From the NCBI GenBank assembly GCA_009773565.1, contig WSXY01000001.1:1-64000 (forward strand): DNA of 64,000 nucleotides. The letters run 5' to 3'. The notes beneath the pieces were generated by a model, which saw nothing but the letters and a program-made list of their open reading frames with translations, made no database searches and was not told the DNA's origin. The DNA comes from Actinomycetota bacterium (GTDB lineage Bacteria; Actinomycetota; Coriobacteriia; Anaerosomatales; Anaerosomataceae). Below, piece after piece: positions 1 to 64,000 of the stretch; the first letter of the stretch is position 1; the number at the start of each line of letters is the position of its first letter. A program made the position numbers and the translations under genes.

Positions 1-102
1 GAGTACTATCGAAGACAAGCCGACGTACACGGATCACCCTGATGGGTGTAGCGCATGTATCTGGACCTGGGTGTCCCATATGTGGTGGACCAGCACATGT
101 TC

Positions 103-131
103 TTGTGACTCTATACTCCTTGATGGATAAT
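103..131 (+). promoter_or_regulatory. Putative sigma-70 promoter for the secreted-protein/ABC operon
   Basis: TTGTGA (103-108) and GATAAT (126-131) are separated by 17 bases. They match the vegetative consensus at 4 of 6 and 5 of 6 positions. The site lies about 185 bases before the first gene of the operon. The rest of 1-316 shows no convincing gene. Confidence 0.4.
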
Positions 132-316
132 TACCCCACGCGGCTATAAGCCAGGTGAGCTGGGGGGCTCTTCTTCGTGCCGTTGGGGGGGGTGTGACTA
201 CGGCGCGACATGGGGACCGCGATTCCAATGTCACTGCTCCACCAGAATGGACCAAGGCTTACGCAGACCGCTCGCATGCCGATTGACCATGCTCGAATAG
301 TCCGAGGGGAACAACC

Positions 317-736
317 ATGCATAAGAAGGCAGTTAGAACAGCGGCTCTAGCCCTGGTGATCATGCTCATGGGTGTGGCGGCCGCGCACGCGGCCGATTCA
401 AGGGTTGGATCCGGCGTGCCGTATTCGTTCGACATCAAGTACAGCGTGATCGGGACCACATACCACACTTTCTACAGTGGCTCCGCGACCGTCACTGGTA
501 AGGCGACTGCCTACAACACCAACACCGGGGGAACAATCACGCCCAAAGGCACGTTCAAAGTAGGTCAGTACCCCGGGGCATCGAGTCCCAACATGCTGGT
601 GACCGGCACGACCAGAACGTGCACGATGACTGGCTGCTGGTCCGGCAGCAGGCGGGTGACGGTCATCCGAACCGATACGGGAGGCTACGATCCGCTATAC
701 ACCGCAATCCGCGGCAGCGGCTACATAAAGCAGTAG
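317..736 (+). CDS. Small secreted protein, possible bacteriocin-like or exporter-linked peptide
   Basis: This 139-residue protein has a classical signal peptide: a basic MHKK start, a hydrophobic stretch at about residues 9-24, and an AHA-A cleavage-like site. The mature part is rich in Gly, Thr, Ser and Tyr and has one Cys pair (CTMTGC), which would suit an extracellular disulfide-bonded beta protein. A GAGGGG ribosome site (304-309) precedes the ATG. It is the first gene of a tight operon with an ABC ATPase seven bases downstream, an FtsX-type permease and a VanZ-like protein. Lactococcin-972-type clusters have the same layout of small secreted protein, large membrane protein and ABC ATPase. 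The sequence similarity I can see to lactococcin 972 is too weak to name it so. A substrate or sensor of the exporter is an alternative role. Confidence 0.7.
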   Translation: MHKKAVRTAALALVIMLMGVAAAHAADSRVGSGVPYSFDIKYSVIGTTYHTFYSGSATVTGKATAYNTNTGGTITPKGTFKVGQYPGASSPNMLVTGTTRTCTMTGCWSGSRRVTVIRTDTGGYDPLYTAIRGSGYIKQ

Positions 737-742
737 CCTGTC

Positions 743-1417
743 ATGACCGGGGTCTCAGTAGTCAGCTGCACAAATGCGTCCAGGAGCTATGGAACAGGAG
801 CTCAATTGACGCATGCGATTCGTGATGTTACAGCCAGTTTTGGTCCGGGCATTCATGTCATCACGGGTCGGAGCGGCTCGGGAAAGACCACTCTCCTGAA
901 CCTACTGGCTGGGCTGGAGACCCCGAGTAGCGGTGAGGTGCGTTACCGAGACACGCAGCTCAGCGGTCTTGACGACGAGGCTCTCAGCGCCATTCGCGCA
1001 CGACAGTTCGGGTTCGTGTTCCAGGACTATAAGCTCGTCAGTGAACTCAACGTCGAGCAGAACATCGCCCTTCCCCTGTTCCTTCAAGGGAAGGGCGATG
1101 TTCATCGCCTGGTGAAGTCAGTGGCGTCGGATCTGGGTGTAGGTGACAAGCTGTCCAGTCTGCCCGCTGAACTCTCCGGAGGTCAACAGCAACGGGTCGC
1201 CATCGCGCGCGCCCTCGTCCATAATCCCGACGTGATCTTCGCCGATGAGCCGACCGGAAACCTCGACGAGGAGACGTCTCACGAAGTGGCTGAGGTGCTT
1301 CTCAAACTGGCAGTGAACTCCGAGAGGACATTGATACTCGTGACCCACGATAGGGATTGGTGTGCGCAGGCCGATCACACATACCTTATGACCGATGCCC
1401 AGCTACGTGTGCTCTAG
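743..1417 (+). CDS. ABC transporter ATP-binding protein (MacB/LolD type)
   Basis: The 224-residue protein has every ABC ATPase motif in order: Walker [10 protein letters not shown] (residues 42-50), a Q-loop FQDY near 93, signature LSGGQQQR near 145, Walker [12 protein letters not shown] near 166, and an H-loop LVTHD near 200. The length and the 'DEPTGNLD' form are typical of the MacB/LolD/FtsE subfamily, which works with FtsX-like permeases. That fits the next gene, which begins directly at this stop codon. It would energise export or release of a substrate such as the upstream secreted protein (inference). No clear Shine-Dalgarno precedes the ATG, so translation may be coupled to the upstream gene. 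Confidence 0.92.
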
Positions 1418-3925
1418 TTGGTGCACATCGACGGCGGCTTGGCTGTGCTGAAGATGCGGGGCGTCCTTTCTTGGAGCCGCAGGGACTACTCACGCGCCTT
1501 CGCGGGTGTAGTGTTCCTCGCCGTTCTCCAGGTGAGTCTGGCCTTTCCGCTACTGAGCTCCGTCGCGCACTCTATTCAGGAGAAGAAGGCAGCACTCTAC
1601 GGCGAGCAGCACGCTGTCCTGTTCGGACTCTCCACTGAGGGCGAACTCAGCATCGAAGCTCAGCCTTCCGTGAAGCGAACCGGTCAGTTCACGACATACG
1701 GCCTTTGGGCTAACCCCGTGACCAACAGCGATGTCGTGCTCGGATCCATGGACGCAGTCTCCGCGTCCATGGGGAGAATTGCCGTACGCCAAGGGCGCCT
1801 CCCGATCCGTGAGGGTGAGATTGCACTCGAGGAAGTCGCCCTGCTGCGAGTCTCGGGCAGTTCGTCGCTCGGAACGCGAGTAACCCTCGTGTCGGAGCAA
1901 GGCTCGGAGCGGTCATTCGTGGTTGTGGGAGTCCTCGGCAACTACTCTGGGCAGTGGCAAACCGCATACGATCAAGAACGGGGCGAGAACTCGTTCCCAG
2001 AGGCATTCATCTCTCAAACGGAAGAGATCGGGGCTGGGCAGAAATGCTTGATGCTGCTTCTGGATGAGTATGACGACGAGGCCATCGCGGCTATGGGGAG
2101 ACAAGCGGGCCTGGACGTCTACCATGTGGTACCGAACTGGAAGACCTACGAGATGGATCGCACGGACAGCTTCCTTCGGATTGTGCTGTCCCTGCTCCTC
2201 GTCACCATCGTGGTGTCATCGCCCGTGGCCGTGGCCATGATTTCGCGAGTGCACTTCAGCGCATTTCGCGAGGCATACGATCACATGCGGAGAGTCGGCT
2301 TCAGTAGAACGCAGACTCGCAAGGCGGCCCTTCGCCAACTCCTCAGGCCGGTAGTGATTGGCTCGCTTGCCGGGCTGGCTGTTGGCCTGCCACTCGGCGC
2401 CATCGTGCTGATCACTCTGGACGTTCAAGCGAATGTCATCTCGGTCGTCATCGCAGGCATCATCGGAATCGTCATCGCTGCAGTGAACCTCGCCGCTGCG
2501 TGGTTGGCCTCGAGATACGCCCTGTTTGGCGAATCGCGCACCAGCACTAGCAGAGTGCGTGGCGAATTGCGCGGCCGCATTAGCTCACACCTGGGCCAGC
2601 TCATCTTGCGCGAGGGTTGCTTTCGCATGGTTCCTATGGCCGCCGTGATATCGCTTATCTTCTTCCTGATTGGCCTGGCAAGCCTACAGATCGCAAGTCA
2701 GCTTGAAGCCTCCAGCGAAACGCACAATCCCGACTTCTGGCTCAAGTCGTGGATGTCCGCGAGCTCACAGGACTACGGGGAATTTGAAGTGCTCCAGAAC
2801 AGAACAAGGGTATTCTCAACGGCGGCAATCGGCGCAGTAAGGAGCGCCGAGGGCGTGAGGTCCGTGAGCGCCCTGCCGATGTCCCAGGACACGCGGCTTG
2901 TCCTGGATTCCCAGAGAATGGACTCGTATTGGGACAGCCTTCGATTCGCCTTTGACGACTCCCGTCCCGAGGACGCGTACGCATTCGGGGTACCGGGAGG
3001 GGCAGTTGGTATCCCGGCGCTCGACTACTGCGTGCTCGATGAGGTGCAACTCGCGGACCTCGAAAGGCAGCGGCCCGAGCTGGCCGAGGCCCTTCGCACC
3101 GAGGGGGCTGCTGCGCTGTTCCTTCCTCCTCTCGAGACCGTCGGCGGCTCCCTCACCAACACGTACTTCCGCGTGGGCGATAGCGTGGAGCTGGGCAGGC
3201 TGGAGGCCGTCGGCGCGGGTGATGCCCTACTTCAAGACATCGATGTGGCTACCATTCGATACGTGCACAGCGACTTGGACGTCATCGCAGTGGAGGAGCG
3301 GACCTTCGAGCTGCGGTCGGGGCAGACAGGGCTGCACCCTTACGGCCCGGCTATCGTCATGACGGAGCGGACGATGGAGCAGAAAGGCCTCTTCGGGGGC
3401 TACGGTGAGGTGTCGGTGGACAGCGACACGACCAGCGGCTCAGCATATGAGGCTCTGGCTCATCAGCTGAAGACCCTCGCCGCTGGATCTCCCGATTTCG
3501 GATTCGCCGAACTGAAGGAGATGCGGAAGGCGACCGCCCGATTCTCCCTCGCGCTTGCAGTGGCGATTGGACTACAGTTCCTTTCGGTGACGGTCATCGC
3601 CCTCCTGATCATCTTCCTCGAGGTGCGCCTATCCTTACTTACGAAGCGCAAGACCCTCGGCATCTACCGAACGCTCGGGGCCACTAAGCGCCATGTCACG
3701 CGTGCGTTCATGGCGCAAGCAGCCATGTTCAGCATCATTCCGCCGCTGATTGCAGCGATCGGTCTAGGCTTGTTTCATCCCGGTGTTGTGTTGACTAACG
3801 GCACCGTCATCGGCGTAGCCTTCGTGTGCATGCTCCTGCTCGTGATCGGCTCCCTCACGACGATGCGGGCCTCCCTGGCGGAGTGGCTCAGTGAGTCCAT
3901 CGCCTCCGCGCTCCGAGATACCTAG
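1418..3925 (+). CDS. FtsX-like ABC transporter permease (large, two FtsX domains)
   Basis: This 835-residue membrane protein has an N-terminal transmembrane helix (about residues 28-50) and a large extracytoplasmic domain. A first FtsX-like block with three to four helices lies at about 255-370. A further helix (about 405-425), a second extracytoplasmic domain and a second FtsX block near 705-825 follow. The second block contains the family-like 'KTLGIYRTLGAT' element. The layout is that of two-domain FtsX permeases (lipoprotein, peptide or bacteriocin exporters of the MacB superfamily). TTG at 1418 abuts the ATPase stop codon. GTG 1421 or ATG 1453 (giving MRGVLSWSRR) are alternative starts. 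It should pair with the preceding ATPase; the substrate is unknown. Confidence 0.85.
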   Translation: MVHIDGGLAVLKMRGVLSWSRRDYSRAFAGVVFLAVLQVSLAFPLLSSVAHSIQEKKAALYGEQHAVLFGLSTEGELSIEAQPSVKRTGQFTTYGLWANPVTNSDVVLGSMDAVSASMGRIAVRQGRLPIREGEIALEEVALLRVSGSSSLGTRVTLVSEQGSERSFVVVGVLGNYSGQWQTAYDQERGENSFPEAFISQTEEIGAGQKCLMLLLDEYDDEAIAAMGRQAGLDVYHVVPNWKTYEMDRTDSFLRIVLSLLLVTIVVSSPVAVAMISRVHFSAFREAYDHMRRVGFSRTQTRKAALRQLLRPVVIGSLAGLAVGLPLGAIVLITLDVQANVISVVIAGIIGIVIAAVNLAAAWLASRYALFGESRTSTSRVRGELRGRISSHLGQLILREGCFRMVPMAAVISLIFFLIGLASLQIASQLEASSETHNPDFWLKSWMSASSQDYGEFEVLQNRTRVFSTAAIGAVRSAEGVRSVSALPMSQDTRLVLDSQRMDSYWDSLRFAFDDSRPEDAYAFGVPGGAVGIPALDYCVLDEVQLADLERQRPELAEALRTEGAAALFLPPLETVGGSLTNTYFRVGDSVELGRLEAVGAGDALLQDIDVATIRYVHSDLDVIAVEERTFELRSGQTGLHPYGPAIVMTERTMEQKGLFGGYGEVSVDSDTTSGSAYEALAHQLKTLAAGSPDFGFAELKEMRKATARFSLALAVAIGLQFLSVTVIALLIIFLEVRLSLLTKRKTLGIYRTLGATKRHVTRAFMAQAAMFSIIPPLIAAIGLGLFHPGVVLTNGTVIGVAFVCMLLLVIGSLTTMRASLAEWLSESIASALRDT

Positions 3926-3937
3926 TAGGAGGGTCTG

Positions 3938-4615
3938 ATGGTTCTTGAACCCAGATGGTTCATTGTCGCGGTATCACCGCTTGCACTTGCAGTGGGGATA
4001 GTGGTTGGCGTGCGACGAAGATCCCTCGGCATCGGCACCTCGGTCGCTGCGTTCTCATTCTACTTGACCTGCGTGATTGCCTACACATTCTGCCCGTTCC
4101 CGGTGACCGCTGAGGCGCTTTCCGAGTTTCGCTCATGGCCGATCCTGGCCGACCTGAGCCCCAGCCTCGTGCCCTTCCGCACTATCAGCGCTGCAGTTGG
4201 ACTGCCCTGGCCGGAGAGCATCAGGCAGGTAGGCGGCAATCTCGCTCTCCTACTGCCGTTGGGGGCCGCACTCCCACTGCTGCATCGGCGTTTCGAGATG
4301 CTCGGAAAGACGATGCTGGCGGGAGTCTCCGCATCCCTGGCCGTCGAGGCGATGCAGGGCATCTTCTCACTGTTACTCGGATATCGATACAAAGTCGTAG
4401 ATATCGACGACGTCATCTTGAACACGGCGGGCGTGCTCTTGGGCTACCTGCTCTATCGGTTCACAAGGGCGGTAGCGCCTGGCGTCATTGCATGGCTGCG
4501 AGGCGAGAGTACTTCCGACAGCCGACGGCCAACCTTTCGGGCCACAGCCCTGTGCGCCGACGAGGAAGAGCTGGCCGCGGATCCCGAGGCGACCGACCTC
4601 CCGACGGCCCCCTAG
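3938..4615 (+). CDS. VanZ-like family membrane protein
   Basis: The 225-residue protein has four to five hydrophobic segments. It shows the VanZ arrangement: an early 'FCPFP' turn, 'LVPFRT', 'GNLALLLPLG' and the C-terminal 'DIDDVILNTAGVLLGY' signature. A good ribosome site, GGAGGG (3928-3933), lies four bases before the ATG. VanZ proteins give low-level resistance to teicoplanin or other cell-wall-active compounds by an unknown mechanism. In this operon it may protect the producer from the exported product (inference). The last 45 residues are polar and low complexity. Confidence 0.85.
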   Translation: MVLEPRWFIVAVSPLALAVGIVVGVRRRSLGIGTSVAAFSFYLTCVIAYTFCPFPVTAEALSEFRSWPILADLSPSLVPFRTISAAVGLPWPESIRQVGGNLALLLPLGAALPLLHRRFEMLGKTMLAGVSASLAVEAMQGIFSLLLGYRYKVVDIDDVILNTAGVLLGYLLYRFTRAVAPGVIAWLRGESTSDSRRPTFRATALCADEEELAADPEATDLPTAP

Positions 4616-5003
4616 AACTCCAACCCCGCCACTCGCTCACACACCACACCGGCCCGCTCGAGGAGCGCAGCGGTTGGAAGACCGTGGCGAGCTGCTCGGC
4701 GGACGGCCCACACTCAGGGTCTGCAGCGAGCGCCTCAGCGTACGACGGACCGCTTCACGCGTGTTGGATGTCCCTGGAGCCACCCCGTTTCCGTTGATAT
4801 CTGGAAACCCGGACGCGGCAGCTGAAGGTGTCGCTGCGACGACTGTCGCCGATGCGGGCTGTAGAAGCCCTCGATGTGGCGGAAGATCGCGAACCTCGCC
4901 TCGCCTTTATCAGATTCCCGACTTCGCTTGCATGCGGCCAACGGGGCGCGCGACGCCCAACAGCCAGAAGGAAGTTGAGGGCAACGGGGCAGCCAGTGCA
5001 GTC
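4616..5003. other. Non-coding stretch before the dispersed repeat
   Basis: About 390 bases follow the VanZ-like gene without a supportable gene. All open frames here lack ribosome sites and protein-like composition. No clear terminator was found. It leads directly into the 344-bp dispersed repeat. Confidence 0.5.
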
Positions 5004-5347
5004 GGGCAACAAACCGGGCAACAACTCAGTCGAGGCCGATTCTGGGCACAAGGGACTGCTATTCGGCTGCAGCGAGGCATCTACACCCCCTCTGAGCTGC
5101 GCCTTTACCTCACACCCGCCCTCAGCCCAAAGACATTTGTAGCCCGATTTCACGCTCGAAATCGGGCTACTCAGGCCTCTGACCTGCGGTCTTATGGTGC
5201 CCCCAAGGGAATTCGAATCCTGATTGTGCTTGTGACTATTGGGACTCGTTGGTACTCGATGGTACAGCAGAGCTGCGGCGAGTCCCAAGAGGTACCAACG
5301 AGTACCAACAAGTACCAGGTATTTGGGCGACAAATCGGGCGACAAAT
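5004..5347 (+). repeat. 344-bp dispersed repeat, copy 1 (attachment-site-like)
   Basis: This segment matches 34603-34947 almost base for base over its whole length and a 60-bp part of it at 9013-9075. It holds, in order: a GGGCAACAAA-type end; a perfect 13-bp hairpin (5139-5151 with 5158-5170, 6-base loop); a sequence reading on the minus strand like the T-loop-to-CCA end of a tRNA (TTCGAATTCCC... CACCA, about 5203-5227); and then iterated GTACCAAC(G/A)A motifs (5292-5318) with an inverted partner TTGGTACTCG at 5249-5258. A tRNA 3' end plus arm-type direct repeats is the layout of an integrase attachment region. That reading is inference; the duplication is seen directly. Confidence 0.75.
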
Positions 5348-5393
5348 GAGCCGGCAATTTGGCGACATGAGCTGTCGCCGAACCCGGCGCGTT

Positions 5394-7433
5394 TCACTGG
5401 CTCCCCTTGACCTTCAGCGTCCGCGCGTTGATGGCCACGATGATCGTGGATGCGGACATCAGCACCCCGCCGATTGCCGGGCTGAGCAGGATACCAGCGC
5501 CAGCCAAGACGCCCGCCGCCAGTGGTATGGCGATGACGTTGTACCCGGTGGCCCACACGAGGTTCTGCACCATCTTGCCGTAGGTCGCGCGGGCGAGCGC
5601 GATGACGGTCGGGATGTCGCCGGGGTTGCTTCGGACGAGAACCACGTCGGCGGTGGCTACCGCCACGTCGGTTCCGGCGCCGATGGCAATCCCGACGTCG
5701 GCCGAGGCGAGCGCGGGCGCATCGTTCACGCCGTCGCCAACCATCGCGACGACCTTGCCTTCCGAGCGGACCCTCAGAATCGTGGCTGCTTTCTCCGCGG
5801 GTAGGACCTCGGCGAAGAAGCGCTTGATGCCCAGCTCAGTCGCCACTCTCTCGGCGACAACTGAGTTGTCACCAGTCAGCATGATGGGCTCGATGCCCAT
5901 CTCGATGAGCCGGCGCACGGTCTCTGCGGACTCGGGTCGGATGATGTCGGATAGTGAGATGGCTCCCACCAGGGCGTCGTCGACGAGCACGAAAACCACG
6001 GTCCTGCCGCCAGCTGTGAGCGTCGCGACGCCGACCGGCAAGACGATTCCGGATGCCGCGAGGTGGCCCGGGCTGACGACCTGCACCTCGCGTCCACCGA
6101 CGGTGCCTCGAGCACCCTTTCCGGGGATAGCCGCAAACCCTTCTACTGGCCGCTTGGAGGCAGCAGCATCCGCGATCGCCCGTGCGATCGGGTGCTCCGA
6201 GAGCTCCTCGACGGAGCCCGCGAGGGCAAGAATCTCGTCGCGGTCGATGTCAGCGAACGTCGTGACATCCTCGACGCCGAAGCGTCCCAGCGTCAGCGTG
6301 CCGGTCTTGTCGAAGATGACGGCATCGATCAGCCGAGCGTTCTCGAACGCCATGCGGTTGCGGACAAGCAGGCCGCTCGCGGCCCCTCGGGCCGTCGATA
6401 CAGCTACGACGAGAGGGATCGCCAAGCCGAGTGCGTGTGGACACGCGATGACCATGACGGTGACGGCCCGCTCCATCGCGAACGCCAGCGACTCGCCCAG
6501 CGCCAGCCATACGCCGAACGTGGAGGCACCACCCACCAGCGCCACGATCGTGAGCCACATGGCAGCGCGGTCCGCGAGGTCCTGCGTCTTTGACTTGGAC
6601 TGCTGCGCCTCACGCACCAGATCGATGACCTGGGAGAGGAACGACTCGGCACCCGTCCGCGTCACGGCGACGACCAAAGCGCCCTCACCGTTCACAGCAC
6701 CGCCGATAACCGGATCTCCCACAGACTTCGAAGCCGGGACGGACTCGCCCGTGAGCATCGACTCGTTGACGGCAGAAGCGCCTTCAATGACGGAGCCATC
6801 GGCGGGAATCTTCTCGCCCGGCCGAACGAGGACCTGATCGCCCGGCTGCAGCTGGTCGAGCGCCACGTCGGTGGTGCTGCCATCGTCATTGCGACGGTGA
6901 GCTTGCGATGGCATCAGCTTCGCGAGCGATTCGAGAGCCTTGGAGGCCTCCCCGACCGAGCGCATCTCGATCCAGTGCCCGAGCAGCATGATGTCGATGA
7001 GCGTGGCGAGTTCCCAGAAGAACGGCATGCCCTCAAGGCCGAAGACCGTCGCCGCACTGTAGAAGTAAGCGACGCTGATGGCGACCGCGACCAGCGTCAT
7101 CATGCCGGGCTTGCGGTCGCGCAGTTCTCGCACGAAACCCTTGAGGAACGGCATCCCGCCGTAGATGTAGAGGAAGGTGGAGAGTCCTAGCAGAATCCAA
7201 TCCGCCCCAGGAACGTTCACGATGCGTCCGCCGGGGACGAACGGTAGCCCAGGTGAGATCAGAATGACCGGGACGGTGACTGCGAGGCTTATCCAGAAAC
7301 GGCGTCGAAAGTCCGCTACAGAATGGCCTTCGTGTCGACCCTCCGAATGCTCCTCGTGACTGGACGCTTCCGCCTTTGGGCCGGCATGTGCTCCATGCGC
7401 GTCCGTATCTGCCTGAGCCAAATTGTCCTCCAT
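5394..7433 (-). CDS. copB: P1B-type copper-translocating ATPase, CPH (CopB-like) class
   Basis: The 679-residue pump has a His-rich N-tail (about residues 10-40, many His/Glu) in place of HMA domains. The actuator TGES follows, then the ion-binding CPH motif (ACPHALG, about 329-335), the phosphorylation loop DKTGTLT (about 372) and [10 protein letters not shown] (about 562). The CPH triad marks the P1B-3 subgroup, linked to export of Cu(II)/Cu(I) or silver, rather than CPC CopA. I chose ATG 7433 because GGAG lies nine bases upstream and the His-rich tail follows; longer in-frame starts have no support. It is the last gene of a minus-strand operon with a SHOCT and a DUF305 protein, a common copper-resistance grouping. 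The stop lies next to the dispersed repeat. Confidence 0.92.
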
Positions 7434-7437
7434 CCGG

Positions 7438-7722
7438 CTACGCTCCGAGCGCACGCATGATCTCGTCGTACTCCTGTGTCGTGATCTCACCGCTCGCACA
7501 CCTGCGCTTGGCGATGGCCACGGCTTCGTCATGGCCAACCGCTCCCGGAGGCAATGTCCCTCCGCCGGCGGTCGGATGATGCGTCGAGGCTCGCACCGCC
7601 CAGATGATAAGAAGCGCAATCCCGCCGATGACCAGTGCGCCGAAGAAGAACATGAGCAACGCACCAAACCAGCCGTAACCACCCATCATGTCGTAGCCGT
7701 AGCTGTATCCCGGACCCATCAT
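7438..7722 (-). CDS. SHOCT domain-containing small membrane protein
   Basis: The 94-residue protein has a Met/Gly/Tyr-rich N-terminus ([17 protein letters not shown]), one transmembrane helix (about residues 17-42) and a C-terminal SHOCT motif ([19 protein letters not shown]). SHOCT is a short oligomerisation domain. Met-rich versions often sit beside copper ATPases. An AAAGGAG site lies ten bases upstream of the start, and the gene ends four bases before copB, so the two are probably co-translated. The function beyond accessory metal handling is unknown. Confidence 0.85.
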
Positions 7723-7765
7723 GGTGCGTTCAGCTCCTTTGGTTGTCAGGTGCCGATTCCGAAGA

Positions 7766-8344
7766 TCAGCGCCCGTACCACTCGTCGTACCAGGTCTGCA
7801 TCTTGTCGATCTCCGTGCTTTGCGCCTCGATGATTGATGACGTAAGTTCACGCATCTCAGACCTGCCGGACGCACCGCCAGCCATTCGCGACATCATGAT
7901 CGCAGTCTGGTGGTGGGGGATCATCGCCTCGATGAACGCCTTGTCAAACGGCACAGCGACCTCGAGGTCGGCCATGCTGATGGCGCCCGAGCCCATCATA
8001 CCACCCATCATCGAGGATGGGCTACCGACATCAGGGACACCGGCGCCGAACCACTCTCGGTACCAGGTCCGCATCTGATCGTTCTCGGCAGTCTGAGTCC
8101 GCTTGATGTCCGCTGCGAGCTGTTTGATTTCCGGATGCTCGGCACGCGTGAGCGCCAGTTCCGCCATCGCGATCGCGTCGTCGTGGTGGGGGATCATCTG
8201 TTCGATGAACATCGCGTCCATACCGCTCGCGGGTGTTGTTCCAGCAGGGACGACAGGCTGGAGGAACGCTGTGGTCACGATGATGCCAATCAGACCGACA
8301 ACAACGAGGCCCGCAGCCACCATCGGAATAGCTACCTTGCGCAT
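7766..8344 (-). CDS. DUF305 family protein
   Basis: The 192-residue protein has an N-terminal membrane anchor or signal (about residues 7-30) and two DUF305 ferritin-like repeats, each with a 'MIPHH' motif (MIPHHDDAI and MIPHHQTAIMM). The paired His and Met residues are the conserved putative metal ligands of the family, which is common in copper and silver resistance loci. A GGGAGGG ribosome site precedes the ATG. It is the first gene of the operon that continues into the SHOCT protein and CopB. Confidence 0.88.
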   Translation of the reverse strand: MRKVAIPMVAAGLVVVGLIGIIVTTAFLQPVVPAGTTPASGMDAMFIEQMIPHHDDAIAMAELALTRAEHPEIKQLAADIKRTQTAENDQMRTWYREWFGAGVPDVGSPSSMMGGMMGSGAISMADLEVAVPFDKAFIEAMIPHHQTAIMMSRMAGGASGRSEMRELTSSIIEAQSTEIDKMQTWYDEWYGR

Positions 8345-8622
8345 GTGCCCACCCTCCCTTGAGGAGTCAGTACTGGTCGCCGCCGAAGGGTACGGATACA
8401 GCGACCATACGTTTCACGCCGACGAGCAGCGTGACCACAGCCCCAGTCATGAGCGTCTTGTTCTTCATGCTGGGATACCCTAACGACGCCTCCACGAGAC
8501 ACAGGCCAAACCGAGAGCCGAACTACCGCAGTGCTCGGCCGGAGACGTTCGTGCGGTGAGAGGGTACTATCCCAGGGGGGGCTTGACCCTCACATTCGTC
8601 CGCTGGAATTGGGAGGAACGCG

Positions 8623-8838
8623 ATGTCCGACCAGGTCCTCATGCTGGTGCTACTAGTCAGCGGCCTGATGCTGGCTGCCGGGATTACCTTTCAACTTGTT
8701 ACGGGGATGCGCATGCACCGTCCAGAATCACAGTCGCGCAGGAAGTCGCACAAGGTGATCGGCTACTCGGTCATGACCCTGAGCCTGCTCCATCTGCCGT
8801 TCGGGATACTCGATTTCGTGGAAGTGTTCATGAAGTAG
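8623..8838 (+). CDS. Small two-helix membrane protein, unknown function
   Basis: The 71-residue protein is preceded by GGGAGG nine bases before the ATG. It has two hydrophobic helices (about residues 5-26 and 46-68) separated by a basic, His-containing loop. I do not recognise a family. It is divergent from the copper operon on the left and could belong to the same regulon (inference). The 278-base divergent region contains the imperfect palindrome GGGTACTATCCC (8564-8575), which could be a metal-sensor site, but this is weak. Confidence 0.6.
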   Translation: MSDQVLMLVLLVSGLMLAAGITFQLVTGMRMHRPESQSRRKSHKVIGYSVMTLSLLHLPFGILDFVEVFMK

Positions 8839-9012
8839 CTCCCGTAGACGATTCCGTCTCCACGTCGAACCCGCCGCACGAATCGCGGCTACGATGGTTT
8901 CCTCGGCGACGAGATTCTCATTGAACATCACCGAGGTCGTGCCGCCCGAGAGCGCCGCCGTCACACTCACTACTCCGGGAAGCCCTCCAACCGCCTTCTC
9001 CATCTGTGATTA
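8828..9012 (-). pseudogene. Broken HMA metal-binding protein (5' truncated and frameshifted)
   Basis: On the minus strand the reading starts inside an HMA fold (MEKAVGGLPGVVSVTAAL...). It lacks the usual first strand with its CxxC motif, because the upstream part is replaced by the dispersed repeat at 9013. Near the end, 'AAIRAAG' is followed by a frame change. Inserting one T after GGT restores GFDVETESSTGATS and a TGA at 8828-8830. So there are two independent lesions. Intact relatives are at 15919, 21959 and 33452. Confidence 0.7.
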
Positions 9013-9075
9013 TGCCACCCCACTTTGGGCAACAAATCGGGCAGAACTCAGCCGAACGCCGATTCCGAGCCACAG
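9013..9075 (+). repeat. Dispersed repeat, short copy 3
   Basis: CACTTTGGGCAACAAATCGG and the following AACTCAG(C/T)CGAACGCCGATTCC match the left end of the repeat at 34596-34660. The copy sits exactly between two broken genes that both point away from it on the minus strand, so it marks a deletion or excision scar. Confidence 0.65.
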
Positions 9076-9517
9076 GGAGCGTCTGGAAGTTCACGATGTT
9101 CAGCAGCGCCGTTTCAACCAGCTGACACTCGGCTATGGGTCCCGTCACGCGCAGCAGCGGCTCGTTCGGGAAGACGATCGTGCCCTCGGGGATGGCGAGC
9201 GCGGCGCAGGTGAATTGGAACCCGCGGAGCCACGAGAGGAACTCGGGCGAGAACAGCGGCGTGTCGCCGCGACCGGTGAGCGTGGCGAGATACGCGGTGT
9301 CCTCGTCAGTGAAGTGCAGGTTCTCGAGGTACTCGATCGCCTGCGCGAGACCGCAGGCCACGGTGCAGCCGCCGTCGAAGGGGTTGCCGCGGAAGTACAG
9401 GTGGAAGCACCCGTCGGTGCCCGTGATGCCCGACTTCCAGTACGTGTAGGCCATGGTGAGCTGGCAGAGGTCGGTGAGCATGGCCGACGGTGGCCGGGGA
9501 CCTCCCGGATATCCCAT
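9076..9517 (-). pseudogene. pncB: Nicotinate phosphoribosyltransferase, 3' truncated
   Basis: From ATG 9517 (GGAGGAGG just upstream) the frame encodes about 147 residues that match the N-terminus of nicotinate phosphoribosyltransferase. It has 'LLTDL-QLTMAY'-type (here MLTDLCQLTMAYTYW), 'GNPFDGGCTVACGL' and 'LVETALLNIVNFQTL'. At about 9076 the reading passes into the dispersed repeat and the rest of the roughly 400-residue enzyme is missing. The remaining stub lacks the phosphoribosyl-pyrophosphate site and should be inactive in NAD salvage. Confidence 0.85.
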
Positions 9518-9611
9518 GCCTCCTCCTGGCCCTGGCGTGCTCCAAAGCATACCAGGCAGGAACACACCTCTTGACGAACATATGACGCGGGCGTAGTGTC
9601 CGCATAGTACC

Positions 9612-9626
9612 TGACTATTTCAGTCA
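9612..9626. promoter_or_regulatory. Perfect inverted repeat, probable Rrf2/IscR operator
   Basis: TGACT-ATTTC-AGTCA is a perfect 5-5-5 inverted repeat 22 bases before the Rrf2-type regulator start. Rrf2/IscR proteins bind similar palindromes and usually repress their own operon, so autoregulation is likely (inference). Confidence 0.5.
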
Positions 9627-9647
9627 ACTTTGTAGGTGAATGAACGA

Positions 9648-10094
9648 ATGAGGCTCTCCGCACGAAGCGAATACGGGCTCTTGGCGCTCATCGACATGGC
9701 GAGCGCTCAAGACGGTCGCCCACTCGTGACGCGAGACCTCGCCGAGAGCCGCGGCATCCCGTCGGCATTTCTCGAGCAGCTCCTCGCCGACCTGCGCCGT
9801 GCCGGGCTCGTGCGTGCGACGCGCGGACCGCACGGCGGATTCGCCCTCGCGCGCACCGCAGAGGAGATCACAGCGCTCGAGATCATCGAAGCGCTCGAGG
9901 GTCCGATCGCCCCTTCCGTCTGCGCCCCCGATGCGTGCGGGCGCGAGGAAGGCTGCGCCGCCGCCAGCGTGTGGAGCGACGTCTCCGGGGCGGTGCGCGG
10001 GGCGCTATCGGGCTTCACGCTCGCACGGTTGGCCGAGGAGCAGACGCGGCTGGACCGGGCACCACTCACCTGCTCGACACGAAGGAGCGAATGA
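9648..10094 (+). CDS. iscR: Rrf2-family transcriptional regulator, IscR-like
   Basis: The 148-residue protein begins MRLSARSEYGLLALIDMA, the usual Rrf2 winged-helix start; GTG 9636 is a possible earlier start. The recognition helix region reads 'RDLAESRGIPSAFLEQLLADL'. Three cysteines at residues 92, 97 and 103 (C-x4-C-x5-C) match the [2Fe-2S] ligands of IscR in position and spacing. It probably senses Fe-S status and controls the operon it heads: cysteine desulfurase, IscU, MnmA and LarE-like. The stop overlaps the next start (ATGA). A palindromic operator lies just upstream. Confidence 0.88.
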   Translation: MRLSARSEYGLLALIDMASAQDGRPLVTRDLAESRGIPSAFLEQLLADLRRAGLVRATRGPHGGFALARTAEEITALEIIEALEGPIAPSVCAPDACGREEGCAAASVWSDVSGAVRGALSGFTLARLAEEQTRLDRAPLTCSTRRSE

Positions 10095-11293
10095 TGGATC
10101 GCACCGCTTACCTCGACTACGCCGCCACCACCCCCACCGACCAGCGTGTGGTGGACGCGATGTTGCCGTTCTTCACCGAGCGCTACGGAAACGCGAACAG
10201 CCTCTACGCGCTCGGCCGCGACGCGGCCCGGGCGCTCGAGGAAGCGCGCGAGCGTGTCGCCACCTCGATCGGCGCCGCGAAGCCGGAGGAGATCATCTTC
10301 ACCTCGGGCGGCACCGAGTCCGACAACACCGCCATCATCGGCCTTGCCACGGCGGGCGGGCGGGCGAAGGGCCACGTCATCGTATCTGAGTTCGAGCACC
10401 ACGCCGTCCTCGAGCCCGCATGGTGGCTCGGCAAGCACGGGTTCGACGTGACCGAGCTCAAGCCCCGCACCAACGGCATCGTCCACCCCGAGGACCTCGA
10501 GGCGGCGCTGCGCGACGACACCATCCTCGTCTCGGTGATGCATGGCAACAACGAGATCGGAACCGTACAGCCGCTCGCCGAACTGGCTGCTCTGGCGCAC
10601 GCTCGCGGCGCGCTCTTCCACACCGACGCGGCGCAGACGCTCGGCAAGATCGACTTCAACGTGGCCGAGCTCGGCGTGGACGCCGCCTCGTTCTCGGGCC
10701 ACAAGATCTACGGCGCGAAGGGCACAGGCGCCCTGTACCTGAAGCACGGCACACGCCTCGCCCCGTACCTGCTGGGTGGCGGCCAGGAGAACAAGCGCCG
10801 CAGCGGCACGCAGGACCTCTCCGGCAACGTGGGCTTCGCAACCGCGCTCGAGATCATGGACGCCGAGCGGGCCACGGAGATCCCGCGTCTCACGGCACTC
10901 CGCGACCGCCTGGCCGAGCGGCTTCTCGACGCCATCCAGTACTCGCAGCTCAACGCCGCAAGCGCCGCCACGCGCCTCCCCCACATCGCGAACTTCGTGA
11001 TCCCGGGAGTGGAGGGCGAGGCCATGCTGCTCCACCTCGACGCGGCCGGTATCGCGGTCTCGACCGGCTCGGCGTGCAGCTCGGGCTCCCTCAAGCCGAG
11101 CCACGTGCTGCTCGCTATCGGCTGCCCCGTGGAGTTCGCGCACGGCTCGCTGCGCGTGAGCATGGGTCGCTTCACCACCGAGGAGGACGTGGACTACCTG
11201 GTCGAGAAGCTGGTACCGGTGGTCGAGCGGCTGCGCTCGATGAACCCGCTCTACGAGAAGACGGTCGCCGAGCTGCTCGGCGTCAAGGAATAG
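10091..11293 (+). CDS. iscS: Cysteine desulfurase (NifS/IscS family)
   Basis: The 400-residue PLP enzyme removes sulfur from cysteine to give alanine and a persulfide. The sequence shows the N-terminal 'YLDYAATTP', 'TSGGTESDN', the PLP lysine in SGHKIYGAKG (Lys205) and the catalytic loop Cys in STGSACSSG (Cys329). The 'SACSSG' loop and overall length are those of class I (NifS/IscS) enzymes. GAAGGAG precedes ATG 10091, which overlaps the regulator stop. With IscU ten bases downstream it forms the core of Fe-S assembly, and it would also feed sulfur to MnmA encoded further down. Confidence 0.95.
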   Translation: MMDRTAYLDYAATTPTDQRVVDAMLPFFTERYGNANSLYALGRDAARALEEARERVATSIGAAKPEEIIFTSGGTESDNTAIIGLATAGGRAKGHVIVSEFEHHAVLEPAWWLGKHGFDVTELKPRTNGIVHPEDLEAALRDDTILVSVMHGNNEIGTVQPLAELAALAHARGALFHTDAAQTLGKIDFNVAELGVDAASFSGHKIYGAKGTGALYLKHGTRLAPYLLGGGQENKRRSGTQDLSGNVGFATALEIMDAERATEIPRLTALRDRLAERLLDAIQYSQLNAASAATRLPHIANFVIPGVEGEAMLLHLDAAGIAVSTGSACSSGSLKPSHVLLAIGCPVEFAHGSLRVSMGRFTTEEDVDYLVEKLVPVVERLRSMNPLYEKTVAELLGVKE

Positions 11294-11303
11294 GAGTTAG
11301 CAG

Positions 11304-11756
11304 ATGATCTACAGCGAGAAGGTCATGGAGCACTTCGGCAACCCGCACAACGTGGGCGTCATCCCCAACGCCGATGGCGTGGGCGAGGTCGGCAACCCGA
11401 TCTGCGGCGACGTCATGAAGATCACCATCAAGGTGGATGACGACCGCATCGAGGACATCAAGTTCCAGACGCTGGGCTGCGGCGCGGCCATCGCCACGTC
11501 GTCGATCGTCACGGACATGGCCAAGGGCATGACGCTCGCCGACGCCGCCGCCATCACCAAGAACCAGGTGGCCGAGGAGCTCGGTGGCCTGCCGCCCGCG
11601 AAGATGCACTGTAGCGTGCTCGCGACCGACGGCCTCAAGGTGGCAGTGGACGACTATCTCGTGAAGCACGGCCGCGAGCCCATCGCCGGCCCCATCAAGA
11701 GCAGTGACCCGAACTTCGACCCGCACGGGGACGAGGATGACGAGCACGAGCACTAG
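11304..11756 (+). CDS. iscU: Fe-S cluster assembly scaffold IscU/NifU N-terminal type
   Basis: The 150-residue scaffold begins MIYSEKVMEHFGNPHNVG. It has the three cluster-ligand cysteines at 34 (NPICGD), 59 (LGCGAA) and 103 (MHCSVLA), with the conserved Asp36 next to the first. It accepts sulfur from the desulfurase and iron to build a transient cluster. A His/Glu/Asp-rich tail (DEDDEHEH) ends the protein and may bind metal. GGAGTTAGCAG precedes the ATG. The lack of HscA/HscB or ferredoxin genes is usual for actinobacterial and clostridial minimal operons. Confidence 0.95.
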   Translation: MIYSEKVMEHFGNPHNVGVIPNADGVGEVGNPICGDVMKITIKVDDDRIEDIKFQTLGCGAAIATSSIVTDMAKGMTLADAAAITKNQVAEELGGLPPAKMHCSVLATDGLKVAVDDYLVKHGREPIAGPIKSSDPNFDPHGDEDDEHEH

Positions 11757-11798
11757 AGGCCGGACCTCGCTGCCCCGCTCCCCGGGAACGGTCGCACC

Positions 11799-12845
11799 AT
11801 GCCTGAGGTAGCGGTGGCGCTCTCGGGTGGCGTCGACTCCTCGGTGGCGGCCGCGCTGCTCGTCGAACAGGGACGCGATGTGTTCGGCGTGACCATGCGC
11901 CTGGGCCTGGCCGAGATCGCCGGACGCCCGTGCTGCGGCGAGGAGGAGGTCGCGCTCGCGCGTCGCGTGTGCGCGCACCTCGGCATCCCGCATGTGGTGA
12001 TCGACATGGCCGATGCCTTCCGTGCCGAGGTGGTGGAGCCGTTCGTGGAGGCGTACGCCTCGGGGCTCACCCCCAACCCGTGCGTGCGCTGCAACGAGCG
12101 CATCAAGTTCGGCGCGTTCGCCGGGCGCGTGCGCGCACTCGGCGCAACCACGCTCGCGACCGGCCATTACGCGCGGCTGGAGCGCGACGCCGGTGGCGTG
12201 TGGCTCGCGCGGGCGGCCGACCGGACCAAGGACCAGTCGTACTTTCTCTACCGCGTGGCACCGGAGACTCTCGGCACGCTCGAGTTCCCGCTCGGCGGTC
12301 TCACCAAGACCGAGGTTCGCCGAATGGCGGCCGAGCGCGGGCTGCCCACCGCCGGGCGGCGCGAGAGCCAGGAGGTGTGCTTCACGGGCGACCACGTGGC
12401 GCTCGTGGCGGCGGCGCATCCGGAGGCGGTCGAGCCGGGACCGGTCGAAACGGCAGACGGCACCGCCCTCGGCACGCACGGTGGCATCGCGCGGTACACC
12501 GTGGGACAGCGCAAGGGGCTGGGCGTGGGCGGACCGGGCGGTCCATACCGAGTTGTGCGGATCGACGCCGGACGGCGCGCGGTGATCGTCGCACCTGAGG
12601 CCGAGGCCCTGACGGAGCGCGTCACGCTCGCCGACCCCTTGTGGCGACTCGGCGCCGAACCGGCGCACCTGCTCGCGCAGATCCGCTATCGCTCCGCCCC
12701 GCGGCCCGCGATGGTGACGCCTGCGCCCGACGGCCTCGAGGTGGAGTTCGATACACCGGCCGACCCGCTCGCGCCGGGCCAGTCTGTGGTGCTGTACGAT
12801 GCCGATCGCGTTGTGGGCGGCGGGATCGTCGGGAGGCACCTATGA
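11799..12845 (+). CDS. mnmA: tRNA-specific 2-thiouridylase
   Basis: The 348-residue enzyme catalyses ATP-dependent 2-thiolation of U34 in Lys, Glu and Gln tRNAs. It has the PP-loop SGGVDSS (residues 9-15), the catalytic cysteine in NPCVRCN (Cys95, with Cys98) and the persulfide cysteine in QEVCFTGDH (Cys194). The C-terminal beta-barrel ends '...VLYDADRVVGGGIV'. Its position after iscS and iscU fits direct sulfur relay from the desulfurase. It overlaps the next start by four bases. Confidence 0.95.
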   Translation: MPEVAVALSGGVDSSVAAALLVEQGRDVFGVTMRLGLAEIAGRPCCGEEEVALARRVCAHLGIPHVVIDMADAFRAEVVEPFVEAYASGLTPNPCVRCNERIKFGAFAGRVRALGATTLATGHYARLERDAGGVWLARAADRTKDQSYFLYRVAPETLGTLEFPLGGLTKTEVRRMAAERGLPTAGRRESQEVCFTGDHVALVAAAHPEAVEPGPVETADGTALGTHGGIARYTVGQRKGLGVGGPGGPYRVVRIDAGRRAVIVAPEAEALTERVTLADPLWRLGAEPAHLLAQIRYRSAPRPAMVTPAPDGLEVEFDTPADPLAPGQSVVLYDADRVVGGGIVGRHL

Positions 12846-13735
12846 CGACCGCCCAACAGAAGTACGCCGAACTGCGGCACATGCTTCAGGGACTTGGCAG
12901 TGCACTGGTTGCGTACTCGGGGGGCGTGGACTCGACCCTCCTCGCGTTCGCGGCCCGGGCGGCCTTGGACGATCGCTGCCTGGTCGTGCTCGCGATCTCC
13001 GATGCGTATGCTGCGAGTGAGATCGAGGATGCTCGTACCACGGCACGCGCGCTCGGATTGCACCTTGTGGAGACCGAGACGCACGAGCTTGCCGACGAAC
13101 GCTTTCGATCCAACCCGCATGACCGCTGTTACTACTGCAAGATCGAGATGTTCGGGGTCTTGCGTGGCATCGCCGGGACTCATGACATCGAATGGATCCT
13201 CGATGGCACCAACGCCGATGACACAAACGATCACCGGCCCGGAAGACTGGCAGCACGAGAGCAGGGCGTTCTCAGTCCGCTTCTGGAAGTCGGTTTGAAC
13301 AAGAGCGAGATACGTGAACTCTCCCGTGAGTTCAGTCTGCCCACCTGGGCCAAGCCGTCCGGGGCATGCCTTGCCAGCCGCTTCCCCTACGGCACGTCGA
13401 TCACCGAGCCGATGCTCCGGCAGGTCGCCGAGGCGGAGGACGGATGCCGCGCGCTGGGCCTCGTCCAGGTGCGCGTGCGCACTCACGGTGATGTCGCACG
13501 TATCGAGGTCGAGCCGTCTGAGCTGGAGCGCGCCTTCCTACTGCGCCATGACCTCGCGGCGACCGTGAGGGCAGCAGGGTTCGCCTTTGCGACGCTCGAC
13601 TTGGAGGGCTACAGCACGGGTTCGCTCAACCGCGTGCTCGACGCTGCTACCAGGTCCGGAACCCAGGGAGCCCTCTCTCACTCGTCTGGCGACCTCGCAG
13701 CAGACAGCGCAGCGCCGAGCGCTCCCACCAGCTGA
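12842..13735 (+). CDS. larE: LarE-like ATP-dependent sacrificial sulfur transferase
   Basis: The 297-residue PP-loop protein has SGGVDST at residues 26-32, a CYYC pair at Cys96 and Cys99, and GACLASRFPYG carrying Cys176. Position 176 is the cysteine that gives up its sulfur in Lactiplantibacillus LarE, which makes the nickel-pincer cofactor from pyridinium dicarboxylate mononucleotide. Here the CxxC pair raises the alternative that a cluster-bound sulfur is used, as proposed for [4Fe-4S] LarE types. No larB or larC is in the window, so the acceptor is uncertain. GGAGG lies just before the ATG. Its 3' end overlaps the convergent activator gene by 58 bases. Confidence 0.85.
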   Translation: MTTAQQKYAELRHMLQGLGSALVAYSGGVDSTLLAFAARAALDDRCLVVLAISDAYAASEIEDARTTARALGLHLVETETHELADERFRSNPHDRCYYCKIEMFGVLRGIAGTHDIEWILDGTNADDTNDHRPGRLAAREQGVLSPLLEVGLNKSEIRELSREFSLPTWAKPSGACLASRFPYGTSITEPMLRQVAEAEDGCRALGLVQVRVRTHGDVARIEVEPSELERAFLLRHDLAATVRAAGFAFATLDLEGYSTGSLNRVLDAATRSGTQGALSHSSGDLAADSAAPSAPTS

Positions 13736-14433
13736 GCCTCGGCGGGGACGACCACCTCGCCGCTGAACCCTTCCCGAATGAGATCTACCATCGCGCGATT
13801 CCTGGCCACCCCGCCAGCGAACACGAGCGGACCCTCGGCGCCCACGCGAGACAGGGAGGCAAGTGTGCGTGATGCGATCGACGAGTGGAGTCCTCGGGCG
13901 ATGCGCGACCGATCCGCTCCCTTGTGGACCAGGCCGCACACCTCACTCTCCGCGAACACCGTGCACATCGAGGAGATGGAGATGCCATCCGACGCCCCTG
14001 CAGCGGCCTCGGCCATCTCCTTGAGCGTGAAGCCGAGCGCCCGGGACATCACCTCGAGGAACTTCCCGGTCCCAGCGGCGCACTTGTCGTTCATCTCGAA
14101 GTCCGCGACCCGGCCGAAGTGGTCCAGTGCGATCGACTTCGTGTCCTGGCCGCCGATGTCGAGAACCGCGGCAGCATCCGGGAAGAGCGACCTAGCTCCG
14201 AGGGCGTAGGCCTTGATCTCTGTCACCACCTGCGCGCCGAAAGCGTCGCGCGCGTGGTGGCGACCGTAACCGGTCGCCACCATCGCGTCGTGCGGCCGCT
14301 GGCTCACCAGCGATGCTGCGATCGCCTGCGGATCGAAGCCCGAATCGAGCACGACAGCGTGCACGATCTGGCCGTCTTCGAGCCACACCGCGTCCACGGT
14401 GCGGGACCCGATATCGAGTCCGAGAACAGGCAT
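13678..14433 (-). CDS. BadF/HgdC-type ATPase, activator of double-cubane/dehydratase protein
   Basis: The 251-residue actin-like ATPase begins MPVLGLDIGSRTVDAV (phosphate-1 loop) and carries 'VLDIGGQDTKSI'. It has the subunit-bridging cluster cysteines in 'NDKCAAGTGKF' (about residue 116) and 'SMCTVFAESEVCGL'. These are the marks of 2-hydroxyacyl-CoA dehydratase activators (HgdC, FldI, YjiL), which hydrolyse ATP to push a low-potential electron into the partner. Its ATG overlaps the partner's stop (TGATG), so the pair is one transcript. The final 58 bases overlap the convergent larE-like gene. Confidence 0.92.
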   Translation of the reverse strand: MPVLGLDIGSRTVDAVWLEDGQIVHAVVLDSGFDPQAIAASLVSQRPHDAMVATGYGRHHARDAFGAQVVTEIKAYALGARSLFPDAAAVLDIGGQDTKSIALDHFGRVADFEMNDKCAAGTGKFLEVMSRALGFTLKEMAEAAAGASDGISISSMCTVFAESEVCGLVHKGADRSRIARGLHSSIASRTLASLSRVGAEGPLVFAGGVARNRAMVDLIREGFSGEVVVPAEAQLVGALGAALSAARSPDE

Positions 14434-15719
14434 CAGTCGGCGAGCATCTCGACGAATGCTTCGACGCGCGTCTGGAGCTGCCCGATGTCTTCCATCGAGT
14501 AGTCGGTGTCGATCCTCAGTACCGGCAGCCCCGCTTCGCGGGAGGCCTTCTCCACACCCCGCGCCTCCATCTGATACGGAGTGCAGAACTGCAGTGCATA
14601 GTGGATAACGCCCTGTGCGCCGTACTCCTCGGCCATGCGAACGACGTCGTCCATCCTGCCCTCATTGGGCGTGAAGCAGGCGCAGTTAATGCCGAGGTAC
14701 TTGTGTGCGATCGCGTCGAGCATGCCTTCCAGCGTCTCGGGGGTCTCGTCGGTGAGCGTGTCGAAGTAGCGAGACCCGGTGCACATCTCCTCGGCCACCA
14801 CGACCGCGCCAGCCTTCTCGATGACGTCGTGGAGCTTCCAGTTGGGAATCGCCATCGGTGAGCCGGTGACGAGGACCCGGGGTGCGTTTGCGGGCGCGAC
14901 GCCCTCGCCCGCTGCGATGCGTGCCTCGAGTTCATCGGCGATCTTGTTCACCATCTCCGTGAAGCGCGATACGTCGTCGTAGAAGGCTACCTGGCTGGCG
15001 AGCAGGGCGTCCTTACCAGAGATGGGCACCGGAGAGGCCTTTCGCGCACCGTTCAGCCTCTGCAGCGCCTCGCGCTTGGCATTCACGTCGCGGGTCGCCG
15101 CCTTGAGATTCTCGAGCGTGAGTTTCTTGCCAGTCAGATCCTCCAGGCGTGCGACGAGCCGATCGATCTCGCTGCGCCACAGCGTGAAGTCCTCCGGCCG
15201 CTTCATCTGCGGCAGCTCCATGATGTAGACGGGGGCCATCTCGCCGAAGATCTCATACGCCTTCTTCTTGCCGTCGCACGTGGTCTCGCCGATCACGAGG
15301 TCGGCCGACTCGACGTACGGACAGACGCGGTCGAGCTTGAATCCGACGAACGACTTGATCAGGGCGCAGGTGTTTCTCGGCAGGATCTTCTCGACTTCGT
15401 TGTAGCCCCACTCGGCGCCGGCACACAGCCCCACATCGATCGCGCCGAGCGCGCGGATGATCTCCTCGGGCACGTACAGACAGAACGTCCCCACCACTTT
15501 GCCGCCTGCCGCCTTATGGTCCATAAGTTCCTTGATGCGAAGACCGTGGATCTCCGAGACGACGAAGTCGAAGTACGACATCCCATCCGGACGATTCTCC
15601 TGCGAAAGATACGCGGACTGATACATCTTCGGAATGGCATCCAGCAACGCGCAGTGTGCGCGAAGGTTCATGCCGAGGTCCTGCCACATCTCACCGTACG
15701 TTTCGTTCGGATCGCCCAT
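14433..15719 (-). CDS. 2-hydroxyacyl-CoA dehydratase-family / double-cubane cluster protein
   Basis: The 428-residue protein belongs to the HgdB/FldB/BcrB-like family. Cysteines stand in the family positions 'GTFCLYVPEEII', 'GLCAGAEWG', 'INCACFTPNEGR' and 'YALQFCTPYQ'. A single subunit of this length next to one activator matches the double-cubane cluster proteins (YjiM-like), which reduce small substrates at very low potential, better than the two-subunit dehydratases. The true substrate cannot be read from sequence. AAGGGA lies eight bases before the ATG, and a promoter with a perfect palindrome lies upstream. Such proteins are oxygen-sensitive, so the host must at least tolerate anaerobic growth. 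Confidence 0.88.
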   Translation of the reverse strand: MGDPNETYGEMWQDLGMNLRAHCALLDAIPKMYQSAYLSQENRPDGMSYFDFVVSEIHGLRIKELMDHKAAGGKVVGTFCLYVPEEIIRALGAIDVGLCAGAEWGYNEVEKILPRNTCALIKSFVGFKLDRVCPYVESADLVIGETTCDGKKKAYEIFGEMAPVYIMELPQMKRPEDFTLWRSEIDRLVARLEDLTGKKLTLENLKAATRDVNAKREALQRLNGARKASPVPISGKDALLASQVAFYDDVSRFTEMVNKIADELEARIAAGEGVAPANAPRVLVTGSPMAIPNWKLHDVIEKAGAVVVAEEMCTGSRYFDTLTDETPETLEGMLDAIAHKYLGINCACFTPNEGRMDDVVRMAEEYGAQGVIHYALQFCTPYQMEARGVEKASREAGLPVLRIDTDYSMEDIGQLQTRVEAFVEMLAD

Positions 15720-15762
15720 GCCGGAGTCCCTTCACATCGGCGACGGCTGCCATCGCACCGTC

Positions 15763-15777
15763 GGCGCTAGTAGCGCC
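15763..15777. promoter_or_regulatory. Perfect palindrome at the expected transcription start of the double-cubane operon
   Basis: GGCGCTA-G-TAGCGCC is a perfect 7-1-7 palindrome. It starts about five bases downstream of the -10 box of the putative minus-strand promoter, the usual place for a repressor operator. It could also form an RNA hairpin in the leader. Confidence 0.45.
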
Positions 15778-15781
15778 ACTG

Positions 15782-15810
15782 ATAGTAACATTCTGATTTG
15801 CTTATACCAA
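15782..15810 (-). promoter_or_regulatory. Putative promoter of the double-cubane protein operon
   Basis: Read on the minus strand, TTGGTA (15810-15805) and TACTAT (15787-15782) are spaced by 17 bases. They lie about 65 bases before the ATG at 15719 in an AT-rich patch that stands out in this GC-rich region. Confidence 0.45.
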
Positions 15811-15918
15811 TGCCCAGTGTGCGCTGTCGCCGGGGCGCACACCTCACCCGCGACACGCTGCTCGCGTCACTCGCGCCGAAACGATGCACTCAACGTGCGA
15901 CGTGTCATGGGAGTCCTC

Positions 15919-16161
15919 TCAGACCGGTTCGTGGGGCAGCGCTCGACGGTACACCTCGGCGCCGAAGCCGGCGGACCTGATCCGGGCGCAAAGCTGCCGG
16001 GGATCGGTGATCTCCGGGTCGTATAGCACCGATGTCAGGCCGAGGGAGCGGACCGCCTTGACGTCCGCAACCCCGGGCATCCCGCCGAGCGCCTTCTCGA
16101 CCACGAGCGGACATGCCTGGCAGTAGAAGCCGGTAGTCCGAATGTGCAGTGCACTCTTCAT
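15919..16161 (-). CDS. HMA-domain copper chaperone-like protein
   Basis: The 80-residue protein has the ferredoxin-like HMA fold: 'IRTTGFYCQACPLVVEKALGG' with a CxxC (Cys-Gln-Ala-Cys) at about residues 14-17, then a 'GVADVKAV' strand. ATG 16161 is preferred because AGGTG lies six bases upstream; an ATG three codons earlier is possible. It is the last gene of the large minus-strand copper operon and probably carries Cu(I) between the membrane pump and soluble partners. Confidence 0.85.
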   Translation of the reverse strand: MKSALHIRTTGFYCQACPLVVEKALGGMPGVADVKAVRSLGLTSVLYDPEITDPRQLCARIRSAGFGAEVYRRALPHEPV

Positions 16162-16263
16162 CGCGTTCACCTGCCTGGGTACTTCTTGCGGGTAATCAGT
16201 GTCGGCAGCGTTGTGGTGCGGGGTGCGACGCCCATCGCGCGGCGCCGCACCCGCGAGGTCCGC

Positions 16264-16722
16264 TCACTCTACGACGAACTCGATCTCCTGCTCGATGGGA
16301 GGACTGAAGGACTCGGTGTCGTTCTGCACAAGCTCGGCGACAAGCGTGTGTGTGCCGGGCGCCACATCCTTCAGCTCCGCTTCCTTCTCCACGCTCATGA
16401 CGATCGGGCCTCCGTCCAGCGAGAAATGGACGTGCCCCTGACCTGCGACGTTGGTACCGCCCGGCATCACGAACTCGAGTCCGGTAGTCTCGACTGCCAC
16501 GGTTACCGTTCCAGCCGGTACCTTCGCGCCGCCCGCGGGAATGGTGATCCGCACCGTGGGCGTCTCTACCGGCGCGGTCGGGTCCGCCGTGCCGGGGTCC
16601 ACCACCGCGCCGGGCTCCGCCTTGGTCGCAGGCGGCTCCGCCGCACACGCGGCGAGCAGGCCGAGGGCCAGCAGTAGTCCGCCTGCGGCGGCGATCCGGA
16701 TCATTCTGGAGTTTCTGTTCAC
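16264..16722 (-). CDS. Lipoprotein with immunoglobulin-like/YtkA- or DUF4399-type domain
   Basis: The 152-residue protein starts at GTG 16722 after AAGGAGAAACGC. Its signal peptide ends in the lipobox LLAAC (Cys near residue 22), followed by a Pro/Ala/Glu linker. The mature domain is a beta sandwich whose 'AGQGHVHFSLDGGPIV' and 'APGTHTLVAELVQND' elements are seen in DUF4399/YtkA-like domains, several of which bind or sit near copper. A role at the outer face of the membrane in copper handling is inferred from context. Confidence 0.75.
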   Translation of the reverse strand: MNRNSRMIRIAAAGGLLLALGLLAACAAEPPATKAEPGAVVDPGTADPTAPVETPTVRITIPAGGAKVPAGTVTVAVETTGLEFVMPGGTNVAGQGHVHFSLDGGPIVMSVEKEAELKDVAPGTHTLVAELVQNDTESFSPPIEQEIEFVVE

Positions 16723-16744
16723 GCGTTTCTCCTTGCTTCGTTGG

Positions 16745-18292
16745 TTAGCGTACGGATACGGCGGTGGCCACTTCGGCACCGTCGACGAAGAACGGCTGGT
16801 CGGGGCTGTTCACCCGGTCCATCATGTCGAACTCGAACATGCCGGGTTCCGGCCTGTCCGCGTGCACCGCCACGAACAGGGTGTCCGTGAGCGGCTTGGA
16901 GGCATCGAGCTGAACAATGGCGCCGGTGGTCGTTCCGGCGGGGATATGGAGCAGGCCCACTCGCGCGCCGGGCACGCCGCCGGCGTCGAGGTGCACGACT
17001 ATCCATGCGGGCTCTGGGCTGGACGCCAAGTTGACCGTAAGCAGTGCGTCACGCACGGCCTGGTCCGCGACGATGATGGCCGACGTGCCTGCGGGTGTCG
17101 CGTAGCCAAACGTGCGCACCGCCACGACAACCGCAACCTCTTTGCCGTCCACGAAGAACGGCTGGTCGGGGCTGCCGAGCTTGTCCATCATGTCGAAGTC
17201 GAAGACCTCGTCATCGCCACGGTCCGCATGCAGCGCCACGATCAGTTGCTCGGGCAGCAGCCCCTCGGTCAGCTTGACCTCGATGTCGCTGCTCTGACCC
17301 TTCTTGACACGCTGCAGACCCACGCGATCGCCGGGAGCTCCATCCACAGCCTTGTGGACCACGATCCACGCATCCTCCGGAGCGTCCACTTCGTCGATGA
17401 CGATGGTGCCTTCGGCGCCGATCTGATCGGAAGCCTCGATCGATGCGCGACTCACGTCTATACCGAACGGACCGACGTTGAACTGCACCGCGACCTCCAT
17501 GCCGTCAGCGAAGTACGGCTGATCGGGGCTGCCCACGGGATCGTCCATATCGAACTCGAGCTCGCCGTCACCGTCGGCATCCACGTGGATGGCCGCGATG
17601 AGGCCGACCGTGCCGAGCACCTTGCCGTCGAGTTCCACGACCACGTCCTTGTTCTCGCCCGCCTTGATCGGGGTGAAGCCGAGTCGCTCGCCTGGCATCC
17701 CGTCATCCTTGGCCTTGTGCACCACCACGAACGCATCGGCCGGTGCGGTTGCTGAGCCGATGGTCACCGTGGTCCCAAGCGGCTGGTCGCCCGCCTGAAT
17801 AGCGGCCTCGCCCATTTTGACCGGCACGCCGAAATCGGCGACCTTGAACGGGGCCGCAACCTCGGTCTCGCCGATGAAGAACGGACGGTCGGGGCTGCGC
17901 TCCATGTTATCCATGTCGAACTCGAGCTCGCCTCGGACGCCGGCATCCGTGTGGATGGCGGCCACAAGTTCGGCAGTGAGAGGCACGTCGGGATCCAGCG
18001 TGACCTTCACATCGGTGTTGTCGCCCTTCTCGACGGCGGCATAGCCGATCCGCTTACCGGGCATGGTGCCATCGAACTGATGCACGACCACGAAGGCGTC
18101 CTTCGGAGCACGCACGAGTTCGATCGTGACGCTCGTCGTGGCGCCGACCTGGTCGGCGACGACGATCTTCGCATTGCTCTCGGTCGTCATCACGCCCATG
18201 GCCTCGCCGGCACCGACGGCGGTGCCCCACCCGACCGTGCCGAACGCGAGGGCGGCGGTGACGCCGATCGCGACTATCCGGTTCCTCTTCAT
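16745..18292 (-). CDS. Secreted protein with four DUF7282-like repeats
   Basis: The 515-residue exported protein (signal peptide to about residue 28) consists of four tandem domains of roughly 115 residues. Each has 'VVADQ(V/A)...', a 'PxDAFVVVHxxxDGMPG' strand, 'KGxNxDVxVxLD', 'AxIHxDxxxxGELEFDM' and ends with 'GSPDQPYFxDGxEVAVxxxVxxFG'. Such repeats (DUF7282) are best known in haloarchaeal and some bacterial surface proteins, and their function is unknown. The gene starts two bases after the copA stop codon, and its GGAG ribosome site lies inside copA, so expression is tied to copper export. The repeat similarity within the protein is seen directly. Confidence 0.8.
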   Translation of the reverse strand: MKRNRIVAIGVTAALAFGTVGWGTAVGAGEAMGVMTTESNAKIVVADQVGATTSVTIELVRAPKDAFVVVHQFDGTMPGKRIGYAAVEKGDNTDVKVTLDPDVPLTAELVAAIHTDAGVRGELEFDMDNMERSPDRPFFIGETEVAAPFKVADFGVPVKMGEAAIQAGDQPLGTTVTIGSATAPADAFVVVHKAKDDGMPGERLGFTPIKAGENKDVVVELDGKVLGTVGLIAAIHVDADGDGELEFDMDDPVGSPDQPYFADGMEVAVQFNVGPFGIDVSRASIEASDQIGAEGTIVIDEVDAPEDAWIVVHKAVDGAPGDRVGLQRVKKGQSSDIEVKLTEGLLPEQLIVALHADRGDDEVFDFDMMDKLGSPDQPFFVDGKEVAVVVAVRTFGYATPAGTSAIIVADQAVRDALLTVNLASSPEPAWIVVHLDAGGVPGARVGLLHIPAGTTTGAIVQLDASKPLTDTLFVAVHADRPEPGMFEFDMMDRVNSPDQPFFVDGAEVATAVSVR

Positions 18293-18295
18293 GTT

Positions 18296-21200
18296 CTAAT
18301 TCACTCCCTTGATGGCGGTCGCAGCGGCAAGGCTCGGCTTGAACCTGCGGAGCAGCAGCGAGCTGGACACGACACTGACGCTGGAGAGCGCCATCGCCGC
18401 ACCTGCGAGTTCCGGCCGCAGAAGGCCGACCGCCGCGACTGGGATGCCGAGCGAGTTGTAGCCGAGCGCCCAGAAGAAGTTCTGGCGGATCTTGCGCATC
18501 GTGCGCTTGGACAGCTCGATCGCCGTCACCACGTCACGCAAGTCGTTCTTCATCAGTACGATGCCGCCGGTCTCCATGGCCACATCGGTGCCTCCGCCCA
18601 TCGCGATGCCCACATCGGCCTGCGCGAGCGCGGGGGTGTCGTTGATGCCGTCGCCGACCATCGCGGTGGTGAGACCGCGTGCCTGCAGCTTCGAGACTTC
18701 CTCGGCCTTGTGCTCGGGGAGCACGTCGGCGAGTACGTTGGACGGCTTGATGCCGGCCTGGGCCGCGATCGCCTCGGCCGTGCGACGGTTGTCGCCGGTG
18801 ATCATGAAGACCTCGACACCCATCTTCGTGAGGCGCTCCACGGCCTCCTTGGAGTTCGCTTTCAACGTGTCCGCCACGGCTATCAGGCCAGCGGCCTGCC
18901 CATCGATGGCGGCGAGCATGACGGTCTTGCCCTGCGTCTCGAGCGATTCGACGCGCGGCAGATGAGCCGACACGTCCACGCTCTCGCGGGCCATGAGCTT
19001 GCGGTTACCGAGGACCACACGGTGGCCCTCTACGCGACCTTCGACGCCATGGCCCGGCACTGCGGTGAAGCCCTCGACGCTCGAAAGCGGGAGCCCGAGT
19101 TCGTTCGCGTGATTCACGATAGCCTCCGCCAGCGGATGCTCGGATGACTTCTCGAGCGCCGCCGACAGTCGGTACATCAGCGTCGTGTCGAACGCCCCGA
19201 ACGGCTCGAACTCGGTAACCACCGGTTTGCCATACGTAAGCGTGCCGGTCTTGTCGAACACGATCGCCTTGATCTTGTGCGCGGTCTCCAGAGCGTCGCC
19301 GCTCTTGATGAGGATGCCGTTCTCGGCACCCTTGCCGGTGCCGACCATGATCGCGGTCGGCGTGGCGAGACCCAGAGCGCACGGGCAGGCGATGACGATG
19401 ACTGCGGTGCCCGCCAGGAGCGCCTTCACGAAGATCGAGGTGTTGGCGTAGAAAGCCGCATCCACGAAGTTCGGAACCACGAACAGCCACACGAGGAACG
19501 TCAGGACCGCGATGCCGACAACGGCCGGCACGAACACCGCAGAGATCCGGTCGGCGAAACGCTGAACGGGCGCCTTGGATCCTTGCGCCTCTTCCACCAG
19601 CCGCACGATCTGGGCGAGCGCCGTGTCCTTGCCGACCTTGGTGGCGCGAAACTTGAACGAGCCAAGCTTGTTCATCGTGGCGCCGATGACCGAGTCACCG
19701 ACGTTCTTCTCGACCGGTATCGATTCGCCGGTGAGCATGGACTCGTCGACCGAACTTCGGCCCTCGAGCACCGCGCCGTCCACCGGCACCTTGTCTCCCG
19801 GACGGACGACGATGACGTCCCCGACCACGACCTCTTCGATCGGGATGTCGATCTCGGCACCGCCGCGCACGACACGGGCGGTCTTGGCCGCAAGCCCCAT
19901 CAGCTTCTTGATGGCGTCGCTGGTCTTGCCCTTGGCGCGGGCCTCGAGCAGCTTGCCGAGGAGGACGAAGGCGATCAGCAGGGCAGCGGTCTCGTAGAAG
20001 ATCGGCTCCATCTGCAGGCTCGGGATGAACGTCGCGGCAACCGAGTAGAAGTAGGCTGCCGAGGTACCGATGGCGATGAGCGTGTCCATATTGCCGGTGC
20101 GCCGCTTGATCGCGTGCCAGAAGCCCTTGTAGAACTGCGCACCCACATAGAACTGCACCGGTGTGGCGAGCGCGAACGCTGCGTACTTCATCATCATCAT
20201 CGGGTCCCATGCGCCACCGAAGACCTGGGCGAATATGTTCGCCAGCCCCATCGGCACGCGTGTCATGAACGGCGGCACCATCGAGATGAGAAACGCCGGT
20301 ATCGCGAGAGTGAAGGCAAGGACGCACAAGAACAGCTGCTTGTCGTAGTGGGCCTTCTGCGCCTCACGTTGGGCATCGTTGCCCTCGGAGGAGAGTCCGA
20401 TCGTCTCAACCTGCACGGTGGCGCCGTATCCCGCGCCTTGCACCGCCGCCACAAGCTCATTCGGGCCCACGATCGTGGGGTCGAACTCCACGGTCGCCGT
20501 CTCGGTAGCGAGGTTCACGTTGACCGAGAAGACTCCTGGCACCTTGCCCAGCGTCTTCTCGATGATCGCCGAGCACGACGCGCACGTCATGCCTGAAAGC
20601 GACAGCAGGATGTGGCCGCCTTCGGTCATGGCTGGCACCTCGTTGAGCGGCGCGGCGCCATAACCCGCGCCCTTCACCGCGGCGACGATAGCGGCGTCAT
20701 CGAGCACGCCCGCGTCGTACGAGACGACCAGCTTCTCGGTCGCCAGGTTCACACTTGCCGAGAGGATGCCGGGCACCTTGGAAAGCGTCTTCTCGATGAC
20801 CGCAACGCACGACGCGCACGTCATGCCGGTCACCGCGAACGTGGAAACGCGCCGCTCGGCGGACCCTTCCGTGCGTGGGGACTCCTGCCGCAACGTGCTG
20901 AGCGGCTCATGGAGCGACGGGGTGGCATCCAGGGCATGCGGACGAGGGAATTCGCAGACCTGCGGCTCCGCCGCCGCGCCATGGCATTCCTCCGGCACCG
21001 CGATCGGCCCGGGCCGATCCACCGGCACTACGGCAACAGGCACCGGCACGTCAGCTACTAGTTCGCGCAGCTCGCTTGCCTCCTGGGCGGCTTCCCTGTT
21101 CACCGTCACGGATACCTCGACGGTTCGATCGTCAACAGCACTCTTGCTCACGATGAACGGATCGCCGGGCATGAAGCCGGCCTCAACGATCGCGTCGATT

Positions 21201-21385
21201 ATCTGGTCGGGCGTGATCGCGTCGAAGTCCACATGCAGCGAGAGGAGTCCCTCATCGGCACTCGCGTGGACCGCATACACGCCCGGCATGCTACGAAACT
21301 TCGTGGTGAGAAGCGCCTCGCACGAGCGGCACCGCATGCCGTCCACACGAAGTCTGTACACCTGCTTGGTTCGATTCTCAGACAT
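18296..21385 (-). CDS. copA: Copper-exporting P1B-1 ATPase with three HMA domains
   Basis: The 1029-residue pump exports Cu(I). An N-terminal HMA-like domain has a GMRCRSC motif (about residues 16-22). A variable linker of about 110 residues leads to two standard HMA domains with GMTCASC (about 187 and 264). The membrane ATPase core follows, with [15 protein letters not shown] (about 665), DKTGTLT (about 708) and [16 protein letters not shown] (about 910). The CPC motif marks P1B-1. The divergent first HMA and its linker make it longer than the usual 750-850 residues. It sits centrally in a copper operon with two chaperones, a cupredoxin and a SafE-type membrane protein. It differs in class from the CPH pump at 5394. 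Confidence 0.95.
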
Positions 21386-21404
21386 GTTGTTGTCTCCACT
21401 CTCG

Positions 21405-21941
21405 CTATTCGACGACGATCTTCGCCGAGACCATCTGCATCTGGCAGTAGAAGGTGTACTCGCCCGGATCGAGCGCGGGTAGTTCGATCGTCTTCGCTCC
21501 GCCGGTCAGGTCCTCGTCGATGCCGAAGTCGGGGAAGTACACGCCCGAGAGGCAGCCGCCCGGAGCCTGGGAGAAGTCGATGATGATCGGAACGCCGGCC
21601 TTGGCCTTGATGACATTCGGGTTGAAGCTGCCTGCCGACGTGTCGACAGCGATCCTCTGAACGTCACCTTCGACGGTGGTGGCGCCTTCGACAGCGGGGC
21701 CGCCTCCACCGCAGCAACCGCCACCGCCTCCGCCGCCGCCCGCCATGGCGCAGCCGCCGCCGGCGGCCTGGGCGAGCAGCCCAGACCCCGTCCCGCCGGC
21801 CGGTTCGCTGCCGCGGGCAACCGCATAGCTGTAACTCAAGATGAGCGCCAAGAGCGAGAGGACCACCACCGCCAGCAACTTGACTCGCGGTGAGGCGAGC
21901 GCGGTCGCGGTCGCTGCATTCTCGTGCGTCTTACCTGGCAT
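21405..21941 (-). CDS. Membrane-anchored cupredoxin-domain protein
   Basis: The 178-residue protein has an N-terminal transmembrane anchor (about residues 22-42), a Gly/Cys-rich linker (about 58-80, with Cys-Ala-Met and Cys-Cys), and a C-terminal cupredoxin-like beta barrel. The barrel has the copper-site pattern '[12 protein letters not shown] ... [18 protein letters not shown]' (Cys plus two Met). It resembles the cupredoxin_1 domains found next to CopA and SafE-type proteins in other anaerobe copper operons. GAAGGGAAG lies eight bases before the ATG. Confidence 0.85.
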
Positions 21942-21958
21942 GACACATCTTCCCTTCG

Positions 21959-22177
21959 CTAGTGGACGAGCTCGGCTGCATAGCCGGCCTCGAGGATGGC
22001 TGCACGGATCTGTGCGGCGCTGACGGCATCGTGGTCGAACATGACCACCGTCTCGCCGGTGGCATGGTTGCAGGCGACGGCCTTAACGCCGTCTAGTTCC
22101 TCCACCGCCATCGTGATGAGCATCGAGCAGGAGCTGCAGTGCAGCCCGCTCGCCTTGAAGATCTGGGTCGTGGTCAT
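21959..22177 (-). CDS. copZ: HMA-domain small copper chaperone
   Basis: The 72-residue protein has a single HMA domain with 'ASGLHCSSCSMLITMAVEEL' (CxxC) at the start and the usual 'DGVKAVACNHATGETVVMFD' second strand. AAAGGA lies eight bases before ATG 22177. It lies between the SafE-like and cupredoxin genes and probably delivers Cu(I) to CopA. The name copZ is by role, not by close sequence identity. Confidence 0.85.
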   Translation of the reverse strand: MTTTQIFKASGLHCSSCSMLITMAVEELDGVKAVACNHATGETVVMFDHDAVSAAQIRAAILEAGYAAELVH

Positions 22178-22206
22178 CTCTGGGTGTCCTTTCATCGAGA
22201 CTTCAT

Positions 22207-23622
22207 CTATGCGAAGTAGCCGCCGAGCAGGAGCCCGAGGAATGCGGCCAAAGCAACTACAGTTCCGCCGAGCGTTAGCTCCGTCCGCGACAGGCCCCAC
22301 ACGGCGAACGCGCCGGACGGCGCGGGCGCCGGGTGCGGCGTCGAGCCCTTGGTCCCGCGCTTCCCGACCCGACGGGCGGCTTCGCGCGCGGCCTCGGCCT
22401 TGCGAGACGCCTCGCGCTTGAGGTAGAGCCACAGCGCGGCGCCGGCGAGCAGGAAGAGCCCTGCCAGCTGCGGACTCAATCCGCCACCCGTGCGCGCAAC
22501 ACCTGCGCCCACCTGAAGGGTGCCGGCCATCATGCCCATCTGGCATGTCATCTGGAACGAGCCGCTGGCTGTTGCCGGGATATCTACGGCGGTGATGCCA
22601 TTGGGGGTCAGAGGAACCTGGATTCCGAGCTTCGGAATGAACAGTTGCTCGGAGCACAGGTTGTCTTCACGACGGTCGACGATGAGCCGTACCGGCTTGT
22701 CGGCAGGGATCGCGAGCGTCTGGGGCTGGAACTGGTTGCGCTCGATCACGAGCGGAACCTCAACAACGCCGTCTGCGCCCACGGAGAACTGCGACTCGTC
22801 CAGCACGGCCGCCTCCGAGCCGAGCACAGCATTCTTCATCGATGTGAAGTTCACCGGTGAGCCGAGCGCTGTGGCGCCCCGGTTGATCATCACCACGCCG
22901 AGAAGGAGGATGACTATCGCGCCGGCAACGGCCATCTTCTGCTTGAAGCGGCCACTCAAGAAGCTTGCAGCTGCGCCGTAGCCCAGCATGAGCGGAATGG
23001 TGCCGAGGCCGAAGCCGAGCATGGTGATCGCGCCGAGTACGGGGGTGCCCGCACCCGCTGCCGCGACCTGTGCGGCCTGAAGAGGCCCACACGGCATTAG
23101 ACCGGTCATCAGACCGAACGTCACCGGCGTCGCGAGTGTGGACTCCCCCGCTGCAGCATCGGACGTCGAGCGCTTTCGGAGCTTCGTGATCGCCTGCATC
23201 AGGAACCTCGGCGGACGCGGCGTGAAGCGCGCAAGTGCCGGGAACTTGCCGGTCATGATGAGGCCGAGCACGATCATGTAGGTGCCGGCGATCACGGCGA
23301 CCCAGCTGCGGGCATCTTGCGAAATGAACGCGCCGATACTGCCGAGCAGCAGGCCCACGGCTGTGTAGCTCACGAGTTTCGCCGAATGGTAGGCGAGGTG
23401 GGGCATCATGCGGCGGACCAGCGGTCCCTCTTCGTTGCCCTTCACGGCGTACGAAAGGACCATGTTGCCGCACATCATCACGCAGTGAAAACTGGTGAGT
23501 AGCCCCGACACAAACATCGGGATGAACAGATTCAAGGAGATCCTCGCTTCGGTCGTCTCGGCCTGCGTTGAGGCCGACGTGCCTTCGGATACGACGATGA
23601 AGTGGGGTTGCAGCAGGCCCAC
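22207..23622 (-). CDS. SafE/TauE-like membrane protein fused to a cupredoxin domain
   Basis: The 471-residue protein has a six-helix SafE/UreH-type domain with the paired 'FHCVMMCG' (about residue 46) and 'GLMPCGPLQ' (about 176) motifs, whose Cys, His and Met residues suggest copper transit. A cupredoxin-like domain follows (about 285-385: 'QFQPQTLAIPADKPV', 'DNLCSEQLFIP', 'FQMTCQMGMMAG'), then another helix, an Ala/Lys/Arg-rich linker and a final helix. I take GTG 23622 with GGAG just upstream. This fusion is widespread beside copA in anaerobes. It probably moves or inserts copper across the membrane. Confidence 0.85.
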   Translation of the reverse strand: MGLLQPHFIVVSEGTSASTQAETTEARISLNLFIPMFVSGLLTSFHCVMMCGNMVLSYAVKGNEEGPLVRRMMPHLAYHSAKLVSYTAVGLLLGSIGAFISQDARSWVAVIAGTYMIVLGLIMTGKFPALARFTPRPPRFLMQAITKLRKRSTSDAAAGESTLATPVTFGLMTGLMPCGPLQAAQVAAAGAGTPVLGAITMLGFGLGTIPLMLGYGAAASFLSGRFKQKMAVAGAIVILLLGVVMINRGATALGSPVNFTSMKNAVLGSEAAVLDESQFSVGADGVVEVPLVIERNQFQPQTLAIPADKPVRLIVDRREDNLCSEQLFIPKLGIQVPLTPNGITAVDIPATASGSFQMTCQMGMMAGTLQVGAGVARTGGGLSPQLAGLFLLAGAALWLYLKREASRKAEAAREAARRVGKRGTKGSTPHPAPAPSGAFAVWGLSRTELTLGGTVVALAAFLGLLLGGYFA

Positions 23623-23668
23623 TTCGCTCCGCGGCGCTGCCGAATCAAAGGCGCGCCAAAGCGAGGTA

Positions 23669-24028
23669 TTAGACTCTGAGTGGCGTCAGGAACGACGGAG
23701 GCGGGTCTGCGTCCAGTACCGAGTGCGCATCGAGAACGCCGAGCGGGAGGGGCACCTCGAGCGCGGGCGCAGGTCCCTCGGCCACGAGCAGTTGCGGGTG
23801 ATCGAATCCCGTCGCGGTAGCGGGGAGGTTGCGAACCTCGGCATGCGGGCAACTGCCGAATGAACCTTCGCTGTCGCAGTCGGGGTCCCGCGGGCTCGTG
23901 TCGGACATGGGCATGGGCATCGCTGCCGCTGACTGAGTGGACACGCAGAGAGGCGCCACGACGACGAGAAGCAGCATCACGGCCATGCCGAGTGCCACGA
24001 GATGTCGCTTGTGTGCCAAGAGCCGCAA
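23669..24028 (-). CDS. Small exported Cys/His-containing protein, first gene of copper operon
   Basis: The 119-residue protein starts at TTG 24028 after GAGGGGTCACA. It has a signal-like helix (about residues 10-35), a Met-rich junction (MPMPMSD), a Cys-containing acidic segment (DCDSEGSFGSCPH) and a Pro/Leu-rich tail. Similar short proteins, often grouped with DUF2946-like sequences, sit at the head of copper operons. I cannot assign a function. An upstream divergent region of about 210 bases separates it from the DUF2318 gene and must hold both promoters. Confidence 0.55.
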   Translation of the reverse strand: MRLLAHKRHLVALGMAVMLLLVVVAPLCVSTQSAAAMPMPMSDTSPRDPDCDSEGSFGSCPHAEVRNLPATATGFDHPQLLVAEGPAPALEVPLPLGVLDAHSVLDADPPPSFLTPLRV

Positions 24029-24237
24029 TGTGACCCCTCAAGTAGTCGAGTTGCCGGTGAGCTAAGCAACCCTGGTGCCTAGTATCGGCCTAACGTGCCG
24101 CCGGATTACGCACCGGTCTACTGCCAAAACCGCCGCTATTGCCCGTATGGCAGTGCGGTATCCGCCCTGGACTTGGAATGGCGCTTGCACCTAAGGACCG
24201 CAATTGAGCGTTTCTAGCGACTCGAGGAGGTCGTGAC

Positions 24238-24948
24238 GTGTCTGAGAAGAACAACAAACGGGCCAGGCAGCAGTCCGCCGCCCGACCCGACGGCAACAAG
24301 TCCAACCCCAAAGCGATGCAGCCTTCGGCACCGGCGCCCGCTCCGAAGCGGAACATGACATGGATCGTCGTCGCCGTGGTTGCGGTGCTGATCGTCGGTG
24401 GCATCGCCATCGCGGGTCAGAACGGCAGTGGCGGCGACGCGAAGGCACCGCAGGTGAGTGCCGAAGAAGCCAAGTACCTCGGGAGGCTGCTGCCCGCAGG
24501 CTACACGCCTCTCTCGACGGGCGCACCGGTGGAGTACACGTCCACCGTGGAGATGACCGAGCTGGCGGCGGCAACCGCCGACACGCAGGTCAGCGTGCCG
24601 CTGGCCGACCTGACGGACGCGAAGCTCTCGATACTGCAGTACGACCGTGCCGATGGGCAGCAGCTCCCGCTCATCGCGTACGTGAAGCCCTCCGGCACGC
24701 TCTTCGTTGGCATCAGCTTCTGCCCGCCGTGTGAGGGCGAGTGGCAGACGATCCAGGCCGACGGCACCCTGACGTGCAACTCGTGCGGCACGAAGCGTGA
24801 CCTCGAGACGATGGCAGGCATCAGCGGCTCGTGCAAGCTGTACCCGCTTGACGAACTCCCCGCCACACTCGTGGACGGCAACGTGGTCATCGAGCGCGCT
24901 GTCCTCGACTCCTGGACTCCGCAGCCACTCGACCGCAAGGTGGGCTAG
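24238..24948 (+). CDS. DUF2318 (FtrD-like) membrane-anchored metal/Fe-S protein
   Basis: The 236-residue protein starts at GTG 24238 after GAGGAGG. It has a cytosolic basic tail, one transmembrane helix (about residues 41-60) and an extracytoplasmic C-terminal DUF2318 domain. Its cysteines read 'SFCPPCEG', 'TCNSCGTKRDLETM' and 'GSCKLYPL' near the end. This is the pattern of FtrD-like proteins tied to iron or copper uptake. It is divergent from the copper operon and probably shares its control. A strong hairpin follows its stop. Confidence 0.85.
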   Translation: MSEKNNKRARQQSAARPDGNKSNPKAMQPSAPAPAPKRNMTWIVVAVVAVLIVGGIAIAGQNGSGGDAKAPQVSAEEAKYLGRLLPAGYTPLSTGAPVEYTSTVEMTELAAATADTQVSVPLADLTDAKLSILQYDRADGQQLPLIAYVKPSGTLFVGISFCPPCEGEWQTIQADGTLTCNSCGTKRDLETMAGISGSCKLYPLDELPATLVDGNVVIERAVLDSWTPQPLDRKVG

Positions 24949-24980
24949 GCAACCGAGTCACCCCTTGAAGCAGATTACTC

Positions 24981-25010
24981 AGCGGCCCCCGGGAATCCCC
25001 GGGGGCCGCT
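24981..25010 (+). terminator. Strong GC hairpin, terminator-like
   Basis: AGCGGCCCCCGGG and CCCGGGGGCCGCT form a perfect 13-bp stem with a 4-base loop, 32 bases after the DUF2318 stop. The only following T-rich bases are CTCG, so termination may rely on the hairpin alone, as is common in GC-rich actinobacteria. It insulates the cysteine cluster downstream. Confidence 0.75.
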
Positions 25011-25127
25011 CTCGTACCCCCGCGAGAGCCCCAATCCCACAAAACCCATGTGTCTCGTGCGTAATGAAGGGGGGCATCGGTGGTGTAATTGCCCCGTCGG
25101 AGCACACATTCGCGTTGGAGGTACTCA

Positions 25128-26501
25128 ATGACCTACCACGAGAGCATTCTGGAAGCGGTCGGAGACACGCCGCTTGTTCGCCTGGCGCGCATCGACCGCG
25201 ACCTGCCCGCAACCATCCTGGCGAAGCTTGAATTCATGAATCCTGGCGGGAGCCACAAGGACCGTATCGCCGTCGCGATGATCGACCAGGCGGAACGGTC
25301 CGGCGCGCTCGTGCCTGGAGCAACCATTGTCGAGGCCACCGCGGGCAACACCGGCGTGGGCCTCGCGATGGTCGCCGCTGTGCGCGGCTATCGCTGCGTC
25401 TTCGCTGTTCCCGACAAGATGAGCACTGAGAAGGTCGCACTCCTCAAGGCCTACGGGGCCGAGGTCGTGACGACCCGAACCGATGTGCCGCCCGACTCGC
25501 CGCTGAGCTATGACAGCGTGGCCGAGCGCCTCTTGCGCGAGATTCCCGGTTCCTGGCGGCCGCGGCAGTTCGCCAACGCCGTCAATCCCGCCACCCACTA
25601 CTCGGTCACCGGGCCGGAGATCTGGCGCCAGAGCGGCGCGCATGTGGATACCTTCGTCGCGGGCGTCGGCACGGGAGGCTCCATCTCGGGCATCGCACGC
25701 TATCTGAAGGAGCAGAACCCTAAACTCAAGGTGATCGGCGCGGACCCCATCGGCTCCATCCTGTCGGGCGGCGATGCAGGGTCGTGGAGCGTTGAAGGCA
25801 TCGGAGAGGACTACTTCCCGGACACATACGACGCCTCGGTCGTGGACCGATGGGAGCGTGTGAGTGACGCTGACTCGTTCGCCGCGGCACGTCGCCTTGC
25901 CAGGGAAGAGGGCATCCTTGCAGGCGGCTCGGCGGGCACCGCCCTGCACGCCGCGATCGAGGCGGCGAGAACCGCCGTCGAGGGAAGCGTCATCGTCGTG
26001 TTCCTGCCTGACACCGGTCGCAACTACCTGACCAAACTGCATTCGGATGAGTGGATGATGCAGCAGGACTTCTGGTCGGGCGAGACGTCGGACATCACGT
26101 GCGCCAAGGTACTCGCCCACAAGCGCGGCATGCCACCTCTCGTGTCGGTCCGCCCCGAGACACGGGCGTGCGACGTCGCGCGAATGATGACCGCCTACGG
26201 CATCTCGTATGTTCCGGTGACGGACAACGGGATGATCTTTGGTGACGTCGATGACCTTACGCTGCTCCACCTCGTGCATGGCGGTGCTGACCTGAGCGTG
26301 CTTCAGGTCAAAGACCTGATGCGACAGACGCTCCCGCTTCTCGACGAGAATGAGAGCGTGGATCGAGCCTACCGTATCCTCGGCGGGGGTCCCGCGGGAG
26401 TCATCATCACCCGAGGCGGGTATGCACTCGGCTTCCTGTCCCGATCAGACCTGATCGATTACTGGGCCGATCGTGCCCACGTCGAGGAGTTCTCGTTGTG
26501 A
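25128..26501 (+). CDS. cbs: Cystathionine beta-synthase with CBS pair
   Basis: The 457-residue PLP enzyme joins serine (or O-acetylserine) and homocysteine to cystathionine. The catalytic domain has 'NPGGSHKDR' with the PLP lysine, 'EATAGNTGVGLAMVA' and 'GVGTGGSISGIARYLK'. The last 125 residues form two CBS motifs, of which the first reads 'VSVRPETRACDVARMM'. That domain order is the one in actinobacterial and eukaryotic CBS, with the CBS pair as a possible nucleotide sensor. GGAGGT precedes ATG 25128. The stop overlaps the next start (GTGA), coupling it to the gamma-lyase/synthase. Confidence 0.92.
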   Translation: MTYHESILEAVGDTPLVRLARIDRDLPATILAKLEFMNPGGSHKDRIAVAMIDQAERSGALVPGATIVEATAGNTGVGLAMVAAVRGYRCVFAVPDKMSTEKVALLKAYGAEVVTTRTDVPPDSPLSYDSVAERLLREIPGSWRPRQFANAVNPATHYSVTGPEIWRQSGAHVDTFVAGVGTGGSISGIARYLKEQNPKLKVIGADPIGSILSGGDAGSWSVEGIGEDYFPDTYDASVVDRWERVSDADSFAAARRLAREEGILAGGSAGTALHAAIEAARTAVEGSVIVVFLPDTGRNYLTKLHSDEWMMQQDFWSGETSDITCAKVLAHKRGMPPLVSVRPETRACDVARMMTAYGISYVPVTDNGMIFGDVDDLTLLHLVHGGADLSVLQVKDLMRQTLPLLDENESVDRAYRILGGGPAGVIITRGGYALGFLSRSDLIDYWADRAHVEEFSL

Positions 26502-27646
26502 AGTTTGCGACGAGAGCCATTCACGCGGGTCAGGCAGCGGACGTCGCTACCGGCGCCACCATCGTTCCTATCTATCAGACGTCCACGTTCACGCAGTCCG
26601 CGCCCGGTGAACACAAGGGATTTGAGTACTCACGATCCGGGAATCCGACGCGTCAGGCGCTCGAGACATGCCTCGCCTCGCTTGAATCGGCGGCGCACGG
26701 TCTGGCGTTCGCCTCGGGTCTCGCGGCCGAGAACGCGGTCCTTTCCCTGCTTCGCCCCGGGGATCACGTGGTTGCCGGCGAGGATCTTTACGGCGGCACC
26801 GGAAGACTGCTGCGACAGGTCTTCGCGCCTCTGGGCATCCGCACGACGTTCGTGGACACCTCGGATGGAGCCGCCCTTTCGGCGGCCCTCGAGCCGTCCA
26901 CGCGCCTGGTTTGGGTGGAGACGCCGAGCAATCCGCTTCTGCTGGTCACGGACATCGCTTTCGCGGCGAAGGTGACCCACGACAACCGGGCGCTACTGGT
27001 GGTGGACAACACGTTCGCCACGCCGTACCTGCAGCGGCCACTCGAGCTCGGCGCGGACATCGTTGTTCACAGCACGACCAAATACGCGGGCGGTCACTCC
27101 GACGTGGTCGGCGGCGCCGTGCTCGTCGACGACCCCGGTCTGGCATCGCAACTGACCTTCTACCAGAACGCGGCCGGAGGGGTGCCCGGGCCGTTCGACT
27201 CCTGGCTCGTGCTCCGGGGCCTGAAGACACTCGCGCTCCGTATGCGCGCCCACTGCGAGAATGCCGCCTCCGTGGCGGCGTTCCTCGCCTCCAGGTCCGA
27301 AGTCGAGAGCGTGTACTACCCCGGCCTGCCGAGCCATCCGGGGCACGAGTTGGCCGGACAGCAGATGTCGGGCTTCGGCGGAATGGTCTCCCTCCGGCTC
27401 GCGGGAGGGCGCGATGCGGCTCTCCACTTTCTGCAGGCCCTCACGTACTTCTCGCTGGCCGAGAGCCTCGGCGGCGTGGAGTCGCTTGCGAGCTACCCGG
27501 CCGAGATGACACACGCATCGCTTCCCGCCGAGGACCGGGAGCGTCGGGGCATCTCGGGCGGGCTCGTGCGCCTGTCTGTGGGGGTCGAAGACATCGACGA
27601 TCTCCTCGCGGACCTCGAGCAGGCGCTGGAGGCCTCCCGTGGCTGA
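26498..27646 (+). CDS. Cystathionine gamma-lyase / gamma-synthase family PLP enzyme
   Basis: The 382-residue Cys/Met-metabolism PLP enzyme has 'YSRSGNPTR', 'FASGLAAENAVL', the 'VVDNTFATPYLQRPLELGADIVVHSTTKYAGGHSD' region with the PLP lysine after STT, and 'VRLSVGVEDIDDL' at the end. Lyases and synthases of this fold cannot be told apart reliably by eye. Translational coupling to cbs suggests reverse transsulfuration, with cystathionine cleaved to cysteine and 2-oxobutyrate. It starts at GTG 26498 overlapping the cbs stop. Confidence 0.9.
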   Translation: MKFATRAIHAGQAADVATGATIVPIYQTSTFTQSAPGEHKGFEYSRSGNPTRQALETCLASLESAAHGLAFASGLAAENAVLSLLRPGDHVVAGEDLYGGTGRLLRQVFAPLGIRTTFVDTSDGAALSAALEPSTRLVWVETPSNPLLLVTDIAFAAKVTHDNRALLVVDNTFATPYLQRPLELGADIVVHSTTKYAGGHSDVVGGAVLVDDPGLASQLTFYQNAAGGVPGPFDSWLVLRGLKTLALRMRAHCENAASVAAFLASRSEVESVYYPGLPSHPGHELAGQQMSGFGGMVSLRLAGGRDAALHFLQALTYFSLAESLGGVESLASYPAEMTHASLPAEDRERRGISGGLVRLSVGVEDIDDLLADLEQALEASRG

Positions 27647-28466
27647 CCCGCCGTCTGCCGAGCGCGACTACGTTCTCGGAACGCACGATGCTGAAATCGA
27701 GCGCCTCGGCCTGCAGCATGAGGCGTGGCGATCCACCGCGATCGAGAGCTGGAATCGGGCCGGAATAGCCCGCGGATGGCATGTGCTCGATCTTGGCGCG
27801 GGTCCGGGGCACGCCTCCCTGGACCTCGCCAGGGCGGTCGGGCCGGAGGGGTCGGTCACTGCGGTCGAACGCTCGGGGCGCTTCGCGCAGGCAGGGCGCG
27901 ACGCCGCGCTCGTGTACGGATGCGGCAACATCCATTACCGCGAACTCGACCTGATGCTCGACCCACTGCCGGAAGGATCGTTCGATGCGGCCTGGTGCCG
28001 CTGGGTGTGTTCCTTCCTGCCGGATCCGGCTCCCCTGATCGAGGGGCTCTCCCGGAGGCTGCGCGCCGGCGGCGTGGCGGTCTTCCACGAGTACGCCGAC
28101 TACGCCTCGTGGAGATACTCACCGCGCTTGCCGCTCCTCGAAGAGTACGTCGCGCACGTCATGAGGACATGGCGGGACGGTGGCGGGGAACCCGATATCG
28201 CGATGAGCTTACCCCCTCTCTTGCGTACGGCCGGCTTCTCCGTTCGCTCCGCCACGCCTCATATCTTCTGCGTCGGCCCGGGAGACGACCGGTGGAGGTG
28301 GATCTCCACGTTCGTGGAGTCGAACTGCGAACGCCTCCTCGAACTCGAGACCTGTGACACCGGGTGGGTGGAGTCGGTCCGAGCCGAACTCAGGCATGCC
28401 GAAGCGGACCCAGACGCACTCCTGCTCACGCCTATGGTGCTTGAAGTGATCGCCGAGCTTCGCTGA
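27639..28466 (+). CDS. Class I SAM-dependent methyltransferase, unknown substrate
   Basis: The 275-residue protein has a Rossmann methyltransferase core: motif I 'VLDLGAGPGHASLDLA' (about residues 51-66), 'VTAVERS' (motif II acid), and 'FDAAWCRWVCSFLPDP' (motif IV). It starts at GTG 27639 overlapping the PLP enzyme by eight bases, so it is in the same operon. Its C-terminal third has no recognised substrate domain. A small-molecule methylation linked to sulfur amino-acid turnover is possible. Confidence 0.8.
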   Translation: MADPPSAERDYVLGTHDAEIERLGLQHEAWRSTAIESWNRAGIARGWHVLDLGAGPGHASLDLARAVGPEGSVTAVERSGRFAQAGRDAALVYGCGNIHYRELDLMLDPLPEGSFDAAWCRWVCSFLPDPAPLIEGLSRRLRAGGVAVFHEYADYASWRYSPRLPLLEEYVAHVMRTWRDGGGEPDIAMSLPPLLRTAGFSVRSATPHIFCVGPGDDRWRWISTFVESNCERLLELETCDTGWVESVRAELRHAEADPDALLLTPMVLEVIAELR

Positions 28467-28511
28467 AACTTATTGCGCACTAATACCATATCTTACATGC
28501 GGTTCTCTGTC

Positions 28512-28540
28512 TTGAAATGCCGGACGTCGGGGAATAGTCT
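28512..28540 (+). promoter_or_regulatory. Putative promoter for cysK
   Basis: TTGAAA (28512-28517) and TAGTCT (28535-28540) are 17 bases apart in the AT-richer gap upstream of cysK. They match the consensus at 4 of 6 positions each. It would start a transcript about 30 bases before the ATG. Confidence 0.35.
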
Positions 28541-28576
28541 CGGGAAGACAGAAGAAACCGCCCTGAAGGAGGCGTC

Positions 28577-29536
28577 ATGACACCTGTATCCTCCGCCGTC
28601 GACACGACCATCGGATCGACTCCGCTCATCCACCTCAACCGCCTGGCGACCGGTCTGCCGGCATCGGTGGCAGTCAAGATGGAGTCCCGCAACCCGGGCG
28701 GCTCCGTCAAGGACCGCATCGGCCTGAGCATGATCGACGACGCTGAAGAACGCGGACTCATCGAGCGCGGCCGCTCGGTGCTGATCGAGCCCACCTCGGG
28801 CAACACGGGTATAGCGCTCGCGATGATCGGCGCGGCCCGCGGCTATCGCGTCATTCTCACCATGCCCGAGTCGATGTCGATGGAGCGGCGTAAGCTGCTT
28901 GCCGCATACGGCGCCGAACTCGTGCTGACACCCCGTGCCGACGGCATGCGCGGAGCCGTCGAGGCTGCCGATAAGCTTGCTGCCGAGACCGAGAACTCGT
29001 TCATCCCCCGACAGTTCGACAACCCCGCAAACCCTCGCGTTCACTTCGAGACGACGGGGCCCGAGATACTCGAGGCGCTCGGCGACGCGAGACTCGGCGC
29101 GGTGGTGGCGGGAGTCGGAACCGGCGGAACGATCACCGGAGTCGGCCGCTATCTTCGCGAGCAGGGTTCCGATGCACTGATCGTGGCCGTGGAGCCGACC
29201 GAGTCGCCAATCATCTCGCAACGGCGGGCGGGCGAGGATCTCACCCCCGGCCCGCACGGCATCCAGGGGATCGGCGCCAACTTCATCCCGGTCGTGCTCG
29301 ACGTGGAGCTGCTGAGCGAGGTCGAACACGTGAGCGGTCCAGAGGCTATCGAGATGTCGCGCCGACTTGCGGCCGAGGAGGGACTGCTTGTGGGTATCTC
29401 CTCTGGGGCCAACGTCGCTGCGGCGCTTCGGATCGCGGCGAGACCTGATCTCGCCGGCACGACCGTCGTGACCTTCGCTCCCTCAACAGGAGAACGCTAT
29501 CTCTCAACGCCGCTCTGGGAAGGCTACGGTATCTGA
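28577..29536 (+). CDS. cysK: Cysteine synthase (O-acetylserine sulfhydrylase)
   Basis: The 319-residue enzyme makes cysteine from O-acetylserine and sulfide. It has 'ESRNPGGSVKDRIG' with the PLP lysine (about residue 44), the substrate loop 'PTSGNTGIALAM', 'GVGTGGTITGVGRYL' and 'GISSGANVAAAL' for PLP phosphate binding. GAAGGAGG precedes the ATG. It is followed one base later by an Rrf2-type regulator, the pairing known for CymR-CysK control. Confidence 0.93.
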   Translation: MTPVSSAVDTTIGSTPLIHLNRLATGLPASVAVKMESRNPGGSVKDRIGLSMIDDAEERGLIERGRSVLIEPTSGNTGIALAMIGAARGYRVILTMPESMSMERRKLLAAYGAELVLTPRADGMRGAVEAADKLAAETENSFIPRQFDNPANPRVHFETTGPEILEALGDARLGAVVAGVGTGGTITGVGRYLREQGSDALIVAVEPTESPIISQRRAGEDLTPGPHGIQGIGANFIPVVLDVELLSEVEHVSGPEAIEMSRRLAAEEGLLVGISSGANVAAALRIAARPDLAGTTVVTFAPSTGERYLSTPLWEGYGI

Positions 29537-29537
29537 C

Positions 29538-29954
29538 ATGCGCGTCTCACAGCGCCTCGACTACACGCTCAAGATGCTCGTTGCCCTTGCGCGACTCCCT
29601 CACGGTGTGACGACAGCGTCGGGCGACCTTGCAGTGCGACTCGGCTTGCCGAGGCGCTTCGGCGAGCAGCAGATGACGGCACTGGCGAAGACCGGGCTTG
29701 TCGAGTCTCGACGCGGCACCGGGGGCGGCGTATCCCTCTCCCGGCCCGCGTCGGAGATCACCGTGCTCGACGTGGTGAAGGCCATCCAGGGCGAGGTGCT
29801 TGATGTGCCGAAAGCGACCGGGTCTGCCACCGCAGAGTTCTGGAGCCGGGCAGCCGGCGCGCTTGAGGAGCAACTGGGCTCCACGACGCTCACGGATCTC
29901 GTTCGGCGCCAGGCCGAACTCGATGCGGCGGCGGGGCCGATGTACTTCATCTAG
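29538..29954 (+). CDS. Rrf2-family regulator without cluster cysteines (CymR-like)
   Basis: The 138-residue winged-helix protein begins MRVSQRLDYTLKMLVALARL. It shows the Rrf2 recognition-helix pattern 'LAVRLGLPRRFGEQQMTALAKTGLVESRRGTGGGVSLSRP'. There are no cysteines, so it cannot bind an Fe-S cluster like the regulator at 9648. Its immediate position after cysK fits the CymR model, in which CysK signals cysteine supply by binding the regulator. That assignment is inference from context. It probably controls the cysteine and methionine operons around it. Confidence 0.82.
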   Translation: MRVSQRLDYTLKMLVALARLPHGVTTASGDLAVRLGLPRRFGEQQMTALAKTGLVESRRGTGGGVSLSRPASEITVLDVVKAIQGEVLDVPKATGSATAEFWSRAAGALEEQLGSTTLTDLVRRQAELDAAAGPMYFI

Positions 29955-30055
29955 CATGATTCCGGTGCGATTGAGGCGCTGGACGAACGCCTCCCGCCCT
30001 GTTAACGTACCGCTCCATATCCGTTCGACGTGAGAAGGAGGTGAAACGAGGCACC

Positions 30056-30160
30056 ATGGCACGTTCTGTGTTCGTTATGGCGATGGACATGATGATGACC
30101 TGGCCCGGGTCTGCGCTCGCATGCGCAGGAACCGGGCGGCTCCCGCACCTCGCTCGCTAG
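30056..30160 (+). CDS. Methionine-rich 34-residue leader peptide
   Basis: This short frame starts at ATG 30056. A perfect AGGAGGTG ribosome site (30036-30043) is 12 bases upstream, and a second CGAGG is closer. It encodes MARSVFVMAMDMMMTW and 18 more residues. Six of its first 13 codons are ATG, including three in a row at 30089-30097. It stops at TAG 30158-30160, 52 bases before the probable metY start. Two strong hairpins overlap its 3' part. This is the architecture of a translated leader for amino-acid attenuation: shortage of charged Met-tRNA would stall ribosomes at the Met run. The regulatory role is inference, while the frame and codon run are direct. Confidence 0.6.
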   Translation: MARSVFVMAMDMMMTWPGSALACAGTGRLPHLAR

Positions 30161-30168
30161 CAGCGAGG
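30103..30168 (+). promoter_or_regulatory. Candidate attenuator hairpins in the metY leader
   Basis: Hairpin 1 pairs GCCCGG (30103-30108) with CCGGGC (30132-30137) and CTGCGC (30111-30116) with GCGCAG (30123-30128) around a 6-base loop. It begins six bases after the last Met codon of the leader peptide. Hairpin 2 pairs CCTCGCT (30148-30154) with AGCGAGG (30162-30168) across the leader stop codon, and it covers a potential ribosome site for ATG 30174. A ribosome stalled on the Met codons would not reach hairpin 1, whereas one at the stop would melt hairpin 2. No U-tract follows, so control of translation or Rho access is as likely as intrinsic termination. Confidence 0.45.
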
Positions 30169-30212
30169 GAATCATGTACGCACCTCAACACGACACAGAA
30201 ACGAGGAACACC

Positions 30213-31511
30213 ATGACCGCTTCGTCTCGCCGCTTCGATACCGTCGCCGTTCACGGCGGCGCCACCGCGGATCCCACCACCGGCTCGCGCGCCGTGCCGA
30301 TCTACCAGACGGTTGCCTACAACTTCCAGGACGCCGATCATGCCGCGGACCTCTTCGGCCTTCGCGCCTTCGGCAACATCTACTCTCGCATCATGAACCC
30401 GACCAACGATGTGCTCGAGCAGCGCGTAGCGGGCCTGCGTGGCGGGACCACCGCGGTCGCCGTCGCGTCCGGTCACGCCGCGGAGGTCCTCAGCCTTCTG
30501 AACGTGGCGGGCGCCGGAGACAGCATCATCTCCTCCACGTCGCTCTACGGCGGGACCTGGAACATCTTCCTGCACACGTTTCGACGCCTCGGCATCGAGG
30601 TCCGCTTCGTCGAGACCACCGATACCGAGGGATTCGCCGCCGCCTCAGACGGCACCACGAAGGCGTGGTTCGTCGAGACGATCGGCAACCCGCGGCTGGA
30701 CGTGCCCGATATCGGCGGCCTCGCTGATGCGGGTCGCGCCCTCGGGATCCCGCTGTTCGTGGACAACACGTTCGCGACCCCCTATCTCTCGCGGCCGATC
30801 GAGCACGGGGCGGCAGTGGTGATCGAGTCGCTCACGAAGTGGCTCGGCGGACACGGCACCTCGATCGGCGGCATCCTCGTCGATGGCGGAAACTTCGACT
30901 GGGGCACCGGTCGCCACCCCTTCTTCACCGAGCCGGACGAGAGCTACCACGGCCTCAAGTTCTGGGACGTCTTCGGCGACTTCCCGGGCCTCGGCAACGT
31001 GGCCTTCGGGATTCGCGCACGCGTCAACCTGCTTCGCGACTTCGGCCCGGCACTCTCCCCGTTCAACGCGCAGCAGTTCCTCCTCGGCGTTGAAACGCTC
31101 TCACTTCGCGTCCAGCGGCATAGCGATAACGCGCTCGCCGTGGCGAAGCATCTCGAGGCCCACCCGAAGGTTGCATGGGTGGCGTACCCGGGCCTCGATT
31201 CGCACCCGACAAAGGCCAACGCTGACAGGTACCTCGAGAACGGCTACGGCGGCGTGGTCATCTTCGGCGTGAAGGGCGGACTCGAGGCGGGCAAGACGCT
31301 CATCAACAGCGTCGAGCTTTTCAGCCACCTTGCAAACGTCGGCGACGCGAAGTCGCTCATCATCCATCCCGCATCGACCACGCACTCCCAGCTGTCCGCG
31401 CAGGAACTCGTTCGCGCCGGCATCAGCGAAGACTTCGTCCGCTTGTCCGTGGGGATCGAGAACATCGACGACATCATCGCGGATCTCGATCGAGCTCTCG
31501 AGGCGGTGTAG
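30213..31511 (+). CDS. metY: O-acetylhomoserine sulfhydrylase
   Basis: The 432-residue PLP enzyme makes homocysteine (or methionine) from O-acetylhomoserine and sulfide (or methanethiol). It has 'RFDTVAVHGGATADPTTG', 'YSRIMNPTNDVLEQRVA', 'SGHAAEVLSLL', 'SSTSLYGGTWNIF', 'VDNTFATPYLSRPIEHGA' and 'ESLTKWLGGHGTSIGG' with the PLP lysine. The inserted segment after 'GGHG' and the length are typical of MetY and not of gamma-lyases. ATG 30213 places the FDT motif at the usual distance; ATG 30174 is an alternative whose ribosome site lies in hairpin 2. metX follows two bases after the stop. Confidence 0.93.
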   Translation: MTASSRRFDTVAVHGGATADPTTGSRAVPIYQTVAYNFQDADHAADLFGLRAFGNIYSRIMNPTNDVLEQRVAGLRGGTTAVAVASGHAAEVLSLLNVAGAGDSIISSTSLYGGTWNIFLHTFRRLGIEVRFVETTDTEGFAAASDGTTKAWFVETIGNPRLDVPDIGGLADAGRALGIPLFVDNTFATPYLSRPIEHGAAVVIESLTKWLGGHGTSIGGILVDGGNFDWGTGRHPFFTEPDESYHGLKFWDVFGDFPGLGNVAFGIRARVNLLRDFGPALSPFNAQQFLLGVETLSLRVQRHSDNALAVAKHLEAHPKVAWVAYPGLDSHPTKANADRYLENGYGGVVIFGVKGGLEAGKTLINSVELFSHLANVGDAKSLIIHPASTTHSQLSAQELVRAGISEDFVRLSVGIENIDDIIADLDRALEAV

Positions 31512-31513
31512 CC

Positions 31514-32677
31514 GTGCTGGATCCGAGGACCAACGTGCCGCCAGAAGGTGCCCTCGTGGCAACGCTCGAGGGAGAGCTCGACTTGGCTTCCGGCAGGCGC
31601 CTGACGAGTGTCGAGGTCGCCTATGAGACGTTCGGGCGGCTTTCCGCCGACGGCAGCAATGCGGTACTCGTGTGCCACGCCCTTTCCGGCGACTCCCACG
31701 TCACCAGCGGTGACGTGGGAGTCAGCCCCGGCTGGTGGGAGCCGATGGTCGGCCCCGGCAGGGCGCTCGACACCGACAGGCTGTTTGTCATCTGCAGCAA
31801 CGTCCTGGGCGGATGCTCCGGGACCACCGGGCCGGGATCGACCGACCCGGATACAGGCGTGCCGTACGGGAGCGCATTTCCCTTCGTCACCATCGAAGAC
31901 ATGGTCGAAGTGCAGCGTCGCCTGCTCGATCACCTCGGTATTGTCAGACTTGCGGCGGTCGTGGGTGGCTCCATGGGAGGCATGCAGGCATTGGCCTGGG
32001 CTAAGCACCACCCGGAACGTGTGACGGCGGTCGTCGCCGACGCCACGACGCCACGCCTTGGCGCCCAGCCGATCGCGTTCAACGTGGTAGGGCGGCGCGC
32101 CATCCTGGACGACCCGGCATTCGCAGGCGGCGACTACTACCAGTCTGACAGCCAACCCGATGCCGGGCTCTCGATAGCCCGCATGGTCGGCCACATCACG
32201 TACCTGTCGAATGAGTCCATGCATGAGAAGTTCGGGCGGCGACTCCGTGAAGGCATCGAGTACGCCTATGACTTCGTGAATGAGTTCGAGGTCGAGACGT
32301 ACCTGGCGCATCAGGGCCGGCGCTTCACGGAGCGCTTCGATGCGAACACCTACCTGCTGATGACAAAGGCGATGGACTACTTCGACCTTCGTGGAGAATC
32401 GGAGACACTCGCCGAGGCCGTTCGTGGAACGCCCGACCGCTGGCTGGTCACCTCGTTCTCCAGCGACTGGCTGTTCAGCACCGACCAGGCCCGCGATCTC
32501 GCGATCGCTCTGCTGGCGGCCGACAAGCAGGTCACCTTCGCTGAGTTCGAGAGTCCCTACGGCCACGATGCCTTCCTGCTCGAGGTGGAACAACAGACAT
32601 CCCTGCTGCGGCCGTTCCTGGAGAACTCCGTACGTGCCTGCGCTGAGTCCCTGAGACGAAAGGAGGACGCGGCATGA
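31514..32677 (+). CDS. metX: Homoserine O-acetyltransferase
   Basis: The 387-residue alpha/beta hydrolase activates homoserine for MetY. It has 'VAYETFGRL', 'VCHALSGDSHV', the nucleophile in GGSMGGMQALAW (Ser153), the Asp region 'SFSSDWLFS' and the catalytic His in 'SPYGHDAFLLE'. Whether it uses acetyl- or succinyl-CoA cannot be certain from the sequence alone; pairing with MetY suggests acetyl. It starts at GTG 31514 and overlaps metW by four bases, a widely conserved metX-metW arrangement. Confidence 0.93.
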   Translation: MLDPRTNVPPEGALVATLEGELDLASGRRLTSVEVAYETFGRLSADGSNAVLVCHALSGDSHVTSGDVGVSPGWWEPMVGPGRALDTDRLFVICSNVLGGCSGTTGPGSTDPDTGVPYGSAFPFVTIEDMVEVQRRLLDHLGIVRLAAVVGGSMGGMQALAWAKHHPERVTAVVADATTPRLGAQPIAFNVVGRRAILDDPAFAGGDYYQSDSQPDAGLSIARMVGHITYLSNESMHEKFGRRLREGIEYAYDFVNEFEVETYLAHQGRRFTERFDANTYLLMTKAMDYFDLRGESETLAEAVRGTPDRWLVTSFSSDWLFSTDQARDLAIALLAADKQVTFAEFESPYGHDAFLLEVEQQTSLLRPFLENSVRACAESLRRKEDAA

Positions 32678-33390
32678 CGGCTGCTGAACTCCGCCGAAGG
32701 GACCTGGCTCGCATTGCGGACCTGGTACCCCGCGGCTCGCGAGTCCTCGACCTGGGCTGCGGCGACGGGACACTCCTCGCGTTGCTCCGTGACACGCGCG
32801 AGGCTGACGTGCATGGCGTGGAGCTCGACCTTGCGAACGTCGCCGAGTGCGTGCGCCGCGATATCCCCGTAGTGCAGTTCGACATCGACGAGGGGCTGCC
32901 CGACTTCGCCGACGGCTCCTTCGACATCGTCGTCCTGTCGCAGACGCTTCAGGTGGTGCGCAGGCCCGCGCTCGTGCTCCGTGAGATGCTACGTGTGGGC
33001 AAGCGCGGCATCGTTTCATTCCCGAACTTCGGCCACTGGAAGGCGCGCGCGTACCTCACCTTCCGCGGGCGTATGCCGATGTCCCGATCCATCCCCTATT
33101 CATGGTATGACACGCCCAACATCCACCTCACCACGCTGAAGGACTTCCGAGCCTTCGTGGCCGCCAACGGCGGACACATCGAACAGGAGTTGCCGCTCGC
33201 AACGTCGAGAGGCGGGCATCAGCACGAGGTGGCCCTGTGGCCGAACCTCTTCGCCGATACGGGCGTCGCGGTCGTGTGCGCGGGCGCACCCGCACCGCGA
33301 ACGGCCGTGCGCGGGACCTCGCAGGCCACGTGCTGCGGATACGACGTTGACCGGGCGCGACGCACCTACGAGCACGGCTCGCATCGTTAG
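32674..33390 (+). CDS. metW: MetW-like methyltransferase-fold protein
   Basis: The 238-residue protein has 'IADLVPRGSRVLDLGCGDGTLLALL' (SAM-binding motif I), 'VHGVELD', 'FDIVVLSQTLQVVRRP' and the MetW signature 'VSFPNFGHWKARAYLTFRGRMPMS' with 'YSWYDTPNIHLTT'. MetW stabilises or activates MetX in several bacteria. The last 40 residues are extra to the family core. An AAAGGAGG ribosome site lies within metX. Confidence 0.9.
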   Translation: MTAAELRRRDLARIADLVPRGSRVLDLGCGDGTLLALLRDTREADVHGVELDLANVAECVRRDIPVVQFDIDEGLPDFADGSFDIVVLSQTLQVVRRPALVLREMLRVGKRGIVSFPNFGHWKARAYLTFRGRMPMSRSIPYSWYDTPNIHLTTLKDFRAFVAANGGHIEQELPLATSRGGHQHEVALWPNLFADTGVAVVCAGAPAPRTAVRGTSQATCCGYDVDRARRTYEHGSHR

Positions 33391-33451
33391 CGGTTGTCGC
33401 AACTCTCCGAACTCCGGATGAACCCGGACGTCGGTCACCCTGCCGACTCCT

Positions 33452-33664
33452 TCAGGCGGACTCCACCGTGAAGCCTGCGGCGGCGATCGCGTCCATGATG
33501 ACTGGGGTCGCCACAGCGTTCTCGTCGAAGAGCACTGAGGTGATCCCGCGTGAGAATTGCGCTGTGACGGATATGACCCCGGGCAGGTCCTTCACGGCTG
33601 CCTTCACCTTCCCGGTGCATGCGTCGCACATCAGCCCGGGAGTCCGCGCGTGAACGGCTTTCAT
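33452..33664 (-). CDS. HMA-domain copper chaperone-like protein
   Basis: The 70-residue protein begins MKAVHARTPGLMCDACTGKV with CxxC (Cys-Asp-Ala-Cys) and ends 'IAAAGFTVESA'. It is the closest intact relative in the window to the broken HMA gene at 8828 (shared 'LPGVxSVTAxxSxGxTSVxFxEN'). It stands alone between metW and a run of gene fragments and may be the last survivor of a second metal-resistance cluster. Confidence 0.85.
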   Translation of the reverse strand: MKAVHARTPGLMCDACTGKVKAAVKDLPGVISVTAQFSRGITSVLFDENAVATPVIMDAIAAAGFTVESA

Positions 33665-33893
33665 TTGTCGCTCCTCTGCTTTGGCAAGAACATGTCCCTA
33701 CACTACAACCCGGCCGTCTGTTCAAAACGCACCCACATACCGGCCAATGTGCGGAGGCCTGCGGCGACCGAGGGCCCGGCCTGAAGCGTCGCGCCCTCGC
33801 CGAACACATGGATGATTCTGGCTGCGAGTAGCACTACTCGCATGCGGATCGCATTTCCGTTCCCGTAGTTCGGTATTCGGGCGAGGGATGCCG

Positions 33894-34019
33894 ATGGCGG
33901 TAAGGGTCTATTCAGCGAGTTGGATTGCGGCGGTCATGGTGACCGCCGTGCTATCGTCGATGCTGATCCCCGTCTGCGCGATGCCCGAATGCGGTGATAC
34001 CAACCGGCGCGATGGATGA
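33894..34019 (+). CDS. Short signal-peptide-like frame, probable gene fragment
   Basis: ATG 33894, with GAGGGA upstream, opens a 41-residue frame with a hydrophobic export signal (SWIAAVMVTAVLSSMLIPVCAMPEC) that ends shortly after. It may be the start of a small copper-operon protein like the one at 23669, cut off by rearrangement. The next two fragments start inside its end. Confidence 0.3.
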   Translation: MAVRVYSASWIAAVMVTAVLSSMLIPVCAMPECGDTNRRDG

Positions 34020-34065
34020 GACGCAGATGCGCGGGTATCTCGACGCACTCGCAGAGGCGAAGTGA
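34012..34065 (+). pseudogene. C-terminal fragment of a TlpA/thioredoxin-like protein
   Basis: The 17 codons read MDETQMRGYLDALAEAK and a stop, a tail typical of TlpA-like thioredoxins encoded before ccdA. The stop overlaps the ccdA-like GTG (GTGA), as in intact tlpA-ccdA operons. Nothing upstream in frame resembles the rest of the protein. Confidence 0.35.
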
Positions 34066-34205
34066 GCGTCGAATCTCTGGCGACGAACCTGACCTCCGGA
34101 AGCGCTGGCGGCATCGCAGCGTTCGGCGTCGCGTTCCTTGGTGGACTCGTCGCCGGCTTCGGCCCCTGTGTGCTGCCCATGCTCCCTGCCGTCTTCGGTT
34201 CCTAG
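34062..34205 (+). pseudogene. ccdA: N-terminal fragment of a CcdA/DsbD-like membrane protein
   Basis: GTG 34062 opens 47 residues ending in 'FGVAFLGGLVAGFGPCVLPMLPAVFGS' and a stop at 34203-34205. The G-P-C-V-L-P-M-L-P element is the first-helix cysteine motif of CcdA-family thiol-disulfide transporters. The rest of the roughly 230-residue protein, with its second cysteine, is missing. Confidence 0.6.
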
Positions 34206-34401
34206 CAGCGGGGTCATCCGCCCGCTGGATACCTCCCTGCCAGCAGTGCAATGTTCGCCGACTCGCGTTGTCCTGTCTCGACCGAGCCGACCGCCTTCGG
34301 AGCACTCCGAGCCCCGCTCAACCACAAAGTCCGGGACCGCCAGCCTCCTGTGCTAGCTTCCACCCCAGCCCAACACAAGACGCTGAGGTCAGGAGGTGCA
34401 C

Positions 34402-34540
34402 GTGGCTCGGAAGGCCGAGATCTGGCGAGTCGCGTCCACCGGTGTGACGGCAACGCTAGCCGTCGCCCTCATCCCCTTAGCCGTCTCCGCCCTCGCCTCT
34501 CTCTCCCTCGACCGAGCGGCTCACACCGCGCCTCTGACGA
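34402..34540 (+). pseudogene. N-terminal fragment of traG/virD4 (duplicate of 44321)
   Basis: 34315-34540 repeats 44236-44459 at high identity, including the upstream 'CTCAACCACAAAGTCCGGGA' and the GGAGGTGCAC ribosome site. The reading from GTG 34402 (VARKAEIWRVASTGVTAT...) parallels the intact MARKTGTWRAVSTILLAT. Identity stops abruptly after CTCTGACGA, about 60 bases before the dispersed repeat. It is the stub of a second, related conjugative element. Confidence 0.85.
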
Positions 34541-34602
34541 GGTTGGCGTATGAGTTACCGCACTTGCCTGCAACTGTGGTCGTCTATATGCCGACTCACT
34601 TT

Positions 34603-34947
34603 GGGCAACAAATCGGGCACCAACTCAGTCGAACGCCGATTCCACGCACAAGGGACTGCTATTGGGCCGCATGAAGGCATCTACACCCCCTCTGAGCTGC
34701 GCCTTTACCCCGCGCCAGCCCTCAGCCCAAAGACATTTGTAGCCCGAATTCACACTCGAAATCGGGCTACTCAGGCCTCTGACCTGCGAAAACGTGGTGC
34801 CCCCAAGGGAATTCGAATCCTGATTGTGCTTGTGACTATTGGGACTCGTTGGGACTCGTTGGTACAGCGGAGCTGCGGCGAGTCCCAATAGGTACCAACG
34901 AGTACCAATAGTCACCATGTATTTGGGCACCAAATCGGGCACCAAAT
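34603..34947 (+). repeat. 345-bp dispersed repeat, copy 2 (attachment-site-like)
   Basis: It matches 5004-5347 along its full length with scattered substitutions and the same landmarks: the hairpin (GTAGCCCGAATTC / GAAATCGGGCTAC, one mismatch), the minus-strand tRNA-like 3' end with CCA (about 34798-34823), a tandem GGGACTCGTT duplication, and GTACCAA iterations. It lies between the traG stub and the tRNA-Ser fragment, which supports an attachment-site origin. Confidence 0.75.
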
Positions 34948-35131
34948 CCGGGGTCCCCGGCGCGCGTTGAAACGACAGTCGGGGCGGTTCGGCGCGCAGA
35001 CCGTTGAGAACGCCGAAGCGGTGTCTGCGTTGCGGCGCCCCGGCTCTCGGCATTCGCATCCAGCGACTACTCGTCCCTGATGGCCTGCCTCGATCCGACC
35101 AGGATCTATCAGGCTATCGGGAACTCGAATG

Positions 35132-35171
35132 TGTCCACTATGTCCTGACACATCTGTCCACGATGTCCTAA
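35132..35171. repeat. Tandem 17-bp repeat, insertion-sequence-end-like
   Basis: TGTCCACTATGTCCTGA (35132-35148) is repeated as TGTCCACGATGTCCTAA (35155-35171). Paired repeats of this form occur at the ends of some IS481-type elements. No intact transposase is adjacent; only a helix-turn-helix fragment follows at 35297. Confidence 0.35.
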
Positions 35172-35180
35172 GACCCCACA

Positions 35181-35236
35181 TGGCGGAGAGGGAGGGATTC
35201 GAGCCCTCGTAGCGGAGAATACGCGCTAGACGGTTT
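35181..35236 (-). pseudogene. 3' part of a tRNA-Ser gene, likely attachment-site remnant
   Basis: Read on the minus strand the segment ends in GAGGGCTCGAATCCCTCCCTCTCCGCCA, a standard tRNA-Ser T-arm, acceptor strand and encoded CCA. Before that lies a long variable arm (TAGCG...CGCTA) and the 3' side of an anticodon stem (AAACCGTC). The 5' half does not pair with it: the upstream sequence has no D-arm or matching acceptor strand. Such tRNA 3' fragments are left at one end of elements that integrate into tRNA genes. Confidence 0.65.
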
Positions 35237-35296
35237 GCGAGAGGTCCCACGATTCTCGAACTGGTAGCGCGATTCGACGGCGACCGGAAGACGGTG

Positions 35297-35476
35297 ATGC
35301 GCTTCTTGAAGCTGCATTGCGTCGAGACGCGATATCGGCGCCTGAACGAGGAGCAGATCGACGAGGCAGTCGAGCTCTATGTGCGTGGAATGTCGTTGGC
35401 TAAGCTCCGCAAGCGGCTCGGTGTCGACCCCAAGACCGCCAAGGCGCGGCTGCTCGAAAGGGGCCTGGAGCGCTGA
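35297..35476 (+). pseudogene. Helix-turn-helix protein, C-terminal fragment
   Basis: The frame, open upstream to about 35219 without a start or ribosome site, ends in two helix-turn-helix-like units: 'ARFDGDRKTVMRFLKLHC' and 'IDEAVELYVRGMSLAKLRKRLGVDPKTAKARLLERGL'. This doubled pattern is seen in resolvase- or transposase-associated DNA-binding proteins. The 5' part appears to be replaced by the tRNA-Ser fragment. Confidence 0.4.
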
Positions 35477-35514
35477 CGCCAGACTGCAGTCCCGCTAGTG
35501 CACACCGTTCAGAA

Positions 35515-36411
35515 CTACGTGCCCTCGGTCTTGTCCAAGGGCCAGCCATCTTCAATGTCGACCAGTGAGTCAGACAGCACTGCTATCTCCGTCGCTTTCA
35601 TGACTCGATGTGCTGAGTAGCTAAGCTCGAACTCCCGACGTCGCCGCTGTGCGTACAGCTCCTGGACGCGAGGATCATTGTCGTAGGTGAGCAGCCAAGG
35701 GGCCTTATGAAGACGGTTCAGCACGCACGCAAGGTTATCGTGATCCTCGGCCTTAAACGCGTTCATGTACAAGGACCCGGCCTTCTCAAAGTAGGGCGGA
35801 TCGGCGTAGATGAACGTGTCCGGCTGAGTCGCGTACTCGGCGATGACGTCGATTCCGTCCCTACATGTGGTCGTAATGCACTCGGCGTACAGGCTCAAGA
35901 TTCTGATTCGTTCCACCAACGCAGCGCGATTGAATCGCGCATCGATCTTGTAGTTGCCACTCTGATCTAGCCCGCCGATGGGGCCCCCATTGAGCACGCC
36001 TGACCTGTTGGTGCGATTCAGATAGAAAGTAGCGAAGCCCAGCGCGGACGAGTCAGCCTCGTCTGCTGCCGAATAGATCTCGCGCTGACGGCGCCACTCT
36101 GGGACATCCAGCTCCACCGCACGTATTTGGGCCATTAGGAAGTCCGGCTCTTCGACTACGGTCCTCCAGAATGCATGAATGGCCGGATCAAGGTCGTTGA
36201 CGACGACATGACTCACCTGGCCCGTTACGAGCAGACCTAGCCCCGCTCCTGCTCCGCCCGCGTAGGGCTCAACGTAGGTACACCCGGCCAAATCGCTGTC
36301 CCTAATCAGCTTGCGTAGTCGGGTGTACAGCGCGGCTTTGCCGCCGGGATACCGCAGGGGCGAAACGCGCGGCCTTCTTGTCACGGCTCTCGCAGCAACT
36401 GCTGCTGTCAT
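35515..36411 (-). CDS. D12-class N6-adenine DNA methyltransferase (Dam-like)
   Basis: The 298-residue protein has 'SPLRYPGGKAALYTRLRKLI' and 'YVEPYAGGAGAGLGLL' (SAM-binding), then the catalytic motif ADPPYF (Asp204-Pro-Pro-Tyr207). This is the D12 order of Dam and phage methylases. I take ATG 36411, which overlaps the ParB-like stop (ATGA), and not an in-frame start further upstream inside that gene. It would methylate adenine in a short site. No restriction nuclease gene lies immediately beside it, so it may mark self DNA for the ParB-like/DUF262 genes upstream (inference). Confidence 0.9.
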   Translation of the reverse strand: MTAAVAARAVTRRPRVSPLRYPGGKAALYTRLRKLIRDSDLAGCTYVEPYAGGAGAGLGLLVTGQVSHVVVNDLDPAIHAFWRTVVEEPDFLMAQIRAVELDVPEWRRQREIYSAADEADSSALGFATFYLNRTNRSGVLNGGPIGGLDQSGNYKIDARFNRAALVERIRILSLYAECITTTCRDGIDVIAEYATQPDTFIYADPPYFEKAGSLYMNAFKAEDHDNLACVLNRLHKAPWLLTYDNDPRVQELYAQRRRREFELSYSAHRVMKATEIAVLSDSLVDIEDGWPLDKTEGT

Positions 36412-37898
36412 GGCTTCATCAGATAACGCATCAGTGAGTCGATCGAGGCCCACATCTGGATCACTTCATCCGGGCTTACGCAGAAATGATGATTGTGATT
36501 CTGAGCATCAAGGGCGTCCTTGGTCGTCGTATACGCGACCAGCTTGCCGCTACGCACACTCTCCAGCACCTGCTTCAGATGCGTCGGGCCATTCGCCTTC
36601 ACGTACTCGAGCAGCCAGTTCAACGCATGCCCAAGCTGAACACGGCCGTTTTGGCAATTGCCGGTATTCTTGATTTCGACCGACTTGCCTTCAGCGAACG
36701 ACTTGATCGACTTCTCGAGTGCTGCCCGAACGCCTAGGAAAGCAACATTCGGGTACGCCTGCACGTCGAGGACGGATAGCTCACCCAGGAGCAGCTTCAG
36801 TGCTTGTGGATAGCTCGCGGGCGGCCTGATCTGGCCAAGATCGAGATAGCGCTGCGGCCGTCGCTTCCTCGGCGGGCTGGTCGTGTATCCGGTCGGCTGG
36901 GGGCTCGGCGTAGCAGCTTGCTTCGTCCCAGGCTCAGGCGCTCCGGTCCCCGATTCGACGTCCTTCGTCCCACGTTCGACGGTCTGAGCAGCGTCTGTCA
37001 CCTGCTCGACGACAGTAGCACTCTCACCCCCATCAACGATTGCGGCTAGTTCGCGCATCAGCTGCAGATACCGGGGGCTGTTCACTGAGTTCAGACTTCG
37101 GGTGTTGATGTTTCCATCCATCATCCCTTGGACGATGACAGTTGCCATCTCCTTGAAGTCCTCTTCTGAGACCGCCTTGGTCACCATGCCATCGGAATCC
37201 ATGGACAGCCCCGTCAATTCGAGGAACTGCTTCGATTCATAGATGCGCGCCAGTGTGGATAGGCCGCGAGCCCACTGCTTCGTGGCGAGGAAGTCCGTCA
37301 ACGATGCGTCATGGTACTTGACAGACTTGAACAAGTTGATGATGTGGGCGCGAAAGACAAACTTCCGGACATCAATCGTCGGGTATCGTACGAGGAGGTC
37401 GCTGTAATCGCGACCAGCGTCAATCTGGGCCTGAAAGAACGCAGCCTGACGTCCGGGTGTCCATGGTCGACGCAGGTTGCCGGTGTGAATCGCCGCGACA
37501 AGCTGATCAGCGTCTTCCTGATTCGGGGCCACCATCACCTTGACCTTGGCCACCATAGACCTGTCCGTCAAGAGCGCAGCCAATCCAGAGACCCGGCTGG
37601 CGTAGTCCGGCACGAGCATGGGATTCTGAATCGCCTTGAGTGCCGCAAGACGTCGGTTGCCCTCGACCATGATGTGCTTGTCATCGCGCTTGATCACGAC
37701 CGGCACCTCATGCGTGAGGTAGCCTACCTTGCAGATCCCCTCGACCAGGCTCAGGGCGTCCTCGTTGACGAAGAGGTCCTCCATGATGTCGGCCTCGACC
37801 TTAGCGTCTGCTGTTTCCAGCCGGACGTTCTTCGGGTCCAGGTGGACGTCCTTCAGAACATCGAGCGTCAACTCCGGCCATCGCGATGTATCCAGCAC
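36408..37898 (-). CDS. ParB/Srx-like N-terminal domain protein with HEPN-like C-terminus
   Basis: The 496-residue protein starts with a ParB/sulfiredoxin-like fold: 'VHLDPKNVRL' (about 18-27) and the nucleotide-binding box VEGNRRLAALK (78-88). The same box occurs in the gene at 52708. A Thr/Pro/Glu-rich linker (about 295-345) leads to a C-terminal domain ending 'ALDAQNHNHHFCVSPDEVIQMWASIDSLM', which resembles the helical end found in several HEPN-like families. It is not a plasmid ParB: there is no central helix-turn-helix that I can see and no ParA nearby. Translational coupling to the D12 methylase suggests a DNA-modification or defence role. The exact activity is unknown. Confidence 0.75.
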   Translation of the reverse strand: MLDTSRWPELTLDVLKDVHLDPKNVRLETADAKVEADIMEDLFVNEDALSLVEGICKVGYLTHEVPVVIKRDDKHIMVEGNRRLAALKAIQNPMLVPDYASRVSGLAALLTDRSMVAKVKVMVAPNQEDADQLVAAIHTGNLRRPWTPGRQAAFFQAQIDAGRDYSDLLVRYPTIDVRKFVFRAHIINLFKSVKYHDASLTDFLATKQWARGLSTLARIYESKQFLELTGLSMDSDGMVTKAVSEEDFKEMATVIVQGMMDGNINTRSLNSVNSPRYLQLMRELAAIVDGGESATVVEQVTDAAQTVERGTKDVESGTGAPEPGTKQAATPSPQPTGYTTSPPRKRRPQRYLDLGQIRPPASYPQALKLLLGELSVLDVQAYPNVAFLGVRAALEKSIKSFAEGKSVEIKNTGNCQNGRVQLGHALNWLLEYVKANGPTHLKQVLESVRSGKLVAYTTTKDALDAQNHNHHFCVSPDEVIQMWASIDSLMRYLMKP

Positions 37899-37988
37899 GG
37901 TCCCCCCAAGAGATCCATATCCGCAATGCGTCCCGACGGTCGTTCGGCCGACGAGCTACAGCCAATTAGAGTGTAGCCGAGGCCACTT

Positions 37989-38043
37989 CCCAGCACCATG
38001 CAAGCGAGCGTTTCGCTGGTCGACGCACTTGCGCATGCTGGGC
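37989..38043. repeat. Imperfect palindrome E (weak attC-like site)
   Basis: CCCAGCA (37989-37995) pairs with TGCTGGG (38036-38042). Inside, CAAG pairs with CTTG and AGCG-TTT-CGCT forms a nested hairpin, all within 55 bases. The right end GCTGGGC resembles the GTTAGGC box of sites C and D only loosely. It separates two minus-strand genes. Confidence 0.35.
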
Positions 38044-38086
38044 GTCTGCAGCCACGTGCACAATTGACGTGGACTCCCGCTGCCGA

Positions 38087-38440
38087 TCAGATGGTCCGAA
38101 CGAGGAATGGCGCAAAGGTGACACCACTGTCAACGGGAACCACGTTGCGGAACCTATCGGGCGGATCGATGGCCAGCTCGAGGCTCACCTTAGCTACATC
38201 ATCCCTAACATGGAGGGCGCCTAGGTTCTCGTTCAGGAATTCGACGGGGATCCTCAAGTGGTGAAGCTCGGACGTCCGTTCGTCGAAGAGGGCCAGATCT
38301 ACAGATTCAGCCTCTGGGTCGGCGAGCACCGACAGCGGGATGTCAGCCCACCAGACATCCTTCGCGGAGTTGATGTTGGCGAACCTCGTCAGTCGAGTCG
38401 GCTCGATTCCCAGTCGTGCGAGAGCTTGCGCCTTGTCCAC
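38087..38440 (-). CDS. Hypothetical protein, 117 residues
   Basis: A compact acidic protein starting MDKAQALARLGIEPTRLTRF. No transmembrane segment, cysteine motif or known domain is seen. The middle has alternating hydrophobic strands (WWADIPLSVLA, LHHLRIPVEFL). It sits between palindromes E and A and is divergent from the DUF262 pair. It may be an accessory of that cassette. Confidence 0.6.
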   Translation of the reverse strand: MDKAQALARLGIEPTRLTRFANINSAKDVWWADIPLSVLADPEAESVDLALFDERTSELHHLRIPVEFLNENLGALHVRDDVAKVSLELAIDPPDRFRNVVPVDSGVTFAPFLVRTI

Positions 38441-38510
38441 CCTCCGACCCCCTCCCTGTGCTGCTGCGTGTCAGCATTCCAGCTGAGGCTGCTGCCCTAG
38501 CCTTCGTTGC

Positions 38511-38563
38511 GCCCAAGCATACCGCACACAAGCGGCGCCTACCGCAGGAAACGCTTGTTTGGC
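38511..38563. repeat. Imperfect palindrome A (attC-like), upstream of the DUF262 pair
   Basis: This 53-bp segment matches site B (42743-42795) at 38 of 53 positions and has the same length. Ends are GCCCAAGCATACC and CGCTTGTTTGGC. ACAAGCG and CGCTTGT form an inner stem. The two sites bracket the DUF262 genes. Confidence 0.5.
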
Positions 38564-38704
38564 TGAGGCGAGCGGGCCGGCCCTTGAGACCTGCGTGTGA
38601 CCTCTCTCATCTTGTCGTACTCCCACTGTATGCTGTGGTGGACCAGAACTGGGTTGAGTGGCCGCGCTGCGCAACGATCGACGAGATCGCATGGAGGTAG
38701 GTCT

Positions 38705-40393
38705 GTGATTGACTCCGGATTACTTAAGACCCTGTCAGTGGGTGACATCACCGGGGACTTCTACGTTCCCTCTTACCAGCGTGGCTACCGCTGGGGCGAG
38801 CAGGAGGTCCTTCAACTCCTAGACGATATCCGAGAGAGCAACGGGGCGACCTACTACCTGCAGCCGTTGGTTGTGAAGGCGCGCATCGACGGCTCTTGGG
38901 AGCTTGTAGACGGCCAGCAGCGTCTCACGACCCTCTATCTAATCTTCCTTTACTTGAAGAGGACGCAGCTGCCGAGCGCAGACATCAACTACTCGCTGAC
39001 GTACGAGACGCGGGACGGCAGTAAGGCATACCTGGAGCGCCTAGACGAGGCTGAGGCGCGCACCAACATCGACTTCTTCCACATATTCAATGCCTACAAG
39101 TGCATCGAGAGATGGTTCGCGGGTTTCGAGCACCGGACAACGCATGAGGCAACCCGCCTCTACGGATACTTGTTCGACGGCGTGAAAGTGCTTTGGTATG
39201 AGGCTCCGCCGGAGGTGGACTCGAGAGACCTCTTCACCCGACTGAACGTTGGGCGTATCCCGCTAACCGATGCCGAACTCGTGAAGGCGCAACTCTTAAG
39301 CCATGGTCAGGACATCGGGGGTGGCACTAATCGCGCCCTCGAGATCGCTGCACACTGGGACCTTATCGAACGTGACCTGCGGGTTCCAGAGCTGTGGTCA
39401 TTCTTGACTGGTCAGCCTGACGGAGAGGCAACTCACATCAGTCTACTTCTGGACACGCTGGCGGGCGGACCGCGCGGACGCGAGCGCCCACTGTTCCACA
39501 CGTTCGAGACACTGCGGCCGACCATCGATGCTGACGAGTTCTGGCGACGTGTCGTCGACCTACACTCGCTCGTTCTTGGCTGGTACGACGACCGCGATCT
39601 GTACCACAAGGTCGGCTACCTGATCGCCGTGGGGCAGTCGTTCGGGAGCCTTATTGCTCTCGCAGAGGGCAAGGGCCGGAGCGCGTTTGAGGCCGCGCTC
39701 GATCAAAGGATACGCGCCCATATTGGTCTGACACGCTCTGAGGTCGCAGACCTGACCTACTCGAACCGACCCAAGGCCTCCGATGTCTTGCTCCTGATGA
39801 ACGTTGAGACAATCCGGAAGATGCAGAACTCATCGGAGCTGTACTCGTTCAGAGCGCACGCGGCAGGTACATGGTCGCTGGAGCACATCCACGCCCAGAA
39901 CGCAGAGCCGCTCAATAGGGCCGAACAATGGAAGGCATGGCTGGAGTACCACCGGGAGGCGTTGGCTGGACTTACCGAAGCGGATGAGCCGAATCGGGCG
40001 GCACTGCTTGCACGCATCGACGACGCGCTTCAGGGCAAGTTGACGCAACAAACGTTCAGCCCGCTTGAGCAGGAGTTGACGCGGATCCTTTCGCCCGGCG
40101 ACCAGCCGGATGACTACCAGACCCACTCGATAGGCAACCTCGCCCTTCTCGGTCACAGTGACAACGCCGCGCTCAACAACTCGGTGTTCGAGGTCAAACG
40201 ACGTGAGATCATCCGGCTGGACAAAGCAGGTTCGTATATCCCGGCCTGCACTCGCAACGTGTTCCTGAAGTACTACACAAGCACCGGCAACCAGCAGCTC
40301 CACTTCTGGAGCGCCGCGGACCGGGAAGCCTATCTCGAGGAGATTCTGGCGACCGTCGGTCCCTATCTCCAGGAAGAGGAGGCGCACGCATGA
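38705..40393 (+). CDS. DUF262/DUF1524 protein (GmrSD-like restriction enzyme)
   Basis: The 562-residue protein starts at GTG 38705, six bases after GGAGGT. The N-terminal DUF262 domain has 'VPSYQRGYRW' (about 20-29) and the nucleotide-binding VDGQQRLTTL (68-77). The C-terminal DUF1524 nuclease-like domain has 'WSLEHIHAQN' (about 390-399) and 'HSIGNLALLGHSDNAALNN', an HNH-like arrangement. GmrSD proteins use NTP hydrolysis and cut glucosylated-hydroxymethylcytosine DNA. Here the usual Pro of 'EHIxP' is Ala, so cleavage activity is less sure. It overlaps the next DUF262 gene by four bases, so they form a pair. Confidence 0.85.
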   Translation: MIDSGLLKTLSVGDITGDFYVPSYQRGYRWGEQEVLQLLDDIRESNGATYYLQPLVVKARIDGSWELVDGQQRLTTLYLIFLYLKRTQLPSADINYSLTYETRDGSKAYLERLDEAEARTNIDFFHIFNAYKCIERWFAGFEHRTTHEATRLYGYLFDGVKVLWYEAPPEVDSRDLFTRLNVGRIPLTDAELVKAQLLSHGQDIGGGTNRALEIAAHWDLIERDLRVPELWSFLTGQPDGEATHISLLLDTLAGGPRGRERPLFHTFETLRPTIDADEFWRRVVDLHSLVLGWYDDRDLYHKVGYLIAVGQSFGSLIALAEGKGRSAFEAALDQRIRAHIGLTRSEVADLTYSNRPKASDVLLLMNVETIRKMQNSSELYSFRAHAAGTWSLEHIHAQNAEPLNRAEQWKAWLEYHREALAGLTEADEPNRAALLARIDDALQGKLTQQTFSPLEQELTRILSPGDQPDDYQTHSIGNLALLGHSDNAALNNSVFEVKRREIIRLDKAGSYIPACTRNVFLKYYTSTGNQQLHFWSAADREAYLEEILATVGPYLQEEEAHA

Positions 40394-42723
40394 CAGCCGA
40401 AAGCTACCGAACCTCCTTCTACGCATTGACTAGCAGCAGATCGGTTGAGACCTCCGCCATCACAGGCATCGAGATTCCACTGTTTCAACGCGACTACGCT
40501 CAAGGCCGAGACAACGACCCGGTTCGCAGAATACGCACGGACTTCCTCGACGTGCTTCACGCCGCCGTCGTCGTCGATTCAGCCAGCGTTGGATTGGACT
40601 TTGTGTACGGAGGGGTGCACGACGGGACACTGCAGCCTCTCGACGGCCAGCAGCGCCTCACCACTCTGTTCTTGCTGCACTGGTACCTGGCTTCGCGATC
40701 GGCGCGACTCGGCGAAGAGCATGGCTGGACAAACTTCTTCTACGCAACGCGACAGAGCGCGCGAATGTTCTGCAGGAGCCTTGTAGAGCATCCACTACCG
40801 GACGGCGTGATGCCTTCCAAATGGATCAAGGACCAGCCATGGTACCTCTTCCTATGGCGGCACGACCCGACTATCCAGTCAATGCTCGTGGTTCTTGACG
40901 ACATCCATGCGCGGTTCCGCAACGTCGATACTCTTGCAGCGTGGGCGAGGCTAACCGACGCCGACAACCCTGCGATCTGGTTTCTGCTTCTGCCGCTGTC
41001 CGGACTCGGAACCGACGCCGGGGAGGACATGAGGCCTGAAGAGCTCTACATCAAGATGAACTCGCGCGGGAAGCCGCTTACTGAGTTCGAGAACTTCAAG
41101 GCGCACTTCGAGAAGACTATCCAATGGTCACCTCGGGCCGCTGAGTTTGCCCTCAATGTCGATACTCGATGGTCTGACCTTCTGTGGAACCTGCGAGGCG
41201 ATGACGACCTCATAGACGACGAGTTCCTGCGCTATCTGGAGTTCGTCACCGAGATCTGCGAATGGCGCGACGGTCGCACAGACGGAGCGGGGCAACGACT
41301 AGGTCCGCGGACGCAGGCCGTCTTTGGCGCGGATTGCCCGCGACGTCAGGAGCACTTGGACTTCCTCTTCGAGGCGTTCGACACCTGGATGGATGTCTCG
41401 ACGACGACGCTCTTCGACGGATTGTTCGGCAGCGATCGAGATGGTGAGGCTGACACCGCGAGGGTTCCTCTGTTCTTCCGGGGCACTGGCGACTCCCAGG
41501 AGTCGGTCGACCTATTCGAAACGTGCTGTCGCTACTACGGCGGTGCCCGAGGACGGACCCGAGTCTTCTCACTTGGCCAGGGCCTGGTGCTCTACGCGGT
41601 GCTCTTGCACCTGATTGAGGAGACTCCCGACTTCACGCGGCGCATCAGAGTCCTACGTAATCTGATCGAAGCATCGACTGACGAGCTACGCCCCGCACGA
41701 ATGCCGAAGATTCTTGATGACGTACACCGCGTGATCCGGGATGGTGCGGTCGAGGAGGTCGCCACCCTGAACCAGGCACAGGCTGAGGATGAGGTCCTCA
41801 AGGCGACGTTCCTGGCCTCGAACCCGGGGCTGCGGTATGCGGCATTTGCCCTCGAAGACCTTTGGCTCCTCCGCGGCAGCCTGGGGGCCTTCGAACTCGA
41901 CGCTGCGGCCTTCGAGTATCGGGTGCGAGTGTTCAAGGGGTTGATGTCGCAGCCCCTGCTGTGGCCGACACTGCTGGCAGCGCTGCTCGCCACCGGTGAG
42001 TACCAGCGGCAACGCACCAACTCACGACCGTTTCTGTTCGGGACCGATTCCACACGCCACGATGGCGCATGGCGCGAGCTGCTGACCGGCCCTCGGCGCG
42101 ATGGGTTGAAGCAGACCCGACAGGTGCTGGGCGAGTTCCTCGATCGCGTGGCGATTGCACAGACTGACGTGGGTGACGCCATGCAGGCCATCACTACTGA
42201 GTATCTCTCAAGGTGTGAGGCTGAGGAGCGCCTAGACTGGCGCTACTACATGGTCAAGTATCCCAGCATGCGCGAAAACGGCTCCAGCACGTACTACTCC
42301 GAGCGCATCGCTGACATGCGGCAATTGGCGATGGGGTACTCGCTGTGCATGATGAGGGCTGGTATCAATGCCTTGAACAGCCACTACCGCGACCCGTACC
42401 TGCTTTCCATTGCCCACGAGCTGGATGACCCAGGCGTCGTCGAGGACGCATGGTTCAGCGGCTATGAGACCCAAGCGCGCAGGCTGTCGCTGTCCAAGAG
42501 CGGCACCACGATTCGCTGCATCCCCGACGGGTTCGAGTTGGCATCGCCTGAGCTGGAGCCCTTCACTGAGTTCTTCGTGACGGCGCGCGCCAGCCTGGGC
42601 TGCGACGCCGAAGGCCGCATTAGGCTTCGACAGGTGAACGTCGACGGACGCCAAGTCGACACCGTCGATCGTATTCAGGTCGGTGCCGATATCGTACGAC
42701 GCCTTGTGGCCGCTGGCCTGTGA
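40390..42723 (+). CDS. Large DUF262-domain protein, partner of the GmrSD-like gene
   Basis: The 777-residue protein again has DUF262 hallmarks: 'IPLFQRDYAQGRDN' (about 28-41) and LDGQQRLTTLFLLHWY (84-99). 'LYIKMNSRGKPLTEFENFKAHFEK' (about 220-243) follows and is conserved in long DUF262 proteins. The C-terminal 500 residues are helical and have no HNH motif that I can see. Overlap by ATGA with the preceding gene means coupled translation. The pair probably forms one complex, with this subunit giving NTP-dependent sensing or scaffolding (inference). Confidence 0.82.
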   Translation: MTAESYRTSFYALTSSRSVETSAITGIEIPLFQRDYAQGRDNDPVRRIRTDFLDVLHAAVVVDSASVGLDFVYGGVHDGTLQPLDGQQRLTTLFLLHWYLASRSARLGEEHGWTNFFYATRQSARMFCRSLVEHPLPDGVMPSKWIKDQPWYLFLWRHDPTIQSMLVVLDDIHARFRNVDTLAAWARLTDADNPAIWFLLLPLSGLGTDAGEDMRPEELYIKMNSRGKPLTEFENFKAHFEKTIQWSPRAAEFALNVDTRWSDLLWNLRGDDDLIDDEFLRYLEFVTEICEWRDGRTDGAGQRLGPRTQAVFGADCPRRQEHLDFLFEAFDTWMDVSTTTLFDGLFGSDRDGEADTARVPLFFRGTGDSQESVDLFETCCRYYGGARGRTRVFSLGQGLVLYAVLLHLIEETPDFTRRIRVLRNLIEASTDELRPARMPKILDDVHRVIRDGAVEEVATLNQAQAEDEVLKATFLASNPGLRYAAFALEDLWLLRGSLGAFELDAAAFEYRVRVFKGLMSQPLLWPTLLAALLATGEYQRQRTNSRPFLFGTDSTRHDGAWRELLTGPRRDGLKQTRQVLGEFLDRVAIAQTDVGDAMQAITTEYLSRCEAEERLDWRYYMVKYPSMRENGSSTYYSERIADMRQLAMGYSLCMMRAGINALNSHYRDPYLLSIAHELDDPGVVEDAWFSGYETQARRLSLSKSGTTIRCIPDGFELASPELEPFTEFFVTARASLGCDAEGRIRLRQVNVDGRQVDTVDRIQVGADIVRRLVAAGL

Positions 42724-42742
42724 CACTCGAACAGATCTAGCT

Positions 42743-42795
42743 GCCCGAGCATACCTTGTGCGGGCGGCGCTTTCTGCTGGAAGCGCTTGCTAGGC
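42743..42795. repeat. Imperfect palindrome B (attC-like), between DUF262 and HEPN-like genes
   Basis: It lies 20 bases after the DUF262 stop, is 53 bp long and 72% identical to site A. GCGCTT-TCTGCTGG-AAGCGC forms an inner stem, and the ends GCC(CG)AGCA / TGCTAGGC pair. Read on the minus strand it begins GCCTAGC, which contains the TAG stop codon of the gene at 42790. Cassette genes ending inside their attC are common. Confidence 0.5.
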
Positions 42796-43263
42796 GCGCC
42801 GAGACAGTGCGTCAGCCTCAATCCAATCGAGTTGCCGGTCCCACCAGTCAATCGCCATGTCGAGCATGTCGCGAATATCAGCGCCCTCAAATGGCCCGCT
42901 GTCGATCGCGCAGTAGAGGCCCGCATCCAGCTCAAACAGATCGCCATCTGCGGTGACCAGACTGGGGTCGTACTGCCAATTGAGCTCGTACTGCTTCAGC
43001 ACGAGATTGCGCTCCGCGCATACGAAGTCCCAATAGACGGCATTCGCCGGACGATTCGATTGCCAGCCAGTGAAGGCGAGCCGATTTGCCTCAGCGACGG
43101 CAGGGTCGTCGACGGCGTCAACGTTGCTTAGTACATGACCGACAGCGCGGGCAAGCGAGATTGCCGCCACCCAGAAGACTCGCAGATCCTGCCCAGAGGC
43201 AGCGCTGTCAGCAAGCGCCGTGGCACGGCGACAATCGTCGAGTACCTGTCGTGAGCGAAGCAA
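42790..43263 (-). CDS. Small helical protein, HEPN-like, unknown function
   Basis: TTG 43263 is placed right behind GGAGGAAGG; an ATG at 43299 in frame lies inside palindrome C and is less likely. The 157-residue product is helical with 'FWVAAISLARAVGHVLSNVD' (about residues 30-49), a pattern seen in small HEPN-like proteins, and 'AVYWDFVCAERNLVLKQYEL' with a C-terminal 'WWDRQLDWIEA'. I do not recognise a named family. Its stop codon is inside palindrome B. Confidence 0.6.
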   Translation of the reverse strand: MLRSRQVLDDCRRATALADSAASGQDLRVFWVAAISLARAVGHVLSNVDAVDDPAVAEANRLAFTGWQSNRPANAVYWDFVCAERNLVLKQYELNWQYDPSLVTADGDLFELDAGLYCAIDSGPFEGADIRDMLDMAIDWWDRQLDWIEADALSRRA

Positions 43264-43278
43264 CCTTCCTCCTGCTGC

Positions 43279-43375
43279 GCCTAACGTCCGGCGCTTCATC
43301 TGCGCGCCTATGATCTCTGTTCGTAGCCTACACCGTGGAGCGTCTGCTTGAAGTCAGGCGCCGGGCTGGTAGGGT
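43279..43375 (-). repeat. attC-like site C between two minus-strand genes
   Basis: On the minus strand the site runs from ACCCTAC (43375-43369, an RYYYAAC box with one mismatch) to GTTAGGC (43285-43279, an exact GTTRRRY box). GCGCC arms (43358-43362 with 43290-43294) and TGAAG/CTTCA pair inside. The TGA stop of the upstream gene lies in its first arm. The next gene's ribosome site begins five bases after GTTAGGC. Confidence 0.5.
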
Positions 43376-44052
43376 GGTAGCCTCTCTGGCCACGCTACGG
43401 TCTTGCCTAGCCAACGCTGGAATTCGCTCTGGAGTGAGCACCCATCAACCTGTGCCCGCAGCGTCTCCCATCTGTATGGCTCAGCCATCGGATCACCGGT
43501 GTGGGTGAACCCGCGCGGGAATCCAAGCTGCTCTTCAGCATCCTCGATGCCCAGCCCCATGCCTTCGAAGTTGTGCGCAGTGAAGTACAGCTTCGCATCG
43601 ACGACCGCACCGAAGTCCATGTAGCAACGGTAGACAAGCTCGAGGAGTGTGCAGAAGTATGCGGTGCATGCTGAGACAACGTCGAGATCAGGTACTGATG
43701 GGATGTCGGAGCTGGGCACGAAGTAGTAGAGCGTGCGGCCATCTACGAGCAGGCCCGCTCCGACAACCCAATCGCCGATGTGCTGCGTGACGCGCCGAAA
43801 CTCGTGGAAGAACCGGGCGAGCTGATCAGCCTTCAACTCCGTACGCCGATCGGCGTACCACTCCTCGAAGCCGGCGATGCCGTGCATACTCGACTGCATC
43901 GCGAAAGTGATGCTTCGAGCGGCAGCGGCGAAAGCCGAAGCGCAGAACTGGATGCCTCCGAAGTGAGATGCATTGCTGCCCGCGGTCAGCGCGTCCAGGA
44001 AGTACTCCGCCTCGCGAACCTTGTAGTCCACTAGCTCAAACGAGCGAGCCAC
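43354..44052 (-). CDS. HEPN-like protein, 232 residues
   Basis: It starts at GTG 44052 after AAGGGGGGG. The N-terminal half is helical, 'VREAEYFLDAL...FCASAFAAAARSITFAMQ...FEEWYADRRTEL', and has 'FFHEFRRVTQHIGD', an R-x4-H motif like that of HEPN ribonucleases. The C-terminal half has no recognised domain. HEPN proteins often act as toxins or defence effectors. Catalytic status is untested and the family is not named. It sits between palindromes C and D like a gene cassette. Confidence 0.6.
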   Translation of the reverse strand: MARSFELVDYKVREAEYFLDALTAGSNASHFGGIQFCASAFAAAARSITFAMQSSMHGIAGFEEWYADRRTELKADQLARFFHEFRRVTQHIGDWVVGAGLLVDGRTLYYFVPSSDIPSVPDLDVVSACTAYFCTLLELVYRCYMDFGAVVDAKLYFTAHNFEGMGLGIEDAEEQLGFPRGFTHTGDPMAEPYRWETLRAQVDGCSLQSEFQRWLGKTVAWPERLPPYQPGA

Positions 44053-44068
44053 AGTACCCCCCCTTAGT

Positions 44069-44153
44069 GCCTAACATCCGGCGCATGAGCAGACGCCCAT
44101 ACGCTCTCTGTCCAGTCTACCTCGTGGCGTTCTGCTCGATGCGCTTGTTCCAC
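44069..44153 (-). repeat. attC-like site D with two extrahelical bases
   Basis: On the minus strand GTTAGGC (44075-44069) ends the site, an exact GTTRRRY box. On the plus strand GCGCAT-GAGCAGA-CGCC (44081-44097) pairs with GGCG-T-TCTGCTC-G-ATGCGC (44126-44144). This gives 17 pairs interrupted only by an unpaired T44130 and G44138, both in one arm. Unpaired T and G on the bottom strand, seven pairs apart, are a hallmark of integron attC sites. The opposite box (GTGGAAC) is degenerate beyond AAC. Confidence 0.6.
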
Positions 44154-44320
44154 AGGCCGCGGACAATCAGAACCCTGCCGAAAGCCCCGACACCAGCTGA
44201 GAGCGGGCGGACCTTCCGACCATGGTGCCGACCCGCGCTCAACCACAAAGTCCGGGACGACCAACCCACTGTGCTAGCTTCCACTCCAGCTCACATGACG
44301 CTAAAGCCGGGGAGGTGCAC

Positions 44321-46324
44321 ATGGCTCGCAAGACGGGAACCTGGCGGGCCGTATCAACCATTCTCCTAGCCACGCTAGCCGCTGTCCTCATCCCGCTAGC
44401 CCTCTCCGCCCTCGCCTCTCTCACCCTCGACCGAGCGGCTCACACCGCGCCTCTGACGACGTGGGCACACTCGCCCCTCCCGGCCCGCTGGCTGACCGCC
44501 GTCACGAGTCCGGCCACACTCATCCTCTCACTCATCCTCATCGCCGCCATAGTCGCCTGGTGGGTCTGGATCTCAGGCCACCTCATGCGCCCGCGCACCA
44601 GCGGCACCGGCGTCGTCGCCGGCATCCCGCGAACCGCCGGTCGCGGCGAGCATGGCACCTCGAGCCTCATGACCCCCGCGGCGCTCGAGACCTCTGCGGT
44701 CACCTGGTCGCCCGGCACGACCCCGGCCCTCGGCGTCTCGGGCTTCGTCATCGGCGCCACTCCGGCCGAACGCGGCCGCAAAGAGACCTACTACCTCTCA
44801 GGCTCAGAGGGCCACGTGCTCGTCATCGGCTCCACCGGCTCGGGTAAGACGCGCCGGATCGTGCTGCCGAGCATCTACGCGCTCGGCGAACTCGGCGAGT
44901 CGATGGTGATCCCCGATCCCAAAGGCGAGCTCTACCTCACCACCTGCGAGCATCTCAAGGCCAAGGGCTACCAAGTCGACACGATCGACCTGCGAGATCC
45001 CTCGCGCTCGGTTCAGTGGTCGCCACTGGATCTGATCGTCGACCTGATCTGGTCTGCTGAGATCGCACACGCCGAGGACATGGCGCACGAGCTCGCCAAG
45101 ACGATCGTCTCGGCGCAACTCGGCGGTCATGGCGGCAACGAGGCGTTCTGGAACGCTAGTGCCGAGGCGATCATCGCCGCCACTGCACTCCTGATTGCGA
45201 GCGAGCCGAAAGGCGTGGACCCGCTCTCGCGCAACATGTTCAACGTCTATCGAGCGCTCGGGACGTACGGCAAAGAGCGGACCGCCGTGCGTGCGGGCAG
45301 CCTGCGGCAGGAGCAGATCTACCCGCTCAAAGAGATCATCGAGGGTCTGGACGACCGGCACCCGGCCAAGGTCGCCTACCTTGCCGCGAGCCTCGCCACG
45401 GGCAACACGGCGTCGAGCATGTACACGACGGCCGCCAATGCGCTGAAGATCTTCTCGAACCGCAACATGGCCGCACTCACCGCGCGCTCCGAGCACAACC
45501 TGGCCGACGTTGGCGTGCGCAAATCGGCGGTGTTCATCATCACGCCCGACGAGCGCGATGCCTACAACGTCATGGTCACCATCTACGTGCGCCAGCTCTA
45601 CCAGGCGCTCGTGAGGGTCGCAAACACGCACGGCGGACGACTCCCGGTGCCGGTGAACATCCTCTTTGAGGAGTTCGGCAACATCCCCAAGATCCCGGAA
45701 TTCGTGAGCATGCTCACGATGGCGCGGAGCCGCGGGATCCGGCTGCTCATGGTGGTGCAGAGCATCGAACAGCTTGAGCGCTACGCCGAGGGGCGCGTGG
45801 AGGCCGCCTCGCTCATCGGCGGCAACTGCTCGGCGATTGTCTACCTAGCCAGCGCCTCGGGCAAGACGCACCGGCTCATAAGCGACCTGACTGGTACGAA
45901 GACGATCATGGTGCGCGACGGCGGGTCATCCCAACGCAACAGCGGAGGGCTCGTGGGAGCCAGCCGTACGACCTCGCGCTCCGACAAGCTGACTTCGCGA
46001 CCCGTCCTCATGCCAGACGAGATAGCCCGCCTCTCGCCCGAGGTGGACGGCGCGCTGGTGATACGCCGCGGGATGAACGCGGCGCTCTTCCCGGTACCGG
46101 ATCTCTCGCGGCTGTCGGTCGAGACGGCATTCGGACTCGGCGACCCAGAGCGCGCGAGCAGTGTGCGTGCCGCACGTCAGCAGGCGCGCGAAGTCCACCA
46201 CATCGATCTGCCGCCCATCTGGCTGGGCGAGGAACTCTTGCCCAAGGGGCTTCGGCTCCTGGGCCAAGCACGACCCGGGCCGACGCTCGAACCGTCGGCT
46301 GATCGCATGGGCGCGGACAGATGA
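44321..46324 (+). CDS. Type IV coupling protein VirD4/TraG family
   Basis: The 667-residue ATPase brings the DNA-relaxase complex to the conjugation channel. It has two N-terminal transmembrane helices (about residues 18-40 and 58-85), Walker A GSTGSGKT (170-177), the 'IPDPKGELY' element, and a Walker B region 'NILFEEFGNIPKIPEF' followed by 'GIRLLMVVQSIEQLERYAEG'. Glu replaces the usual first Asp of 'LDEFGN'. ATG 44321 with GGGGAGG upstream is chosen, because identity to the duplicate at 34402 begins in this leader. Its stop is directly before the pilin-like gene. Confidence 0.93.
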   Translation: MARKTGTWRAVSTILLATLAAVLIPLALSALASLTLDRAAHTAPLTTWAHSPLPARWLTAVTSPATLILSLILIAAIVAWWVWISGHLMRPRTSGTGVVAGIPRTAGRGEHGTSSLMTPAALETSAVTWSPGTTPALGVSGFVIGATPAERGRKETYYLSGSEGHVLVIGSTGSGKTRRIVLPSIYALGELGESMVIPDPKGELYLTTCEHLKAKGYQVDTIDLRDPSRSVQWSPLDLIVDLIWSAEIAHAEDMAHELAKTIVSAQLGGHGGNEAFWNASAEAIIAATALLIASEPKGVDPLSRNMFNVYRALGTYGKERTAVRAGSLRQEQIYPLKEIIEGLDDRHPAKVAYLAASLATGNTASSMYTTAANALKIFSNRNMAALTARSEHNLADVGVRKSAVFIITPDERDAYNVMVTIYVRQLYQALVRVANTHGGRLPVPVNILFEEFGNIPKIPEFVSMLTMARSRGIRLLMVVQSIEQLERYAEGRVEAASLIGGNCSAIVYLASASGKTHRLISDLTGTKTIMVRDGGSSQRNSGGLVGASRTTSRSDKLTSRPVLMPDEIARLSPEVDGALVIRRGMNAALFPVPDLSRLSVETAFGLGDPERASSVRAARQQAREVHHIDLPPIWLGEELLPKGLRLLGQARPGPTLEPSADRMGADR

Positions 46325-46353
46325 AGCAACGACAACGAAGGAGAGCGAAAGCG

Positions 46354-46689
46354 ATGAAGGGACTATTCGAGAAGGGCCGCGCTGCACTGGTGACCACTAC
46401 GTTCGCACTGGCAGCGGCAACGCCAGCCGTTGCGTTTGCGGTGACCGACATCACCGGCTTCTTCGGCAAGGTCAACGAACTCGCCAAGCAGGTTCAGACC
46501 GGGGTGACCCTGACGTTCGCCACGATCGCGGTCATCGGTGGTGGCGTGCTTGTCACCATGGCGGTGCTGACCCAAGACGAGCACATGCGCCGACAGCGCT
46601 GGCAGCAGTTCTGGGGCCTCCTGGCGCTCTGTGTTGCGTTCGCGGTGCTGCCGTGGCTTGTGCCGTTCCTGATCTCATCGTTCGGCTAG
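46354..46689 (+). CDS. TrbC/VirB2-like pilin subunit
   Basis: The 111-residue protein has a signal-like N-terminus cleavable after 'AAATPAVAFA', then two hydrophobic helices (about 48-70 and 85-108) joined by the short polar loop DEHMRRQRWQQ. That is the VirB2/TrbC conjugative pilin plan. AAGGAG (46338-46343) lies ten bases before ATG 46354. An earlier in-frame ATG at 46321 would add 11 basic residues. Confidence 0.8.
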   Translation: MKGLFEKGRAALVTTTFALAAATPAVAFAVTDITGFFGKVNELAKQVQTGVTLTFATIAVIGGGVLVTMAVLTQDEHMRRQRWQQFWGLLALCVAFAVLPWLVPFLISSFG

Positions 46690-46695
46690 AACCCC

Positions 46696-47583
46696 ATGGA
46701 TACCATCACTGCGTGGTGGAACGGCTGGCTCGTCGGCCTGTTCAGCGGCTTCTTCGACATGGTTGCCAAGGTGCTCATCAGCGTCGGAACCCTGTCGGCC
46801 GACCTGATCCACTGGGCTCCGGTCGTCAACGCCATGACCACAGTGCAGGTGTTCGCGACCGCCGTTCTAGGTCTGAAGGTCGGACTCGACGTGTATTCGC
46901 GCTACATCCTGCAGCTCTCGGGCGAGGACGGTGACCCTCTGGACGCCGTGCTGCTGCGCGCCGCCGGCGCCGCCGCACTCATATGGTCGATCCCGCTCGC
47001 GGTCACGCTGGCCGTCGACGTCGGCAACAAGCTCACGAGCGACGTGCTGATTAACTCGGCGGCCGGTGCGGTAACGAGCACGCTGCAGGCGACAGATGTC
47101 CTGGCCCGCCTCACGTCTATCGGTTTGGCTGCGAACAACCCGACGGGACAGCTCCTCGTGGCCGTGATCATGCTCTTCCTCGGCATTGGGCTCATCGTGA
47201 TCTTCTTCCAAGTCACGAAACGCTCGGTGGAACTCGCGATCATGGTGTTCATCGGGCCGGTTCTGGCGCTGAACTTCGCCTCGCCTGACCGCTCATTGTT
47301 CGCGGCGTGGACTCGTCAGCTTCTGACGCTGGCGTTCACGCAGACGCTGCAGCTCTACCTCTTGAACCTCACGATCATCGGCCTCGTGACGGGCCTGAAG
47401 ATATCGGGGTTCGGAACCGACCCCATCCACGAGTTTGTCGCAACGACTGGACTGATGGCCTGCACGATCGCGCTTCCGGCGTTCGTGCGACAGATGACGC
47501 ACCAGGCCGCGCCGAGCGGCGTCGGCTCGATGGCTCGCATGGCGACATTCGAGTTCGCCCGCCTCGCAATCGCGAGGGCGTGA
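46696..47583 (+). CDS. TrbL/VirB6-like channel membrane protein
   Basis: The 295-residue polytopic protein has six or more hydrophobic helices, including 'LLVAVIMLFLGIGLIVIFFQV' and 'LAIMVFIGPVLALNFA'. The 'VFIGPVLALNF...FAAWTRQLLTLAFTQTLQLYLLNL' stretch is typical of TrbL/VirB6 proteins in actinobacterial and firmicute conjugative elements. It sits six bases after the pilin-like gene and should form part of the inner-membrane pore. Confidence 0.82.
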   Translation: MDTITAWWNGWLVGLFSGFFDMVAKVLISVGTLSADLIHWAPVVNAMTTVQVFATAVLGLKVGLDVYSRYILQLSGEDGDPLDAVLLRAAGAAALIWSIPLAVTLAVDVGNKLTSDVLINSAAGAVTSTLQATDVLARLTSIGLAANNPTGQLLVAVIMLFLGIGLIVIFFQVTKRSVELAIMVFIGPVLALNFASPDRSLFAAWTRQLLTLAFTQTLQLYLLNLTIIGLVTGLKISGFGTDPIHEFVATTGLMACTIALPAFVRQMTHQAAPSGVGSMARMATFEFARLAIARA

Positions 47584-47590
47584 GACAGCC

Positions 47591-47824
47591 GTGGCGCAGC
47601 AGACGGCAGCGAATGAAGTCCTGGGATGGTCAGCGGCATTCCTCGGCGTGGTCAGTGTGACGGCGATCGCCCGCGCCGGCATCACCGCGACGCAAGCCAT
47701 CTTCTCACCAGGGGAGACGAGGCCGAGCCTGTGGAAGATCGCGAGGCCGGTCATTGCCGCGGCGGTCATCTCGCTCGTCGTGTCCGGAGGAATCCTCGCT
47801 GGGATCGCACAGATGTTCAAGTGA
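47591..47824 (+). CDS. Small two-helix membrane protein of the conjugation operon
   Basis: The 77-residue protein starts at GTG 47591, eight bases after the TrbL-like stop. Two hydrophobic segments (about residues 12-30 and 52-74) flank a polar loop. No family is recognised. Its place between TrbL-like and PrgI-like genes suggests a minor channel or pilus component. Confidence 0.6.
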   Translation: MAQQTAANEVLGWSAAFLGVVSVTAIARAGITATQAIFSPGETRPSLWKIARPVIAAAVISLVVSGGILAGIAQMFK

Positions 47825-47843
47825 CAGAGAGGACACGTAGGCG

Positions 47844-48197
47844 ATGACCCCAACAGTAGACACGGAACGGCGCGAGGGCTATCTGGCCCCGTCTCGCGTA
47901 GCCCTCGGCAAGCAGGTGCTCACCCCCAACGTGCCGAGGCACAACCAGATCTACATGTACTACGTGCTCGGCACCGCACCCTTCGCCGCGATCGTTGCCG
48001 TGATCGCCACGGGCGTGGTGTTCGTCGGGCTGCTCGCCGCAGGGCTGTGGATCATGACCGGATGGGGACTTGTCACCGATTCGGTGGCCGACGTGACGGT
48101 GGCCGACTTCCTCAAGAACACCCTGCGCTGGGTCCGTGAGCCGAAGCGCTACTACCTGAAGATTGAGAAGGGCGGAATCACGCATGGCGAAGCCTAA
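47844..48197 (+). CDS. PrgI/VirB3-like membrane protein
   Basis: The 117-residue protein has an N-terminal polar segment with 'VPRHNQIYMYYVLGTAP', one or two long hydrophobic helices (about 38-72) and a C-terminal 'ADFLKNTLRWVREPKRYYL'. Short proteins of this design stand directly before VirB4 in many Gram-positive elements (PrgI family, VirB3 role). It overlaps the next gene by 14 bases. Confidence 0.7.
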   Translation: MTPTVDTERREGYLAPSRVALGKQVLTPNVPRHNQIYMYYVLGTAPFAAIVAVIATGVVFVGLLAAGLWIMTGWGLVTDSVADVTVADFLKNTLRWVREPKRYYLKIEKGGITHGEA

Positions 48198-48798
48198 GGC
48201 TCCCACGGCCGACACGATGGCGGACCTGATCCCCGTGACCGACGTGCTCAGATCGACCACCGGCGACTACACGGTGCTTACGGACGGCACCTATGCGGTG
48301 CACCTGCGTGTGCAGCCGCAGGACATGACGCTCAAGGACGCCGGTGGGATCGCGGCCAACTTCGACGCGTTCCAAGCGGCGTACAACAGCGTGACGGTCA
48401 GCGTGCGGATCTACATCGGCCCGCGCGCAGCCGACCTCGAGGAACAGATGAACCACCTGCGCAATCTGATGGAGAAGGCAGCCACGAGCGGGAGACGAAC
48501 GCTCATCGCCGACCAGATCGAGTTCGTCGCAGACTTGATGAGCAAGGGCAATGCGGCCGAGCGGGACTTCTTCTTCATCCTGACCACGGCTCCAGGCGCA
48601 ACTGAGCCGCAGCGAAACGATCTATTCACCGAGGCTCGCAACTTCATCGCGACGCTCGACGCGCGTGGGATCTCCGCAAGCTGGATGAGCGCTGCCGATG
48701 TGATCAACACGCTCGTGCGTTTCAGCCTGCCATCCCCCGCCGTCACGCTGCCTTCCGGTGACCCGTCATTGAACATCGCGCCGCTCGTCGGCGGCTGA
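48184..48798 (+). CDS. VirB4 N-terminal domain encoded as a separate protein
   Basis: The 204-residue protein from ATG 48184 reads 'ADLIPVTDVLRSTTGDYTVL', 'VHLRVQPQDMTLKD' and 'RDFFFILTTAPGA'. This matches the N-terminal, non-ATPase domain of VirB4/TraE-type ATPases. It ends 19 bases before the ATPase gene and there is no sign of a frameshift, as both have proper starts and stops. Splitting the VirB4 protein in two is known in some elements. The two parts should associate. Confidence 0.75.
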   Translation: MAKPKAPTADTMADLIPVTDVLRSTTGDYTVLTDGTYAVHLRVQPQDMTLKDAGGIAANFDAFQAAYNSVTVSVRIYIGPRAADLEEQMNHLRNLMEKAATSGRRTLIADQIEFVADLMSKGNAAERDFFFILTTAPGATEPQRNDLFTEARNFIATLDARGISASWMSAADVINTLVRFSLPSPAVTLPSGDPSLNIAPLVGG

Positions 48799-48817
48799 AG
48801 AGGAACGAGGACGCCTC

Positions 48818-50686
48818 ATGGCACGCAACAAGGGTCTCACAGCCGACCAGGTCACCCAGATTCTGCCGAACACGCGCCTGCGCGAGCTCATCGCTCCTGT
48901 GGTCGCCGACTTCTCCGACAAGAGCGCGTGTAGGTTCGGCGATCAGTACATGGCCGTGCTCGTGGTGACGAAGTACCCGGCGCGGCTGCCAGCCGAATGG
49001 CTGTCGCGCATCCGCCTTCCCGGTGTCACCGTCCACATCGATGCGGTGCGCCGCAATGCGGCCGAGTTCAACCGTATCGTGTCTGACTCCCTGTCGGGGT
49101 GGAGCTTCCAGGCCGAGAGTCGCAACAAGGGCGCCTACGAGCGCATGCAAGCCACAGCGAAGCGAGACCAGGCCGCAGAACTCCTACACCTCTCCGGTGC
49201 CGAGAACGAGGCGATGTTCGATTCCGTCGTGTCGTTCATCGTGACCGCCGAGAGCGCCGAGGGTCTGACCGCGCGCGTCAAGGAGGTGCAGGGACGTCTC
49301 GCCGCCAACCAGATCATCGCCCAGCGGCCGTGGTTTCTCACCAAAGACGCCATGCTGCACTCAAGCCCCTACGGCTACCGGTCGGCGCGGCTGCACGAGC
49401 TCTACGCGATGCCCATGCCGTCAAGTACGCTGGCGGCCGCCGCACCCTTCTCGGCGGCGGGCATCAACGACGGCCACGGCAAGGTCTACGGGCTGGACAC
49501 GACCGGCGGCGTCGTGGTGATCGATCGTTGGCGGTTCGGCTCATCGGGCTTCGCCGATCGCTCCAACGCCAACATGGTCGTGCTCGGCAACGCCGGTGGC
49601 GGCAAGTCCACGTTCATGAAGCTCGACATCCTCATGGAGTACATGGCGGGGACCAAGGTCATCATCATCGACCCGGAGGACGAATACCGCGCGCTGTGCG
49701 CCCGAATCGACGGCCAATGGATTGACGCGGGCAACAGCGGCGCGACGGTCATCAACCCGCTCGAGGTGTGGGCCACAGAGGCCGTGGCAGACGACGAGGA
49801 AGAGGCTGACGCGAGCCGTTTCAATCCGGTGGCGCGGCACCTGGAGTTCCTCAAGACGTTCTTCGCCCTGCAACTGCCGGACGACTACACTGCGCGCGAG
49901 ATCCTCGAGATCGAGGTCCGTGAGCTGTACCGGGCTCACGGCCTGACTCTGGACCTCACGAGCGTCGGGCACCTGGAGAAGTGGCCCACCCTTTCGGACC
50001 TGCGCGAGCAGATCGCCTCGCGCGTCCACGCCGCCGAGGAGCTCTCGGCCGGCGCGCGTGAGGCCTATGCGGGGCTCGACCTATTCTTCAAGAACCTCAC
50101 GGAGGGTTCACGGGGGCTGATGTGGGACGGGCAGACCAACGTCACGCTCGGAAACGATGTGCTCGTGTTCTCAACCCACTCCCTGCAGGAAGCCGACTCA
50201 TCCACGTACGCAGCGCAGTACCACCTCATCACGCAACTCATGTGGCGCGAGATCCAGGCCAACCGCGACACCGGTGAGCACCTGCTCGTCGTCATGGACG
50301 AGGCGCACCTCGCAATCGATCCCAAGACCCCGGCGACACTGGAGGCGATCAAGAACTTCGCCAAGCGGATCCGCAAGTACGGCGGCGCGCTCATGGTCGC
50401 CACGCAGAACGTGAGCGACTTCCTTGACCCCGCAATCGAGCGCCAGGGCCGAGCGGTGCTCGACAACGCCAGCACGAAGGTCGTCTTCGGAGCCGACGGC
50501 CGAGAACTCACTCACATCGTCGAGCTCTACGACCTCTCGCGTGCCGAAGCCGATGCCGTGGCTCGCAAGGCCGTCGGCAGGTGCCTGCTCATGGTAGGGC
50601 AGCGCAAGTGCATCCTCGACGTGAAGCGGACGCCGAAGATGGTGCAGCTCCTATCCACGAGCAGCGAGAAGTCGCCGACGACATAG
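48818..50686 (+). CDS. virB4: VirB4/TraE-type conjugation ATPase
   Basis: The 622-residue ATPase has Walker A GNAGGGKST (257-265), Walker B 'LLVVMDEAHLAI' (about 488-499), 'AKRIRKYGGALMVATQNVSDFL' and a final 'GRCLLMVGQRKCILDVKRTP'. It powers pilus or channel assembly. Its N-terminal 250 residues continue the VirB4 fold begun by the previous gene. GAGGAACGAGG precedes the ATG. The next gene starts ten bases after its stop. Confidence 0.93.
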   Translation: MARNKGLTADQVTQILPNTRLRELIAPVVADFSDKSACRFGDQYMAVLVVTKYPARLPAEWLSRIRLPGVTVHIDAVRRNAAEFNRIVSDSLSGWSFQAESRNKGAYERMQATAKRDQAAELLHLSGAENEAMFDSVVSFIVTAESAEGLTARVKEVQGRLAANQIIAQRPWFLTKDAMLHSSPYGYRSARLHELYAMPMPSSTLAAAAPFSAAGINDGHGKVYGLDTTGGVVVIDRWRFGSSGFADRSNANMVVLGNAGGGKSTFMKLDILMEYMAGTKVIIIDPEDEYRALCARIDGQWIDAGNSGATVINPLEVWATEAVADDEEEADASRFNPVARHLEFLKTFFALQLPDDYTAREILEIEVRELYRAHGLTLDLTSVGHLEKWPTLSDLREQIASRVHAAEELSAGAREAYAGLDLFFKNLTEGSRGLMWDGQTNVTLGNDVLVFSTHSLQEADSSTYAAQYHLITQLMWREIQANRDTGEHLLVVMDEAHLAIDPKTPATLEAIKNFAKRIRKYGGALMVATQNVSDFLDPAIERQGRAVLDNASTKVVFGADGRELTHIVELYDLSRAEADAVARKAVGRCLLMVGQRKCILDVKRTPKMVQLLSTSSEKSPTT

Positions 50687-50696
50687 GGAGAACAGG

Positions 50697-51779
50697 ATGA
50701 CCGAACCCATCACGATCGCTCGGATTGCCGCGGCCGTGGGTCGAGGCGTCGTCGATGAGCGCTCGCTCGAACGCAAGGTGCTCGTGAGTCTGTTGTTCAC
50801 CCTGGTCGCCAGCGCACTGATGATGACAGCATTCGCGGGCGCGTTCGCATCTTCGGTGCCCTCGTTCCTGTTCGAGTACCAGAGGAATCCTGCTGCACTG
50901 ACGGGGCAGATCCAGGCATACGCGGATCTCGAAGCCAGATTGCAGAACGACGCGATCGACGACGCGGCGGCCGGGGCGCCTTCCGGCAAGACGGTGCACA
51001 CGAACCTCGACCTCCCGACGTGGCGCTACCTGCTCGCGCTCACAGCCGTGCAGTGTGACCAGGACTTCACGAAGGCCGACCCACATGCCGTCTACGACCT
51101 CGTGCGCTCCTCGATCGCCTACACGTACACAGCTGAAGGCACGAGCACGGTGCTCGCCACGGGCACGTACCCGCCGATCGTCGACCTGGCGCCCAAGCTC
51201 GCACCGGCTGGCGCTGCGTTCACGGGCGCAGAGGCTGGGCAGGCCGCCGAGCGCTACCTCGCCATCCTGGGCACGTTCGACGAGACAGGGCAGGTGCTGG
51301 ATGCCTCAGGGCTCAACGGCGCCGGCGGTCCAGGTGCGACGGCACTCACCCCTGAGGTGCTGGGCAAGCTCGACAAGTCCGGCGTCGCGGTCAACTTCCC
51401 GCCGGTGCGGCTTGCCCTGTCCGTCCTCGGCTGCCCGTACGTGTGGGGCGCGACCGGCCCTCAGACGTTCGACTGCTCCGGGCTCGTGGACTGGATCATG
51501 TGGCGCTACGCGGACTTCTCAGGCCGGGGCACGACGTCCGGGATGTGGAACAGCCTCGGCACGAGCGTGAGTCTGTCGCAAATCCAGCCCGGCGACATGA
51601 TCTTCTGGGATGCGGGGCACGTCCACCACGTCGGCATGTACATCGGCGGGGGCAAGTACGTCCATGCGCCGCGCACCGGCGATGTCGTGAAGATCTCGGA
51701 GCTCTCTGCGCGCAGCTCGACGATCGCCTCGATCCGTCGGCCGGCGTGGGGCGCGTCTGCGGCGGCCGCGACGCCGTAG
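50697..51779 (+). CDS. NlpC/P60 peptidoglycan hydrolase of the conjugation system
   Basis: The 360-residue protein has an N-terminal transmembrane anchor (about residues 32-55) and a middle region with a Tyr-rich lysozyme-like or spacer character. The C-terminal NlpC/P60 domain has catalytic Cys260 in TFDCSGLVDWI and the His in HVHHVGMYIGGG (His311). In Gram-positive conjugation such hydrolases (VirB1/Orf14 type) open the wall for the channel. The ribosome site GGGAGAACAGG is in the VirB4 tail. It is the last plus-strand gene of the transfer operon. Confidence 0.88.
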   Translation: MTEPITIARIAAAVGRGVVDERSLERKVLVSLLFTLVASALMMTAFAGAFASSVPSFLFEYQRNPAALTGQIQAYADLEARLQNDAIDDAAAGAPSGKTVHTNLDLPTWRYLLALTAVQCDQDFTKADPHAVYDLVRSSIAYTYTAEGTSTVLATGTYPPIVDLAPKLAPAGAAFTGAEAGQAAERYLAILGTFDETGQVLDASGLNGAGGPGATALTPEVLGKLDKSGVAVNFPPVRLALSVLGCPYVWGATGPQTFDCSGLVDWIMWRYADFSGRGTTSGMWNSLGTSVSLSQIQPGDMIFWDAGHVHHVGMYIGGGKYVHAPRTGDVVKISELSARSSTIASIRRPAWGASAAAATP

Positions 51780-51839
51780 CCTTGGAGCGAGCGCCCGAGC
51801 CGAGGTACCGGCCCAATCAAGTTCCGCAGATTGATGTTC

Positions 51840-52727
51840 CTAGCTGAGGCCCGCTTCGGACTCGACAAGTCGCAGGCGCACAATTTCGCCCTCGAGCCAG
51901 TCGTTCACTTCATCCGCCAGCTGCCCATAGGGGTCGCCACCGAGCAGCTCAGTAATGCGCACTCGATCGAGTATGACGCCGCCTCTAGAGCTGTACTTCA
52001 CCCACCGGCCGGCGTCTGGTTCGATGTGCGGGATGGCAAGGACCCGGATCGGCTCAACGGCGAACTGGATGTACCGCTGCCATTCTAGACACTGCAACTC
52101 AGTCGCCTTTTCTTTCCAGTTCCCCCCGGTTGCGCACTGCGCAAGGACGATGAGCTGGCCGGCACGTCCATCCGCGAACGGTCGCCAGGCGACGACGTCC
52201 GCTCCGGCGTCTTTGTCTGGCTCGTTCAAGACCGGTCCGGTCGGCCCCTCGCGTAGGAGGTCACTCAGGTACTCGATCAGGTCGCCGAATCCTGCAGGGA
52301 CAGGGGCCTCGCGCGGCCAGCCAATGCGGACTGACTGGCCCGAGACGTACCTCCGGGCGGCCTCGGCTGTCAGGTACTCGAACAGACGAGTGTAGTCAGT
52401 AATCGGATTCGTACGGGCCTCAGCGATATAGGCACGGATACTGATCAACAGCATCGCGAGGTACGCATTCCTTGCGGGGTTCGTATCTCTCAGTGCGACG
52501 CTCTCCTGCTCGATCTCGAAAGGGTATTCCGCTCCGAGAACGCTCCGGCGGCCCTGTAGCTGAATCCAGGTTGTCTCGGCCTGCTCTTCCGGAGCCGACT
52601 CCCCAATGACGCTCAAGATTCCGACGATGTCCGATCGGGATAGCGCAGCGTCGCGGCTAACGAGGCAAGATGCCTCGATCCAGTCGGCCGATGGCGCGGG
52701 GTCGGAGTTACTCGGCCTCGGCAGCAT
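51840..52727 (-). CDS. Putative PD-(D/E)XK nuclease, partner of the ParB-like gene
   Basis: In the 295-residue protein the region 'KDAGADVVAWRPFADGRAGQLIVLAQCATGGNWKEK' (about residues 172-207) has an Asp (177), then a hydrophobic strand with Gln and an N-W-x-x-K. This is the shape of divergent PD-(D/E)XK sites with Q in place of E. 'LTAEAARRYVSGQSVRIGWPRE' comes earlier. I know no named family with certainty. Its ATG lies 20 bases inside the end of the ParB-like gene, so the two are co-expressed. A DNA-cleaving effector guided or licensed by the ParB-like protein is a reasonable but untested idea. Confidence 0.6.
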   Translation of the reverse strand: MLPRPSNSDPAPSADWIEASCLVSRDAALSRSDIVGILSVIGESAPEEQAETTWIQLQGRRSVLGAEYPFEIEQESVALRDTNPARNAYLAMLLISIRAYIAEARTNPITDYTRLFEYLTAEAARRYVSGQSVRIGWPREAPVPAGFGDLIEYLSDLLREGPTGPVLNEPDKDAGADVVAWRPFADGRAGQLIVLAQCATGGNWKEKATELQCLEWQRYIQFAVEPIRVLAIPHIEPDAGRWVKYSSRGGVILDRVRITELLGGDPYGQLADEVNDWLEGEIVRLRLVESEAGLS

Positions 52728-53814
52728 CGTCCACCGCCCGACGGACTTCTTCAGAAAGCACGACGAGCCGACTCACCATGTCCGAGACTTGAGCGGTCGC
52801 AGTCAGCGGTGTGATGTCTCGAAGCGCCCCGCTCAGGGACTCGAGTGCTACCTGCAGTCCCTCTATCACGCGCTGCTCCGGTGCTGACGTCAGGGTCAGA
52901 GCTTGGCTCAGGTCCCTCGTTCTACGGAGCAATGCGCACGCTTCCTCGACGGCTACAACCAAACCTAGCTCGTCAACCTGCCTCGAATCCTGCGTGACGG
53001 CGGCGTGGTGCTCGTCTCCCGAAATCCAAGAGATGAGTTCTCCCAGCTTGTCGATAGACTCGGCGGGGACGGGTTCACGTAGTTCGTTCGGCTCCATGGA
53101 TCGATCAAGAACGGAGGTGATGCCGATGAATCGCCTGAGCTGCGTGTTCTGCAGACCTCGAGCGAAAACACTATATGCGCCTTCGAGGTTGGTCACGTCG
53201 ATGCCCGCAACCTTCGCTTGTAGATAGACTCTGTGCGCGAGATAGGCTTGTCGCACGTACGCTGGCTTGCTGCCGATTGTCTGCGCAGCATCTCGGAAGT
53301 CCATCCCCTCTTCCTCAATCAGCGCATGAGTGAATCGAGCCTTGGCAAGTGGCCGCCATGGGCGAACGCCCGTGATGTGCCGATATCCCATGAACGTGAG
53401 CAGCTCGTCTCGCTGCGCATACATAACCACAGGTACTTCTAGAATCTCAGGTGCGGCCTCAGCCAGCTGGTCCCATTCGGAGGCCTGTGCCTGCCGCTCG
53501 GCTCGCAGCAAGTCTCGAGCTAGCTCACTCGTCAGGAGCTTGAGCGCAGCGAGGCGACGGTTTCCTTCCACTACTGTGTACGGCGGTTCTTCTCGCCCAT
53601 CGAAGGCGCCGGCAAGCGGCTCTTCTTGGAAGAAGTTGTTCTGCGCAATGGACTCGCCGATTTCAAGCAGCGAGTAGTCACGCGCAAGCAACAGCAGGAG
53701 TTCATCCTGCGTTCTCAAGTGATCGGCAGGCGGGATTCTGGGATTCCGAGGATCCAGCAGAAGATCTTGGATACTTTGAGTAGTCGCCTCGCCGCCCACG
53801 CGATCCCCTCTCAT
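52708..53814 (-). CDS. ParB/Srx-like domain protein, second copy
   Basis: The roughly 368-residue protein starts with 'IQDLLLDPRNPRIPPADHL' and carries the box VVEGNRRLAALKLL, nearly identical to that of the gene at 36408. The middle and C-terminus are helical with 'LRRTRDLSQALTL' and an acidic end. The start is uncertain: ATG 53814, GTG 53799 (better ribosome site GAGGGG) or ATG 53829. There is no ParA partner and no helix-turn-helix that I can recognise. Like the first copy, it is followed in the same operon by an enzyme acting on DNA, so a shared scheme is likely. Confidence 0.72.
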   Translation of the reverse strand: MRGDRVGGEATTQSIQDLLLDPRNPRIPPADHLRTQDELLLLLARDYSLLEIGESIAQNNFFQEEPLAGAFDGREEPPYTVVEGNRRLAALKLLTSELARDLLRAERQAQASEWDQLAEAAPEILEVPVVMYAQRDELLTFMGYRHITGVRPWRPLAKARFTHALIEEEGMDFRDAAQTIGSKPAYVRQAYLAHRVYLQAKVAGIDVTNLEGAYSVFARGLQNTQLRRFIGITSVLDRSMEPNELREPVPAESIDKLGELISWISGDEHHAAVTQDSRQVDELGLVVAVEEACALLRRTRDLSQALTLTSAPEQRVIEGLQVALESLSGALRDITPLTATAQVSDMVSRLVVLSEEVRRAVDDAAEAE

Positions 53815-53971
53815 AAGACAACAGCGCAAATGTACACCACCGCGTCAATTGTAGGGTGTGCAGAGAGCAACCGCACGAACGAGGACGCCTGCGCTGCCAG
53901 CATGGGCGGGTCGCGGTCGGTTGCTGGTCGAAGGTTTCAGTGTGATCCTGGGTGCACCCGAGGAGGTCGTT

Positions 53972-54562
53972 GTGAATCGTCAACTCGTACAGCTTCAGCC
54001 CGGCGAACTCGACTGCATCGCCACGATTGGTGACGATGGCGAGCTTGTCATCGACACGGAGGCCGTGGCCAGCTGTCTCTCTAGAGCCATGCGACTCGTG
54101 GGCATTCGCGTTGGAGTAGCCGGCGCCGATTGCCTTCGGCATGGCGATGGCACCCCCGAGCCGGCCACACGCAACCTGACTGGTATCTGGTGGCTCTATC
54201 ACGGGGATGACACGGCCCTCGTCGGAGGGTTCGTGGTCGACGGACTCGCGATGACCATCACAACCGAGGGCGAGGGCGAGGCACCACTTGCAGAGGGCGT
54301 CGAGATCATCGGCCTGGCCACGAGGGCAATCGCATCGCAGTACGACGGTGCGGAGATGGTTGATGTCGGATTGGTGAAAGTGCCCAGCCCATCAGGAGAG
54401 AAACCGGTTCGGGTCGCCGTGACTCGAGACCACCGGATTCGACGTCCGCAAGATATCCTCAGTGCAGGCGAACTGCGCAACTTCGAGTCTGGCCAGCTTG
54501 GCCTAGTCATCGTACAGCTGATCGGCGCCGAGAAGGCACTGGTGATCCAGCTCGGCATCTAG
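53972..54562 (+). CDS. Hypothetical protein, 196 residues
   Basis: It starts at GTG 53972, five bases after AGGAGG. The protein is acidic and rich in beta strands (LVGGFVVDGLAMTITTEGEGEAP, VEIIGLATRAIASQYDG), with no transmembrane helix. No domain is recognised. It is divergent from the ParB-like gene and convergent with the cytosine methyltransferase, with seven bases between the stops. It may belong to either module. Confidence 0.6.
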   Translation: MNRQLVQLQPGELDCIATIGDDGELVIDTEAVASCLSRAMRLVGIRVGVAGADCLRHGDGTPEPATRNLTGIWWLYHGDDTALVGGFVVDGLAMTITTEGEGEAPLAEGVEIIGLATRAIASQYDGAEMVDVGLVKVPSPSGEKPVRVAVTRDHRIRRPQDILSAGELRNFESGQLGLVIVQLIGAEKALVIQLGI

Positions 54563-54568
54563 GCCGGG

Positions 54569-55588
54569 TCACGCCGTACGACGGACTCTCCTGGTGCCGA
54601 GCTGCGACTGCAGTTCCTGACCCATTACCCTCCCGAGCAGTGGCGGAACGGCGTTGCCCACCTGCCGGTACCTAGCGCTCTGGGGGCCAAGGAACTCGAA
54701 GTCATCGGGAAACGACTGAAGACGTGCGGACTCCCTGACGGTGAGACGGCGAACCCCTTCGACGACACCGCATGCGGGCGTGCCGCCATCTTGCACATAG
54801 CCGTGGTAGTCGACCAGCACGCCGTCCGCATCCACGATGTGCGTCCTATTGCCGCCAGCGGACGCAGGGATCGTCTGCGATGGCTCCGCCAAGTTGATAG
54901 GGCGTCCACCACCATTCACAAGCATCCCGGCGAACGGACTCTTACGCAGGACCGGCTTCTTCGCAAACGTCACCTTGGCACGGTTCGGCTCATCATCGGG
55001 CGTTCCGTGGAGGGCTTGACCAGCGGTCATGTGTGGGTACTGACGCCCGGGGCCATGTGTCGGCTCAGGGAAGGCGAACGTGCCAGACCGAAGACCGACC
55101 ACTATGAGTCGCTTACGGTGCTGAGGAACACCATAGTCGGCGGCGTCGACCACTCTTTCGACGACTGAGTATCCGAGCGCATGGAGTTGCTCGAGCACGA
55201 ACCGAAGGTAGGAGTGGTGGCGCCTCGAGGCCAAGCCGGCCACATTCTCCATCAAGAAGGCTGGGGGCTGGATCTCGCGCACCGCTCGCACGAACTCCGG
55301 TATGCAGTCCCGGGGGTCATCGTGAGCACGCTGGTTGCCGGCAACGGAGAACGGCTGGCAAGGGGGACCACCAGCGACCAAGTCAACAGCCCCCCTGAAC
55401 TGGGCAAAGTCGACCGCCCTCACGTCCCCATGCATCAGGTCTACCTCGGGGAAGTTGTGGCGATAGGTGGTGCAGGCCGAGACGTCGTACTCGACGGCCG
55501 CAGCGGTTTCCCAGCCGGCCTGCCTCAGTCCGAGCGTCAGGCCGCCGGCGCCACAGAAGAGATCGATGCTACGCATTGTGTCACTCAT
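54569..55588 (-). CDS. DNA (cytosine-5) methyltransferase of a SacI-like restriction system
   Basis: The 339-residue C5 methylase has motif I DLFCGAGGL (9-17), motif IV GGPPCQPFS with catalytic Cys77, motif VI 'ENVAG', motif VIII 'QHRKRLIVVG', motif IX 'RLTVRESARLQSFPDDF' and motif X 'QVGNAVPPLL'. All are in the standard order. It is divergent from the C protein and nuclease. By association with a SacI-type nuclease it may modify the inner C of GAGCTC, but the short target-recognition region cannot be read for specificity. ATG 55576 is an alternative start. Confidence 0.93.
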   Translation of the reverse strand: MSDTMRSIDLFCGAGGLTLGLRQAGWETAAAVEYDVSACTTYRHNFPEVDLMHGDVRAVDFAQFRGAVDLVAGGPPCQPFSVAGNQRAHDDPRDCIPEFVRAVREIQPPAFLMENVAGLASRRHHSYLRFVLEQLHALGYSVVERVVDAADYGVPQHRKRLIVVGLRSGTFAFPEPTHGPGRQYPHMTAGQALHGTPDDEPNRAKVTFAKKPVLRKSPFAGMLVNGGGRPINLAEPSQTIPASAGGNRTHIVDADGVLVDYHGYVQDGGTPACGVVEGVRRLTVRESARLQSFPDDFEFLGPQSARYRQVGNAVPPLLGRVMGQELQSQLGTRRVRRTA

Positions 55589-55650
55589 CCTCGACGTCCG
55601 CTGCCATCAGTTGAAGTGTCGAACATCTGTACGCAGAAGTAAAGAAAAGT

Positions 55651-55677
55651 GACTCATTGTCCGTAGACTTATAGTAC
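55651..55677 (+). promoter_or_regulatory. Tandem C-box operator of the restriction-modification controller
   Basis: GACTCATTGTC (55651-55661), CGTA and GACTTATAGTAC (55666-55677) match the doubled GACTnnnAGTC C-box with a CGTG-type spacer that C proteins bind. TATAGT (55670-55675) inside the right box can serve as the -10 element. The controller ATG follows 21 bases later, so the transcript would be nearly leaderless. Confidence 0.7.
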
Positions 55678-55698
55678 GCAATTGGTTGTACTTCAGCC

Positions 55699-55968
55699 AT
55701 GAGCGATGAAGACATCAGGTCGCGGTTCGGGTGCAGGTTGCGCGAGCTGCGCAAAGAAAAGCGCCTTTCCCAGGAGCAGCTTGCTTACCAAGCCGGGATC
55801 GATCGCACGTATGTGAGCAGCTGCGAGCGTGGCGCCCGGAACATCTCGCTCGTCAACATCGGTAAGCTAGCTGACGCGCTAGGCGTCGAGACAAGCGAGC
55901 TTCTGCGACCACCGGAGGAGTGCAGTGCTGAACGCGAGACAGGTCGAAGCGAAGAGGATCACGACTGA
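55699..55968 (+). CDS. C protein, XRE-type controller of restriction-modification
   Basis: The 89-residue protein has a helix-turn-helix 'LRELRKEKRLSQEQLAYQAGIDRTYVSSCERGARNISLVNIGKLADALGV' typical of C proteins. Tandem C-boxes sit just upstream. C proteins activate their own gene and the nuclease at low level and repress at high level, so that methylation is in place before cutting starts. It overlaps the nuclease by 44 bases. The final 20 residues are acidic. Confidence 0.9.
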   Translation: MSDEDIRSRFGCRLRELRKEKRLSQEQLAYQAGIDRTYVSSCERGARNISLVNIGKLADALGVETSELLRPPEECSAERETGRSEEDHD

Positions 55969-57007
55969 TCTCTTAGAGGCAGCGCTCACGGTGACCGAAC
56001 CCGCCGGGAACGTGGCTCGTTCCCTGCAAGCGGTGGTCTCTTCCAAGTCGCGCGGACTACGCGAGTTGCTGATGATCGTCGTGGTCGCACGGTTGATGGA
56101 CCCAACCTTCCGCGCCTCTCGAGATTACGGCGCTTGCAGCCCTCGTGGACTCTACCCGGGCATCCGGGAAGCGCTTGCCTCAGCGGGCATCCCCCATGGC
56201 AAAGACGGCGCCTTGAACGTCGCGAAAGGCAACCCGCCGATCGATCGACAGTGGGCAGGTGCTCGCGAAGATCAGACTGGTGCGGACGAGGTAGTCCGCA
56301 TGGTCGGCGCCCTTGAGGGCATGAACCCGGACGAAGTACGTGAACTCGGTGCCCAGCTCTGCAGACTGCTGCTGCTCGAGGCTAGTCGAGTCGCCGAGAT
56401 GCAAGTAGAGATCAAGCCCTCCGAGGATCCCGACTGGCTGGCGATCGCGTGCAGAGAACTCATCGAGCGCGCACCGGACCGAGGGAACACTCCACAGACT
56501 ATCGCGGGCCTTCTTCTTGAGGCAAAGGCCAACGCGCTGTGTGCCCCGATCCGCATTGATGGCATCGGAGACTCAGCATGCGTGACGACCAGCACGAGCA
56601 ACAAACTCGGCGATTTGTGTGTCTTGGACCCGGACGACAGACCGCTGATCGCATACGAAGTCACCGTCAAGCCGTTTGGGTCCGAGAGAGTCACGGACTG
56701 CACGGCAGCAATACACGACTACAGTGTGGCGAATGAGACGCCGGTCACGGAGATGACCGTGTTGTGCCGACCCGGGGACCTGCACCCTGACGCCAAGGGC
56801 GGGGATGGCAGATCGGCTTACCTGGGAGCAGTTGATGATCAAGACGTTCGATACCGGTTCGTCGATCTCTATGAGTGGATCCGCCTCGAACTGCTCGGGC
56901 TACCACCGTCCGCCAGGGCCGGCTTTCACGCCGCACTCTCCCTCTATGTCAACAATCCCAACACTGCGGAGGCCGTGAAGACTGAGTGGGCGAGGATAAA
57001 CCCGTAG
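55925..57007 (+). CDS. SacI-family type II restriction endonuclease
   Basis: The 360-residue protein starts at GTG 55925 after GGAGGAG. The pattern 'SRDYGACSPRGLYPGIREAL...IPHGKDGALNVAKGNPPID' and the later 'TTSTSNKLGDLCVLD ... IAYEVTVKPF' resemble the SacI family. The latter gives Asp230, Glu245 and Lys249 as candidate catalytic residues (E-x-T-x-K). SacI cuts GAGCTC. The specificity here is inferred from family only. It sits between the C protein and Vsr, opposite a C5 methylase, as expected. Confidence 0.78.
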   Translation: MLNARQVEAKRITTDLLEAALTVTEPAGNVARSLQAVVSSKSRGLRELLMIVVVARLMDPTFRASRDYGACSPRGLYPGIREALASAGIPHGKDGALNVAKGNPPIDRQWAGAREDQTGADEVVRMVGALEGMNPDEVRELGAQLCRLLLLEASRVAEMQVEIKPSEDPDWLAIACRELIERAPDRGNTPQTIAGLLLEAKANALCAPIRIDGIGDSACVTTSTSNKLGDLCVLDPDDRPLIAYEVTVKPFGSERVTDCTAAIHDYSVANETPVTEMTVLCRPGDLHPDAKGGDGRSAYLGAVDDQDVRYRFVDLYEWIRLELLGLPPSARAGFHAALSLYVNNPNTAEAVKTEWARINP

Positions 57008-57459
57008 AGCCGAGATGGGACGGCGCCTACCCTGACGCCATCGCCCCCTCTGTCTCAGCTGTCATGCGGGGCAACAAGCGGGCCGGGACGCGTCCCGAGG
57101 TGCGTCTCCGCTCGGCCCTGCACCGGAGAGGGGTCCGGTTCCGCAAAGACCTCGCGTTCACTGTTGGCGGGGAGCGGGTGCGCCCTGACATCGTGTTCAC
57201 AAAGCGCCGCGTCGCCGTCTTCGTTGACGGATGTTTCTGGCATGGCTGCCCGGAACACGGGCGTGTCCCCGGCGGGAGAAATGCAGCGTACTGGCGACAG
57301 AAGCTCGAGGGCAACCAGTCGCGCGACTCGCGTCAGAGCACCGCGTTGAAGTCGGAGGGTTGGGTTGTCATTCGGATCTGGGAGCACATTCCGCTGTCGG
57401 AAGCCGTGGACACGGTTTCTGCGCGCCTGATCGAGACGCAGCCCTTCGGCCTCGCTTGA
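56986..57459 (+). CDS. vsr: Very short patch repair endonuclease (Vsr)
   Basis: The 157-residue protein starts at GTG 56986, inside the nuclease end. It has 'MRGNKRAGTRPEVRLRSALHRRGVRFRKD', 'RPDIVFTKRRVAVFVDGCFWHGCPEHG' (catalytic Asp in RPD; zinc-binding Cys/His) and 'YWRQKLEGNQSRD'. Vsr nicks T:G mismatches that arise when 5-methylcytosine deaminates, so it protects the sites made by the C5 methylase of this module. Confidence 0.93.
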   Translation: MGEDKPVEPRWDGAYPDAIAPSVSAVMRGNKRAGTRPEVRLRSALHRRGVRFRKDLAFTVGGERVRPDIVFTKRRVAVFVDGCFWHGCPEHGRVPGGRNAAYWRQKLEGNQSRDSRQSTALKSEGWVVIRIWEHIPLSEAVDTVSARLIETQPFGLA

Positions 57460-57470
57460 ACGCACGACCT

Positions 57471-57782
57471 TCAAGCTTCACCAGCAACACCCTCGGCGGG
57501 GGAACCGAGGGTGTTGCTTCGGACTATTGAAACCCGCGGCCGAGGGGGGACCGCCGGGGGTTCCCGGGAGGGGGCATCAGTTGCCGGTGCGGCGCTGTTC
57601 GAGTAGCCCTCGAGCAGTTCGCCTTGCACGAGGACGCTGCGGGTGCCATCCGCTCGATCGTACGTGCACGTGGACAGCGTGAGAGGCCATCTGCCGGCCT
57701 TGGGGCTTGAATCCCACCCACGGGCGCTCAGAGCGCTCCACGAGGCCACACGGCGCGATCTGGATCCAGATGGGCCACGCAC
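57471..57782 (-). pseudogene. C-terminal fragment of a class B-like sortase
   Basis: Minus-strand codons from about 57782 read 'RVASWSALSARGWDSSPKAGR' and 'PLTLSTCTYDRADGTRSVLVQGEL', which parallels the end of the sortase domain in the gene at 57942 ('RIASW...', 'TLTLSTCAYHVEDGK...'). The active-site Cys and the following Arg are kept, but everything before residue about -25 of the Cys is missing. It ends in a Pro-rich tail overlapping a hairpin. It is the remnant of a second sortase gene. Confidence 0.6.
57483..57518. terminator. Perfect 14-bp hairpin after vsr
   Basis: AGCAACACCCTCGG (57483-57496) and CCGAGGGTGTTGCT (57505-57518) pair perfectly around an 8-base loop. It stands 24 bases after the vsr stop, with no T-run. 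It probably ends transcription from the left and may work in both directions. Confidence 0.6.
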
Positions 57783-57883
57783 ACGATGCAGCGTGGCGAG
57801 GGAAGCCGGACAAGGTAGTCACATCCGGTCACGTCACCTGTACCCCACATCCAGAGGTCCGGAACACTGCGCGCTTCGCCCAT
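57728..57883 (-). CDS. Possible small protein, 51 residues
   Basis: ATG 57883 with GAGGGGAGTGTC upstream opens MGEARSVPDLWMWGTGDVTG and about 30 more residues, including 'DYLVRLPSPRCIVCVAHLDPDRA' with a CxxC-like CIVC. It overlaps the sortase remnant in another frame. The ribosome site is the main support, and it may be spurious. Confidence 0.25.
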   Translation of the reverse strand: MGEARSVPDLWMWGTGDVTGCDYLVRLPSPRCIVCVAHLDPDRAVWPRGAL

Positions 57884-57941
57884 GACACTCCCCTCGCAGG
57901 ACCGCCGGCCGGAATGCTCCCCGACTGGCGGTCGTCGGCCT

Positions 57942-60617
57942 CTAGTCGATCAGCTCCGCATGCACGAGCAACTTGCCGTCCTCAACGTGATACGCGCACG
58001 TGGATAGCGTAAGCGTACGTCCGGCAGGATCCGGCCGGAAACCTGGATCCAGGAACGAGCGATCCGCCCAGCTCGCAATGCGATCCGAGTACGACCGCAT
58101 GACTGGGAACGCGAACGCGTCGTCGGAGCCATCGGCCACACGCGCCGAGTAGACGAGCCACGTCCCGCCGTTGCCGGCGGCGTCGACGTACTGGATGAAG
58201 GGATGAGCCGCCCAGAAGTCCGCGTCTCCGTAGGAGGCGAGAACGCCGAACATCGAGCCGTCCCGCATGTTGTGACCGTGGAGCAGCGTCTCCCGCGAGC
58301 TGTCGCCGACATAGCGCGGCGAACGGTAGTCGGCGAAGACAGCGCCACGCGCGTCGGCATCGCCATCCGCCGCGTGTGTGAGGTAGGTCACGTTGTCCGT
58401 CGTCTGCACCACGGGCTCATGGAGGTCGGTGCCGGGTATCGAGAGGTAGCCGATCACGTCCGGGTTCCCGGCCTTCGCCTGAAGAAGCCGGGAGTAGAAC
58501 TCGGCATCCGAAAGCAGCCCGTAGGTCTTGCGGTCTTTCGCCGTGAGCCGTGCCCGACCGTCATCGCCGGTGCGAACCTTAAGCCAGTCCCCGGAGACGG
58601 TCTGCCGGTACCAGTACGTGACCAGCAGCTTGCCATCGACGAGCTCGGTATAGGGTGCGTAGTCGGCCGTCACGTACGAGAAGCCCTTGATCGGCATCTT
58701 GTCGAGACCTTCGGCCCGGACACGCGGCATGTACTCGGTGCCGATCTCAGCGTTGTAGCCCCACGCTTTGGCGATCTCCGTGCCATCCCAGATGTTCCGG
58801 TACCGCAGCATCACCCCGCCGTGGTTCACCGGCAGGACGTCATCGGTGAGCTCAAGGGAGATTATGGCCTCGTCCTCGCGGATCTCGAAGTAGTGACGTG
58901 TGGGATTGAGCGCGTGACCGACGGGTGCGGTCGTCTCGACCGCGTAATAGCACCCGTACTCGAGCGATTCGGATCGCGCAACGCCCTGAGCGTCGGTCGT
59001 AAGGGTGGCGACCGGGTCCACCGGATCCTCGGCCGGATCGAACGGTGCAGCGAGGGGCGATGTGTCGCGCACGCGCCAGATCTCGTAGACCGCGCCCGGC
59101 AGAAGCCGTGCGTCTTGCCCGCCCGAGCGCTTCTCGATCCGGACCGTACCACGGGCGCGGGCGTCCGTGCGCGGGATCTCGAGCGTGACCGGCGTCGTTC
59201 GGTCGATGGTAAACGCGTACGGGGTGGGATCGAGCACGTGCCCGAGCGGGGCGACGGTCTCGACGAGCTCGTAGTCGCCGAACGGCAGAGGCTCGCTTTC
59301 AGCCTTGCCGTCGGCATCCGTCGTGAGTGTGGCGACGACGCTGCCCCCCGCCTCGCGGATCTCGTAGACCGCACTTGCGAGGGGTTCGCCCTCCTCCCCT
59401 GTCTTGAGCACACGGACCGGCCGCAAGGCACGTTCGTTCGTGAGTCCAATCGCACCGGTGCCGCGATCGGGTACCGCGACTGAATGCGGAGTCACGTCAA
59501 GCAGGTAGCCCTGCGGAGCGGTCTGCTCCCGGACCGTCCAGGTGCCAGGTGCGAGTCCAGTAAATGTGAGATCCCCCGCTGCGTCCGTCGTGCCCGAAGC
59601 CACGACGGTGCTGTTCCAAATGAGCTCGAACACAGCGCCGTCCAGCGGCGCGCCATCGACCACATCGGTCTTCGTAATCCGCAAAGCACCGGAGCCAGAC
59701 CCAACGGGGACTGCAGCCGAAGCCGAGACCTGAAAGCTGGAGGCCTGGGCAGACACCACCCGCTGATATGACGTGTCACCAGGGGCGTAGTAGAAGATGT
59801 TCGCTGGAACACGACTGTCGTATGCGTAGAGGGTGAGCGAGACCGAGCGGCCAATCCAGGCTGCGGTACAGGGCACGGAGACAGTGAGCACGTCTCCGGC
59901 ATGGCTCGTGTAGCCGGTGACGGTGACCCCGGTGGGCGCAGCGACCGTGTAATAGCCGTTGAGGTCGTTGAACGACACCGTCGTCTGGCCGATAAGCCGC
60001 GTGTAGTTCGCGTTCGGCCGGAGCGTAATGGCCGTGGCGCTTACGCTCCGGGCCGGGAGCACCCGGTTGCGCGCCCCCGTCACCAGGTCGATCGTCCAGC
60101 GAAACATCTGCTCGGATCCCGCGAGACCCGGAGCTGGCCGCAACCGCGACCACGTCGCGGCATCCGACGTGTAGGTGCTCATGTCCATGAACACGTACCC
60201 GACGCCGGCCGCCTCGCGCATCCACGCACGGATGGCGTTCGCGGTGGCGTAGCGCGCCTGGGTCGCGGTAAGGCCGGCCGGGGTCACGTACGGGTACCCC
60301 CGGTGAAGAATGGACTGCAAACCAACGTACGTATTGAAGTTGTAGAGCGCGGCCGGGTCGAACGGGCTGTAGGAGGAGTCCTCGATGGGATAAGCCTGGT
60401 CTTGCTCAAGGCAGTAGGCGACCTGCCCGTCCACGGTGTGCGGAGGCGTCAGGAGGTCATGCCATCCGCTCGTGGTGGTCCAACAGTCGTAGTACGACGT
60501 CCCAGCGCCGCCCGTCGACACGGTGGCCGCCGAAGCCGTGCCGGGCAGGCCGACCGCCGACCCGCAGAACAGCACCAGGACAAGGAGTGCGCGTGAGGTG
60601 AGCGTGCGTGTGGTCAT
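57942..60617 (-). CDS. Single-chain thioester adhesin with SpaA repeats and C-terminal sortase
   Basis: The 891-residue protein has a signal peptide (to about residue 30) and a TQXA-type thioester domain with Cys69 in VAYCLEQDQ and Gln120 in TATQARYATANA. An Ig-like stretch follows, then three SpaA/Cna-B repeats (about 308-380, 395-465, 475-565). After a spacer comes a class B-like sortase domain (about 700-891) with 'VIGYLSIPGTDL', the His of LLHGHNMRDGS and Cys874 in TLSTCAYH. Lys882 stands where sortases normally have Arg. There is no LPxTG tail or C-terminal anchor. Thioester and SpaA parts belong to substrates, so substrate and enzyme are fused. ATG 60617 follows the CAP-like gene by three bases. 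Confidence 0.85.
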   Translation of the reverse strand: MTTRTLTSRALLVLVLFCGSAVGLPGTASAATVSTGGAGTSYYDCWTTTSGWHDLLTPPHTVDGQVAYCLEQDQAYPIEDSSYSPFDPAALYNFNTYVGLQSILHRGYPYVTPAGLTATQARYATANAIRAWMREAAGVGYVFMDMSTYTSDAATWSRLRPAPGLAGSEQMFRWTIDLVTGARNRVLPARSVSATAITLRPNANYTRLIGQTTVSFNDLNGYYTVAAPTGVTVTGYTSHAGDVLTVSVPCTAAWIGRSVSLTLYAYDSRVPANIFYYAPGDTSYQRVVSAQASSFQVSASAAVPVGSGSGALRITKTDVVDGAPLDGAVFELIWNSTVVASGTTDAAGDLTFTGLAPGTWTVREQTAPQGYLLDVTPHSVAVPDRGTGAIGLTNERALRPVRVLKTGEEGEPLASAVYEIREAGGSVVATLTTDADGKAESEPLPFGDYELVETVAPLGHVLDPTPYAFTIDRTTPVTLEIPRTDARARGTVRIEKRSGGQDARLLPGAVYEIWRVRDTSPLAAPFDPAEDPVDPVATLTTDAQGVARSESLEYGCYYAVETTAPVGHALNPTRHYFEIREDEAIISLELTDDVLPVNHGGVMLRYRNIWDGTEIAKAWGYNAEIGTEYMPRVRAEGLDKMPIKGFSYVTADYAPYTELVDGKLLVTYWYRQTVSGDWLKVRTGDDGRARLTAKDRKTYGLLSDAEFYSRLLQAKAGNPDVIGYLSIPGTDLHEPVVQTTDNVTYLTHAADGDADARGAVFADYRSPRYVGDSSRETLLHGHNMRDGSMFGVLASYGDADFWAAHPFIQYVDAAGNGGTWLVYSARVADGSDDAFAFPVMRSYSDRIASWADRSFLDPGFRPDPAGRTLTLSTCAYHVEDGKLLVHAELID

Positions 60618-60620
60618 GGG

Positions 60621-61319
60621 CTACTCACCGCCCTGCGCGACAGCCCAGAGCTTGCCGTTGTAGAGCACGAGCCCCACGCCGAGGCGTGAGCATGAGCCGA
60701 GTTGCGGACAGTGACCGTAGAGAGCGCCGGCCACGCCTCCCCCACCCCCGCCGAGCGCTGTCATGCCGTCACCGAAGCTGGCGCAGCTCTCCGGCGCGTA
60801 GCTCGAGTGCGATAGCGCCGAGGCGAGCGCCATGCGCTTCGCCTGGGCGATGCACTGGCTTTGGAGCGTGCTGTCGTAGGTCGCCGACGGGTTGATGTGG
60901 CTCGCGATTGACGCGCCGTACCCGCCGATGACCTCGGGTGCTGCCGGAGCGGGCGGCGGTGTCGGCGCAGGTGCGGGCGCAGGTGCGGGCGCGGGGGCCG
61001 GAGCGGGCTTGCTCGGCCTCGGCGCAGTCGTCTTGCCCGATGAGCTCGCAGACCCGGTCTCGCCCGCAGGGGCCGGCGTCTCAGGCGCCACGACGGCTAC
61101 GACCGTCTCGGTGGCCTCGGCCACCTCGGCAGGAGCCGCTGTCACCGTATCCGGCCACTCCTCCCAGTACGCGCTATAGCCAGCAGCCCCGGAGGACGCG
61201 GGATCCGCAGGCGCCTGCGCGCCCCCGGTCTCGGGCGCGCTCCAGGAGGCGACCACGCCCACACAACCGCACACGAGCGCGGTGAGAACAGCAGAGATCA
61301 GTACCGGATGCTTACGCAT
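60621..61319 (-). CDS. Secreted protein with Pro/Ala linker and CAP-like domain
   Basis: ATG 61319 is chosen because GGAGGGTGAAG precedes it. The 232-residue protein has a signal or anchor (about residues 5-28), a long Ala/Pro/Glu spacer with a 'PAPAPAPAPAPAPAP' run, and a C-terminal domain. That domain has 'INPSATYDSTLQSQCIAQAKRMALASALSHSS', 'GDGMTAL' and 'RLGVGLVLYNGKLWAVAQGGE', a shortened CAP/SCP fold. Two Cys pairs may form disulfides. It lies between a membrane protein and the adhesin-sortase and probably acts at the surface. Confidence 0.72.
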   Translation of the reverse strand: MRKHPVLISAVLTALVCGCVGVVASWSAPETGGAQAPADPASSGAAGYSAYWEEWPDTVTAAPAEVAEATETVVAVVAPETPAPAGETGSASSSGKTTAPRPSKPAPAPAPAPAPAPAPTPPPAPAAPEVIGGYGASIASHINPSATYDSTLQSQCIAQAKRMALASALSHSSYAPESCASFGDGMTALGGGGGGVAGALYGHCPQLGSCSRLGVGLVLYNGKLWAVAQGGE

Positions 61320-62232
61320 CTTCACCCTCCATTTCAGCATCACGGGGCTCCAAGCTGGTGTCATCCTCGTCGAGCTCCCGACGGCGTCTCCGCCGCCAGT
61401 AGACGATTGCTCCGAGGGCCGTCGTCGCGGCAACGCCGCCAGCCACAATCCACGGCACGAGCGATGCGGGGTCGTCTACAACCGTCTCAACAACTTCGGC
61501 GGCGCCCTTCGTCACGACTTCCGTCGGTGTCTGAGCGCGGTAGGTGGCGATCCCGTCGTGGACGAGCACGTCCGGCAGGGCGACGTCCCCGCCGTAGACC
61601 GCCCGCTGGACCTCGGCGACTCGCTCCACGATGTAGCTCGCCTCGCGGACGGTCTTGTCCCCCTCCTTGCGCGCCGGACCCGTCCATGAGGCCTCGATCA
61701 GCCGGTAGACCGCAGGGTCGTAGTGCAGCGCCTCGAGGAGCGCCCGCGAGACCTCAACACCAGAGATCTGTGGCGTCGGCGCATCGAAGCGGGCCAACGC
61801 CCCCGGCGAGAGCTCGTAGGCTGCGGTGTCGTAGCTCGTGTGAACGAAGACCTCGATCTCCCGACCGCGCGTCGACGCGCCAGCGCTCACCAACCGCTCG
61901 AAGCGAAGCGACGCGTCGACCGTGACCCCCGTCACCTTGTCGTGGTAAAGCGCAGCGAGCGTGGCCGGCGGCTCCACCTGGCCCACCTGCGCGCCGAAGT
62001 CGTACTCGACCTCGTGCCAGACGCTCCGGTCGCGTTCGACTCGCTCCGTCCACTCGATCGTGTCGAGCACATAGACCGTGCCGCTCTCCTCGACCGACGA
62101 CGCAAACAGCGCATCGTCGGGCTCCGCTACACCGATGACCTCGCGGGTCACCGGCCCACCCGCGCCAAATGCAGGCGCGCAGAAGAGCAGCGCCGCGACC
62201 GTTGTGGCGACTCCTGCGCGAATGAACCGCAA
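61312..62232 (-). CDS. Exported, C-terminally anchored hypothetical protein
   Basis: The 306-residue protein has a signal peptide (MRFIRAGVATTVAALLFCAPAFG). The beta-rich ectodomain is repeatedly concerned with 'VYVLDTIEWTERVERD', 'VEVSRALLEALHYDP' and 'EASYIVERVAEVQRAVYGG'. A transmembrane helix (about 262-283) is followed by Arg-rich and acidic cytosolic residues. No domain is recognised. It overlaps the CAP-like gene by eight bases. It may be a structural part of the transfer apparatus or a surface assembly protein. Confidence 0.65.
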   Translation of the reverse strand: MRFIRAGVATTVAALLFCAPAFGAGGPVTREVIGVAEPDDALFASSVEESGTVYVLDTIEWTERVERDRSVWHEVEYDFGAQVGQVEPPATLAALYHDKVTGVTVDASLRFERLVSAGASTRGREIEVFVHTSYDTAAYELSPGALARFDAPTPQISGVEVSRALLEALHYDPAVYRLIEASWTGPARKEGDKTVREASYIVERVAEVQRAVYGGDVALPDVLVHDGIATYRAQTPTEVVTKGAAEVVETVVDDPASLVPWIVAGGVAATTALGAIVYWRRRRRRELDEDDTSLEPRDAEMEGEDA

Positions 62233-62341
62233 TGAGATCCCTCCTCGAGCTCGCCCGATGGTTCGGAACGGAATCGTACGGCAACGCTCTGACCGTCTCT
62301 GACTTTGTGCTCAGCGGCCCCTTACGCGTCCGAGCGGCGCC

Positions 62342-62653
62342 CTACTTGACGCGTAGGATCGACCGCACGGCGCTCGTCAGCGAGTCGAGCTCTTGCGGGT
62401 GGCGAAGAAGCCAGGTAAGAACGAGCGAGACAGCGAGCGCGCCAAGGATCGACAGAACCCAGCCGCCAGCGGTTTCGAGGGCCCGCACGAGAGGACTGGC
62501 AGCCCTGCGCTTGCGAGCGCGGTCGCGCTCAATCGCCTCGGCAGCCTTCCGCGCTTTGAGTCTCTCGGCTCGCTGCGCTTCAGCCGCACACGCCGCGCGG
62601 CCCTCACCCTCACGGCGCTGCGCCACCAGACGCGGACGGCGGGTGGGGAGCAT
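62342..62653 (-). CDS. Small basic membrane protein
   Basis: The 103-residue protein has an Arg/Ala/Glu-rich, coiled-coil-like first half (LKARKAAEAIERDRARKRRA) and one transmembrane helix (about residues 65-85), then a short amphipathic tail. It begins two bases after the ParA-like gene, so they are in the same transcript. No family is recognised. Confidence 0.6.
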   Translation of the reverse strand: MLPTRRPRLVAQRREGEGRAACAAEAQRAERLKARKAAEAIERDRARKRRAASPLVRALETAGGWVLSILGALAVSLVLTWLLRHPQELDSLTSAVRSILRVK

Positions 62654-62655
62654 CG

Positions 62656-63744
62656 CTAGGCCTCCCGCCCGATCGCGGAGACGATCGCGGCTAGGTCAGC
62701 TCGCGAGGCCCCGTCCTTCCAGTCGCTCGGGAAGGCAACCTGCACGCACGACAAGCCCGCCAGATCCTCGACACACATCGCGAAATCGTCCTCAGTCGCG
62801 AGCGTCACGCAGAACGTGAAGCCCGCCAGCACGTCTTCGGGTTCGCTGCCGACGATCGCGCTTATCGGGCCGAGCTCCCATTCGCACCCGCCGAACACAA
62901 GGCAACGCACCGCTCCGAGCTTGAAGAGATCCGCAGAGTCCTCGTAGACGCCGGTGTCCCACACGACGACCTCGGCGTCGGCCAGATCCCCCGGTGTGAC
63001 ATCGGTCGCGAGCGTCAGGCCGTCGAAGTCGGCGCGCTGCCCTCGGCCCAGTCCGTCGAAATCGAGCTCATAGGTATCCCCGAGCGCCGCCAGCGTGACA
63101 GCCGGCACGATTACGGCCGCTCGCAGCCCTTGAGCCTGCAGCACACGGCCGAGAGACAGCGCGAGGTGCGTCGTGCCCACGCGGCGCTGCGCTCCGGCGA
63201 CGGTCACGACCGGCGTTCCAACCCACTTGACGCGCTCGACCTCCACGACGCGCTCCACCACCTGTGGCTTGACCGATGCCGCCGGCCACGCGAAGCCGCT
63301 CCTAGCTGGAGCCGGCATGTCCTCGCCTCGCCAACGCATCGCGTCGGCGTAGCTGGTCTCGGTCGAGAGCACCATCGCAAGTGTGGCTGCAAGCTCGCTC
63401 GGCGACGCGGCCACGATGTCTCTGACTCCGTCGTTCAGCGCCGAGATGACGATGGGCTCGCCAGGACGCGTGAACTCGTCGACGACGAGCAATATGCGCA
63501 CAGCATCGCCGCGCACAAGCCGCACAGCGGCAATCGTCGAGCGCACCGCAGCCTCTGAAGGGCTGCTCGCCGCATCAAGCACGAGCACGCTTACCCCGGC
63601 GTTTGCCGCAGTGCCGCCCGCGTCTTTCAGCGTGTCCACGTTGGCGATGGTCGTTCCGGCGAGCACGACGCCGGCCTCAAGCGTACCGGTCGTGAGCGCT
63701 CCGGCCCGGCGCTCGTCGCAGGTGATGATCCATGCTTCAGCCAT
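62656..63744 (-). CDS. CpaE/ParA-like protein with degenerate P-loop
   Basis: The 362-residue protein from ATG 63744 (AGAGGGG nine bases upstream) has an N-terminal receiver-like half, 'AVRILLVVDEFTRPGEPIVISALNDGVRDIVAAS'. The C-terminal half has a MinD/ParA fold. Its P-loop reads TVAGAQRRVGTTHLALSLG, without the usual Lys before T-T, and the Walker B-like strand reads 'ADAEVVVWDTG'. CpaE-type proteins place secretion or pilus machines. Loss of the P-loop Lys points to altered or absent ATPase activity. Confidence 0.7.
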   Translation of the reverse strand: MAEAWIITCDERRAGALTTGTLEAGVVLAGTTIANVDTLKDAGGTAANAGVSVLVLDAASSPSEAAVRSTIAAVRLVRGDAVRILLVVDEFTRPGEPIVISALNDGVRDIVAASPSELAATLAMVLSTETSYADAMRWRGEDMPAPARSGFAWPAASVKPQVVERVVEVERVKWVGTPVVTVAGAQRRVGTTHLALSLGRVLQAQGLRAAVIVPAVTLAALGDTYELDFDGLGRGQRADFDGLTLATDVTPGDLADAEVVVWDTGVYEDSADLFKLGAVRCLVFGGCEWELGPISAIVGSEPEDVLAGFTFCVTLATEDDFAMCVEDLAGLSCVQVAFPSDWKDGASRADLAAIVSAIGREA

Positions 63745-63748
63745 GGTG

Positions 63749-64000
63749 CTAGACCCCTCTCTTGGCGGTGATGGCGTCCAGGAGTTCGGCGACAGCGGCG
63801 ATGCGTGGCGTGAACGTGGTGATCTCATCTGGCGTGGCCTGCTCTAGGTTCGAGACCCTCTCGGCGGCACGTTCCAGCGCGGTGATGAGCTTGCCTGCGT
63901 CGGGAGCCTTGGCCACGGTCGGGTCCTTGGCCGTCGCCGACTCCGTCAACGCGGCGACCTGCGCGCCGCTCAGCGCGCCGTCTTCCCCCGACTCGATCTG
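63749..64000 (-). CDS. Small coiled protein, 5' end beyond the window
   Basis: The reading frame is open to the right edge: 84 codons, starting in view with QIESGEDGALSGAQVAALTE. A TTG at 63949 is the first internal start. The visible part is Ala/Glu/Lys-rich and helical, with 'ITALERAAERVSNLEQATPDEI'. It ends five bases before the ParA-like gene start. No function can be assigned. Confidence 0.5.
   Translation of the reverse strand, partial: QIESGEDGALSGAQVAALTESATAKDPTVAKAPDAGKLITALERAAERVSNLEQATPDEITTFTPRIAAVAELLDAITAKRGV

Follow-up and report, generated by a model that had tools for sequence, protein, structure and literature searches.

A methionine-rich leader upstream of metYXW and its homologue before metN: a probable methionine-sensing attenuator in Coriobacteriia

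The genes metY, metX and metW of an Actinomycetota bacterium are preceded by a short open reading frame rich in methionine codons, and the question is whether this frame senses methionine through its codons and controls the genes behind it. The window, which means here the whole stretch of 64,000 nt that was analysed, carries the frame of 34 codons at 30056-30160 upstream of metY-metX-metW as the original prediction had claimed, and the three gene identities were borne out by NCBIfam (Table 1). The element is most probably a methionine-sensing, ribosome-mediated attenuator, for which we estimate a probability of about 0.8 from comparison of sequences. We read it as attenuation because the frame, its Met run, hairpin 1 (H1) and the position of the leader stop codon in a hairpin are conserved, and because a homologous leader was found before metN.

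The leader frame and its neighbourhood

Read directly from the sequence, the leader frame starts with ATG at 30056 and ends with TAG at 30158-30160. Six ATG codons had been predicted among its first 13 codons; the number is correct, but the codons are numbers 1, 8, 10, 12, 13, and 14, and so fall within the first 14. No other stretch has at least five Met in eight residues when the 64 kb are read in six frames. The frame at 30056-30160, rich in Met, is a real feature and did not arise by chance. The strong ribosome site of the prediction is also present, with AGGAGGTG located at 30036-30043 and GGAGG in 36/36 homologues, but the gap of 14 nt between GGAGG and ATG is long for a normal site, and yet it is conserved (13-16 nt in 36/36). 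A similar TGcTAACGT was seen in close relatives at the candidate -10 box. Both predicted hairpins were recognized, the second (H2) at the end of the frame, but the supposed overlap with the metY initiation region was not, as the 3' end of H2 is about 45 nt before the metY ATG (30213).

Table 1. Features of the metYXW leader region in the window
Feature	Position	Strand	Remark
Rrf2/CymR-like regulator gene	29538-29954		directly 5' of the leader, which sits between the regulator gene and metY
Candidate -10 box TAACGT within TGTTAACGT	30003..30008	+	weak; about 48 nt 5' of leader ATG
Strong anti-SD-complementary site AAGGAGGTG of the leader frame	30035..30043	+	GGAGG core in 36/36 homologues
Leader frame, 34 codons, MARSVFVMAMDMMMTWPGSALACAGTGRLPHLAR and stop	30056..30160	+	in frame and open in 36/36 homologues
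Methionine-codon sensor region M-A-M-D-M-M-M	30077..30097	+	last Met codon 30095-30097 invariant
Hairpin 1 (H1), GCCCGG ... CCGGGC	30103..30137	+	starts 5 nt after last Met codon, inside leader frame
Hairpin 2 (H2), CCTCGCTCGCTAGCAGCGAGG	30148..30168	+	leader stop codon TAG in loop
metY, O-acetylhomoserine sulfhydrylase, putative regulated gene	30213..31511	+	NCBIfam TIGR01326 above cut-off, E 4.8e-192
metX, homoserine O-acetyltransferase	31514..32677	+	NCBIfam NF001209 above cut-off
metW	32674..33390	+	NCBIfam TIGR02081 above cut-off

Immediately 5' of the leader, a cysK gene and the CymR/Rrf2-like regulator gene occupy positions 28577-29954. With these neighbours, a DNA-binding repressor may put the metYXW operon under sulphur control as well. 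At 26501-27634, upstream on the same strand, is a gene for a further PLP sulphydrylase or cystathionine-synthase-like enzyme, with about 43% identity to metY. The genome of the window has also a second metY-metX operon (G000:C14:118200-121500, L111), with metY about 80% identical and with its own copy of the leader, MAPNVFVMMMDMMMTPPGSMRVCADSGRLRLPAGQ.

Conservation of the metY leader and a homologous leader before metN

With MetY as bait, upstream regions of well-matching metY genes were compared within the same order. The set comprises 36 distinct leaders, including those of both metY copies of the window's genome, one of which is the leader in the window, and the Met-rich frame is carried by all 36 upstream regions. 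A single more distant metY of the class was examined (L021, 70% identity), and it is without the leader frame. In 36/36 leaders, the first ATG past GGAGG shares its reading frame with the Met run. The distance from this ATG to CCC is 45, 48, or 51 nt, always a multiple of three (36/36), and the length therefore changes by whole codons only. Four to six Met, 5.5 on average, are present within the 10 codons before CCC-GGG in each of the 36 leaders, and the last Met codon is invariant (36/36). Residues near it vary (D/E/A/G; M/A/T/V; M/L), and a few relatives have one codon more or fewer in the Met region. Judged from the alignment, this pattern is what a codon sensor would need, and less than a defined peptide would need. 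The hairpin-coding part mostly has a single Cys, which is not invariant.

H1 begins 5 nt past the last Met codon in the metY leaders, and its proximal stem is kept in 36/36 of them, with G-C/G-U changes only, while the distal stem occurs in several sequences and registers with pairing always retained. Synonymous recodings of the peptide give a less stable hairpin than the native H1 (z of -2.6 for H1 of the window), and this holds for every one of the 36 homologues, with z from -1.5 to -4.4 and a mean of -2.7. In leader L020, the frame ends right after PGS and H1 is still present; because H1 persists there although the frame stops, it is selected as RNA. H1 is constrained at the RNA level beyond its codons. 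A hairpin at the position of H2 is present in all 36 metY leaders, and hairpins of this region were better than dinucleotide shuffles in 35 of them (mean z of -1.8). RNAalifold recognized in the metY alignment mostly trivial start-codon pairs and the proximal H1. The leader stop codon is within the H2 loop in 29/36 leaders, that of the window included; H2 would therefore be excluded by a ribosome at the stop, but not by one stalled on the Met run. The check in relatives proposed with the original prediction thus came out in its favour, as frame, Met run, H1, and stop-in-hairpin layout are kept in 36 distinct metY leaders.

Covariance model R1 was built from the metY leader core and searched in 398 genomes of the class. 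It found metY leaders at E below 1e-17 and weaker matches in other orders of the class. Of the strongest matches, 30 were fetched, and all of them adjoin metY. Weaker matches outside coding sequence are directly upstream of a gene with MetN, the methionine ABC importer ATPase, as the best NCBIfam match (TIGR02314, E about 1e-90). This match is below the curated cut-off because the proteins align to no more than about the first 240 of the 343 model positions. One metN leader (L158) belongs to the family of the window, and the covariance-model search found none in the genome of the window itself. Weak model matches in that genome and in other classes were discarded, as they are inside coding sequence.

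The metN leader peptide reads MFTTAAHITMMMVMEMPSPGHF... (core MMMVMEMPSPG) and has the same H1 as the metY leader. Neither the last Met nor the Pro after it varies among the metN leaders (44/44), the frames are in frame in 44/44 with triplet-only length changes (44/44), and a mean of 5.0 Met is present in the 10 codons before CCC-GGG. The GCCCGG/CCGGGC core of H1 is invariant in the aligned metN leaders, and in both families (36/36 and 44/44) the last Met codon is followed by H1 at a fixed distance. A Shine-Dalgarno site precedes the frame in 0/44 metN leaders, and the end of a TANNNT box is 7 nt upstream of ATG in 34/44 (loci L144-L211), and therefore the metN leader frame is probably leaderless. 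The start signals of the two families thus differ, as metY leaders have the strong but unusually distant GGAGG (13-16 nt).

Model R2, built from the metN-leader family, recovers metY leaders (E values as low as 4e-13) and brings in a more divergent set, so that R1 and R2 find each other's families. All 20 examined members of the divergent set are upstream of metN; they have the core MPKPG and fewer Met, as few as two near H1. In phylum samples of 396 and 296 genomes there were few matches outside the class, those examined were in coding sequence, and no true leader match outside the class was found in these genomes. The metY and metN leaders are homologous and most likely represent one attenuator family on methionine synthesis and uptake genes.

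A helix follows H1 in the metN leaders (alignment A3, columns 87-96 with 101-110). Compensatory changes were found in 9 of its 10 pairs, 96% of cells are paired, and 0/500 shuffles were as good. The leader stop codon abuts the 5' strand of this helix in 35/42 leaders. A shorter GC hairpin using the 3' strand of the helix is present in nearly all metN leaders, often with a U-rich tail, for example GGCGGG-AGTCAG-CCCGCC-TTCTTCC or GCGGGGGATAGCCCGC-CTTCTTTT. This overlapping terminator hairpin is only modestly better than shuffles (mean z of 0.9), and the mean U score is 1.6 in metY leaders versus 2.6 in metN leaders. The textbook 2:3 antiterminator, in which the 3' arm of H1 would pair locally with the 5' strand of the helix in metN leaders, was also considered and rejected, as it has no covariation support (79/500 shuffles as good).

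Putative mechanism and alternative explanations

The layout of ribosome-mediated attenuation on Met codons, as originally proposed, gains support from the 36/36 metY leaders and from the homologous metN leader. RNA polymerase would transcribe the leader, and a ribosome would start on the short frame behind it. With ample charged elongator Met-tRNA, the ribosome would pass the Met codons and reach the leader stop codon, where it would cover H2 (in metY leaders) or the 5' strand of the corresponding helix (in metN leaders). The covered helix would be the ON-state structure, and with its loss the OFF state would form, which in many metN leaders could be the short GC hairpin with U-rich tail acting as an intrinsic terminator. 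When Met-tRNA is scarce, the ribosome would stall on the Met run, its leading edge would cover the 5' arm of H1, and H1 would stay open; the downstream ON helix would then form undisturbed, and metYXW or metN would be expressed. H1 may serve as an anti-antiterminator or as a polymerase pause. Its role is deduced indirectly because local pairing of its 3' arm with the next strand was not supported. In some metN leaders, a stalled ribosome could instead free the 3' arm of H1 to extend the helix toward the U tract, which would reverse the logic.

Several properties agree with this scheme. A short leader frame with start signals (GGAGG in metY, near-leaderless in metN) is present in 36/36 and 44/44 leaders, and the codon run matches the end product of the operon, the downstream genes serving methionine synthesis or import. 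Judging from position, H1 is in reach of a stalled ribosome, and the ON helix, with the stop codon at its foot or in its loop, lies where the position of the ribosome would decide on its formation. The Met-codon sensor and its conservation can be read in the leaders themselves; for the switching we infer translation, stalling, folding order, and termination, and this step is well supported for metN. On a broader scale, it seems rather probable that Met-codon attenuators are class-wide, ancestral to Coriobacteriia, and coordinate metYXW and metN via elongator Met-tRNA, although every protein also needs methionine for its start, and that in the leaderless metN branch a single site reads both initiation and elongation on Met codons.

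The OFF step of the metY family could be Rho-dependent termination, a U-poor terminator, or translational control. A scan for terminator-like hairpins found no consistent U-tailed terminator in metY leaders and no U tract after H2. The stretch before metY is only mildly C-rich and G-poor, or rut-like (C 0.32 vs. G 0.26), and because this excess of C is mild, Rho is only a possibility there. It is also conceivable, as a tentative variant that does not exclude the attenuator, that the same Met-codon leader of the metY family acts mainly on translation or RNA decay and not on transcription termination. Such a variant would suit leaders without a U-tailed terminator, and intrinsic terminators are scarce in Actinobacteria (PMC2965389, PMC1262725), where mycobacterial Cys leaders were described as translational (PMC13236596, PMC9031893). 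However, when the leaders were folded with H1 either free or covered by a ribosome, pairing of the metY ribosome site showed no consistent change (mean of 0.54 versus 0.54), and some 40-60 nt usually separate the leader stop from metY, so that stop-start coupling is not expected.

Other explanations part from codon sensing altogether. The conserved M-T/P-x-P-G could stall the ribosome as a nascent peptide, perhaps sensing methionine or SAM and not empty Met codons. The last Met and PG are indeed nearly invariant, the residue after this Met is Pro in 44/44 metN leaders and Thr in 35/36 metY leaders, and the divergent metN leaders lose Met density but keep MPKPG. Against this, RNA pairing accounts for PG, since these codons form the 5' strand of H1, and the divergent leader L242 has PE with a matching change in the H1 strand. 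Moreover, the residue after the last Met is not the same in the two families, and the Met codons are retained as a cluster with shifting positions. Arrest by the peptide is thus unlikely. We regard as very unlikely a metabolite-binding riboswitch for SAM or methionine that overlaps the short frame by chance, although SAM riboswitches are a common solution for methionine genes and the RNA-level constraint on H1 with its invariant GCCCGG/CCGGGC core would fit an aptamer. No match to Rfam, including all SAM classes, speaks for it: at gathering score, neither the window nor nine leader loci matched a SAM, SAH, or other riboswitch or a T-box, and a relaxed-threshold scan of the leader gave a chance match only. 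The most conserved bases outside H1 are codons of one frame, the triplet-only length changes (36/36 and 44/44) would be needless for an aptamer, and the distal H1 stem and H2 are free to vary in sequence. The least probable explanation is a functional small Met-rich protein next to metY, for example a metal-binding one, and not a regulator. The frame looks translated and is conserved, but its C-terminal half is dictated by the sequence of the hairpins, and relatives have lost this half but kept the RNA structure, with L020 stopping directly after PGS and L018 and L101 soon after.

Relation to known leaders

Leader-peptide attenuation is textbook knowledge for Trp, His, Leu, Ile/Val, Thr, and Phe, and is known also for Cys. 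What would be new here, as the sequences suggest, is that the amino acid sensed is methionine and that the leaders precede two methionine operons throughout one class. No methionine leader peptide or attenuator was found in the open full-text literature, a coverage that leaves subscription papers outside. Surveying Actinobacteria, Seliverstov and colleagues found no conserved RNA structure in front of methionine operons, and the Cys leaders that they described had no terminators (PMC1262725).

The leader of M. tuberculosis ilvB1NC (PMC13236596) is similar in having an upstream ORF with regulatory codons, where a ribosome at the stop masks the antiterminator and the terminator forms, while a stalled ribosome lets the antiterminator form. 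It differs in sensing branched-chain amino acids and in its demonstrated intrinsic U-tract terminator; here the codons are Met and the metY family is without a U-tailed terminator. The three-hairpin attenuator of C. glutamicum ilvBNC and the ilvB-II motif (PMC11857589, PMC10272879) consist of antiantiterminator, antiterminator, and terminator with an overlapping upstream ORF, and H1, the ON helix, and the overlapping hairpin of the metN leader map onto these three hairpins. That system has branched-chain codons and is known from one operon of one genus, whereas here it is methionine, two operons, and one class. The polycysteine leaderless upstream ORFs of mycobacterial cys operons (PMC9031893, PMC13236596, PMC1262725) also sense a sulphur amino acid by a codon run, and their leaderless start resembles that of the metN leaders. 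They have Cys codons near the stop, no conserved hairpin, and translational control, unlike the Met codons and conserved hairpins described here; a Cys run of this type near the leader stop was not found, the run being of Met. S-box/SAM riboswitches and Met T-boxes control the same genes elsewhere, while here, with no Rfam match, the sensing part is a codon run in a frame.

Methionine is a hard case for attenuation, as starvation limits initiation too. A conserved Met sensor on synthesis and uptake genes is a directly testable system, and annotators could name many unannotated short frames in one bacterial class.

Outside the phylum, Bacteroidota metY homologues (L037, L041, L048, and L049) have unrelated Cys/Met-rich short frames upstream (for example MCCCCMMM, MCCFMC, or CCC near the end), which are possibly separate Cys/Met leader peptides. 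In Omnitrophota (L026), a short Met-rich frame MCFRKYVMMVGMDMW was found 5' of a metY homologue, and it may be there by chance or represent a third, independent leader.
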